DNA of 39,572 nucleotides. Source: Chromatiales bacterium. Lineage in GTDB: Bacteria > Pseudomonadota > Gammaproteobacteria > Thiohalospirales > Thiohalospiraceae. Positions within the stretch are counted from its first letter, which is position 1. Each line of letters starts with the position of its first letter. The notes below the pieces were generated by a model. It was given only the letters and a program-made list of their open reading frames with translations, had not been told where the DNA came from and did no database searches. The stretch lies in NCBI GenBank assembly GCA_026982395.1, contig JALSHD010000186.1:1-39572 (forward strand). The letters are read 5' to 3'. This document shows positions 1-39,572 of the stretch, in pieces. The position numbers were made by a program, and so were the translations under genes.

Positions 1-372
1 CACCAGCGGGATCTCTTTCAGTTGGCCGCGCACGACCACCAGCGCATCCTTCTCCCCGGTATTTTTCTGGGCTTGATTGAGGCGGTCCCGGTATTTCTTG
101 CTGTCCTTGAACTTGAGAATATCCACCGGCTCCAGATCGGCGCCGATCTCCTCCCGCCCCTCCTTGTCGAGGAAGCTGTCCAGACGGCGCCGGGCACCGA
201 TGCGCATATGGTGACCACACTTCGGGCAGACATCGACATTACGCTCCATCTCGGGCCGGTACAGCACCACATCACACTGGGAACATTTGGACCAGATTCC
301 CTCCGGAATGGCCTTTTTGCTGCCACCCTCGGTACGAATCGTGGCGGGAAGAAGATTTTTGAACCAGCTCAT
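1..372 (-). CDS. accD: Acetyl-CoA carboxylase carboxyltransferase beta subunit (partial, 3' end outside window)
   Basis: This is the first 124 codons of AccD, the beta half of the carboxyltransferase that moves the carboxyl group from biotin to acetyl-CoA to make malonyl-CoA for fatty acid synthesis. The visible N-terminus begins MSWFKNLLP and carries the family's four-cysteine zinc ribbon at C30, C33, C49 and C52, followed by the start of the crotonase-like domain ([17 protein letters not shown]). The rest lies beyond position 1. It sits 45 bases downstream of trpA in the same direction, the usual trpB-trpA-accD order of gammaproteobacteria. Identification is secure; only the C-terminal catalytic domain cannot be inspected. 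Confidence 0.96.
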
Positions 373-417
373 GGTACTTACCTGCAGGTCATTAACAGCG
401 GAATTGTGAATTATACA

Positions 418-1227
418 TTATCTGTCACCGTCCATCGCCTGGCGCATTTCCCGCAGCAACGCAGCGACACTCTGCGGAATCTCATCCGGACGATCGGCAA
501 ATTCCGCTATTCTGTTCACCAGTGCGCTGCCGACGATCACGGCATCAGCAAATTCAGCGAACCGGGCGGCGCTCTCGGCATCACGGATCCCGAAGCCAAC
601 CCCCACCGGCAGATCGGTAACGGCGCGGATCTGTGCCAACCGCTGCTGAACCTCGGTGCTGTCCGGCCTGCGGGTGCCGGTCACCCCCTTGATGGAGACG
701 TAGTAGACAAACCCGCCCGCGCTGGCGCACACGGTTTCGATGCGCTGGCGGCTCGATGTGGGAGCAAGCAGGAAAACCGGATCAATGGCCGCTTCCCGGA
801 ACAGCGGCAGGATCTCCCCAGCCTCCTCCGGCGGCAGATCGACGGTTATCACCCCGTCCACGCCGGCCGCCGCGGCAGCGTCGGTAAAGGCGGCGTAGCC
901 CATCACCTCGATGGGGTTCAGATATCCCATCAGTACCACGGGGGTGGCATCATCCTGTTCGCGGAACTGGCGCACCATATCCAGCACCTGATGCAGGGTC
1001 ACACCGTGGGCCAGCGCCCGTTCATCGGCAAGCTGGATCGCCGGGCCGTCCGCCATGGGGTCCGAAAACGGCACCCCCAGTTCAATCAGATCCGCACCTG
1101 CCGCCACCATGGCGTGCATCAGTGGAACGGTCACGGCGGGCTTCGGATCGCCTGCGGTAACAAAGGGGATGAGGGCCGTGCGCCCCGCTGCCTTCAATGT
1201 GTCGAAACGGGCTCCGATGCGGCTCAT
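418..1227 (-). CDS. trpA: Tryptophan synthase alpha chain
   Basis: TrpA cleaves indole-3-glycerol phosphate to indole and glyceraldehyde 3-phosphate in the cytoplasm; indole passes through a tunnel to TrpB. The 269-residue product has the normal length. The two catalytic acids are visible as E49 in [13 protein letters not shown] and D60 in MADGPAIQ, the same numbering as the E. coli enzyme, and the phosphate-binding glycine-rich segment [12 protein letters not shown] and VGSALVNRI are present. Its ATG overlaps the trpB stop by four bases (ATGA), so the two subunits are translationally coupled, which fits their alpha2-beta2 complex. Nothing unusual in the gene itself. Confidence 0.98.
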
Positions 1228-2432
1228 ACCTCAATCCCCTCCAGTGCTGCGACGGTGTGGATATCCTTGTCCCCCCGGCCGGAGAGATTGACCACCAGGA
1301 TAGCGTCACTCTCCATGGTGGGCGCAAGGGTCGCCGCCCAGGCCAGGGCATGACTGGATTCGAGCGCAGGCATGATCCCCTCCACGCGGGTCAGGGTATG
1401 GAACGCAGCCAGCGCCTGGTCATCGGTAATCGCCGTATACTGAACCCGGCCGATATCCTTGAGCCAGGCGTGCTCAGGACCTACCCCCGGATAATCCAGC
1501 CCGGCAGAGATGGAGTGGGTCTCGATAATCTGACCATCGTTGTCTTCCATCAGATAGGTACGGTTGCCATGCAGCACGCCCGGTCTGCCGGCGCACAACG
1601 GTGCGGCGTGGCAGCCGCTCTCCAGCCCTTCTCCCGCCGCCTCCACGCCATACATGGCCACCCCTTCATCTTCCAGGAACGGATGAAACAGGCCGATGGC
1701 GTTGGAGCCACCGCCGACACAGGCCACCAGTGCATCCGGCAGCCGTCCGGTCTGTTGCAGACACTGCTCGCGCGCCTCGCGGCCGATGATGGCCTGGAAA
1801 TCCCGCACCATGGCGGGATAGGGGTGCGGCCCGGCCACGGTACCGATGATATAAAAGGTATCATCCACGGTGGTCACCCAGTCGCGCATCGCCTCATTCA
1901 TGGCATCCTTGAGGGTTCGCGAACCGGAGGTCACCGGCACCACCTCGGCACCCAACAGACGCATCCGGTAGACATTGATGGCCTGACGGCGGATATCCTC
2001 CTCGCCCATATAGATCACGCACTCCAGCCCGAACCGCGCCGCCACGGTAGCGGTCGCCACGCCGTGCTGACCCGCACCGGTCTCGGCAATCACCCGGCGC
2101 TTGCCCATCCGTTTCGCCAGCAGCGCCTGGCCGATGGTGTTGTTCACCTTGTGCGCGCCGGTATGGTTGAGATCTTCCCGCTTCAGATAGATCTGCGCAC
2201 CACCCAGCTCCCGCGACCAGCGTTCCGCGTGATAGAGGGGAGAGGGACGCCCGACATACTGACGCAGATCGCGGTCGAATTCGGCAACGAAATCGGGATC
2301 CTGCCCATAGCGCTCATAGGCCTGGCGCAACTCATCCACCGGCCCCATCAGGGTTTCGGCAATAAAACGGCCTCCATAAGGACCGAAATGACCCCCCGCA
2401 TCCGGGAAGTCGGCATAGTTTATGTCAGTCAT
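1224..2432 (-). CDS. trpB: Tryptophan synthase beta chain
   Basis: TrpB is the PLP enzyme that condenses indole with serine to give tryptophan. The 402-residue protein shows the PLP lysine K95 in [11 protein letters not shown], the ammonia-lyase-like fold signature [11 protein letters not shown], and the phosphate-binding glycine stretch [10 protein letters not shown]. The ATG is preceded by AGGA at a suitable distance. In the ancestral gammaproteobacterial order trpF would lie directly upstream; here a ccdAB pair on the other strand separates them, so trpBA-accD must have its own promoter, and a candidate is seen at 2466-2495. A trpI-type regulator is not visible nearby. Confidence 0.98.
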
Positions 2433-2465
2433 CTAAATCCTGGGTTTTGCTTGATTAACGGGACA

Positions 2466-2495
2466 ATTGTAACTATTTACCACCGGGGGTGTTAA
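2466..2495 (-). promoter_or_regulatory. Candidate sigma-70 promoter for trpBA-accD
   Basis: On the minus strand a -35 like TTAACA (2490-2495) is followed after 18 bases by a -10 like TACAAT (2466-2471), about 33 bases before the trpB ATG. It would give trpBA-accD transcription independent of trpF, from which it is separated by ccdAB. Prediction from sequence match only. Confidence 0.4.
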
Positions 2496-2498
2496 CAA

Positions 2499-2516
2499 CT
2501 ATTAACCCGTATATGG
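2499..2516. repeat. 18-bp intergenic repeat, copy 1 (CTATTAACCCGTATATGG)
   Basis: The 18 bases are identical to 25960-25977, and the match continues to 22 of 23 bases (both copies followed by N-CTCC). Copy 1 lies between trpB and ccdA. The second copy overlaps a stop codon and leads into a hairpin; this copy has no hairpin. It may belong to a dispersed intergenic repeat family of this genome. Confidence 0.6.
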
Positions 2517-2575
2517 TCTCCTCCCGTTTTTCAAGCCCTTGGGGTGGCAAATGACAGGGACAGAAACACCCATTA

Positions 2576-2612
2576 TTGACCAATATTATTCATGCGCATA
2601 AAATATACGCAT
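2576..2612 (+). promoter_or_regulatory. ccdAB promoter with overlapping palindromic operator
   Basis: A -35 TTGACC (2576-2581) and a -10 TAAAAT (2599-2604) are spaced by 17 bases. A 21-base near-perfect palindrome of the form ATGCGnATAaaaTATnCGCAT (2592-2612) covers the -10. This is the arrangement expected for autorepression by the CcdA-CcdB complex; that binding is inferred from the family, not shown. Confidence 0.65.
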
Positions 2613-2635
2613 CACAATTGAAGGTGGTTGTTTTC

Positions 2636-2878
2636 ATGAAACATTTCGATACCCGGGCTCCCAAAAGAGCAACCAATCTTTCCATCAACAGCGACCTGCT
2701 CTCAAAAGCGCGTAAATTGAACATCAATCTCTCGGCCACTCTTGAAAATGCACTTACTGAAGAGTTAAAGAGCAGGCAAAGAGAGCAGTGGCTTGAGGAG
2801 AATACGAGGGCGATTCAGGCATACAATGATTTCGTCGAAAAAGAGGGGGTATTCAGCGAGGAGATCAGGGGTTTCTGA
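2636..2878 (+). CDS. ccdA: Type II antitoxin CcdA
   Basis: The 80-residue product starts MKHFDTRAPKRATNLSINSD; an AAGGTGG ribosome-binding site lies just upstream and favours this ATG over an earlier in-frame start at 2576, which is only reachable through the promoter. The N-terminal half looks like the ribbon-helix-helix DNA-binding domain of CcdA (KRATNLSINSDLLSKARKLNINLSATLE), and the acidic, probably disordered C-terminal part (NTRAIQAYNDFVEKEGVFSEEIRGF) is the toxin-binding tail of the family. CcdA neutralises CcdB and represses the operon. Its stop overlaps the ccdB ATG by one base. The pair interrupts the trpF-trpB junction in the opposite orientation, a sign of insertion. Confidence 0.93.
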   Translation: MKHFDTRAPKRATNLSINSDLLSKARKLNINLSATLENALTEELKSRQREQWLEENTRAIQAYNDFVEKEGVFSEEIRGF

Positions 2879-3195
2879 TGAGCCAGTTCAGCGTTTACAG
2901 AAACAGAAACCCCAAAACCCGAAAAATTTTCCCTTACCTGCTCGATATCCAATCTGATTTACTGGAACAAATTCATACCACTGTCGTTGTTCCGCTGGGA
3001 AAATACTCCACAGTCAAGGATCAGGGCATTACAAAACTGTGTCCGATTGTTGAGATTGATGGTATCGAGTACGCTGCTCTCACACAACAACTTGCCGGAA
3101 TTGACAGAAGGTTGCTGGACGCCGAAGTAACTAATATTTCAAACTGCAGAAGTGACATCATTGCCGCTGTCGATCTGATTCTCTCGGGCATCTGA
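2878..3195 (+). CDS. ccdB: Type II toxin CcdB (DNA gyrase inhibitor)
   Basis: CcdB poisons DNA gyrase by trapping the cleaved-DNA complex unless bound by CcdA. The 105-residue product aligns along the family: MSQFSVYRNRNPKTRKIFPYLLDIQSDLL, then VVPLGKY, LCPIVEIDG, and IIAAVDLILSGI at the end. In F-plasmid CcdB the last three residues Trp-Gly-Ile contact gyrase; here the tail is Ser-Gly-Ile, closer to what I recall of chromosomal homologues of the Vibrio fischeri type, which also lack the Trp. The gene looks intact and is coupled to ccdA (TGATG junction). Whether the toxin is active is not determinable from the sequence. Confidence 0.94.
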   Translation: MSQFSVYRNRNPKTRKIFPYLLDIQSDLLEQIHTTVVVPLGKYSTVKDQGITKLCPIVEIDGIEYAALTQQLAGIDRRLLDAEVTNISNCRSDIIAAVDLILSGI

Positions 3196-3216
3196 CAACA
3201 AACTCAAACAGTAACG

Positions 3217-3870
3217 TCACTGCCCGATCCGGGCACAACAAACGGCCATCACGTTGCGCATGAATTCCGCAATCCGGACCGGGTCCTTTATCCCTTTTTC
3301 CCGTTCCACACCACTGCTCACATCCACCGCATAAGGCCGGGTGCTTTCGATAGCCTGTACCACATTGTCGGGGGTCAACCCGCCCGCCAGGATCAGAGGC
3401 TTGCCGGCCTCACGGGGGAAGCGTTCCCAGTCGAAGCACTCACCACTACCACCCCGGAGATCCTTGTGCCAGGCATCCAGCAACAGGGCTGCTGCATCGG
3501 AGTAGATTTCGGCCTGTTGCGGTACATCCGTCCCTTCCCCCATGGTCAACGCCTTGATATAGGGACGCCCATAACCACGACAGGCCTCGGGCGGCTCATC
3601 ACCGTGGAACTGCAGCAGATCGAGAGGTACCTGCGCCAGCACCTCCTGGATGGTGCTCCTTTTCGCATTTACAAACAGGCCGATGACGGTTACGAAAGGT
3701 GGCAGTTGCTCAACGATGGCCTGCGCCTGGGGGATGGTCACGGCGCGGGGGCTGGCCGGATAGAATACCAGCCCAATGGCGTCCGCACCGCCCTGCGCAG
3801 CGGCGATGCCATCTTCCGGGCGGGTGATTCCGCATATCTTTACCCGGGTCCGGGCTCTCATGGCTTTCAT
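3217..3870 (-). CDS. trpF: Phosphoribosylanthranilate isomerase
   Basis: TrpF performs the Amadori rearrangement of phosphoribosylanthranilate in tryptophan synthesis. The catalytic cysteine is in RVKICGIT near the N-terminus and the catalytic aspartate in YAVDVSSGVE; phosphate loops LILAGGLTPDNV and GADAIGLVFYP are present. The start is uncertain: ATG at 3870 gives 217 residues and ATG at 3861 gives 214; neither has a convincing ribosome-binding site, and the alternatives further out (TTG at 3921) add a non-conserved tail. The gene ends 21 bases from the convergent ccdB, so any terminator must be shared or absent. polX lies 79 bases upstream in the same direction. Confidence 0.95.
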   Translation of the reverse strand: MKAMRARTRVKICGITRPEDGIAAAQGGADAIGLVFYPASPRAVTIPQAQAIVEQLPPFVTVIGLFVNAKRSTIQEVLAQVPLDLLQFHGDEPPEACRGYGRPYIKALTMGEGTDVPQQAEIYSDAAALLLDAWHKDLRGGSGECFDWERFPREAGKPLILAGGLTPDNVVQAIESTRPYAVDVSSGVEREKGIKDPVRIAEFMRNVMAVCCARIGQ

Positions 3871-3949
3871 TTGAATAGTCGGTGGCACCCTGCAGAATAA
3901 TATGATGAGCAAGGGTATCAAACCACCGGAGCAACGGGAAGTTTTACAG

Positions 3950-5677
3950 TTACTGCATCGTTCGCTTTAGCAGCACCCTGAGCTTGCCCAGCGGCCGCGT
4001 GTTGAGTACATCCTTTTTCTCCAGCCAGCCACGACGCCCCTGCCCTACCCCATATTTCAGATTGTCGAAATCCATGGTGCTGTGGGCGTCGGAGTTGATG
4101 CTGATCAGCACCCCTTCATCCCTGGCAAGGCGGCAGTAGCTGTCCAGCAGATCGAGCCGCTCGGGGTGGGCGTTGAGTTCCAGAAAACAGCCTCGGCGGC
4201 GGGCGTGGCGGATGATGCGCAGCATGTCCACATCGTATGGCTCTCGCTGCTGGATCAGACGTCCGCCGGGATGGGCAAGCAGGGTGAAATGGGGGTGATC
4301 CATGGCTCGCAGAATGCGTTCGGTCTGCCTGCGCCGGCTGAGATTGAATTTGCTGTGCACCGCTGCCACCACCAGATCGAGTTGGCCGAGAATATCATCT
4401 GGCAGGTCCAGACGGCCATCCTCCAGGATATCCACCTCGATCCCCTTGAGCAGGGTGATCCCCTCAAGCTCCTCATTGAGCCGGTCGATCTCGTCCATCT
4501 GCTTGAGCAGCCGCTCCGGCGTCAAACCACGGGCAACGGTAAGACGCCGTGAATGTTCGGTGATAGCCAGATATTCGAAACTGCGTGACCGCGCCGCCTG
4601 CGCCATCTGTTCGATGCTGTTGTGGCCATCGGTGGCAACCGTGTGGGCATGCAGATCCCCTTTCAGGTCGGCCAGCTCCACCAGCTCCGGCAACAATCCT
4701 TCCCTGGCCGCTTCTATCTCGCCGCGGTTTTCCCGCAGCTCGGGGGGGATGCAGGGCAATCCGACCGATTGGAATACCGACGTTTCGGTAGCGCCCGCCA
4801 CCCGTTTTTTGCCCTTGAAAACACCATACTCGTTGATCTTCAACCCCCGCTGCCGGGCCAGGGTGCGGATGGCGATGTTGTGCGCCTTACTGCCGGTAAA
4901 GTAGTGCAATGCCGCACCATAGTTCTCCTCTCCCACCAAGCGCATATCCACCTGCAGACCACAGCGCAGAATCACCGTCGCCCGGGTCGGACCCTGGGAT
5001 ATGATCTCCTTTATCTCATCGTAGCGGATAAACTGTTTCATGACCGGGCTGCCGGGTTCCGCCGTGACCAGGATATCAATATCGCCGACCGTCTCCCGGG
5101 CGCGGCGATAGCTGCCGGCGATGACTACCCGGTTCACTCCCGGAACGGCACGCAGATACTCTACCAGCGGTTCGGCATACTGCGCCGCCAGCGCCAGCTT
5201 GAAACGCTCACTGCTGCCGACCCGGCTCTCGATGGCATGCAGGATACGCTGCTCCGTCTTGAGACCAAACCCCGGCAATTCGCGCAGACGGCCATCGCGG
5301 GCGGCACGGTGCAGCTGCTCCAGAGTGTGGATATCCAGTTCATGATAGAGCACCTTGACCCGTTTGGGACCAAGCCCCGGAATCCTGAGCAGCTCGCTCA
5401 GTTCTGGTGGCAACCGTTTGTGCAGCTTGTCGAGCATGGCAGTATGGCCGGTCTCGACAATCTCCTCAATCTTGGCGGCCAGATCATGTCCGATACCGGG
5501 AAGACGGGTAAGGTCTTCTCCCTGCGCAAGCAGTATCCTCACCTCTCTACCGGTCCCGCGCAGGGTACGGGCCGCGTTCCGATAGGCCCGGACACGAAAC
5601 GGATTGGCGTCCTCTATCTCCAGCAGATCGGCGATCTCATCGAAGATATCGGCAATATCGGCGTTGTGGATCGGCAT
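3950..5677 (-). CDS. polX: Family X DNA polymerase with PHP domain
   Basis: The 575-residue protein has the bacterial PolX layout. Residues 1-150 hold the 8-kDa-like and helix-hairpin-helix segments (LTRLPGIGHDLAAKI, LLRIPGLGPKRVKVL). The nucleotidyltransferase core has GSYRRARETVGDID with the metal-binding D199 and D201, and D244 in LQVDMR. From about 338 the PHP phosphoesterase domain carries DLHAHT, ITEHSRR, AHPGGR, LNAHPER and SINSDAHS, enough to suggest the Mn-dependent 3'-5' exonuclease of active bacterial PolX. It probably fills short gaps in base-excision repair in the cytoplasm. It is monocistronic or leads into trpF. Confidence 0.95.
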   Translation of the reverse strand: MPIHNADIADIFDEIADLLEIEDANPFRVRAYRNAARTLRGTGREVRILLAQGEDLTRLPGIGHDLAAKIEEIVETGHTAMLDKLHKRLPPELSELLRIPGLGPKRVKVLYHELDIHTLEQLHRAARDGRLRELPGFGLKTEQRILHAIESRVGSSERFKLALAAQYAEPLVEYLRAVPGVNRVVIAGSYRRARETVGDIDILVTAEPGSPVMKQFIRYDEIKEIISQGPTRATVILRCGLQVDMRLVGEENYGAALHYFTGSKAHNIAIRTLARQRGLKINEYGVFKGKKRVAGATETSVFQSVGLPCIPPELRENRGEIEAAREGLLPELVELADLKGDLHAHTVATDGHNSIEQMAQAARSRSFEYLAITEHSRRLTVARGLTPERLLKQMDEIDRLNEELEGITLLKGIEVDILEDGRLDLPDDILGQLDLVVAAVHSKFNLSRRRQTERILRAMDHPHFTLLAHPGGRLIQQREPYDVDMLRIIRHARRRGCFLELNAHPERLDLLDSYCRLARDEGVLISINSDAHSTMDFDNLKYGVGQGRRGWLEKKDVLNTRPLGKLRVLLKRTMQ

Positions 5678-5945
5678 GACGCAGCTACCATTGATGTGGT
5701 TCAGCGGCTCAATATGCCAGCGGTACTCTGTGTCTGGAGAATTGCCGTAAATCCATGGTGTTCTCCTCGCTGGTATTCCGTAGTTCTATTTCAATTAAAG
5801 CAGCTACACAGTGAATGTACAGCAGGAAAAATTCAGTACAGAGTATTCCGCTGGCGATCAGAAAACACAAATTGTTGTATATATCCTGGACAGGCTGAAT
5901 TCAGTCACCTGGCTGTGTAGCAAAACCTATATCTCTTGCCACCAC
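5678..5945. other. Intergenic region between the envelope cassette and polX
   Basis: These 268 bases hold no supported gene. A 9-bp inverted repeat, GCTACACAG at 5803-5811 and CTGTGTAGC at 5913-5921, brackets an AT-rich stretch that also contains the palindrome CTGAATTCAG. No good terminator with a U-run was found for the upstream barrel gene. The polX promoter must lie here but no clear -35/-10 pair was recognised. Confidence 0.5.
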
Positions 5946-7121
5946 TCAAAAATACCAGGCCAGGCTCATCTGCAAGTAGTCATCCTTGCGAAAACCCCAG
6001 GCCAGATCACGCGGCTCATTGCTGTCAAAAAAGCGGGCTTCAATATTGACTTTGAATCTGTCATAAAGACGGCGACTGGCTTCGATACTGAAGCTGTTGC
6101 TGGCATACTCCAGATCGCTAATCAGACCCATCAATGCCTCGGTGGACTGCTCGTCATTGAGGGTAATGCGTACCCCGGCCATCACATCATCCTGGAACGG
6201 CGTCAATGCATCACTGCCCCGCTCGTCCCACAGATACTCGACCACCAGGCCTACGTCGACAGCGCTCTCGTTTACGCCGACCAGGGTATATTCAAATCCG
6301 GCGGTGGCGGCGCTGTAACGTTTTGGCCCCTGACCATCACGGGAGATCGCCTCCAGCTTCCACAACCAGTCCCCCTTGACCGCCTGCAGATCGAGGCTGG
6401 TCTGATCGATCAATGGGTAGTAGGGAATCAGCACTAGCCTCCCTCCCTTATCCACGCCGGGGGAGAGCTGCGGTTCGCGGCTGGTGCCGGAAAAGTGCGC
6501 CACGCCGATCTCCCAGTCACCCCAGCTTTGGGTCCAGCGCAACGCCCAGTCCACATGCCACTGCTTCTGGCCGGACTCGTACTCTGCTGCGCCGGCATCC
6601 ACCACCAGTGGATAGCGCAGCCGCCCCTTCTCCCCCGGCCAGGTGCGCTCACGGAAGCCGGGCAGTATGAAGGCATCCACAATTCCCCAGTCACGTACCA
6701 GGCTCAGGCGGATCATCGGCTGCCCCAGCTTGTCTTCGGTATCGATGTTCTCCACCAGGTCGGTCTGGTTGATGATATCCACCAGATGTTGCGACTCGGT
6801 TACCCCCCAGAATACCCGGCCGATGCCCGCCTGCACCTCCCAGTCATCCCCGGCATACAGCCAGTAAAGCTCACGCACATCAACATGGGTACGCTCATCA
6901 TCCTGTTGATCGATGCGGGCAAAGGGGGTAAATACAAACTGATAACTCCCCCGCTGATGAACGAACTCGGGCTGTATGGCGAGAGAGACATTCGTACGCT
7001 CCTGCCCCGCCTGCAAACCCTCTTCGGCGAACAGGCGCAGCTCCGGTTCGATATAACCGCTTACCTCCCAGGCGCAGACAGCCTGCAGCGGCAGCAGCAA
7101 CAGGACAAGCAGTCGTATCAT
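5946..7121 (-). CDS. Predicted outer-membrane beta-barrel protein of the RND/LolA-like cassette
   Basis: The 391-residue product has a signal peptide (MIRLLVLLLLPLQAVCAW, cleavage probably after AVCA) and then alternating polar/aromatic strands typical of an outer-membrane barrel, closing with LQMSLAWYF, a C-terminal aromatic as the BAM complex prefers. No firm family is claimed; it resembles DUF1302-like proteins that accompany RND exporters and LolA-like proteins. Its ATG overlaps the stop of the LolA-like gene by four bases, so it is the last gene of that cassette. Likely role, by context only: the outer-membrane end of an envelope lipid or hydrophobic-compound transfer path. Confidence 0.75.
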   Translation of the reverse strand: MIRLLVLLLLPLQAVCAWEVSGYIEPELRLFAEEGLQAGQERTNVSLAIQPEFVHQRGSYQFVFTPFARIDQQDDERTHVDVRELYWLYAGDDWEVQAGIGRVFWGVTESQHLVDIINQTDLVENIDTEDKLGQPMIRLSLVRDWGIVDAFILPGFRERTWPGEKGRLRYPLVVDAGAAEYESGQKQWHVDWALRWTQSWGDWEIGVAHFSGTSREPQLSPGVDKGGRLVLIPYYPLIDQTSLDLQAVKGDWLWKLEAISRDGQGPKRYSAATAGFEYTLVGVNESAVDVGLVVEYLWDERGSDALTPFQDDVMAGVRITLNDEQSTEALMGLISDLEYASNSFSIEASRRLYDRFKVNIEARFFDSNEPRDLAWGFRKDDYLQMSLAWYF

Positions 7122-7897
7122 CTGGCTCGTTTCAGGGTGTTTTTATTGAAATCGCGATCGCTGAGACCGGTGCGGAAACGGTAATCCCGCCACTCCAGCA
7201 GGGTAGATTTTCCGGTCTGATGATTCTGCATCAGCATGCGATCCGCCCGCCAGTATTTGTCCAGATACTGCCGGTAGTTTTCAAACACCAGCGTTTTCAA
7301 CAGCTCGTTTTTACGGTCAAAGAAATCGATTTTCAGCGGCCTGTAATGCTCTTTGTCAATCCAGGTGATCATGCGTGAGTAACCTGAGTGCTTGTAGGCC
7401 GGAACGCGCTCGACGACAAAGGAGTCCTGGCCATCTGTTTTCTCATCCCGGAGGTGCTTGTAGCTGTATTTTTCCACCTCCTGGGAAGAGAGATCCTCAT
7501 AGGCAAATTCACTGCCCATAAAGGGACCGGACTTGTTTTTTGAAGAGATGCGCTTGACCCGTTTCAGCGCCGGCAGATAGAGCCACTGCTCGTCCGGTTT
7601 CAGCGCATGGGAGAAGGTAAGCATGGCGGTGCCCTTGATATCACGCGGCTCATCAAAAATGGACAGACTCTTGTCACCATCCCCCTCCACCTCCAGGGTT
7701 TTCACCCGTAGCTTGCGCACACTTTTTTCCCCCTGACGATTGGAGAGCGTCATGGTCATGTGGGCGGTGAAATCGCCAAAGCCGCTGTCCCTTTTATCGG
7801 CCTCAACGGCAATTGCCAACCCCTTCTCTTCCGGAGTTTCGGCATAAACGTAACCGGACAGCAGGGTTAACGAAACAGCAATAATCCATAACTTCAT
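7118..7897 (-). CDS. LolA-like outer membrane lipoprotein-sorting protein
   Basis: The start at 7897 gives 259 residues with a clean signal peptide (MKLWIIAVSLTLLSGYVYA) and an AGGAG ribosome-binding site; an in-frame extension upstream to 8044 is rejected because it reads through an inverted-repeat element. The mature protein has the LolA/LolB-like half-barrel features of the COG-type 'outer membrane lipoprotein-sorting protein' linked to RND exporters: DFTAHMTMTLSNRQGEK, LSIFDEPRDIKGTAMLTF, DEQWLYLPALKRVKRIS, GSEFAYEDLSSQEVEKY, and HYRPLKIDFFDRKNELLKTL. It is expected to be a periplasmic carrier of a lipid-like ligand. Translationally coupled to the downstream barrel gene. Confidence 0.85.
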   Translation of the reverse strand: MKLWIIAVSLTLLSGYVYAETPEEKGLAIAVEADKRDSGFGDFTAHMTMTLSNRQGEKSVRKLRVKTLEVEGDGDKSLSIFDEPRDIKGTAMLTFSHALKPDEQWLYLPALKRVKRISSKNKSGPFMGSEFAYEDLSSQEVEKYSYKHLRDEKTDGQDSFVVERVPAYKHSGYSRMITWIDKEHYRPLKIDFFDRKNELLKTLVFENYRQYLDKYWRADRMLMQNHQTGKSTLLEWRDYRFRTGLSDRDFNKNTLKRAR

Positions 7898-7912
7898 CGG
7901 GTAACTCCTGGT

Positions 7913-8107
7913 TATTAACCCGGCAACAATATATATCGTATTCAGCCGTGGCCTGTCGTTGAATATCATAGGATTAGGGGTTTCAGGCAGGCCCCGGACC
8001 TGCGTTCCAGCGCTGGACAAGGGAGCGGACCCTTGCCTGCGCACTGCGCCTTGGTCCGGCGCCTGCCTGAAGCCCTGAATGCGACATATATTGTTGCCGG
8101 TTTAATA
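7913..8107. mobile_element. 195-bp MITE-like element with 33-bp imperfect terminal inverted repeats
   Basis: The ends, 7913-7945 and 8075-8107, are inverted copies matching at 30 of 33 positions (outer sequence TATTAAmCCGGCAACAA). A second inverted pair, 7978-8000 and 8053-8075, matches at 21 of 23. The core has two more hairpins (TCCAGCGCTGGA and CAAGGG/CCCTTG). There is no coding capacity. It fills the gap between the GFA gene and the LolA-like gene inside one transcription unit. This looks like a miniature inverted-repeat element or large REP-type palindrome; no clear target-site duplication was identified. Confidence 0.7.
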
Positions 8108-8141
8108 TGACAGACTGAATAATTTCCAAATTCATGCACAT

Positions 8142-8549
8142 CTATTTTCTCTCTACACCTCGGTCAACGGAACGAATGGAGGAAACCCTGTCCACCCACT
8201 CCAGTTTGCTTTCGCACCATACGTTGATCATCGGTCGAATATCCTGCGCCTCGTCCAACGTACCGAAGTAGATCATACACGCCCCGGGATACCTGGAGTT
8301 GACATTGAATATCGGTGTTCCACAAAGAGAGCAGAAATATTTTTTTCCCTCTTTTTTTTGATAACAGCCCAATCTCTCCCTACCTCGCGTTATCTTGAGA
8401 GAACGGTAAGGAAGTGCTGCATAGGTTGAAAAGGCAGAACCGTTCAGGGAACGGCAGAAGTTACAGTGACAATTGACAACATTCACTATCTCCGAGCAGA
8501 GGCTGTATGTAACTTCACCACAATGACACGACCCTGAATGTTTGCTCAT
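8142..8549 (-). CDS. GFA-family zinc protein (glutathione-dependent formaldehyde-activating-like, CENP-V fold)
   Basis: The 135-residue protein has all the cysteine motifs of the GFA/CENP-V family: GSCHCGEVTY (C8, C10), NCHCNFCRS (C27, C29, C32) and FCSLCGTPIF (C73, C76), which together bind structural and catalytic zinc. Family members include glutathione-dependent carbon-sulfur lyases and proteins of unknown substrate; the original formaldehyde-activation role is true only for some, so the substrate here is unknown. A strong GGAGG site precedes the ATG, only 21 bases after the exporter gene, so it is co-transcribed with it. Its presence between exporter and LolA-like genes is not typical for such cassettes. 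Confidence 0.88.
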   Translation of the reverse strand: MSKHSGSCHCGEVTYSLCSEIVNVVNCHCNFCRSLNGSAFSTYAALPYRSLKITRGRERLGCYQKKEGKKYFCSLCGTPIFNVNSRYPGACMIYFGTLDEAQDIRPMINVWCESKLEWVDRVSSIRSVDRGVERK

Positions 8550-8570
8550 TTTATTGGCCCTCCAGGATAA

Positions 8571-10892
8571 TCACGCAACACTCTTCACCACATCCTGCGC
8601 CGGAACTGCCTGCTTGTCCTTGTCAAAGATCAGCAACAGAGGCGGCAGCAGCAGGAAGTCGATAACCAGCGCCACGGCAATGGCAATAGTGGTAAGGTAG
8701 CCCATGGCCCAGTTGACCTGGAATACCGACTGTGCCAACACCAGAAAACCAGCGATCAGTGTTGCCGAGGTAACCAGCAGCGCCACGCCGACGCGGGTAA
8801 AGGCATAGCGAATGGCATCTTCGGGTGACAGCTTCAACTCGCGCCGTGCACGAAGATATTTGCTGAGAAAGTGCACCGTATCATCGACGATAATACCCAG
8901 CACCAGGGCGGCGACCACCGAGCTGGCCATACCGATCTGGCCGACGAACAGACCCCAGATCCCGAACGCTATCGCCACCGGAAGCAGGTTGGGAACCAGA
9001 CTGATCAGGCCGAATTTAACCGATCGCAATGCGATGATCAGTACCAGCGAAATCGACACCAGTGCCACGACGGATCCGGTCAGCATACTGTCGATACTGC
9101 GTTTACCGATGTGGGAGAACATCAGTGTCGGGCCGGCACCGGTGGCACCCGGTTCGATTCCGTTGTCATTCATCCAGGCGGCGGCCCGCTGATCCAGCTC
9201 AATGTACTCGTTCGAACTCAGGTTCTTCACTGTGACTGACATCCTTGTGCTGGATTTGTCAACATTGAGCTGATTGTTGAGATCCAGCCCGTACGGCAGC
9301 GACATCTCGTAGAGTAACAAATATTGAGCAGCCAGATCGCGCTGCTCCGGCAGGCGATACCAAGCAGGATCGCCCCCGTGCAGATTTTTGTTCAGCCGCT
9401 CAAAAATATCGGTGATGACATTGACATTGTGCACCTCCGGCTGCTGGCGGAACCACTCGGCCAGCGCCTTTACCTGAACCAGGAATTGGGGATTGGCTAC
9501 GCCGCCCTCCTCCCCGCTGTCGAGGGAGTAATCAATCACTCCCACACCGGTCAGGTTTTCATTGACATGATCCGAGTCGGCCCGAAAGGCGACTGATTCA
9601 TCGAAATATTCAACAAAATTATCGTTCAGTTCATTTTTCGGAATAAATATCACCAACGCTGCTGCAACAGCAACACTGCCCCACAAGAACAGAGTGCGAA
9701 ACCGGATCACTTGTTCCGCCAGCCAGGCCATGCCGGGGGAGTCCTTCCGCCCGGCGCGCGGGCGAACCCGCACTGGCAACACCGCGAACAGTGCCGGCAG
9801 CAGCAGGATGGAGAGCAGAAACGCGATGACCACTCCCAACGCTGCGGCGGTACCGAGATGTCCGAAGGGAGGAACTTCGGAGAAGTTGAGTGTCATGAAA
9901 CCAATCGCTGTGGTCAGGCTGGTAAGGAAAACCGGCTGAAAATTGATCCGCATGCTTTCGCGCAGCGCGGCCAGTTTTTCCTCCCCCTCGCGCATTTCGC
10001 GCAGCGCCGGGATCAGAATGTGCACACAGTCCGCCACCGCCAGAATCAGTACCACCAGCGGCACCGATGCCAGCGGCGGCGTCATCGGAAATGCGGCCCA
10101 GCCAGCCAGTCCCAGGGAGGCGAGAATGGTCAGAAAAATCACCGCCGAAGTGATAACAGTGGCGCTAAAACTGCGGAACAGAAGTAGCAGCATGAGGATC
10201 ACGCCCGCAAATGCCAGCGGCATCAGCGTCTGCATGTCTGTCATCGATGCCTCCGCGAAGGCATTGTCCATCATGATGACCCCGGTAAGATAAACCTTTG
10301 TTCCAGGATAATCCGCACGGACCGCCTCTGCCAGCACCCGCGCCGCCGCAGCCACCTTTGGTACCTCGGTAGCCTGATCGATTCCGGGCAGTTCTATGGT
10401 TACATTGACGCCGGTGATCTCCCCGCCAGGGGTAATCAGCCGATTCAACAGCAGCTTTTCATTGAGCGCGACTTCGCGGATGCGGGCAAGATCAGCGGCG
10501 CTCAGTGTCTCCGGATCCACCAGATCCTCCACGACAAGGTCATCTCCCTCCGCCCGGGTATGCTGAAAATTGGTGATGGAATCCACCCGGGTAGAGAACG
10601 GCAACTGCCAGGCTTTTTCGGTAACCTCGGCAATCAGCCTGAGATTGCTTTCGGTAAAAACATCGCCATCTGCCGGCTCGATGGCTAACAGTATATTGTC
10701 GTTTTTGGTATAGATTCTCTGCAACGCCTCAAAGGCGATCAGTTGAGGATTCTCCTCGGAGAAAAACACCCGGTAATCATTGGAAAACTCCAGCCGCGAC
10801 ACTCCGGCAGTCATCGCCGAAATGGCCAACAGGGAGAGCAGGATAACCGGCCAGCGCCAGCGAACGACCCAATCTGTATAACGTTCAATCAT
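8571..10892 (-). CDS. RND superfamily exporter (MMPL/HpnN-like)
   Basis: The 773-residue inner-membrane protein has the twelve-helix RND plan: one N-terminal helix, a large periplasmic loop (about residues 35-215), five helices, a second loop, and six more. Proton-relay acids sit in TM4 (ILAVADCVHILIPALREM) and TM10 (LVLGIIVDDTVHFLSKYLRA), the motifs of the COG1033-type 'predicted exporter' and patched/MMPL family. Such pumps move lipids, hopanoids or other hydrophobic molecules rather than drugs. Its ATG overlaps the tetR stop by four bases, so it is the regulator's direct partner; downstream follow GFA, LolA-like and barrel genes. Substrate unknown. Confidence 0.92.
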   Translation of the reverse strand: MIERYTDWVVRWRWPVILLSLLAISAMTAGVSRLEFSNDYRVFFSEENPQLIAFEALQRIYTKNDNILLAIEPADGDVFTESNLRLIAEVTEKAWQLPFSTRVDSITNFQHTRAEGDDLVVEDLVDPETLSAADLARIREVALNEKLLLNRLITPGGEITGVNVTIELPGIDQATEVPKVAAAARVLAEAVRADYPGTKVYLTGVIMMDNAFAEASMTDMQTLMPLAFAGVILMLLLLFRSFSATVITSAVIFLTILASLGLAGWAAFPMTPPLASVPLVVLILAVADCVHILIPALREMREGEEKLAALRESMRINFQPVFLTSLTTAIGFMTLNFSEVPPFGHLGTAAALGVVIAFLLSILLLPALFAVLPVRVRPRAGRKDSPGMAWLAEQVIRFRTLFLWGSVAVAAALVIFIPKNELNDNFVEYFDESVAFRADSDHVNENLTGVGVIDYSLDSGEEGGVANPQFLVQVKALAEWFRQQPEVHNVNVITDIFERLNKNLHGGDPAWYRLPEQRDLAAQYLLLYEMSLPYGLDLNNQLNVDKSSTRMSVTVKNLSSNEYIELDQRAAAWMNDNGIEPGATGAGPTLMFSHIGKRSIDSMLTGSVVALVSISLVLIIALRSVKFGLISLVPNLLPVAIAFGIWGLFVGQIGMASSVVAALVLGIIVDDTVHFLSKYLRARRELKLSPEDAIRYAFTRVGVALLVTSATLIAGFLVLAQSVFQVNWAMGYLTTIAIAVALVIDFLLLPPLLLIFDKDKQAVPAQDVVKSVA

Positions 10893-11584
10893 GATCTGCT
10901 TCCTTGTTCGACGCGCAACCCTTTCAGATATTCAATCAGCCCGCTACCGCAAGCGTAGAGCGTCTCCATACTCTGCGCCGCCTTGGCGCTGCCGACACAA
11001 CCCTCCAGTGCGGCAAGCACGAAAATCGCCGTCTGTTCCGGATCGATATCAGCACGCACCTGCCCCCGCTGCTGCTCCACCTCCAGAGCGGCAGCGATGG
11101 AATTGCGCCACGAGGCATAGACTCGCTCCAACCGGTCGCGAAACCCCTCATCGATGGGAGACATCTCCTGAGCCAGATTATTCAGTGGGCATCCCAGCCG
11201 CAGCATCTCCGCTCCGGTCTCCTCCGCCGACTTTTGCATCAGTTCGATGAATGTGTCGATGGGACTGCCGGAATCCCGTAACGGCTTGACCCAGAACTCC
11301 TCGATTGAAGTGGCGATAATCTCCTCCACTACCGCATATCCCAACTCGGTCTTGCTACTGAAATAGTAGTAAAGCGCCCCCTTGGTAACTCCGGTATTCT
11401 TCAGAATGCGCGACAGGCTGGCCGCCTGGAAACCATATTCATAAATTTCGTTGAACGCCGCCTCCAGTAGTAACTGGCGTGTCTGTTCGGAGCCGGGCAT
11501 TGCGCCGCAACAGCGGTGAAATATCCATTTGCTTCTTTCTGGCAGTGTATTCTCCGTTTCCGCCTGGAGTGTGTCTTTAACCAT
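10889..11584 (-). CDS. TetR/AcrR-family repressor of the RND cassette
   Basis: The HTH is clear: TRQLLLEAAFNEIYEYGF, AASLSRILKNTGVTKGALYYYF, then SSKTELGYAVVEEII, followed by a ligand-binding domain. I chose the ATG at 11584 (231 residues) because GAGG precedes it by six bases; the ATG at 11500 (MPGSEQTRQ, 203 residues) fits usual family length but has no visible ribosome-binding site. The gene overlaps the exporter ATG by four bases. Two palindromes covering its promoter (11598-11644) point to autoregulation of the whole operon, with a pump substrate or membrane-active compound as the likely inducer (inference). Confidence 0.93.
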   Translation of the reverse strand: MVKDTLQAETENTLPERSKWIFHRCCGAMPGSEQTRQLLLEAAFNEIYEYGFQAASLSRILKNTGVTKGALYYYFSSKTELGYAVVEEIIATSIEEFWVKPLRDSGSPIDTFIELMQKSAEETGAEMLRLGCPLNNLAQEMSPIDEGFRDRLERVYASWRNSIAAALEVEQQRGQVRADIDPEQTAIFVLAALEGCVGSAKAAQSMETLYACGSGLIEYLKGLRVEQGSRS

Positions 11585-11597
11585 ACAAAACCTCATG

Positions 11598-11648
11598 CAT
11601 ACCGGTTGGTATGTCTGGACCATACACCCATACCGATCGATATGTCAA
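11598..11648 (-). promoter_or_regulatory. Promoter of the tetR-RND operon with two palindromic operators
   Basis: On the minus strand a consensus -35 TTGACA (11643-11648) and a -10 TATGGT (11619-11624) are 18 bases apart. Two 16-bp palindromes of the form CATACCGRTYGRTATG-like (11598-11613, CATACCGGTTGGTATG; 11629-11644, CATACCGATCGATATG) lie at the start site and in the spacer, centres 31 bp apart, i.e. three helical turns. They are the best candidate operators for the adjacent TetR protein. Confidence 0.75.
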
Positions 11649-11671
11649 TAGCAGGAAATCAAACCTGACGG

Positions 11672-12133
11672 CTATCCCGCAACGACCAGGTGTTCTCTCG
11701 CCTGCCATATTCCCGCTGCGTATAAAAAACCAATAGCAGCGCTGATAATCGAGCTCCAGAGCCAAAAGGCATCGAGCACATCAGGCCGAATAAAACAGAG
11801 AGGCAAAATGATCAGACCTCTGACCAGATAGATTGTCGATACAATTACCAACACTGTTTTCAGAAAGGGCAGCCGACGCGCAATCCCCGCACCGGAAAAG
11901 GCGTAGAACCCCCACACAAACAGAACCGCAGCAATGCCAAAAGTGATAACGCCGGGATACCATGAGCCCTGTTCAGCCATCACCGCAAACTTTTCACCCG
12001 CACCAAAAAACCTGTACCATTCAGCACCACCAGCAATAATGGCAATATGGAGAAAGGCGGCTGTAAAACTCGACATTCCCCCAGCAGCCAGAATCCAGTT
12101 CCGCCTATCAATCTGTTTCTTGGTTTTCAACAC
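11672..12133 (-). CDS. Small four-helix integral membrane protein, function unknown
   Basis: I do not recognise the family with certainty. The 153-residue product begins at GTG 12133 (GGGAG just upstream) and has four hydrophobic segments: roughly 14-36 (AAGGMSSFTAAFLHIAIIAG), 59-82 (YPGVITFGIAAVLFVWGFYAFS), 90-115 (FLKTVLVIVSTIYLVRGLIIL) and 122-145 (FWLWSSIISAAIGFLYAAGIW). Both ends carry positive charges. It begins directly after the kinase-like gene stop, so it is the third gene of a tetR-kinase-membrane protein unit, and is possibly involved in membrane homeostasis; that is inference from context. Confidence 0.8.
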   Translation of the reverse strand: MLKTKKQIDRRNWILAAGGMSSFTAAFLHIAIIAGGAEWYRFFGAGEKFAVMAEQGSWYPGVITFGIAAVLFVWGFYAFSGAGIARRLPFLKTVLVIVSTIYLVRGLIILPLCFIRPDVLDAFWLWSSIISAAIGFLYAAGIWQAREHLVVAG

Positions 12134-13441
12134 CTACTCCCGATGGGCGGACAACAAACCTTTTGTGGAAATTCTTGCACCCAGTTTCCTGAGCATGCTC
12201 AGCAGACCGAAAAAAGTTCTGTCGAAAAAAACCTGATCCTGACGCATATCGTCAATGAATCCCGCTGCGCTTTTTATCTGTGAAAACTTCTTTTCGGGTA
12301 CAGGCTTCATTTTTGAAAAGTCATACTCCTCGTCCAGAAACGGTGTTGTCATCCATTCAATCAGCTCGCTGATAATCGGCAGAAGTTCTTTTTCGAACTG
12401 CTCATATGCTAGCTCCGGGCTGGTAACGCCCAGATCAATGTAGGTCTGATGAAGTTGAACAGGATCGCGTGTAAACAGACGGGTAACCGTAGCCGGAAAA
12501 TCGGCTGTCAGCTTGTGTACACAGCCAAAATCTATCAGGGAGATGGTGTTGTCATCACAAAAAATGAAATTCCCGGGATGCGGATCGGCATGCAGTACCT
12601 TCAACTCGTGAAGCTGAAAACAAAACAGGTCGAACAGCAACTGTCCATACTGATCCCGCTGTGCCTGGCAGGGCTGCCCCTGCAACCACTGCTCAACATG
12701 CTGGCCATGGACATACTCTGTAGTCAGCACTCTTGCACCGCTGTACTGTCGGTAAACGGCAGGAACGTGAATGCCAGGTAATGTCAGATGCTCACCAAAC
12801 CAGTTCGTATTGCCGGCTTCCTGCTGGTAATCAACCTCGTTTTCAAGCTGTTTCTGTATATCGCTCAAAACAGCATCTACAATTTCATGGCGCGGCAGAA
12901 AAGAGGTGCTTATTGACAGGGATTTCATAATCCCGCGTACCAGTTGAACATCGCTCCGGATGCTGCGGGCTATTCCGGGATACTGAATTTTTACCGCCAA
13001 TACCTCCCCGGCCTCTCCTGATGCCTTGTGAACCTGGCCAAGACTTGCGGCAGCAAAGGCGGTATTTTCAAATGTCGAGAACATGGCTTCCGGTGCCCGC
13101 CCAAACTCCGCCAAGAATACTTTACGAATATGTGCGCGGTTGAGGGGGGTTACCTGACTGCAGGCCTTTGCCAACTCCAAACGGATCCCCTCGGGGAGCA
13201 TGTCCAGTTCCATGCTCATCATTTGCGCAACTTTCAGCGCTGTGCCTCGCAGCTGTGTAAACGCATTAATCAGTATCCGGCCTATCTCCTTCTCATGTAC
13301 ATTCTGGCGGGAGTTTTCATCTGTCGCTGAAAATTTTTTTCTGCCCAGATAGGTAATATGTTTTACACCAACATGCGCCGTAGCCACACCGGCGATAGCA
13401 GCCCGCTTCAGTCTGGTACCGGGTATTTTTTGGGGATTCAT
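12134..13441 (-). CDS. ABC1/UbiB-family atypical protein kinase-like protein
   Basis: The 435-residue protein has the UbiB/COQ8 marks in order: an N-terminal KxGQ-type helix (here GTALKVAQMM, K70 to Q73), the alanine-rich nucleotide loop FAAASLGQVHKA (about 129-140), the VAIK-like lysine K151 in LAVKIQYPG, the catalytic loop VLHADPHPGNF and the metal motif SLIDFG. Unlike ubiB of the ubiquinone operon it lacks C-terminal transmembrane helices and sits with a TetR gene, so it is a second-type ABC1 protein rather than the ubiquinone factor. Family members act as ATPases in lipid or quinone biology; the target here is unknown. The KxGQ glycine is alanine, a variant seen in this subgroup as I recall. 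Confidence 0.9.
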   Translation of the reverse strand: MNPQKIPGTRLKRAAIAGVATAHVGVKHITYLGRKKFSATDENSRQNVHEKEIGRILINAFTQLRGTALKVAQMMSMELDMLPEGIRLELAKACSQVTPLNRAHIRKVFLAEFGRAPEAMFSTFENTAFAAASLGQVHKASGEAGEVLAVKIQYPGIARSIRSDVQLVRGIMKSLSISTSFLPRHEIVDAVLSDIQKQLENEVDYQQEAGNTNWFGEHLTLPGIHVPAVYRQYSGARVLTTEYVHGQHVEQWLQGQPCQAQRDQYGQLLFDLFCFQLHELKVLHADPHPGNFIFCDDNTISLIDFGCVHKLTADFPATVTRLFTRDPVQLHQTYIDLGVTSPELAYEQFEKELLPIISELIEWMTTPFLDEEYDFSKMKPVPEKKFSQIKSAAGFIDDMRQDQVFFDRTFFGLLSMLRKLGARISTKGLLSAHRE

Positions 13442-13443
13442 GA

Positions 13444-14166
13444 CTACCGGACACAGCCTTTGAAATCTGACGCACTGCGGAAAAATCCACCGTTCGGGTC
13501 CAGTATGCGAAACATCTGGCTTTTCAGCATGAAACCCAGAAAGTCCGTAGTACGGTTAATGATGCCGCTTTTCAACAGACTCATCCCCAAACCCAGAGAG
13601 AGATCTATCATCTGTGTGGTTTCATGAAACTCTGCCGACTCATCATTAATCCAGAAATAGAGCACACCGATAACATATTCACAGAAAATATCCGGCAGTA
13701 CACCTTGAAATGGAAAACCGGGGATCTCCTCCCGTTCCCGGGCCTCATCCAGGAATCGAGAAATAGTGCTATACAGCTCTTTGCGGACAGGGTTTACATC
13801 ACCAAACAAAAACATCGGCGACTGGAACAGGAGTGTAAAACTCTCCCGGACAAACTCCCGGTCCGCAATCATCCTGCCAAGATAGGTATCCAGCAAAACC
13901 TGCATCTTCTCCTGCAGATCATACTCTTCAAACGCGTCGATCTCCTGTAGAGCAAGCACGGTATCCTCGGCACAAATCTCGTAGTACGCCACAAGCAGCT
14001 TCTCCTTGCCGGGAAAATACTTGTAAATCGTTGCATCACCGATACCCGCTTTCCGCGCAATAGAGCGCATTGTTACCTTGCTGTAACCCTTTTTGATAAT
14101 CAGGCTGACAGCAGCATCCACAATCTTGCGACGTGTCTGTTCTTTTTCCTGTTTTGATATCTTCAT
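13444..14166 (-). CDS. TetR-family transcriptional regulator
   Basis: The N-terminal 60 residues form a standard TetR HTH: TRRKIVDAAVSLIIKKGYSK, VTMRSIARKAGIGDATIYKYF, PGKEKLLVAYYEI. The remaining 180 residues form an all-alpha ligand/dimer domain with hydrophobic patches and a conspicuous aromatic C-terminus. Two bases separate its stop from the kinase-like gene, so the three genes from here to 11672 probably form one operon. A pair of 9-bp direct repeats (14179-14203) between it and its candidate promoter is a possible binding site. Ligand unknown; pairing of this regulator with an ABC1 kinase suggests control of a lipid or membrane process. Confidence 0.92.
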   Translation of the reverse strand: MKISKQEKEQTRRKIVDAAVSLIIKKGYSKVTMRSIARKAGIGDATIYKYFPGKEKLLVAYYEICAEDTVLALQEIDAFEEYDLQEKMQVLLDTYLGRMIADREFVRESFTLLFQSPMFLFGDVNPVRKELYSTISRFLDEAREREEIPGFPFQGVLPDIFCEYVIGVLYFWINDESAEFHETTQMIDLSLGLGMSLLKSGIINRTTDFLGFMLKSQMFRILDPNGGFFRSASDFKGCVR

Positions 14167-14512
14167 GGCGATTTATGGATAATATGAATCGTTAATAATA
14201 TGATAGCAGCGTTTTTTTGGATAGCAAATATTTATTAGCAATTCATGCTCCTTTCTCTTGAATCCAAACATACCTGAATACCTCCTGCGCTTGACACCCG
14301 GCGGAAAACTGGTCGGCTATCTTCCCGCCCGGTTAACCGGTCAGCAATTCCGGGAAAAACCGGGGCAGCAGGATGGTAGTAACCCGATTTATCAAACAGC
14401 GACAATTTTTATTAACCCGGCGACCAACGGTACTCCTCTGTTCTGTTAAACTCTGGCACAGTTTATTAACCTCTCGTCATCATCACGGCAATATCATCTT
14501 CCGGATACAGTT
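14167..14512. other. Intergenic region between divergent tetR and mgtE
   Basis: These 346 bases contain no supported gene. For the minus side, TTGCTA and TATCAT spaced 16 apart form a weak promoter (about 14202-14229), and 9-bp direct repeats ATAATATGA (14179-14187 and 14195-14203, period 16) lie between it and the tetR ATG. The centre has a perfect 12-bp palindrome CCGGTTAACCGG (14329-14340). The mgtE side is AT-rich with a TGnTAAACT-like extended -10; I saw no magnesium riboswitch. Confidence 0.5.
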
Positions 14513-15868
14513 ATGCCAGAAAACAGCGCCGAACAACTTGTCAGCGAACAACAGGCCTTCAGTGAGGCTTTGCATACTCACGCCTATGGCAAGGCGCTCC
14601 AGTTGCTCAATAACATGAATTCGGCAGAGGTTGCTCACCTGCTGGAATCCCTGCCGGCTGACGAACGTGATCTGGCATGGGATCTGGTGCGGACCAAGCT
14701 GGAGGGTGACGTCCTTATTCACGTCAACGACAACCTGCGGGCCAGTCTGATTCGCAAGATGGAGCCTCATGAGTTGGTAGCGGCTACCACTGGTCTGGAG
14801 ACCGATGATCTGGCCGACCTGCTGCCCGACATGCCGGATGAGGTATTCAACAAGGTTCTGCTGTCAATGGATGAACAGAACCGGCTGCGGCTGGAATCCG
14901 CCCTCTCCTATCCGGAGGACTCTGCCGGCGGTCTGATGAACATGGATACCATCACGGTACGCGCCGACATTACCGTGGACGTCCTGTTACGCTACCTGCG
15001 CCGTCACAAAGAGCTACCGGAGCACACTGATACACTGATGGTGGCAGACCGCGAGGGAAAATTCATGGGCGTGGTTCCCCTGACCACCCTGCTGACCAGC
15101 GCTCCAACCGCAACCGTCGCCGAGATTATGCAGCGGGACGTGGAGGCGATACCAGCCGACATGCCCGCTCATGAGGTAGCCAAACTGTTCGAACTTCACG
15201 ATCTGGTCAGTGCCCCGGTAGTGGACGACAAAGGGATGCTGCTGGGACGTATCACCATTGATGATGTGGTGGATATCATCCGCGACGAAGGCGAGCACTC
15301 CCTGATGAGCATGGCGGGTCTGCATGAAGAGGAGGACCTGTTTGCACCGGTAATCCCCAGTGCACGGCGCCGGGCCCTGTGGCTGGGAATCAATCTGCTC
15401 ACCGCATTTCTCGCCTCCTGGGTGATCGGGCAGTTCGGCGCCACTATCGAAAAACTGGTGGCGCTGGCGGTTCTGATGCCGATTGTGGCCAGTATGGGGG
15501 GCATTGCCGGGAGCCAGACCATGACGCTGGTGATTCGCGGCCTGGCACTGGATCAGGTCAGCGACCATAATGCCCGCAAACTGTTACTCAAGGAGGCCAC
15601 CGTTGGTCTGCTCAACAGCATGGTATGGGCGCTGGTAGTTGCTACAGTTGCCTGGCTATGGTTTGGCAGCCCCGATCTGGGCGCGGTAATCGCCGCAGCA
15701 ATGACCATAAACCTGCTTATTGCCGCCGTCGCCGGAGTAATAATCCCTCTGCTGCTGCGCAAACTTGGAGCCGATCCGGCTCTTGCTGGCGGGGTGGTGC
15801 TGACCACGGTTACCGATGTGGTCGGCTTTCTATCCTTCCTTGGACTGGCGACGCTGTTTTTGATCTAG
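14513..15868 (+). CDS. mgtE: Magnesium transporter MgtE
   Basis: MgtE is a homodimeric Mg2+-gated Mg2+ channel of the inner membrane. The 451-residue sequence has the N domain of helical repeats (LLESLPADERDLAWDLV, LADLLPDMPDEVF), a CBS pair (about 140-260; SAGGLMNMDTITVRAD, LFELHDLVSAPVVDDKGM, GRITIDDVVDIIRDE) and five C-terminal helices from about 280, including the pore segment LMPIVASMGGIAGSQTM and TTVTDVVGFLSFLGLAT with the selectivity aspartate in the last helix. It is a single gene convergent with flgH. No nearby gene suggests a special role. Confidence 0.96.
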   Translation: MPENSAEQLVSEQQAFSEALHTHAYGKALQLLNNMNSAEVAHLLESLPADERDLAWDLVRTKLEGDVLIHVNDNLRASLIRKMEPHELVAATTGLETDDLADLLPDMPDEVFNKVLLSMDEQNRLRLESALSYPEDSAGGLMNMDTITVRADITVDVLLRYLRRHKELPEHTDTLMVADREGKFMGVVPLTTLLTSAPTATVAEIMQRDVEAIPADMPAHEVAKLFELHDLVSAPVVDDKGMLLGRITIDDVVDIIRDEGEHSLMSMAGLHEEEDLFAPVIPSARRRALWLGINLLTAFLASWVIGQFGATIEKLVALAVLMPIVASMGGIAGSQTMTLVIRGLALDQVSDHNARKLLLKEATVGLLNSMVWALVVATVAWLWFGSPDLGAVIAAAMTINLLIAAVAGVIIPLLLRKLGADPALAGGVVLTTVTDVVGFLSFLGLATLFLI

Positions 15869-16003
15869 GGTGCAGGCAATGATTAGGTAACCTGTTTCCA
15901 GCCTGTCAAGACTGCCTCCTGCACCAACCGGCGATCCTCTTCCGGGCGCTCCTCCCTGTCGCCTAAAGGCAATTGCGGTTCGGCTTCCCCCTCATATTTT
16001 CGG

Positions 16004-16708
16004 TCAAAATGGCCAGATGGCACTCAGCGTACGGCTCAACCATCCCTGCCGGTTGGATTCAGCAACAACACCATTTCCACCATAGCTGATGCGGGCATCT
16101 GCCAGCTTGCTCGACAGGACGGTATTGTCAGGACCAATATCCTGTGGACGCACTATTCCTGCTACACGGATATATTCGCTGCCCTGATTCAGTGACAGCG
16201 TTTTCTCACCGCGCACCACCAGATAGCCGTTGGACAGCACCTCAATCACACTGACAGCCACATTGCCACTCAGGCTGTTACTCTGACTGCTGTCACCGGC
16301 ACCGCCGAACTGTTGTTCTGAACCATAAGCCGCCGCCAGATTGTTATCCTTGTAACTGGACAACGGCAGTACACGCGGCGCATTGAACTGCACCTGGGCT
16401 CCGAACAAAGTAGGGTTGTCAATCTTGACCTCGTTAGTTCGGGAGGTATTGGTTTTTGCGCTCTTGCTGGCGCGTGTCTTTTCCGAAAGCTTGACGGTGA
16501 GAATGTCCCCTACCCGCCTTGCACGGCTGTCCCGAAACAGAGACAGGCCGGCTCCCGACTGAAAGATGCTGCCGCTGTTTTTCTGCACCGGGACAGGAAC
16601 AGGCCGCGCCGGAGCATAAGCCGGATCACGTTTCGCCATATCCGGCGTCGTGCTGCAGCCGGTCAGAAATGCCAGTAGAACCAGAATCAGGAAAGTTAAC
16701 TGTTTCAT
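16004..16708 (-). CDS. flgH: Flagellar L-ring lipoprotein FlgH
   Basis: FlgH forms the L ring in the outer membrane around the flagellar rod. The signal peptide ends in the lipobox LTGC (C18 lipidated), and the body shows SIFQSGAGLSLFRDSRARRVGDILTVKLSE, VSVIEVLSNGYLVVRGEK and IRVAGIVRPQDIGPDNTVLSSKLADARISYGG, diagnostic for the family; the length (234) is normal. It follows flgG by eight bases and is the last gene of the block: convergent mgtE comes next where flgI, flgJ, flgK and flgL would usually follow. The P-ring gene flgI must therefore lie elsewhere. Confidence 0.96.
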   Translation of the reverse strand: MKQLTFLILVLLAFLTGCSTTPDMAKRDPAYAPARPVPVPVQKNSGSIFQSGAGLSLFRDSRARRVGDILTVKLSEKTRASKSAKTNTSRTNEVKIDNPTLFGAQVQFNAPRVLPLSSYKDNNLAAAYGSEQQFGGAGDSSQSNSLSGNVAVSVIEVLSNGYLVVRGEKTLSLNQGSEYIRVAGIVRPQDIGPDNTVLSSKLADARISYGGNGVVAESNRQGWLSRTLSAIWPF

Positions 16709-16716
16709 ATCAATAC

Positions 16717-17502
16717 TTATAGGTTTTGAGTTACATACTGCAACATCTGATCGGTTGTGGAGATCGCCTTGGAGTTCATCTCATAGGCGCGCTGGGTCTC
16801 AATCAGATTCACCAGCTCCTCCACCGCATTAACATTGGAACTCTCCACGTTACCCTGCAGTACCGTACCCAGTCCCTGCTGCCCCGGGGTCCCCGCCTGG
16901 GGGGCACCACTTGAAGCTGTCTCCAGAAACAGGTTTTCACCCACTGGCTCAAGCCCGGCCGGGTTGATAAAATCGGCAAGCTGCAGCGCACCCACCTGGT
17001 TCGGCTGGGCACTACCCGGCACGGTAACCGTCACCACCCCATCAACGCCAATGGTAATACTCCGTGCATTTTCCGGAATGGCAATTCCCGGCTGCACCAG
17101 ATAGCCGTTGGAGGTTACCAGCTGCCCCTGGGCATCCAGATGGAAGGAGCCATCACGAGTGTAGGCAATCTGACCATCCGGGCGCTGAATCTGAAAAAAT
17201 CCCCGCCCCTGCACCGCCACATCCAGTGAGTTGTCGGTCTGGATAATATTACCCTGGGTATGCAGTTTTTCTGTGGCCACCGTGCGCACTCCGGTTCCCA
17301 GCGACAATCCAGAAGGCAGGGTGGTATCCTGACTTGTCTGCGCACCAACCTGGCGCACGTTTTGATACAGCAGATCCTCAAATACCGCCCGGGACCTTTT
17401 GAAGCCGTTGGTGCTGACGTTGGCCAGATTGTTGGAAACCACATTGAGGCGCGTCTGCTGCGCATCAAGTCCGCTTTTTGCTACCCATAGTGCTGGATTC
17501 AT
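16717..17502 (-). CDS. flgG: Flagellar distal rod protein FlgG
   Basis: FlgG builds the distal rod of the basal body. The 261-residue product has the rod/hook N-terminal motif ([37 protein letters not shown]) and the matching C-terminal helix [28 protein letters not shown], with the central D1-type domain [27 protein letters not shown]. It lies 14 bases downstream of flgF with GGGGAA before its ATG. Length and motifs are normal. Confidence 0.97.
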
Positions 17503-17516
17503 CGTTCAATTCCCCG

Positions 17517-18257
17517 TTAGCTGATCCGCAACAGTGACTCCGCAGCCTCTGCATTATCATTTGCGGTTTTCATCATCTTTACCTGCATCTCGTACTGGCG
17601 CTGCAGATTGATCATCTCTACCATCGCCTGTACCGCATTGACGTTGCTGCCCTCCAGCGCCCCCTGCTGCAGACGCACATTCAGGTCCGGCGTAGCAAAT
17701 CCACCCTCCTTGATGCGCATCAGACCGTCATCACCCTTTTCAAGATCTTCACGGGCAGGATTAACCAGCTTGATACGTCCAACTTCCACCAGCGTCTGCG
17801 CCGTCTGTCCTACCGGGCGAATAGAGATCGTGCCATCCCGCCCCACAGTGATAGTCTCGGCCGGTGGCAGGGCAACAGGGCCGTTGTCCCCCATCAGGAG
17901 ATGTCCGGCTCCCGTCATCAACAGACCGCCCGGTCCAATACTCAAATCCCCGGCCCTTGTATAGGCCTCACTACCATCCGCCGCCTGAACTGCAAACCAC
18001 CCTTCACCATCAATAGCCAGATCCAGATCACGGCCGGTATGCTGCAACGGCCCCTGGGCAAAATTGATCCCCGGCCGTTCATCCATTGCATAAACACGGC
18101 TGGGATGCCCGGGTCCAAATACCGGCATACTGCGAAACTGATTCAGATCTTCGCGAAATCCTGTGGTGGTTGCATTGGCAAGGTTATTGTTAATGGAGCG
18201 CAGGGCCAACATGCGTTGCCTGGCACCACTCATCCCGACGTATAACATTCTGTCCAC
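17517..18257 (-). CDS. flgF: Flagellar proximal rod protein FlgF
   Basis: FlgF is a minor proximal-rod component. The product of 246 residues begins at GTG (MDRMLYVGMSGARQRM); AGGGG sits nine bases ahead, and the MDRMLY opening is the family's usual start, so GTG is preferred over the ATG three codons in. The N-terminal SINNNLANATTTGFRED and the C-terminal VQAMVEMINLQRQYEMQVKMM are the paired assembly helices. It opens a short flgF-flgG-flgH block; flgB, flgC, flgD and flgE, which normally precede it, are absent. A sigma-54 type promoter lies upstream at 18297-18312. Confidence 0.95.
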   Translation of the reverse strand: MDRMLYVGMSGARQRMLALRSINNNLANATTTGFREDLNQFRSMPVFGPGHPSRVYAMDERPGINFAQGPLQHTGRDLDLAIDGEGWFAVQAADGSEAYTRAGDLSIGPGGLLMTGAGHLLMGDNGPVALPPAETITVGRDGTISIRPVGQTAQTLVEVGRIKLVNPAREDLEKGDDGLMRIKEGGFATPDLNVRLQQGALEGSNVNAVQAMVEMINLQRQYEMQVKMMKTANDNAEAAESLLRIS

Positions 18258-18296
18258 TGCAATTTCCCCTTCCGATTATCTCTTGTATTGAGGTAT

Positions 18297-18312
18297 TGCA
18301 ATCCACATGCCA
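18297..18312 (-). promoter_or_regulatory. Sigma-54 (RpoN) promoter for flgFGH
   Basis: The minus-strand sequence TGGCATGTGGATTGCA matches the -24/-12 consensus TGGCAC-N5-TTGCA, with GG and GC separated by exactly ten bases. It lies about 40 bases before the flgF start, so the transcript would begin near 18286 and include the AGGGG site. RpoN-dependent class II/III rod genes are normal in Pseudomonas-like flagellar hierarchies. Confidence 0.75.
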
Positions 18313-18394
18313 AACATGGAGGGTTATAAAAAATGATGCCATATCATATGGTTAACAAGAAAACAGGGGGAGCAAGGATATTTCTCTGCTTCGC

Positions 18395-18414
18395 GGCGGC
18401 AACGAATTGCCGCC
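18395..18414. repeat. 8-bp-stem hairpin downstream of the chemoreceptor
   Basis: GGCGGCAA (18395-18402) and TTGCCGCC (18407-18414) pair perfectly around a CGAA tetraloop. It lies just beyond the chemoreceptor terminator and may be a back-up terminator or a transcript-end stabiliser. No long U-run follows on either strand. Confidence 0.5.
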
Positions 18415-18421
18415 AGAGACA

Positions 18422-18485
18422 AAAACAATGGCCCGTGATCGTAGCGGAGCAACAGCTCTCCACCCTGACCACGGGCCATTGTTTT
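18422..18485 (-). terminator. Long-stem terminator of the chemoreceptor gene
   Basis: AAAACAATGGCCCGTG (18422-18437) and CACGGGCCATTGTTTT (18470-18485) form a perfect 16-bp stem. In the minus direction the stem ends in a T-rich run, as for a rho-independent terminator directly after the chemoreceptor stop (18503). The 32-base loop holds a second small hairpin with GGAG/CTCC arms. An unusually long and perfect stem for a terminator. Confidence 0.75.
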
Positions 18486-18502
18486 GCTTTTTGTATAAAA
18501 AA

Positions 18503-20614
18503 TCAGATTTTAAACTGTCCGACCATCTCCCGCAGTTCCACGGCCAGCTTGGCCAGCTCACTACTTGATGCGGAACACTGTTGAGCATCTTTCTCCGTCT
18601 GCTCGCTGATTTCGGAAACCGTTGCAACATTGGCCGTCACATCATGGGTAACAGCAGATTGAGCTACTGTCGCGCCAGTAATCTGCTGGATGCGATCTGA
18701 CAGGCCATCAACCACCTCTACAATCTGTTCCAGCGAGGCACCAGCCTGATTGGCCATCTCGACTCCCTGCTCGGCCTCCTTGCGCCCCGCTTCCATTGAA
18801 ACCACGGCCGCCTCGGTTCCCGACTGGATAACCTTGACCATATCAGCAATCTCCTTGGTCGCGTCGGTAGTTCGATTTGCCAGTCCGCGCACCTCATCGG
18901 CAACAACAGCAAACCCGCGCCCTTGCTCACCTGCGCGCGCCGCCTCGATAGCGGCATTTAGCGCCAGCAGATTGGTCTGGTTAGCAATATCCTCGATAAC
19001 CGATACAATCTGGTCGATCTGTTCAGAGTGGCGTGCCAGTTGCTCCACTTTTTCCGCCGACTCCTGCACTGTTGAAGAGACCTGTACCATTCCGTCAATG
19101 CTGTGCCGGACAATCTCCCCGCCCTTCACCGCCACATCTGAAGCCTGGGCAGCTGCACTGGTCGCCTCTTCAGCATGTTGCGACATCTCGCGGGAAGTCT
19201 CTTCCATCTGCTCCATGGAGCGGGCAACTGTTTGGGTCTGTACTGCCTGTTTTCCCGCTCCCTCTTTCATTTGCCGGCTGACATCCACAATCCGGGCCGT
19301 TGAGTCAGTCAGATGCTGGGCGGTAGCATTAATCTTCGACACCATGGTGTTGAGATTGCCACTTACCGTATTCAGCGCATTGGCCAGTGTTCCCATCTCG
19401 TCTTTACCCGAAATGCTCAGTTTTTGGGTAAGATCCCCTTCTGCTATTTTGTTGGCTACACCAACCAGCCGAGTAACCGGCTCAATGATAGCGCGGTTGA
19501 ACATCACAAAAATTATTCCAAAACTCAGCAACGTCAATGCTATCATTGCGGTAACAGACCAGAGAATAAATACCTGGTTACCATGTGCATAGTTCGTGAA
19601 TGACTTGGTCAGATTGTCACTCACCTTGCGCAACTGGTTGGAACCGCTCATTACCTCCTCATAGGCCTGCCAGTAAGCATCGGTTCCCGCTTTTTCACCC
19701 AGCAATGTCTGTACCGCCTGCTCAAATTTCCGCCATACTGTTTCCACCTCTGATATGTCTTGCAGAACGGTTTTATCTGTAGCGCCCCCATAAGCTCGGA
19801 ATTCTGTCATATCAAGATTGACAGGGTATTTCCCCCCTGATTTGAACGCCGTTAATGTCTGGACAAATATATCCCTGGCAGTGTCATATTCCTCCAGACT
19901 TGGTTTCAGCCGCTCCCGTCCCAATGCAATACTGTCCGCATAAACAATATCGTAACGCCGCACACCCAGCATATCCCCTGTTTTAAAAGGCTTGCCCTTC
20001 ATACTGGTATGACAGGATGCACAGACCGGTATCGTGGCATTGTCCGCAGTATAAAAGCGCAGGTGCATTTTGTTTTCAAGCTCAATGGATTTCGAAAAAA
20101 CTTTTGTTGGATTGGCTCTCAGTGCAGCATAAGCTTCGCGATCAACGGCATCCTGCAGCCCCATTTTCGGGTTAACCGGATCTTCGGACAAGATGGTTAT
20201 CGACATCCCACCCTTGGCAGCAAATGATTCTCCCACCATACGCGCAAAGGTCGCCGGATAGGGGACAGCCGGGTAAGACTCGTGACCGGGGTTCATGGAG
20301 ATCCCAACCCCGCCCTGTTTGGCAGACCCGACCACTGCCGTGGTGTAGATACTGCGCATCTTGCTAATGTAGCTGTCGAATTGAGCCACCTTGGTTTCCA
20401 GGCTCTGCAACTCTTTTTTGGCCAGAGAGTAACCCATAACGGATTTGGCCATCGCCTGGGTCAGCATTCGCTGCCGCCCTGCTGCATCAACAATCTCAGA
20501 GTCGCTCTTGGCTCCCGCCAAAGTAACGAATACGACAACGCTGCACAGCATCACCAGAAATGATCCGGATACCAGAATTATCGCTGTTTTTGCCTTGATA
20601 CTTAGTGTTCTCAT
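18503..20614 (-). CDS. Methyl-accepting chemotaxis protein with a periplasmic heme-c-type (CxxCH) sensor
   Basis: The 703-residue receptor has TM1 (about 11-33), a periplasmic sensor (34-346), TM2 (348-372), HAMP (about 373-425) and a cytoplasmic signalling domain with the conserved tip [20 protein letters not shown] (542-561) and [13 protein letters not shown]. The sensor begins with the PilJ/NarX-type motif [17 protein letters not shown] (43-59), is interrupted by a DUF3365-like (Tll0287) segment (about 105-230) carrying CASCH with C198, C201 and H202, and returns to a four-helix-type segment [26 protein letters not shown]. CxxCH on the periplasmic side predicts covalent heme c, so the stimulus may be redox state, oxygen or nitric oxide. 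A sigma-28 promoter precedes it and a strong terminator follows, so it is a single-gene unit of the flagellar regulon. Confidence 0.94.
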
Positions 20615-20675
20615 TAACCAACCTCATGGTTTGACCGTCTGTTTACCGCAGCAAAACTACGGCAATACACCATGA

Positions 20676-20702
20676 GTATCGACGAACAAGGGGAAAGCTT
20701 TA
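20676..20702 (-). promoter_or_regulatory. Sigma-28 (FliA) promoter of the chemoreceptor gene
   Basis: On the minus strand TAAAGCTT (20695-20702), an 11-base spacer and GTCGATAC (20676-20683) match the FliA consensus TAAAGTTT-N11-GCCGATAA at 7 of 8 and 6 of 8 positions. The transcript would start near 20669 with a leader of about 55 bases ending in GAGG seven bases from the ATG. Confidence 0.75.
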
Positions 20703-20715
20703 GTTCAGGCTGAAT

Positions 20716-20734
20716 CTCCGGGGAAACCCCGGAG
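20716..20734 (-). terminator. Hairpin after panB
   Basis: CTCCGGGG (20716-20723) and CCCCGGAG (20727-20734) pair perfectly round an AAA loop ten bases beyond the panB stop. The stem is strong but the bases after it on the minus strand are not a clean U-run, so it may stall or stabilise transcripts rather than act alone as terminator. Confidence 0.55.
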
Positions 20735-20743
20735 CCGGGAAAA

Positions 20744-21550
20744 TCAGAAACAGTGCTGTTCTGCAGGGAAAGAACCGGATTTGACTGCTTCAACATACCG
20801 ACGCACAGCACCGGCTATACCGCAGGAGCCCGCCTCGGAATCACTGACAAAATCATGCGAAAACCTGGGCCGCTTGCCGGGAGTGATCCCCAACATGTCG
20901 TATAGAACCAGCACCTGTGCATCACAATCCGGCCCTGCACCGATTCCGATAACAGGGATGGACACGTTTTGGCTGATCTCTGCACCAAGCACCGCAGGAA
21001 CACACTCCAGCAACAGCATGTCAGCTCCGGCCTCCTGCAGCGCCAGGGCGTCATTACGGATCCGGGCGGCCGCTTGCACATCACGCCCCTGCACCTTGTA
21101 GCCGCCCAGCTTGTGCACCGACTGGGGAAGCAATCCAAGATGGGCGCACACCGGAATGCCGTGCTCTGTCAGGCGGCGCACCGTCTCCAGCTGCATGGCG
21201 CCCCCTTCCAGCTTGACCATCTGCGCCCCCCCCTCTTTCATCAGCCGCCCGGCGCTCTGCAGAGCCTGGCGCGGATCGGCATCTGCCATGAATGGCATAT
21301 CCACCATCAGCAACGCCCGATGGCTGCCGCGGGCCACACATTGGGTGTGGTAGATCATCTCATCCAGCGTCACCGGCAGGGTAGTGTCCCGCCCCTGGAT
21401 CACCATCCCCAGCGAATCACCCACCAGCAGAATCTCTACCCCTGCATCATCCAGCAGCGAGGCAAAACTGCTGTCGTAAGCGGTCAGGCAGGTTATTTTC
21501 TCACCTCTGTTTTTCATCGCCTGCAAGGTGGTGACGGTAATCCGGCTCAT
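20744..21550 (-). CDS. panB: 3-methyl-2-oxobutanoate hydroxymethyltransferase
   Basis: PanB uses methylene-tetrahydrofolate to turn ketoisovalerate into ketopantoate, the first step to pantothenate and coenzyme A. The 268-residue protein is of normal length with ITCLTAYDSSFASLLDDAGV, the metal site LLVGDSLGMVIQG, VDMPFMADAD, VKLEGG, and the catalytic-loop region IGIGAGPDCDAQVLVLYDMLGI. Its ATG overlaps the kinase stop by four bases. panC, its common partner, is not next to it: a hairpin and the chemoreceptor follow. The pcnB-folK-dNK-panB order is a recognised gammaproteobacterial arrangement. Confidence 0.97.
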   Translation of the reverse strand: MSRITVTTLQAMKNRGEKITCLTAYDSSFASLLDDAGVEILLVGDSLGMVIQGRDTTLPVTLDEMIYHTQCVARGSHRALLMVDMPFMADADPRQALQSAGRLMKEGGAQMVKLEGGAMQLETVRRLTEHGIPVCAHLGLLPQSVHKLGGYKVQGRDVQAAARIRNDALALQEAGADMLLLECVPAVLGAEISQNVSIPVIGIGAGPDCDAQVLVLYDMLGITPGKRPRFSHDFVSDSEAGSCGIAGAVRRYVEAVKSGSFPAEQHCF

Positions 21551-22206
21551 ACGCCCCCCTGCAGCTCCAGAGGAAGTGGATTGAAATAGTGTCTGCCGCT
21601 TCGGGTCTCCTTGATCTGCTCCAGCAACTGGACATAGTCCCGCTCACTTTCAACCAGGTCGATCTCGGTGGCATTTACGATCAGCACCGGCGCAGCAGTA
21701 TAGTTGTGAAACAGTCGGGTATAGGCTTCTGACAGGCGGCGCAGGTAGTTTATGTCAATATGACGTTCATAATCCCGGCCGCGCTTGTTGATTCGCCTCA
21801 TCAATACATCTGCAGGCGCCTGCAGATAGATGACCAGATCCGGAACCGGCGCCTCCAGCGTGGTCTGCTCATAGATCTGCTCATACAGTCGCAGTTCATC
21901 CTGATCCAGTGTTGCCTCGGCAAACAGCCGATCTTTCTCCAGCAGATAGTCTGCTACCCGGACAGGGCTGAACAGTTCTGCCTGACGCAGCTCCTGCATC
22001 TGCCGGGAGCGCTGCATCAGGAAATAGAGCTGAGTCGGCAGGGCGGCACTCTGCGGATCCCGGTAAAAGCGCTCCAGGAAGGGGTTCTCTTCAGCACCTT
22101 CGAGCAATAACTCACAACCAAAGCTTTCACCGATACGCCGGGCGAGACTGGTCTTGCCAACGCCGATAGGCCCCTCTACTACAATAAAACGGTGTGGATT
22201 GTTCAT
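21547..22206 (-). CDS. Deoxynucleoside kinase family protein
   Basis: The 219-residue protein starts with the P-loop RFIVVEGPIGVGKTSLA (G12 to S20) and continues with the deoxynucleoside-kinase features ENPFLERFY, LYFLMQRSRQMQEL, VADYLLEKDRLFAE (the DRS-like substrate/arginine motif) and the LID region MRRINKRGRDYER. Family members phosphorylate deoxyadenosine or deoxyguanosine; in gammaproteobacteria this gene is routinely found between folK and panB, and its cellular role there is not well defined. It is translationally coupled to panB. Specificity cannot be read from the sequence. Confidence 0.9.
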   Translation of the reverse strand: MNNPHRFIVVEGPIGVGKTSLARRIGESFGCELLLEGAEENPFLERFYRDPQSAALPTQLYFLMQRSRQMQELRQAELFSPVRVADYLLEKDRLFAEATLDQDELRLYEQIYEQTTLEAPVPDLVIYLQAPADVLMRRINKRGRDYERHIDINYLRRLSEAYTRLFHNYTAAPVLIVNATEIDLVESERDYVQLLEQIKETRSGRHYFNPLPLELQGGV

Positions 22207-22239
22207 CGATCCAGTGTTAAATTCACGAAATTATTATTT

Positions 22240-22265
22240 ACCGCGAAGGCACAGAGTACACAGAG
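22240..22265. repeat. Possible remnant of a dispersed intergenic repeat
   Basis: Starting at ACCGCGAAGGCACAGAG, this 26-base stretch has the purine-rich CGAAGGCACAGAG/CACAGAG pattern of intergenic repeats I have seen in several environmental bacteria (variants of CGCAGAGACGCAGAG). Only one copy is present in this window, between dNK and folK, so membership in a family is an impression, not a measurement. Confidence 0.3.
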
Positions 22266-22348
22266 TGCAGCTCATAATCAAAGGTGAATGCCTCACGACT
22301 TCAATGGATAAACGGAAATGCTCTCCATCATATCCAGGAACGGAGCTG

Positions 22349-22852
22349 TCAGTAACAGATTTCGGGACTGTCCAGTGGCTCCAGTTCATCATCGGGATGT
22401 TCTTTCACCAGCTCCGCCAGCAGTTCCCCACTGTTGAACTGAAGGTCGGGAGCAATTTCGTAGAGCGGGTACAGCACGAAATCACGCTGTAGCAACCCCG
22501 GGTGAGGAACGGTAAGCCGCCCTGTATTGAACTGCTCATCCCCAAACAGCAGCAGATCCAGATCCAAGGTACGCGGCCCCCAGCGCACCCCGTTTCTGAC
22601 TCTGCCCTGCTGCTGTTCTATGGATTGCAGCTCAGACAGCAATGCGTGAGCATCAAGGCAGGTATCGATAGCAGCCACTGCATTGACAAAGTCCGGCTGA
22701 TCAACAGGCCCAATGGGCTTGCTCCGATACAATCGGGAGTACCCGGCAAGTTCTGTTTGTGGAATCTGCTTCAGTGCAATCAGCGCATTGTGTATCTGGA
22801 GCAGTGGATTTTGCTGATTGCTCCCCAGTCCGATGTAGGCTCTGACTGGCAT
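22349..22852 (-). CDS. folK: 2-amino-4-hydroxy-6-hydroxymethyldihydropteridine pyrophosphokinase
   Basis: FolK transfers pyrophosphate from ATP to hydroxymethyl-dihydropterin in folate synthesis. Visible signatures are AYIGLGSNQQNP at the start, SRLYRSKPIGPVDQPDFVNAV, and the HPPK box VRWGPRTLDLDLLLFGDE with the metal-binding aspartates. Length 167 is normal. It starts four bases after the pcnB stop, so the two are co-transcribed. It links functionally with folE2 (32132), which makes the pterin at the head of the same pathway, though the two are far apart. Confidence 0.97.
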   Translation of the reverse strand: MPVRAYIGLGSNQQNPLLQIHNALIALKQIPQTELAGYSRLYRSKPIGPVDQPDFVNAVAAIDTCLDAHALLSELQSIEQQQGRVRNGVRWGPRTLDLDLLLFGDEQFNTGRLTVPHPGLLQRDFVLYPLYEIAPDLQFNSGELLAELVKEHPDDELEPLDSPEICY

Positions 22853-22856
22853 CTGC

Positions 22857-24221
22857 TCAGGAAGCGGAACGGGTACCCGCCGCCGGGCGCTTGCGCGGGC
22901 GGCGGCGACGACGCGGTGACTTTCTCTGCTGTGGACTCAATTCCGCCAGCATCTTCTCGCGCTGCTGGTCATCAACCTCCTGGAATCGGCTCCACCAGTC
23001 GCTCAGTTCACGCTCCACTTCACCACTATCAGCGCGCAGCAGCATGAAATCATAACCGGCCCGAAAACGGGGGTGATTCAACGTCCGGTAGGCACGTTTT
23101 CCAAAGCGCTGTGCAAGGCGCTCCTGCATCGACCAGATCTCCCGCATCTGCAGGGTAAAACGGCGTGGTACCGATATGTTCTTGCGCTGTTTTTCCAGCA
23201 CCCTGTCTCCAGCCACTTGCAGAGACTGAAGCTTCGACATCCCCTCTTTCCGCAATTCTTCAGCCAGCTGGCGCACCGGCTCCCACAGGATGGCGGCAAA
23301 CAGAAAGGCCGGGGTGACCGGCTTGTTCTCTGCTATCCGCCGATCAGTGTTTTCCATTGCATGCAGCAGAAAAGTTATCGGGAACCCCTGCTCCTCTCTC
23401 TCCAGACTGCTCTCGGTCTGGGGAAAAAGAATGCCGAACTGATTGTAGTGACGCATCATTTCGAAAGTTGCAACTGCATGGCCACTCAAAAACATTTTAA
23501 GCATTTCGTCAAACAGACGGGCGGGAGGCACATCAGCAAGCAGCTCACCAAGCTCTTTCAATGCTGATTCCGTCTCATCTTCCACACGAAACCCCAGTTT
23601 GGCGGCAAACCTCACTGCACGTAACATCCTCACGGGATCTTCCCTGTAGCGCTGCCCGGTATCACCAATCAGACGCAACAGACCATTTTGCAGATCATCC
23701 AGGCCACCAGTGTAATCAACGATGGAATAATCCTTGATATTGTAATAAAGCGCATTGACAGTGAAATCCCGCCTTACAGCATCCTCTTCGAGCGTACCGT
23801 AGACATTGTCCCGCACCACCATTCCGTTACGGGTCTCCCCCTCACCACTTCCACCATCACCATGGTGGCCGCGAAATGTCGCCACCTCGATGATTTCGCC
23901 CCGAAAATAGACATGCGCCAGACGAAAACGGCGTCCGATAAGGCGACAGTTGCGAAACAGCTCCTTGACCTTTTCGGGGGTGGCGTTGGTGGCAACATCA
24001 AAATCCTTTGGCTCCCGGCCCAGCAGCAGATCGCGTACCCCTCCACCCACCAGATAGGCCTCATAGCCGGCATCTTTCAGGCGGTACATGACCTTCACAG
24101 CATTATCGCTGATACTGCTACGGGAGACGGGATGTTCGGAGCGGGGAATGATGACCGGGGATGATGCTGGCTGAGGGTCTCGTGTCCGTACTTCCCAAAA
24201 GCGCTTGAGCCAGGAGAACAT
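22857..24221 (-). CDS. pcnB: Poly(A) polymerase I
   Basis: PcnB adds 3' poly(A) tails that promote RNA decay. The nucleotidyltransferase motif is AYLVGGGVRDLLLGREPKDFDVATNATP with the catalytic D73 and D75; the RNA-binding part follows (YREDPVRMLRAVRFAAKLGF, ETESALKELGELL, PPARLFDEM), and the C-terminus ends in a basic tail (RRRRRPRKR) typical for the family. I chose the ATG at 24221 (MFSWLKRFWE, 454 residues). A TATTAT box sits six bases upstream, so a transcript starting from it would be leaderless. The 5' end lies under the promoter of the divergent tRNA-Glu gene. Confidence 0.96.
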   Translation of the reverse strand: MFSWLKRFWEVRTRDPQPASSPVIIPRSEHPVSRSSISDNAVKVMYRLKDAGYEAYLVGGGVRDLLLGREPKDFDVATNATPEKVKELFRNCRLIGRRFRLAHVYFRGEIIEVATFRGHHGDGGSGEGETRNGMVVRDNVYGTLEEDAVRRDFTVNALYYNIKDYSIVDYTGGLDDLQNGLLRLIGDTGQRYREDPVRMLRAVRFAAKLGFRVEDETESALKELGELLADVPPARLFDEMLKMFLSGHAVATFEMMRHYNQFGILFPQTESSLEREEQGFPITFLLHAMENTDRRIAENKPVTPAFLFAAILWEPVRQLAEELRKEGMSKLQSLQVAGDRVLEKQRKNISVPRRFTLQMREIWSMQERLAQRFGKRAYRTLNHPRFRAGYDFMLLRADSGEVERELSDWWSRFQEVDDQQREKMLAELSPQQRKSPRRRRRPRKRPAAGTRSAS

Positions 24222-24232
24222 CCGGGTATAAT
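24205..24232 (+). promoter_or_regulatory. tRNA-Glu promoter, with overlapping pcnB -10 on the other strand
   Basis: TTGAGC (24205-24210), 16 bases and a perfect TATAAT (24227-24232) lie 28 bases before the tRNA. The same bases read on the minus strand give TATTAT (24228-24233) six bases before the pcnB ATG, so one AT box could serve both directions. The minus-strand -35 is poor. Confidence 0.7.
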
Positions 24233-24259
24233 AACACAAATAATATAGAGCTGAACACT

Positions 24260-24335
24260 GCTCCCATCGTCTAGCGGTCCAGGACGTCGCCCTCTCACGG
24301 CGAAAACAGGGGTTCGAGTCCCCTTGGGAGTACCA
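24260..24335 (+). tRNA. tRNA-Glu (anticodon CUC), CCA encoded
   Basis: The 76-base gene aligns without gaps to E. coli tRNA-Glu. The acceptor stem is GCTCCCA/TGGGAGT with a G-U first pair, the anticodon stem TCGCC/GGCGA encloses loop CTCTCAC, giving anticodon CUC, and the T arm is AGGGG TTCGAGT CCCCT. The 3' CCA is encoded. Most enterobacteria read GAG with the UUC tRNA; a separate CUC species suggests another tRNA-Glu elsewhere in the genome. Confidence 0.95.
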
Positions 24336-24510
24336 TATTCATTTCCCTTTCCCCTCCGGAACCGGTCAGAGTTTCGCTAAAAGGGTACCTCAAAAATAGT
24401 AATTTTTTCGCGAGAGCAAGGAAACTCCACGCACAGAACCGCACCGTATAAGAATTCGAGCACGGGGGCTGACGCCACTATCACGGAAAAGCACATATCC
24501 AGATGTGCCC

Positions 24511-24538
24511 TAAAGTTTCGCAGCGCTGTTCCCGATAG
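24511..24538 (+). promoter_or_regulatory. Sigma-28-like promoter upstream of the TraF_2-type gene
   Basis: TAAAGTTT (24511-24518) matches the FliA -35 at all eight positions and CCCGATAG (24531-24538) matches the -10 at six of eight; the spacer is 12 rather than 11 bases. It lies 72 bases before the ATG of the downstream gene. Predicted by consensus match only. Confidence 0.45.
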
Positions 24539-24610
24539 GGATGTCAGGAAACAGGAGTACCGCCTCCACTTTATTTGATTCACCACCATTCCGACTCGGG
24601 GGAAATCTGT

Positions 24611-25966
24611 ATGAAAAACCGCTCGCTGCTCACGATAGCCGTAACCCTGGCTTTAACCGGCAACATTACGCTGGCAGCCCCTTTTGGCAGCTTCGATCCG
24701 CGCTCCATGGCAATGGGTGGTACCGGCGTCGCTTCCGGAACTGGTGCAAATGCCAGCTTCTACAACCCGGCCTTGCTGGCTGGTGACAGCAACCGGTTCC
24801 ACCTGGAGCTCCCTGTTCTCGGCTTCAATGTGGCCGACCCGGATGAGCTGATAAAGGAACTGGACGATTTCCAGAGCGGGAACCAGCTCGATCTTCTGGA
24901 TGAGGCGGTCAGGCAGTTCAATCTTCTACCCACATCAAACAATGCCCAGGCCGTTGTGAACAGCATGAGCGACGTCAACGACACTGTAAAAACATTCAGC
25001 AACAAGGCGCTGGAAGGAAGCCTGTTTGGCGGCAGCGTGATCAGCTTTCCAGCCAAGGAGTATGGAGTTGCATTTCACCTATCAGGGATTGCAACCGGCG
25101 GCGCCCAACTGGATTACAGAGACGCACAAACCGTGAACTTGCTGAACAGCGAACTGACGGAATTAATCGGGCTTCAGGATGCAGTTACCAGTGCCAACAC
25201 TGATGCAGAAAGGATTGCCGCCCTTCAGGACTTGCAAAATTTCGCCACTGGCAGTCAGTTTGTACAGTATGACTCTGTGACTGAAACCGCCACAATTACC
25301 AACGTGGAACCCGAGTCCGAGCTGCAAACCCGCGCCATCGCAATCGCCGAAGTCGGGATCTCCTTTGCCCGGAACATGGAGTTCAGCTTTGGTAAGCTGG
25401 CAATTGGTGTAACCCCGAAATATATGCAGGTATCCACAATCGATTATGTGGCCAACGTAAAAAGTGCCGAATTCAGTCTTGATACCAATAAGATGGACTC
25501 CAGCACTTTTAATATTGATGTAGGTGTCGCCAAAAGCTATGACAACGGTATTACCACCGGTGTAGTAATCAAAAACCTCATCCCGCAAAGCTTTGAAACA
25601 GCCAATACAAGCGGGATGGGAGATATCAAAATGAATCCGCAGGTACGTTTTGGCGTTGCCCGCTCTACCGTATGGAACAGCGTGGCCAGAAGCACTGTGG
25701 CTCTGGATCTGGACGTAACTGAAAACGAGCCAGTGGGCTTCGATCAAAAAACCCGTTATCTCGGATTAGGCGCTGAACTGGATATTTACAGCACCGCACA
25801 GTTACGACTGGGATACAGGAAAAACCTGAGTAACGGCAGCTATGCCGACAGTATCAGCACGGGGCTGGGTCTCTCTCCACTGGGGGTACATCTGGATCTC
25901 GCCCTGTCCGCCAGCCCAAATCTGGAACAGGTATCTGCGGGAGTGCAGCTCGGATTCCGCTATTAA
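24611..25966 (+). CDS. TraF_2-type predicted outer-membrane protein (annotated elsewhere as 'conjugal transfer protein TraF')
   Basis: The 451-residue product (ATG at 24611 after GGGGGAAA) has a signal peptide ending ITLAAPFGSFDPR and the family's opening SMAMGGTGVASGTGANASFYNPALLA, which is also the N-terminal pattern of FadL/PorV-type 14-strand barrels. The rest alternates strands and turns with a coiled central insert (about 110-230), and ends VSAGVQLGFRY with a terminal aromatic. Despite the name, no conjugation gene is near and a role in transfer is doubtful; an outer-membrane transport or assembly role is more likely. A sigma-28-like site upstream hints at a link to motility. A convergent barrel gene follows beyond a hairpin. 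Confidence 0.8.
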   Translation: MKNRSLLTIAVTLALTGNITLAAPFGSFDPRSMAMGGTGVASGTGANASFYNPALLAGDSNRFHLELPVLGFNVADPDELIKELDDFQSGNQLDLLDEAVRQFNLLPTSNNAQAVVNSMSDVNDTVKTFSNKALEGSLFGGSVISFPAKEYGVAFHLSGIATGGAQLDYRDAQTVNLLNSELTELIGLQDAVTSANTDAERIAALQDLQNFATGSQFVQYDSVTETATITNVEPESELQTRAIAIAEVGISFARNMEFSFGKLAIGVTPKYMQVSTIDYVANVKSAEFSLDTNKMDSSTFNIDVGVAKSYDNGITTGVVIKNLIPQSFETANTSGMGDIKMNPQVRFGVARSTVWNSVARSTVALDLDVTENEPVGFDQKTRYLGLGAELDIYSTAQLRLGYRKNLSNGSYADSISTGLGLSPLGVHLDLALSASPNLEQVSAGVQLGFRY

Positions 25967-25977
25967 CCCGTATATGG
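25960..25977. repeat. 18-bp intergenic repeat, copy 2
   Basis: This copy is identical to 2499-2516 over 18 bases. It overlaps the stop codon of the TraF_2-type gene (the TAA lies inside it) and runs into the hairpin at 25977-26014, so the repeat could mark the edge of a mobile hairpin unit. Confidence 0.6.
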
Positions 25978-26014
25978 ACTCCGGTGTCGCCCCCCGGGGT
26001 CTAACACCGGAGTC
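25977..26014. terminator. Bidirectional hairpin between convergent outer-membrane genes
   Basis: GACTCCGGTGT (25977-25987) and ACACCGGAGTC (26004-26014) form a perfect 11-bp stem; the loop contains CCCCGGGG, itself self-complementary. It separates the convergent TraF_2-type and barrel genes. No strong U-run on either side, so termination is probable from position rather than proven. Confidence 0.55.
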
Positions 26015-26020
26015 CGGAAC

Positions 26021-26845
26021 CTACAGAGGTACCGAATAGCGCAGCATAAACAGCGACATTTCACTGCGCGGCTGAAAAATCTCCACCCCGGAAAACTGGC
26101 TGTCACAACTCACCCGTTTCCGTGACGAAGGGGAAAAACGGTAGCCATCATAACCCAACGAAACCACCGCTCTGTTCACCAAATGATAGCCGATGGTGAA
26201 CGAGAGGGTATTGTTTTTACCGGGAGTCAGCTTCACGTCATCACATTTCCCATCCAGATAAAACTCCGTTATTTTTTCCCGGATCAAAAAAGGCGCCTTA
26301 ATCCCCAACCGGCTGAACCATCCCGCCGGCCGTTTGCTTTTCAACCCAACTTCGAAACGCAGATAGCCAACCCCATAGTACTCTTTATAACCATAAGTTC
26401 CACGCAGATCTCGCAACCACCACTCTCCTCCTGCTCCCAGTGACAAGGTGGGAATAAAACTCCATTGCAGGGACGGGAATTGAGCCTCATATCCAGGCTC
26501 AACCGCAATACCCCAGTAGTGAGTTTTGGCCGAATAGGCTGTCAACAGACCGCCAGGGTGTTGCAAATGACCCCGATAATCGACATTGCCAAAATAGCCT
26601 CGTATGGCAAGATTGAACAAAGAGTCCTTGCCAGCCAAACGGGAAGAGTGCTCAAACCCGACCAGGATACGGGAACCGGTTTCAGTCAGCAAACGCTTGC
26701 CCGACCCATCATATTCCCGCCAATCAAACTGCTCCACACCAAATTTGATACGGTTCTCGCGCGCTTCAACCAGTGTCCCGATCAGCAGCAGCCATAGCAG
26801 AAACCCGGCCCTGAAATGGCTGACACAGCTCAACCGGCACTGCAC
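26021..26845 (-). CDS. Predicted outer-membrane barrel protein, function unknown
   Basis: I do not recognise the family. The 274-residue product starts at GTG 26845 with no clear ribosome-binding site; its N-terminus AGFLLWLLLIGTLVEA is a signal peptide. The mature part is built from amphipathic strands with many Tyr, Trp and Gly (GFEHSSRLAGKDSLFNLAIRG, WGIAVEPGYEAQF, YGVGYLRFEVGLK, SFTIGYHLVNRAVVSLGYDGY), as in porin-like or OmpW-like small barrels. The end is MSLFMLRYSVPL, lacking a terminal Phe. Two cysteines (CDDV and SCDSQF) could form a disulfide. It is a single gene facing the TraF_2-type gene. Confidence 0.65.
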   Translation of the reverse strand: MQCRLSCVSHFRAGFLLWLLLIGTLVEARENRIKFGVEQFDWREYDGSGKRLLTETGSRILVGFEHSSRLAGKDSLFNLAIRGYFGNVDYRGHLQHPGGLLTAYSAKTHYWGIAVEPGYEAQFPSLQWSFIPTLSLGAGGEWWLRDLRGTYGYKEYYGVGYLRFEVGLKSKRPAGWFSRLGIKAPFLIREKITEFYLDGKCDDVKLTPGKNNTLSFTIGYHLVNRAVVSLGYDGYRFSPSSRKRVSCDSQFSGVEIFQPRSEMSLFMLRYSVPL

Positions 26846-26929
26846 AGTACGGTTCTGCTGCAGGTTGATTTTACCCGTTGTCCCAAAACGCTTCCCTCTA
26901 TCACAGCTTGCTCCCGTATGCGGTAACCT

Positions 26930-28255
26930 TCATATACCATAGGCCCTGCGCAACAGGGTCAGCGGGTGCTCCGCCCGACTGCCGTTTGCCAGGCCATTCT
27001 CAATCTGGCGTCCCGCCATGGGGCAATCGCTGCCGTAATGATCAGGAATAACCTGTCTCACCCGATCCACCACGGGACGGGCAAGTTCCATGGATACCTC
27101 ATAATGCTCCCTCTTTATGGCATAACTGCCACCACGACCGGAACAACTGGCGATAACCTCCACGTGAGTACCCGGTATCAGACTCAGGATATCACGGGTA
27201 TTCATACCGGTATTCCGGACTCTCAGATGGCAAGGTAGATGGTACGATACCACGCCAAGAGAGTGTTTGAAATCGGTTTTCAGCCGTCCCTCCTCATGGC
27301 GCTGCACAAGATATTCAAAGGGATCAAATACCGCACCCCTTACCTTCTGTACCAAAGGATCATCGGGGAACAGTAATGGCAGCCACTGTTTGAACATCAA
27401 TACGCAAGCGGGCAGTGGCGCAACAATACTCCAACCCTTGTCCACCCACTCGGCCAACAGTGGAATATTCTCTTTTCCGGCTTTCTCCACTGCATCCAGA
27501 TCGCCCAGCTCCAGCCTGGGCATCCCGCAGCAATGCTCTTTTTCAGGCAGAGCAACAGGAATGGCATTATGTTCGAGTATAGCGCACAGATCATCACCCG
27601 GATCCGGTTCATTGCAGTTACCGAAACAAGTGGAAAACAGCACTACACCGGTATCCACAGATTTGGCTGCAGACGCTGATGAAACCAGATTGTTGCGGCG
27701 TTTACGCAAAGTGTCTCGATGACAGGCTGGCAGCGGCGCATCCGGGTGCAGATGCAGCATGCTGCGCAGCGAACGACTGTTACCAGCAGCATTAATTATT
27801 TGAGCAACCAGCGGAATAGTGGCCAACCTGCCGATCCTGCCCGGAGAGGCGAGCAGCCTGTCGCGGAAACTTGCTCCCCGTTCGCTGAAATTGAACGCCT
27901 TGGCCCATAACATCAACCGGGGGAAATCCACGCTCTGCTCGTGGGGGGGGATATAGGGACACTTGGTGGCGTAACACAGATCACAGAGATAGCAGTTATC
28001 CACAATCTTCCAGTAATCCTGCTTTGCCACGCTATCCAGCTCCATGGTAGCAGACTCATCCACAAGCTCGACAAGGGTGGGAAAGGCATTGCACAGATTA
28101 AGGCAGCGCCGGCAGCCATAGCAGATATCAAAAATCCGCTCCAGCTCCTGAAACAGCGCATCTTCATCATGGAAGAGAGAATCTTTCCTGTTCAGCGGCA
28201 GCCGGAATGGCGCTTCGCAATTTCCAGCACAGGCACTTTTTCCAGAAATAGTCAT
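26930..28255 (-). CDS. GlpC/HdrD-like iron-sulfur oxidoreductase subunit
   Basis: The 441-residue protein carries two ferredoxin-type 4Fe-4S sites: C45-x2-C48-x2-C51-x3-C55 (CYGCRRCLNLCN) and C88-x2-C91-x2-C94-x4-C99 (CYLCDLCYATKCP). Two CCG-domain halves follow: FSTCFGN with HCCGMPRLELGD, and YHLPCHLRVRNTG with ASCSGRGGSYAIK, where the usual second CCG motif reads CSG. This is the layout of GlpC and heterodisulfide-reductase subunits that pass electrons between a flavoprotein and the quinone pool. No FAD partner (GlpA/B, Hdr or GlcD type) lies nearby, so its donor is unknown. Such stand-alone genes often sit near rubrerythrin, which is not seen here. Confidence 0.87.
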   Translation of the reverse strand: MTISGKSACAGNCEAPFRLPLNRKDSLFHDEDALFQELERIFDICYGCRRCLNLCNAFPTLVELVDESATMELDSVAKQDYWKIVDNCYLCDLCYATKCPYIPPHEQSVDFPRLMLWAKAFNFSERGASFRDRLLASPGRIGRLATIPLVAQIINAAGNSRSLRSMLHLHPDAPLPACHRDTLRKRRNNLVSSASAAKSVDTGVVLFSTCFGNCNEPDPGDDLCAILEHNAIPVALPEKEHCCGMPRLELGDLDAVEKAGKENIPLLAEWVDKGWSIVAPLPACVLMFKQWLPLLFPDDPLVQKVRGAVFDPFEYLVQRHEEGRLKTDFKHSLGVVSYHLPCHLRVRNTGMNTRDILSLIPGTHVEVIASCSGRGGSYAIKREHYEVSMELARPVVDRVRQVIPDHYGSDCPMAGRQIENGLANGSRAEHPLTLLRRAYGI

Positions 28256-28469
28256 ACCCCGGTTATCAACTCAAACACCCCGCCCCTGACAGCAACACCG
28301 GCAAGGAACACCCGATACCAATAGCCAAAAACATTCCAACAGCCTGAAATGCCCATTATATCCCGGGAATTCTGGCAAGCGATGGTCAGCAAACCAAACC
28401 GCTTGCCTATACCACCTTTTGAATACCACCTTCTTGTTGGAATCATTTTAACCCGACACTCTTTTTGTT

Positions 28470-28478
28470 TGATATGAT
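28470..28478 (+). promoter_or_regulatory. Extended -10 promoter for xseB-ispA
   Basis: TGATATGAT reads as an extended -10 (TGnTATGAT) with no convincing -35. A transcript starting near 28485 would include the GTG at 28510 but not the earlier ATG at 28474, so it supports the GTG start of xseB. Confidence 0.45.
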
Positions 28479-28509
28479 CCCTGTGTATTTAAACAGCAAG
28501 AATCAGTCC

Positions 28510-28770
28510 GTGACCAAAAAAAGCACCAAAACCACAGATACCACCGTAGACTTCGAAGCCGCTCTGCAGGAACTTGAAAAACTGGTAGAGCAGATAGAAA
28601 AAGGAGAACTCACGCTGGAGGAGTCGTTGCGGGATTTTGAACGAGGTATCGAACTGACCCGAAAATGCCAACAGGCACTGCAGGAAGCTGAGCAGCGGGT
28701 GCTGCTGTTATCCGGAAAGGATGACGATGCTGAACTGGTTCCCTTTGAAGACCATACCCCTTCAAAATGA
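28510..28770 (+). CDS. xseB: Exodeoxyribonuclease VII small subunit
   Basis: XseB is the small subunit of exonuclease VII, a single-strand DNA nuclease. The core FEAALQELEKLVEQIEKGELTLEESLRDFERGIELTRKCQQALQEAEQRV is the whole-family signature, partly cited here by its ends: VDFEAALQELEKLVEQIEKG and SLRDFERGIELTRKCQQAL. I prefer the GTG at 28510 (86 residues), which matches the family's usual 75-85; an ATG at 28474 lies inside the promoter. It precedes ispA by 21 bases, the standard xseB-ispA-dxs order; xseA is elsewhere. The small acidic tail is normal. Confidence 0.94.
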   Translation: MTKKSTKTTDTTVDFEAALQELEKLVEQIEKGELTLEESLRDFERGIELTRKCQQALQEAEQRVLLLSGKDDDAELVPFEDHTPSK

Positions 28771-28791
28771 AACTTGCCGGAACGATCCTTC

Positions 28792-29682
28792 ATGATTGAT
28801 ACCCCTGCACTGCAAAATTATCGCACCCGGATTGAGGCTGCATTCGAACACTGGCTTCCCAGTACAAACACCCACCCGGGCTGCCTCCATGAAGCAATGC
28901 GCTACGCCGTATTGAACGGTGGCAAACAGATACGCCCACTACTGGTATACGCAAGCGGCAATGCGCTGGATGTGCCTGTTGACACACTGGACGACCCCGC
29001 CTGTGCGGTAGAGCTTATTCACGTATTCTCGCTTGTACACGACGACCTTCCGGCAATGGATGATGACGATCTGCGGCGCGGCAAACCCACCTGCCACAAG
29101 GTCTATGATGATGCCACCGCGATTCTGGCAGGCGACGCCCTGCAGTCGCTGGCCTTCTATGTCTTGTCCCACAGCAACCGCATCAAGGTCACCGCCGAAC
29201 GCCGGCTGGAGATGCTGGAAACACTCTCTTTTGCCAGTGGCTCACGCGGCATGGCTGGAGGCCAGGCCATTGATATCGCCTCGGAGGGAGAACAGTTAAC
29301 CGTTGCCGAACTGGAAGACATGCATATCCATAAAACGGGAACGCTTATCAGGGCGAGCGTCAAGCTGGGCGCATTAAGCTCTCCCCATGCCACACCCGAA
29401 CAGATAAAACAGCTGGATCGCTATGCAAAATGCATCGGCCTCTCCTATCAAATCCAGGATGACATCCTGGATATCGAAGGAGACACCACTACCCTGGGGA
29501 AAGCACAGGGGGCTGATTTGGCACGCAACAAACCAACCTACCCTGCCCTGCTGGGCATGGAGGGGGCCAAACGCCGGGCGCGGGAACTACATGAGCAATC
29601 AATGGACAGCCTGTCAGGATTCGACCAGCGGGCCGACCTGCTCCGTCAATTGTCACGCTACATAATCAAGCGAAGCAGTTAG
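28792..29682 (+). CDS. ispA: Farnesyl diphosphate synthase (geranyltranstransferase)
   Basis: IspA joins isopentenyl and dimethylallyl diphosphates to farnesyl diphosphate for quinones and undecaprenyl carriers. The 296-residue protein has the first aspartate-rich motif HDDLPAMDDDDLRRGKP (D84, D85, D90), the second QDDILDIEGD and the KTGTLIRASVKLGA segment of the short-chain E-type family; two residues between the Asp pairs (DDxxxxD) are the bacterial FPPS form. The ATG at 28792 was chosen because the TTG upstream is out of the family alignment. It lies between xseB and dxs, the classical arrangement. Confidence 0.96.
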   Translation: MIDTPALQNYRTRIEAAFEHWLPSTNTHPGCLHEAMRYAVLNGGKQIRPLLVYASGNALDVPVDTLDDPACAVELIHVFSLVHDDLPAMDDDDLRRGKPTCHKVYDDATAILAGDALQSLAFYVLSHSNRIKVTAERRLEMLETLSFASGSRGMAGGQAIDIASEGEQLTVAELEDMHIHKTGTLIRASVKLGALSSPHATPEQIKQLDRYAKCIGLSYQIQDDILDIEGDTTTLGKAQGADLARNKPTYPALLGMEGAKRRARELHEQSMDSLSGFDQRADLLRQLSRYIIKRSS

Positions 29683-29856
29683 TGGAACGAACAAAAACCA
29701 CTTGCAACAAAACGCATAAAAGCTGATCATTAATCGTTTCACTCCGAATCCGCAATCTGGCAGGATGGGGCAGCCAGTTGCAGATATTGGGTTTAGCGCG
29801 TTCAGGGCAGAGTTTTTTATGTCCTATACAATTTAAATGGGTACAAATCGCACGTA

Positions 29857-31716
29857 ATGAGCGGCAATAAATCCTATCCCCTGCTGGAAGCCATTGAAAC
29901 CCCGGAGCAGCTTCGACAGATCCCCACTTCGGACCTGCCCCAACTGGCCGAAGAACTGCGGCAGTTTCTCATCAGCAGCATTGCAACAACCGGCGGCCAC
30001 CTTTCCGCCGGGCTCGGCACCGTCGAGCTGACCATTGCGCTTCACTATGTCTACAACACTCCGGAAGACCGCCTGATCTGGGACGTGGGACACCAGAGTT
30101 ATCCCCACAAGATTCTTACCGGGCGTCGTGAAATGATGTCCACTCTGCGTCAACAGGGTGGGTTGTCCGGCTTTCCCAAACGCACTGAAAGTCCCTACGA
30201 CAGTTTCGGCACCGGCCACTCAAGCACCTCAATCAGCGCCGCATTGGGGATGGCCATCGCCGCCCGGCAAGGGGGTAGCAACCGCCAGGTTGCCGCTATT
30301 ATCGGGGATGGCGCCATGACTGGTGGAATGGCATTCGAGGCGCTCAACCACGCTGGTCACCTGAAATCCAACCTGCTGGTAATTCTCAACGACAACGAGA
30401 TGTCCATCTCACCCAATGTTGGGGGAATGCACAACTATCTGGCAAAAATACTCTCCGGCAAACTCTACTCCACAGTGCGCGACGGCAGCAAAAACGTACT
30501 CAGCATCGTACCACCCATGTGGGAGCTGGCACGCAAGGCGGAAGAACATATGAAAGGGATGGTGATCCCCGGCACACTGTTTGAAGAGCTGGGTTTCAAC
30601 TACATCGGCCCCATTGATGGCCATGATCTGCCCACCCTGATTACAACCATGAAAAACCTGCGGGAACGGGATGAACCCCAGTTTCTGCACATCGTTACCA
30701 AAAAAGGGAAGGGGTTTCCACCGGCAGAAAAAAATCCGACATGCTATCACGGGGTGACCTCATTCAACCCGGAATCAGGGGAGCTCTGTGCCGGTTCTAC
30801 AACACCGGCAAGTTATACCGAGCTGTTTGGAGAGTGGATCTGCGACATGGCCGAACAGGATGAGCGCCTCATCGGAATTACTCCGGCAATGTGCGAAGGT
30901 TCCGGGCTGGTGGAGTTCTCCCGGCTCTTCCCGCAACGCTATTTCGATGTGGGAATCGCTGAACAGCACGCCGTCACCCTGGCGGCCGGAATGGCCTGTG
31001 ACGGCCTCAAGCCGGTAGTGGCGATCTACTCCACCTTTCTGCAACGAGCATACGACCAGCTTATTCATGATGTGGCACTGCAGAACCTGCCCGTCCTGTT
31101 CGCCATCGACCGTGCCGGATTGGTGGGCGCCGATGGGCCAACCCATGCCGGCAGCTTTGACCTGAGTTATCTGCGCTGCATTCCCAACCTGATCATCATG
31201 GCTCCGGCTGATGGGAACGAACTGCGCCGCATGCTCTATACCGGTTTTCGGCATAATGGCCCGGTTGCTGTCCGTTATCCTCGCGGCAGTGGACCTGATG
31301 TCATTGTGGAAAGAGCGATGAAAGAGCTGGTCATCGGCAAGGGCCAAGTCTGCCGTGAGGGCCGCCGGGTTGCCCTGATTGCATTCGGCAGCATGGTGAC
31401 ACCGGCACTTCAGGCAGCTGAAGAGCTGGATGCCACCGTGGTGAATATGCGTTTCATCAAACCACTGGATGTGCCGCTGCTGATGGATATGGTACGGCAT
31501 CACGATATTCTCGTTACTATCGAAGAGAATGCCGTTGCCGGCGGGGCCGGCAGCGCGATCAACGAGTGCCTGCACCAGCATGGCGCCGAAATTCCGGTTA
31601 TCAACCTGGGGCTTCCCGACCGGTTCGTGGAACATGGCAAACATGAAGAGCTGCTGGCGCAGTGCGGTCTGGATGCAAAAAGTATTGCCAAGACCGTACG
31701 CGACTATTTAGACTGA
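29857..31716 (+). CDS. dxs: 1-deoxy-D-xylulose-5-phosphate synthase
   Basis: Dxs is the thiamine-diphosphate enzyme that joins pyruvate and glyceraldehyde 3-phosphate at the start of the MEP isoprenoid route. The 619-residue protein has the transketolase-type ThDP motif [20 protein letters not shown] with [12 protein letters not shown], the N-terminal SGHLSAGLG-like [20 protein letters not shown], and the C-terminal [18 protein letters not shown] and YPRGSG. Length is normal. A 174-base gap separates it from ispA; within it only a TACAAT box (29828-29833) with a weak -35 was seen. queD and folE2 follow. Confidence 0.97.
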
Positions 31717-31745
31717 GTCCATTGCTCCATCAGCCGAGATCTGCC

Positions 31746-32126
31746 ATGCCCACGAAATACACCATGAAAATCATCACCGACTTTGCCGCGGCCCATCTGT
31801 TGCGCGGCTATGACGGCCCTTGCTGTCGGCTGCACGGCCATAACTGGAAGGTAGAGGTAGAGGTTACTGCCTCAAGTCTGGACGAGATCGGTATGGGTAT
31901 TGATTTCAAGGTTATCAAACAGAATACCCGGCAGGTCATCGAGCGGCTGGATCACCGCAATCTCAATGAGATTCCCCCATTTGATCAACTGAATCCCACG
32001 GCGGAAAACATTGCCGCCCACCTGTATGCAGAGCTGTCCCGGCAACTCAACAGTGAACGGGTCAGAATCAGTGCAGTCACCTTGTGGGAGACAGAGCGCG
32101 CCTCTGTCCGCTATTCGGAGAGCTGA
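31746..32126 (+). CDS. queD: 6-carboxy-5,6,7,8-tetrahydropterin synthase
   Basis: QueD (a 6-pyruvoyl-tetrahydropterin synthase homologue) converts dihydroneopterin triphosphate to carboxytetrahydropterin, early in queuosine synthesis. The 126-residue product shows the zinc ligands H17 (FAAAHLL) and H30/H32 in CCRLHGHNW, with the nucleophile C26 giving C-x3-HGH, the signature separating QueD from the eukaryotic enzyme. The Glu of the active site lies in [12 protein letters not shown]. Five bases separate it from folE2, whose product is its substrate, so the pair makes a coherent two-step unit. Confidence 0.93.
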
Positions 32127-32131
32127 TTTTT

Positions 32132-32908
32132 ATGGAAGACGTGCAAAATCTGGCGGACACCCGCCGTATCCCGATCAACAAGGTGGGAATCAAGGACATC
32201 CGCCATCCGGTACGGATCCGAGATCGCAGTGGTGGCGAGCAGCACACCATCGCCAGTTTCAACATGTACGTCAATCTGCCGCACAACTTCAAGGGCACCC
32301 ACATGTCCCGATTTGTGGAGATCCTCAACCAGCATGAACGGGAGATTTCGGTCAAGTCATTCAAGGATATCCTGGTCGAGATGACAGAACGACTGGAAGC
32401 CGAGGCGGGACACATCGAGATGAGCTTCCCTTACTTCATCAACAAAACCGCACCGGTCTCGGGCGTACAAAGCTTGCTGGATTACGATGTCACCTTTATT
32501 GGTGAATTCAGAAAAGGCACCCCGGTCATCACCGTCAAAATCCTGGTGCCTGTCACCAGTCTCTGCCCCTGTTCCAAACAAATTTCCGATTTTGGCGCCC
32601 ACAACCAGCGCTCCCATGTAACCATCACCGCCCGGCTCAACAGTTTTATCTGGATAGAAGAGATCATCGACCTGGTTGAAAAAGAGGCCTCATGCGAACT
32701 GTACGGGCTCCTCAAGCGCCCGGATGAAAAATTCGTTACCGAACGGGCCTACAACAATCCGAAATTTGTCGAGGATATGGTTCGTGATGTTGCCGCCCGG
32801 CTGAATACTGACAAACGCATTGACGCCTACACGGTGGAGTCGGAAAATTTCGAATCCATCCATAACCACTCAGCCTATGCGCTGATTGAAAGGGATAAAA
32901 CCGTATAA
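32132..32908 (+). CDS. folE2: GTP cyclohydrolase I, type IB
   Basis: FolE2 makes dihydroneopterin triphosphate from GTP for folate and queuosine; type IB enzymes use metals other than zinc. The 258-residue protein has the COG1469 features: [57 protein letters not shown] with the catalytic cysteine, [15 protein letters not shown] and [11 protein letters not shown]. The ATG at 32132 follows CGGAG. Placement directly after queD links it to queuosine as well as folate. It converges on pilU with 25 bases between, holding no terminator I can recognise. Confidence 0.95.
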
Positions 32909-32933
32909 ACGGGCATTGATGGAGCGGCAGGAC

Positions 32934-34082
32934 TCATCTGTCCACCTCCTCCACCGTCACCTCGGCCAGCGAACCGCTGCCGGCGGCAATATCATAGCTC
33001 TTGTCCAGCTTCATCATCAGGCTCAACTGGCTGGGTGAGTCGGCATGGGCCAGAGCCGCTTCCTTGGTTATCGCGCCCTCTTCATAGAGTTCGTACAGTG
33101 ACTGGTCAAAGGTTCGCATACCTTCCTGGTTGGGTTTGGCCATAAGCTCTTTCAGCTCATGAATCTTGCCCTTGAGAATCAGATCCGCAATCATTGGTGT
33201 CAGCACCATCACCTCGGTCACCACTCGGCGGCTTTTCCCGTCCTTGGTGGGAATAAGTTGTTGGGCAATAACTGCTTTGAGATTCAGGGAAAGATCCATC
33301 AGCAGCTGCCGTGACCGCTCTTCCGAAAAGAAGTGGATGATGCGTTCAAGTGCCTGGTTTGCCGTGTTGGCATGCAGGGTAGCCAGGCACAGATGGCCAC
33401 TCTCGGCAAATGCTATCGCGTAATCCATGGTATCGGCGCAGCGGATCTCGCCAATGGTTATCACATTGGGAGCCTGGCGCAGCGCATTACGCAAGGCCAC
33501 TTCGTAACTCTCGGTATCAATACCCACCTCACGCTGGGTAACGATACATTTCTGATGAGAGTGCAGATACTCGATAGGATCCTCAATGGTAAGAATATGT
33601 CCATTGTCGTTGCGGTTGCGGTAGTCAATCATTGCCGCCATGGTGCTGGACTTGCCAGCGCCCGTTCCTCCAACAACCAGGATCAGGCCCCGCTTGAGCA
33701 TGCTGAGTTTCTCCAGTACCGGCGGCAGGTGCAGTTCATTTACCGACGGGATCTTGCTCTCGATACGGCGCAAGACCATACCCAACTGACCACGCTGCTG
33801 GAATGCACTGAGCCGGAACCGGCCAAGACCGGTACAACCGATAGCAATATTACACTCATGCGTCTCCACGAATTGCTCTTGTTGCTTTGGGGTCAGGGCG
33901 CTCATGACCAGCTCTCGCACCTGTTCCGGATTCATGGTCTCCCTGGACAGCATCCGAATCACTCCATCAATTTTCATGCTGGGGGGCAGCGCCACGGTAA
34001 TAAACAGATCGGATGCCCTGTGCTCCACCATCAAGCGCAGCAGCGTATCCAGGTCATGCAACGGCACATCCGTCTGGCTCAT
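32934..34082 (-). CDS. pilU: Type IV pilus retraction ATPase accessory PilU
   Basis: PilU is the PilT paralogue that boosts pilus retraction force. With ATG at 34082 it has 382 residues. Walker A is GGTGAGKSS (138-146), the aspartate box HILTIEDPIEYLH, Walker B ITIGEIRC and the His box SGHLCLATLHANT follow. The C-terminal tail beyond the RecA-like domain (DSPSQLSLMMKLDKSYD and the acidic end) is characteristic of PilU and absent from PilT. It overlaps pilT by four bases, so translation is coupled. Extra codons upstream to 34166 are out of family. Confidence 0.95.
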   Translation of the reverse strand: MSQTDVPLHDLDTLLRLMVEHRASDLFITVALPPSMKIDGVIRMLSRETMNPEQVRELVMSALTPKQQEQFVETHECNIAIGCTGLGRFRLSAFQQRGQLGMVLRRIESKIPSVNELHLPPVLEKLSMLKRGLILVVGGTGAGKSSTMAAMIDYRNRNDNGHILTIEDPIEYLHSHQKCIVTQREVGIDTESYEVALRNALRQAPNVITIGEIRCADTMDYAIAFAESGHLCLATLHANTANQALERIIHFFSEERSRQLLMDLSLNLKAVIAQQLIPTKDGKSRRVVTEVMVLTPMIADLILKGKIHELKELMAKPNQEGMRTFDQSLYELYEEGAITKEAALAHADSPSQLSLMMKLDKSYDIAAGSGSLAEVTVEEVDR

Positions 34083-35119
34083 ACCTTGAATGCCTCCTTG
34101 TTCTTCGCCTTGCTGCGCGCATCGGCAGGATTGATAAGCCGTTTGCCAAGCAGATCCTGCAAACACTGATCCAGTGTCTGCATTCCCACCGCCTTGCCGG
34201 TCTGGATGGCGGAGTAGATCTGTGGAATCTTGTCCTCCCGAATCAGGTTACGGATGGCTGGATTGGTGATTAGGATCTCATGCGCAGCCACACGGCCACC
34301 GCCGGTTTTTTTCATCAGGGTCTGGGATATCACCGCCCGCAATGATTCAGACAGCATGGTTCTAATCATTGATTTTTCACCCGCAGGGAACACATCGATG
34401 ATGCGGTCTATGGTTTTCGCTGCCGAGTTGGTATGCAGTGTGCCAAATACCAGATGCCCCGTCTCGGCTGCGGTAATGGCAAGGCGGATGGTCTCCAGAT
34501 CACGCATTTCACCCACCAGAATGGTGTCCGGATCTTCGCGCAAGGCGGAGCGCAGCGCCTCGGTGAATCCCAGCGTATCACGATGCACCTCCCGCTGCTG
34601 GATCAGGCATTTTTTACTTTTGTGAACAAACTCTATCGGATCTTCAATGGTAAGAATATGATGGTGCTTGGTTTCGTTGACATAGTCAATCATTGCGGCC
34701 AGCGTGGTGGATTTACCGGAACCTGTTGGCCCCGTCACCAGCACTAGGCCATTGGGTACATCAACGATATCCTTGAGTACCGCCGGTGCTTTCAGATCCT
34801 CCAGCGACAAAATCTCGGTCGGAATCTGGCGAAACGCCGCACTGGGACCACGTCCCTGGTGAAAGGCATTGACGCGAAAGCGCGCCACACCCGGAAGCTC
34901 AAAGGAAAAGTCTGTTTCCAGAAACTCCTCAAAATCCTTACGCTGTTTGTCTCCCATAATGTCATAAATCAACTTCTGCGCCTGCTCCTGGCTGAGCTCA
35001 GGAAGATTGATACGACGAATATCACCATCCACACGAATCATGGGAGGAAGACCTGCAGAGAGATGCAGGTCAGATGCACCGTGCTGGACGGTAAAAGCGA
35101 GCAGTTCAGTTATATCCAT
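34079..35119 (-). CDS. pilT: Type IV pilus retraction ATPase PilT
   Basis: PilT is the hexameric motor that depolymerises pili and drives twitching. The 346-residue sequence has Walker A GPTGSGKST (130-138), aspartate box HILTIEDPIEF (154-164), Walker B ILVGEMRD (200-207), His box TGHLVFGTLHT (220-230) and the PilT-specific AIRNLIRE motif near 290. A strong GAGAGGGG site precedes its ATG. pilT and pilU, transcribed together and divergent from yggS, form the conserved block of many gammaproteobacteria; the pilin and assembly genes are elsewhere. Confidence 0.97.
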   Translation of the reverse strand: MDITELLAFTVQHGASDLHLSAGLPPMIRVDGDIRRINLPELSQEQAQKLIYDIMGDKQRKDFEEFLETDFSFELPGVARFRVNAFHQGRGPSAAFRQIPTEILSLEDLKAPAVLKDIVDVPNGLVLVTGPTGSGKSTTLAAMIDYVNETKHHHILTIEDPIEFVHKSKKCLIQQREVHRDTLGFTEALRSALREDPDTILVGEMRDLETIRLAITAAETGHLVFGTLHTNSAAKTIDRIIDVFPAGEKSMIRTMLSESLRAVISQTLMKKTGGGRVAAHEILITNPAIRNLIREDKIPQIYSAIQTGKAVGMQTLDQCLQDLLGKRLINPADARSKAKNKEAFKV

Positions 35120-35160
35120 GTTTCCCCTCTCATATATCGTTTTTACGTATAATTCGCACT

Positions 35161-35847
35161 ATGAAATCCCGGATTGCCGATAACCTGGCCCAGCTACACA
35201 AACGAATTCAGCAGGCCGAACGGCGTTATCAACGCCCGCCCGGCTCAGTGCAACTGCTGGCGGTGAGCAAAACCCGCCCGGCCGAGGATATCCTTGCCGC
35301 AGCAACCTGCGGACAACGCCATTTCGGCGAAAACTATCTGCAGGAAGCGGTGGAAAAGATCACCGCTCTCGCTGACCTCAATCTGTGCTGGCATTTCATC
35401 GGGCCGATTCAGTCCAACAAAACCCGGCTCATCGCCACCCATTTTCATTGGGTACACAGCGTCGATCGCCTGAAGATCGCCCGGCGGCTCAGCGACCAGC
35501 GTCCCGCACATCTACCGCCGCTCAATATCTGTCTGCAGGTCAACATCAGTGATGAGGCGAGCAAATCCGGACTCTCTCTATCCGAGCTACCCGAGGCCGC
35601 CAGGCAGATTGCCGGACTGCCCAACCTGCATCTGCGGGGTTTAATGGCCATTCCACAGCGCAGCTCCCATTTTGAGCAACAGCGCCACTCCTTCCGTCAG
35701 TTGCATCAGGCGTTACAATCCCTCAACAACGAAGGCATTGGACTGGACACCCTCTCCATGGGAATGTCGACCGATATGGAGGCAGCGATTGCCGAAGGTG
35801 CTACCATTGTGCGTATCGGCACCGATATTTTTGGCCCGCGTGATTGA
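35161..35847 (+). CDS. yggS: PLP-binding homeostasis protein (YggS/PLPBP)
   Basis: YggS binds PLP through a lysine and keeps free PLP and amino-acid/keto-acid pools in balance, with no known catalysis. The 228-residue product has K37 in LLAVSKTRPAED, FGENYLQEAVEKI, HFIGPIQSNKTRLIA and LSMGMSTDMEAAIAEGATIVRIGTDIFG, the family's phosphate-binding C-terminus. Only 41 bases separate it from divergent pilT; a TATAAT (35148-35153) ends seven bases before the ATG, so a transcript from it would be almost leaderless, though no -35 is evident. It leads the proC-yggT-yggU-metXW series. Confidence 0.96.
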   Translation: MKSRIADNLAQLHKRIQQAERRYQRPPGSVQLLAVSKTRPAEDILAAATCGQRHFGENYLQEAVEKITALADLNLCWHFIGPIQSNKTRLIATHFHWVHSVDRLKIARRLSDQRPAHLPPLNICLQVNISDEASKSGLSLSELPEAARQIAGLPNLHLRGLMAIPQRSSHFEQQRHSFRQLHQALQSLNNEGIGLDTLSMGMSTDMEAAIAEGATIVRIGTDIFGPRD

Positions 35848-35909
35848 ATCTTTACCCTGCGACCTTGTACCCTATTCGAATACCTTTCCCTTAGTTAGCG
35901 GAAACCAAT

Positions 35910-36737
35910 ATGCAAAACTTTAATATAGGCTTCATCGGTGGCGGCAACATGGCTCGCAGCCTGATTGGGGGGCTGATTGCCAACGGTTTTGAGCGCGACA
36001 AAATCAGCGTTACCGAACCCGATGAGGAGAAACGCGCCCGGCTCGCCGCAGACTTCGGCATCCATACGCTGGACAGCAATCAACAAATTGCCGCTACTGC
36101 CGATGTATTGTTGCTGGCCGTAAAACCACAGGCCATGAAGCAGGTGGCGGAGGATATAGTATCAGCCGTACAGCAAAACCATCCGCTGATAATCTCCATT
36201 GCCGCAGGAATACGGGAGTCGGACATCAACCGCTGGCTGGGAGGAAACTGCGCCATCGTGCGCGCCATGCCCAATACCCCGGCACTGGTGGAGTGCAGCG
36301 CTACGGCCCTGTACGCCAATTCACGGGTCCACGAGCAACAGCGCGAGCAGGCCGAATCCGTATTGCGGGCCGTCGGTCTCGCCCTGTGGCTGGACAGAGA
36401 GGAGCAGATGGACGCCGTTACCGCCCTGTCCGGTAGCGGGCCCGCCTATTTTCTGCTGATAATGGAGATCATGGAGCAGACTGCTGTCACATTGGGGCTG
36501 GATGACAAGACCGCTCGCCTGCTGACCCTACAGACCGCATTTGGCACCGCCAAGATGGCACTGGAGAGCAACGAAGATGCAGCCACCTTGCGACGGCGCG
36601 TGACCTCGCCAGGTGGAACAACCGAACAGGCTATCAAGGTACTGGAGGATGGTGGCCTGTGGGAGCTGTTCCACCAGGCGCTGACTGCGGCACGCACCCG
36701 TTCGGAAGAGCTGGCCAAACAACTGGGAGAAAAGTGA
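35910..36737 (+). CDS. proC: Pyrroline-5-carboxylate reductase
   Basis: ProC makes proline from pyrroline-5-carboxylate with NAD(P)H. The 275-residue protein has the Rossmann loop GFIGGGNMARSLIGG, ADVLLLAVKPQ, ISIAAGI, VRAMPNTPALVECSATALY and the C-terminal dimer motif LRRRVTSPGGTTEQAIKVLE. Its stop overlaps the yggT ATG (TGATG). The proC-yggT pair behind yggS is conserved across the class. Nothing unusual. Confidence 0.97.
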   Translation: MQNFNIGFIGGGNMARSLIGGLIANGFERDKISVTEPDEEKRARLAADFGIHTLDSNQQIAATADVLLLAVKPQAMKQVAEDIVSAVQQNHPLIISIAAGIRESDINRWLGGNCAIVRAMPNTPALVECSATALYANSRVHEQQREQAESVLRAVGLALWLDREEQMDAVTALSGSGPAYFLLIMEIMEQTAVTLGLDDKTARLLTLQTAFGTAKMALESNEDAATLRRRVTSPGGTTEQAIKVLEDGGLWELFHQALTAARTRSEELAKQLGEK

Positions 36738-37318
36738 TGGGAGGGAATTACGCCGAACATGCAGGGGTGTTTCTGATTCAAACCCTGTTTGGACTCTATA
36801 TTCTGGCAATCATGCTGCGTTTCCTGTTGCAGTGGGTACGCGCCGATTTCTACAACCCGGTGTCACAGTTTCTGGTCAAGATAACCAACCCCCTGCTCAA
36901 GCCACTGCGGCGCCTTATTCCCGGGTTCGGGGGAATGGATCTGGCCGCCATTGTGCTGATGCTGCTACTGCAGATGTTGGAGCTGTTCCTAGTTGGAGTC
37001 ATCGTGGGGCAGGCATTCAACCCGCTCGGCGTTCTGCTTATGTCCGTAGGCGAGCTGCTCTCGCTGGCGGTCTACGTCTTTATCTTTGCCATCATTATCC
37101 AGATCATACTGAGCTGGATTCAACCCGGCAGCTACAACCCGATCATCGGTCTGGTCAACCGGATTGCCGAACCGCTGCTGGCCCCGGCGCGGCGGCTCAT
37201 CCCGCCCATCTCCGGTCTGGATCTGTCACCACTGGCGGTACTCATTCTGTTGCAACTGACCCTGATCCTGCTGGTATCACCAGTCAAGGATCTCGGCAGG
37301 ATGCTGGCATTCCAATGA
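36737..37318 (+). CDS. yggT: YggT family membrane protein
   Basis: The 193-residue inner-membrane protein contains two YggT repeats, each with a hydrophobic pair of helices joined by a conserved loop: LLQWVRADFYNPVSQFLVKI and IILSWIQPGSYNPIIGLVNR, both followed by P-L-L-x-P-x-R-R-L-I-P (LLKPLRRLIP and LLAPARRLIP). The duplication is the family's normal form. Its function is not well defined; links to osmotic tolerance and to cell division or membrane organisation have been suggested. The ATG overlaps the proC stop by one base and its own stop overlaps yggU by four. Confidence 0.93.
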   Translation: MGGNYAEHAGVFLIQTLFGLYILAIMLRFLLQWVRADFYNPVSQFLVKITNPLLKPLRRLIPGFGGMDLAAIVLMLLLQMLELFLVGVIVGQAFNPLGVLLMSVGELLSLAVYVFIFAIIIQIILSWIQPGSYNPIIGLVNRIAEPLLAPARRLIPPISGLDLSPLAVLILLQLTLILLVSPVKDLGRMLAFQ

Positions 37319-37614
37319 ACCAGGCAGGTTTTTATCATTGGCGTGGTGATATGCTGGAGCTGAATGTGCGGGTACAGCCCAAAGCGAGCAGGGATGAGAT
37401 CGTCGGCCCACTGGGTAGCGACCTCAAGGTGCGCATCACCGCCCCGCCAATAGAGGGCCAGGCTAACGCCCACCTTGTCCGGTTTCTGGCAAAAATATTC
37501 GGTGTACCCCGCGCCCGAGTCACTCTGGTCAGTGGCGAGAAAGGACGCCGCAAGCAGCTGCGCATTCAAGCCCCTGCCCGGCTGCCGGAAATGATCAACG
37601 GAAACCAGAACTGA
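37315..37614 (+). CDS. yggU: DUF167 family protein YggU
   Basis: This 99-residue protein belongs to the small DUF167 family: [57 protein letters not shown] and GRRKQLRIQ are all family blocks. Function is unknown; structures of relatives show an alpha/beta fold. It is encoded between yggT and metX, overlapping both (ATGA at the start, TGATG at the end), so the five genes from proC form one tightly coupled run. Confidence 0.92.
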
Positions 37615-38759
37615 TGCCGGACACCATCCCCGAAGACTCCGTTGGCCTGGTAACACCGCAGACCAGTCACTTCGATACTCCGCTGACACTCGATTGCGGA
37701 CGGGAGCTGCCCGAGTACGACCTGATCTATGAGACCTACGGCAAGCTGAACGTGGATCACAGCAACGCCGTGCTGATCTGTCACGCCCTCTCCAGCGACC
37801 ACCACGCCGCCGGCTACCACTCTATGGAAGATCGCAAACCCGGCTGGTGGGACTCCTGCATCGGCCCCGGCAAACCCATCGACACCAACCGCTTTTTTGT
37901 CGTCTGCCCCAACAACCTGGGTGGCTGCAAGGGCTCCAGCGGACCAACTACCATCAACCCCAAGACCGGCAAACGTTACGGGCCGGATTTCCCCATCATC
38001 ACGGTGGGTGACTGGGTACGCAGCCAGGCGCGGCTCGCCGATCTGCTCGGCATCGAGCGCTGGGCCGCGGTAATCGGTGGCAGTCTGGGCGGAATGCAGG
38101 CACTGCAGTGGGCCATCGACTTCCCGGAACGGTTGAGCCACAGTGTCATCATCGCTGCCGCACCCAAGCTGTCAGCACAGAACATCGCCTTCAACGAGGT
38201 AGCCCGCCAAGCCATCATGTCCGACCCCGACTTCCATGAAGGACGCTATTACGAACACGACACCGTGCCACGGCGCGGACTGATGCTGGCGCGGATGCTG
38301 GGACACATCACCTACCTGTCGGATGAATCGATGCGCAACAAGTTCGGCCGGGAACTGCGTGAAGGAAAGATAAACTTCGGCTTCGATGTGGAGTTTCAGG
38401 TAGAGAGCTATCTGCGCTATCAGGGGCGCTCCTTTGTGGACCGCTTCGACGCCAACACCTACCTGTTGATGACCAAGGCGCTGGACTATTTCGACCCCGC
38501 CAGCAAAACCGGCGGTGATCTGGCCGCCGCCCTGAAGCCGGTTCAGGCGCACTTTCTGGTGGTCTCCTTCACCAGCGACTGGCGTTTCGCCCCAGCCCGC
38601 TCGCGGGAGATCGTCAAAGCGCTCACCGACGGAGACAACCCCGTTGCCTACGCCGAAGTCGAGGCGCACCAGGGGCATGACGCCTTTCTGATGCCGATTC
38701 CGCAATATATCAAACTGTTCCGGGCCTATATGAACCGGGTGGCAGAGGAGATTGGATGA
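37614..38759 (+). CDS. metX: Homoserine O-acyltransferase MetX
   Basis: MetX acylates homoserine as the first step of methionine synthesis; in the MetX fold the acyl donor can be acetyl- or succinyl-CoA and cannot be assigned safely by eye. The 381-residue alpha/beta hydrolase has the nucleophile elbow [13 protein letters not shown] with S157, the conserved [29 protein letters not shown], and the catalytic His in [11 protein letters not shown]. The overlap with metW by four bases fits evidence that MetW stimulates MetX in several proteobacteria. No SAM riboswitch is visible upstream, as expected within an operon. Confidence 0.96.
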
Positions 38760-39367
38760 TGGTGGCACTGCGTCCCGATCTGGAGATCATCAGCCAGTGG
38801 ATCAAGCCCCGCTGCCGGGTGCTGGATCTGGGTTGCGGTGACGGCACCCTGCTCCGCCACCTGCGCGAAACCAAACAGGTAGAGAGCTACGGACTGGAGA
38901 TTGATGACGAAAACATTACCCGTTGCATCCAGTCCCGGGTCAACGTCCTGCAGATGAATATCGACAGCGGCCTGTCCGATTTCGACGCGGACTCCTTCGA
39001 CTATGTGGTGATGAGTCAGACACTGCAGGCCATGCAGCACCCGGATAAAATACTCGACGAAATGCTGCGCGTGGGACGTGAAGGCATCGTCACCTTCCCC
39101 AACTTCGGCCATTGGCTCAACCGTCTGCAGATAACCTTCGGCGGCCGGATGCCGCAATCCAGGGTGCTGCCTGAACGGTGGTACTCCACTCCCAACATCC
39201 ACCTCTGCACCCTCAATGATTTCGAACAGCTGTGCCGCGAAAAAGATATCGAAATCCTGCAGCGCACAGTGGTGAATTTCGCCCATCGCACCAGCCCGCT
39301 GATGCACCTGCTGCCCAACCTGTTTGCAGAAATTGCGTTGTACCGTTTCCAAAAAAAGTGGGAATAA
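38756..39367 (+). CDS. metW: Methionine biosynthesis protein MetW (SAM-fold)
   Basis: MetW is a methyltransferase-fold protein paired with MetX; it is needed for efficient homoserine acylation, and its catalytic status is doubtful. The 203-residue protein has the SAM-binding motif [16 protein letters not shown], the acidic loop [28 protein letters not shown] and the conserved [20 protein letters not shown]. It ends the yggS-proC-metXW run; beyond it lies an insertion sequence, with a weak hairpin but no terminator of the standard kind. Confidence 0.95.
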
Positions 39368-39481
39368 GAACTGATTTTTTAGCGAGAACAACAGGGAGAC
39401 TCTGCGTGCACGGCTGCATGGGGCGATAGCCGGGAACCGCAATGTATATAACCTGAACTCGGGATAAGACGTGAACTTAAC

Positions 39482-39540
39482 GCCAGTTTGCCGATCAGAT
39501 CTTTTGACAAATAATCCTCTGATCATAAAGGTAAACTGGC
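39482..39540 (+). promoter_or_regulatory. Long stem-loop covering the transposase ribosome-binding site
   Basis: GCCAGTTTGCCGATCAG (39482-39498) pairs with 39519-39540, which ends in GGTAAACTGGC directly before the ATG. The stem is 17 bp with one wobble and a five-base bulge; the AAAGG at 39528-39532 is inside it. The 20-base loop contains TTGACA (39504-39509). Confidence 0.6.
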
Positions 39541-39572
39541 ATGGATAACCTGGTCGAAATTTTCTGTGATGT
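39541..39572 (+). CDS. IS982-family transposase (first ten codons only)
   Basis: The window ends ten codons into the frame MDNLVEIFCDV. This start resembles the conserved opening of IS982-type transposases as I recall it (MDxLxEIFCxVDDFC). AAAGG lies eight bases upstream. The catalytic DDE residues are not visible, so the call depends on ten residues and the adjoining inverted-repeat-like sequence. Confidence 0.55.
   Translation, partial: MDNLVEIFCD

Follow-up and report, generated by a model that had tools for sequence, protein, structure and literature searches.

The chemoreceptor McpN of Pseudomonas aeruginosa binds nitrate via R61, a residue of the N-box [IVL]-[ND]-x-A-G-x-Q-R-M-L-[ST]-Q (PMC6381276). 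Periplasmic sensors carrying heme have also been described. In a February 2026 preprint (PMC12889525) the Pfam family PF11845 is described as sCache_heme, whose Cache domain carries heme c covalently and has CXXCH conserved at ~99%; heme-c chemoreceptors of Geobacter were reported earlier (PMC8396549), so the heme domain considered below is already known. A signalling member of sCache_heme without an axial Cys retains NO, releasing it slowly, and gives no stable complex with O2; a stand-alone member appears to be redox-like (PMC12889525).

The receptor described here has both kinds of sensor in one chain. It is encoded in a window of 39,572 nucleotides, the whole stretch of DNA that was analysed, from a Chromatiales bacterium (contig JALSHD010000186.1), as an uninterrupted open reading frame (Table 1). 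HAMP (PF00672) and MCPsignal (PF00015) both score above the Pfam curated cut-offs, and the protein is thus a methyl-accepting chemotaxis protein. The initial annotation had a PilJ/NarX-type segment (residues 43-59) opening the periplasmic region, a DUF3365-like block between two such segments, and CASCH at C198, C201 and H202. Pfam finds PilJ (PF13675) at residues 31-87 (34.1 bits; curated cut-off 26.6) and Tll0287-like (PF11845, formerly DUF3365) at residues 89-210 (34.5 bits; cut-off 24.1), in agreement with the first two points, and the Cys and His residues lie exactly where they had been placed. Orthologues were present in 7/7 other members of the genus searched, one of them truncated by a contig end.

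Table 1. Features of the nested receptor and its neighbour, in window coordinates
Feature	Position	Strand	Basis
Chemoreceptor gene, 703 aa	18503..20614	(-)	Open frame; Pfam PilJ, Tll0287-like, HAMP, MCPsignal
TM1, residues ~6-33	20516..20599	(-)	Start of model helix 6-100; superposes with TM-containing NarQ structures
Helix H1, first half of PilJ bundle, residues 34-68	20411..20515	(-)	Pfam PilJ 31-87; common to insert-free L007
Nitrate N-box, residues 42-53	20456..20491	(-)	Complete agreement with published consensus (PMC6381276)
Inserted heme-c Cache domain (sCache_heme), residues 69-236	19907..20410	(-)	Pfam PF11845; limits from L007; 5b82 Z 12.8
CASCH, heme c attachment motif, residues 198-202	20009..20023	(-)	Invariant in nested and heme-domain alignments
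M86, possible distal heme ligand (speculative)	20357..20359	(-)	Conservation in main nested clade
Helices H2-H4, remaining bundle, residues 237-346	19577..19906	(-)	Model; common to L007; 6gcv covers model 35-345
TM2, residues ~347-371	19502..19576	(-)	Model helix 312-391
HAMP, residues 372-422	19349..19501	(-)	PF00672, 51.7 bits
MCP signalling domain, residues 504-669	18608..19105	(-)	PF00015, 152.6 bits
flgF, downstream same-strand neighbour	17517..18257	(-)	Sequence of frame

The limits of the insert can be read from homologues that lack it. L007, a 544-aa receptor from an endosymbiont that oxidises methane, has the same bundle without residues 69-236 of the window receptor. It aligns to residues 1-68 and then to 237-346, with 6 residues between the two parts versus 168 in the window receptor, and other receptors repeat this pattern of bundle halves separated by a short gap. 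By this comparison the insert, initially put at about 105-230, occupies about 69-236, and the bundle restarts at about 237 rather than near 268. The Magnetococcales contig L086 has receptors of both kinds, an insert-free one with a strict N-box lying ~7 kb from a nested heme receptor (1118-3388 and 10584-13016, (-)).

An AlphaFold2 model of residues 1-425 (7 sequences; mean pLDDT 80.6) has a continuous helix over residues 6-100, Cache-like strands and helices up to 236, and then H2 (241-259), H3 (281-306) and H4 (312-391). The endosymbiont receptor is predicted to be a plain bundle, with H1 at 6-67, H2 at 71-97, H3 at 119-144 and H4 at 150-230. Set against one another, the two sets of helices place the insert at the H1-H2 turn, at the membrane-distal tip, with the first Cache helix continuing H1, so the proposal of the initial annotation that the heme block is inserted in one four-helix bundle is upheld by the prediction. 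CASCH falls between the model strands 182-190 and 218-226, the last strands of the Cache sheet, in a region of low confidence (pLDDT ~47-59). VIA-align ranks the nitrate domain of McpN (6gcv) first against the model (Z 15.9, 126/126 residues, rmsd 2.1, model 35-345), followed by a second tier of NarQ structures, and Tll0287 (5b82) matches over model residues 68-229 (Z 12.8, 142/161 residues). As Z values up to ~13 between helical bundles may reflect a common arrangement only, weight is placed on the full-length McpN match together with the Pfam PilJ match and the N-box. Alignments and model together indicate that the nesting of the heme Cache within the four-helix bundle is real. A search for PilJ plus DUF3365 in one chain, as had been suggested, returned 27 distinct nested receptors, and all 11 nested homologues scanned by Pfam match both sensor families.

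The insert is assigned to sCache_heme by its Pfam match, the placement of CXXCH and its predicted Cache fold, that of 5B82. Shuffling the periplasmic segment yields a CxxCH in only 0.025% of cases. C198, C201 and H202 are invariant in an 11-row alignment of nested homologues, the CASCH motif is invariant also in a 26-row alignment of heme domains, and CXXCH is kept in 67/68 heme-block rows examined; few parts of the block are as well conserved as this motif and its surroundings. The one exception, the nested receptor L064 (1843-2346, (-)), reads CINCP at this point, and its near relative L063 keeps CXXCH. In the window receptor heme would be attached to CASCH. C198 and C201 are the only periplasmic Cys residues, and there is no third to supply the axial Cys ligand of the stand-alone, Cys-ligated (redox-like) sCache_heme, which places the window receptor on the signalling side of the family. 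By analogy with published work (PMC12889525, PMC8396549), NO or redox appears likelier as the heme input than oxygen; the three had been offered together at first, and oxygen is the one now disfavoured. The same genome encodes a separate Tll0287-like protein (L008) with a further Cys and with no signalling domains in the stretch examined.

Most members of the main nested clade share M86, which is directly followed by an invariant Arg; plain heme sensors and the second nested group have D, L, I, V, F or A there. M86 is a candidate for the distal heme ligand, or may be a mark of the clade. Its role as a ligand stays speculation: phmmer searches with single domains, made to locate the distal ligand, failed to retrieve the Geobacter structures, and neither the profile search nor the stand-alone copy gave an alignment to Tll0287 before about residues 67-76 of the latter.

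Residues V42-Q53 match the N-box consensus at 12/12 positions, R49 corresponding to McpN R61 and being invariant in the nested alignment. By PilJ match, N-box and four-helix fold the bundle is of McpN type, and it would be expected to bind nitrate. The intact N-box suggests that the bundle is probably a second sensor and more than a relay. The initial picture of a heme domain inserted in the surrounding bundle is supported, and a sensing role for the bundle itself would go beyond it. The strict N-box occurs in 11/27 distinct nested receptors, including those of the window genus and its nearest gammaproteobacterial relatives; most other nested receptors have A changed to L with GxxR kept, and four lose the glycine. 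Because the N-box is changed in most nested relatives outside the window clade, nitrate sensing does not extend to the entire nested family, and the distribution of the strict N-box makes the dual-input reading strongest for the window receptor's own clade.

Nested receptors are present in Gammaproteobacteria, Magnetococcales and one Nitrospirae genome. On a tree of the bundle halves, a well-supported branch separates 22 of them plus L007 from the rest, where L015, L063 and L064 make up a second nested group placed among insert-free receptors. A single clade of all heme-bearing rows is rejected on the bundle tree (AU p 7e-5) and is not rejected on the heme-domain tree (p 0.16, lnL difference 0.8). 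Two acquisitions at one loop, or one acquisition with later losses or exchange of the block, are both possible histories. L007 falls inside the heme clade on the bundle tree (100/93), and its placement outside is not rejected (p 0.14); most likely it lost the heme block. With few exceptions the nested relatives scanned are MCPs, and taxis thus seems to be the main use of the nested sensor. One nested receptor, L013 (7-2538, (-)), carries a hemerythrin domain (PF01814) at its C-terminus as well as the PilJ, heme Cache, HAMP and MCPsignal domains, which might give a single chain a third site for sensing gas or redox. In L001 (5001-8834, (+)) a nested sensor is in frame with a molybdopterin oxidoreductase (PF00384, PF01568); this fusion was discarded as an output type since the abrupt junction in the MCP region makes a chimeric contig likely.

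The host genome has narG, CcmF for heme-c maturation and one CheA. Its heme-d1 cluster encodes two Cytochrom_D1 proteins, NirJ (above its NCBIfam cut-off) and a NirDL protein resembling siroheme decarboxylase. The genome also encodes an insert-free NarX-like kinase (L110) and an insert-free PilJ-like receptor (L112). nirS itself was not found in the draft genome of the host, and in sister genomes (e.g. G212, G274, G276, G278) a separate contig also encodes a cytochrome-d1 protein with a nirS-like length. Judged by its genes, the host is a nitrate respirer, probably one that makes NO in its periplasm. Among the genus loci, panB is kept on one side in the five that include that flank, and flgF is on the opposite side in two (L050 and L052), as in the window. 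At 14513-18257 the window has flgF, flgG and flgH (-) and then mgtE on the opposite strand instead of flgI, so the flagellar rod/ring operon is split there. Further along, at 24575-25966 (+), a member of the TraF_2 family (TraF domain of the F-plasmid transfer operon) is encoded amid housekeeping genes.

We favour, as only just probable, the reading that the receptor is a nitrate bundle of the McpN/NarX type with sCache_heme at its membrane-distal H1-H2 loop, steering motility by a heme that reads NO or redox and by nitrate at the H1-H1' axis. It is favoured because of the domain matches, the insert-free homologues, the model superpositions, the N-box, the lone CXXCH Cys pair, the host genes and the neighbouring flgF. 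Counting against it are the altered N-boxes of most nested relatives beyond its own gammaproteobacterial clade, the low model confidence around CXXCH and the failure to find nirS in the draft. The Ccm system of the host would attach heme c to the inserted Cache domain, and the heme would then read periplasmic NO or the accompanying redox poise. Nitrate would bind at the H1-H1' dimer axis, as in McpN. Both the heme Cache, whose first helix prolongs H1, and the nitrate site would move H1, and the signal would pass through TM2 and HAMP to the MCP hairpin, CheA and the flagellar motor, so that the cell would be steered in gradients of nitrate and NO. An extension of this scheme, to which we give considerably less credence, is that one receptor reads two steps of one respiratory pathway, with nitrate attracting and accumulating NO warning, and that the loop acquired its nested sensor more than once and can also lose it.

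The heme could instead read redox potential by switching of axial ligands or spin state, with redox or energy taxis as the outcome, as proposed for GSU0582 and GSU0935. The Geobacter heme-c MCPs have been interpreted as sensing redox through exchange of Met and water ligands (PMC8396549), and M86 could serve as such a ligand in the main nested clade. We nevertheless hold this to be rather unlikely, since the Geobacter domains bind NO too, the host carries genes leading from nitrate to NO, and the single signalling member studied for gases has the slow NO release and lack of a stable O2 complex noted above (PMC12889525). Alternatively, the heme domain might be the sole sensor, with the PilJ bundle a relay stalk and the N-box a remnant. 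The altered N-boxes outside the window clade would fit such decay, but the complete N-box within that clade and the invariance of R49 speak against it, and for the window receptor we regard it as doubtful.

The converse, that the bundle alone senses nitrate and the insert is a structural or oligomerisation cap, or free of heme, can point to L007, which exists without the block, and to L064, which has the block and has lost CXXCH. The conservation of CXXCH in every other row makes it very improbable. That the nested architecture is an assembly chimera deserves almost no credence: the window's contig is one of 193 in a draft assembly, but the same nested order recurs in independent genus assemblies and in many other families, and these homologues in independent genomes rule out an assembly artefact.

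Both parts of the preferred nitrate-and-heme receptor are known, and what appears new is their nesting and the combination with an intact N-box. Among the openly available papers searched, no report was found of nesting plus an intact N-box and no paper pairing Tll0287-like or DUF3365 with PilJ, nor did any relevant account of Cache domains nested in four-helix sensors emerge. The receptor might respond to nitrate and also to NO, a toxic intermediate of nitrate respiration. As a route by which periplasmic NO could feed into chemotaxis, a role first proposed for sCache_heme in 2026, it is a concrete candidate, and it allows one to ask whether NO serves nitrate respirers as a corrective to nitrate taxis. 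The nested Cache and the natural insert-free homologues would together provide a direct test of the integration of two signals on one chemoreceptor helix.

Among known systems, McpN (PA2788; 6GCV) resembles the window receptor in the full-length match of the bundle, the strict N-box with its nitrate-binding Arg and the MCP output, but has no inserted domain where the window receptor has 168 residues in the H1-H2 loop. NarX and NarQ share the bundle fold and the GxxR nitrate motif, and NarQ structures superpose including TM and HAMP; they differ in having a kinase output and no inserted heme domain. GSU0582 and GSU0935 of Geobacter sulfurreducens are likewise MCPs with a periplasmic heme-c PAS/Cache domain, although theirs is a periplasmic domain of ~135 residues between two TM helices, without a nitrate bundle. 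The signalling sCache_heme of P. azotoformans has the same Cache fold, CXXCH, lack of an axial Cys and coupling to HAMP (PMC12889525). Published sCache_heme domains are either stand-alone or the sensor of their chain, whereas the copy in the window is nested in a nitrate-type bundle.
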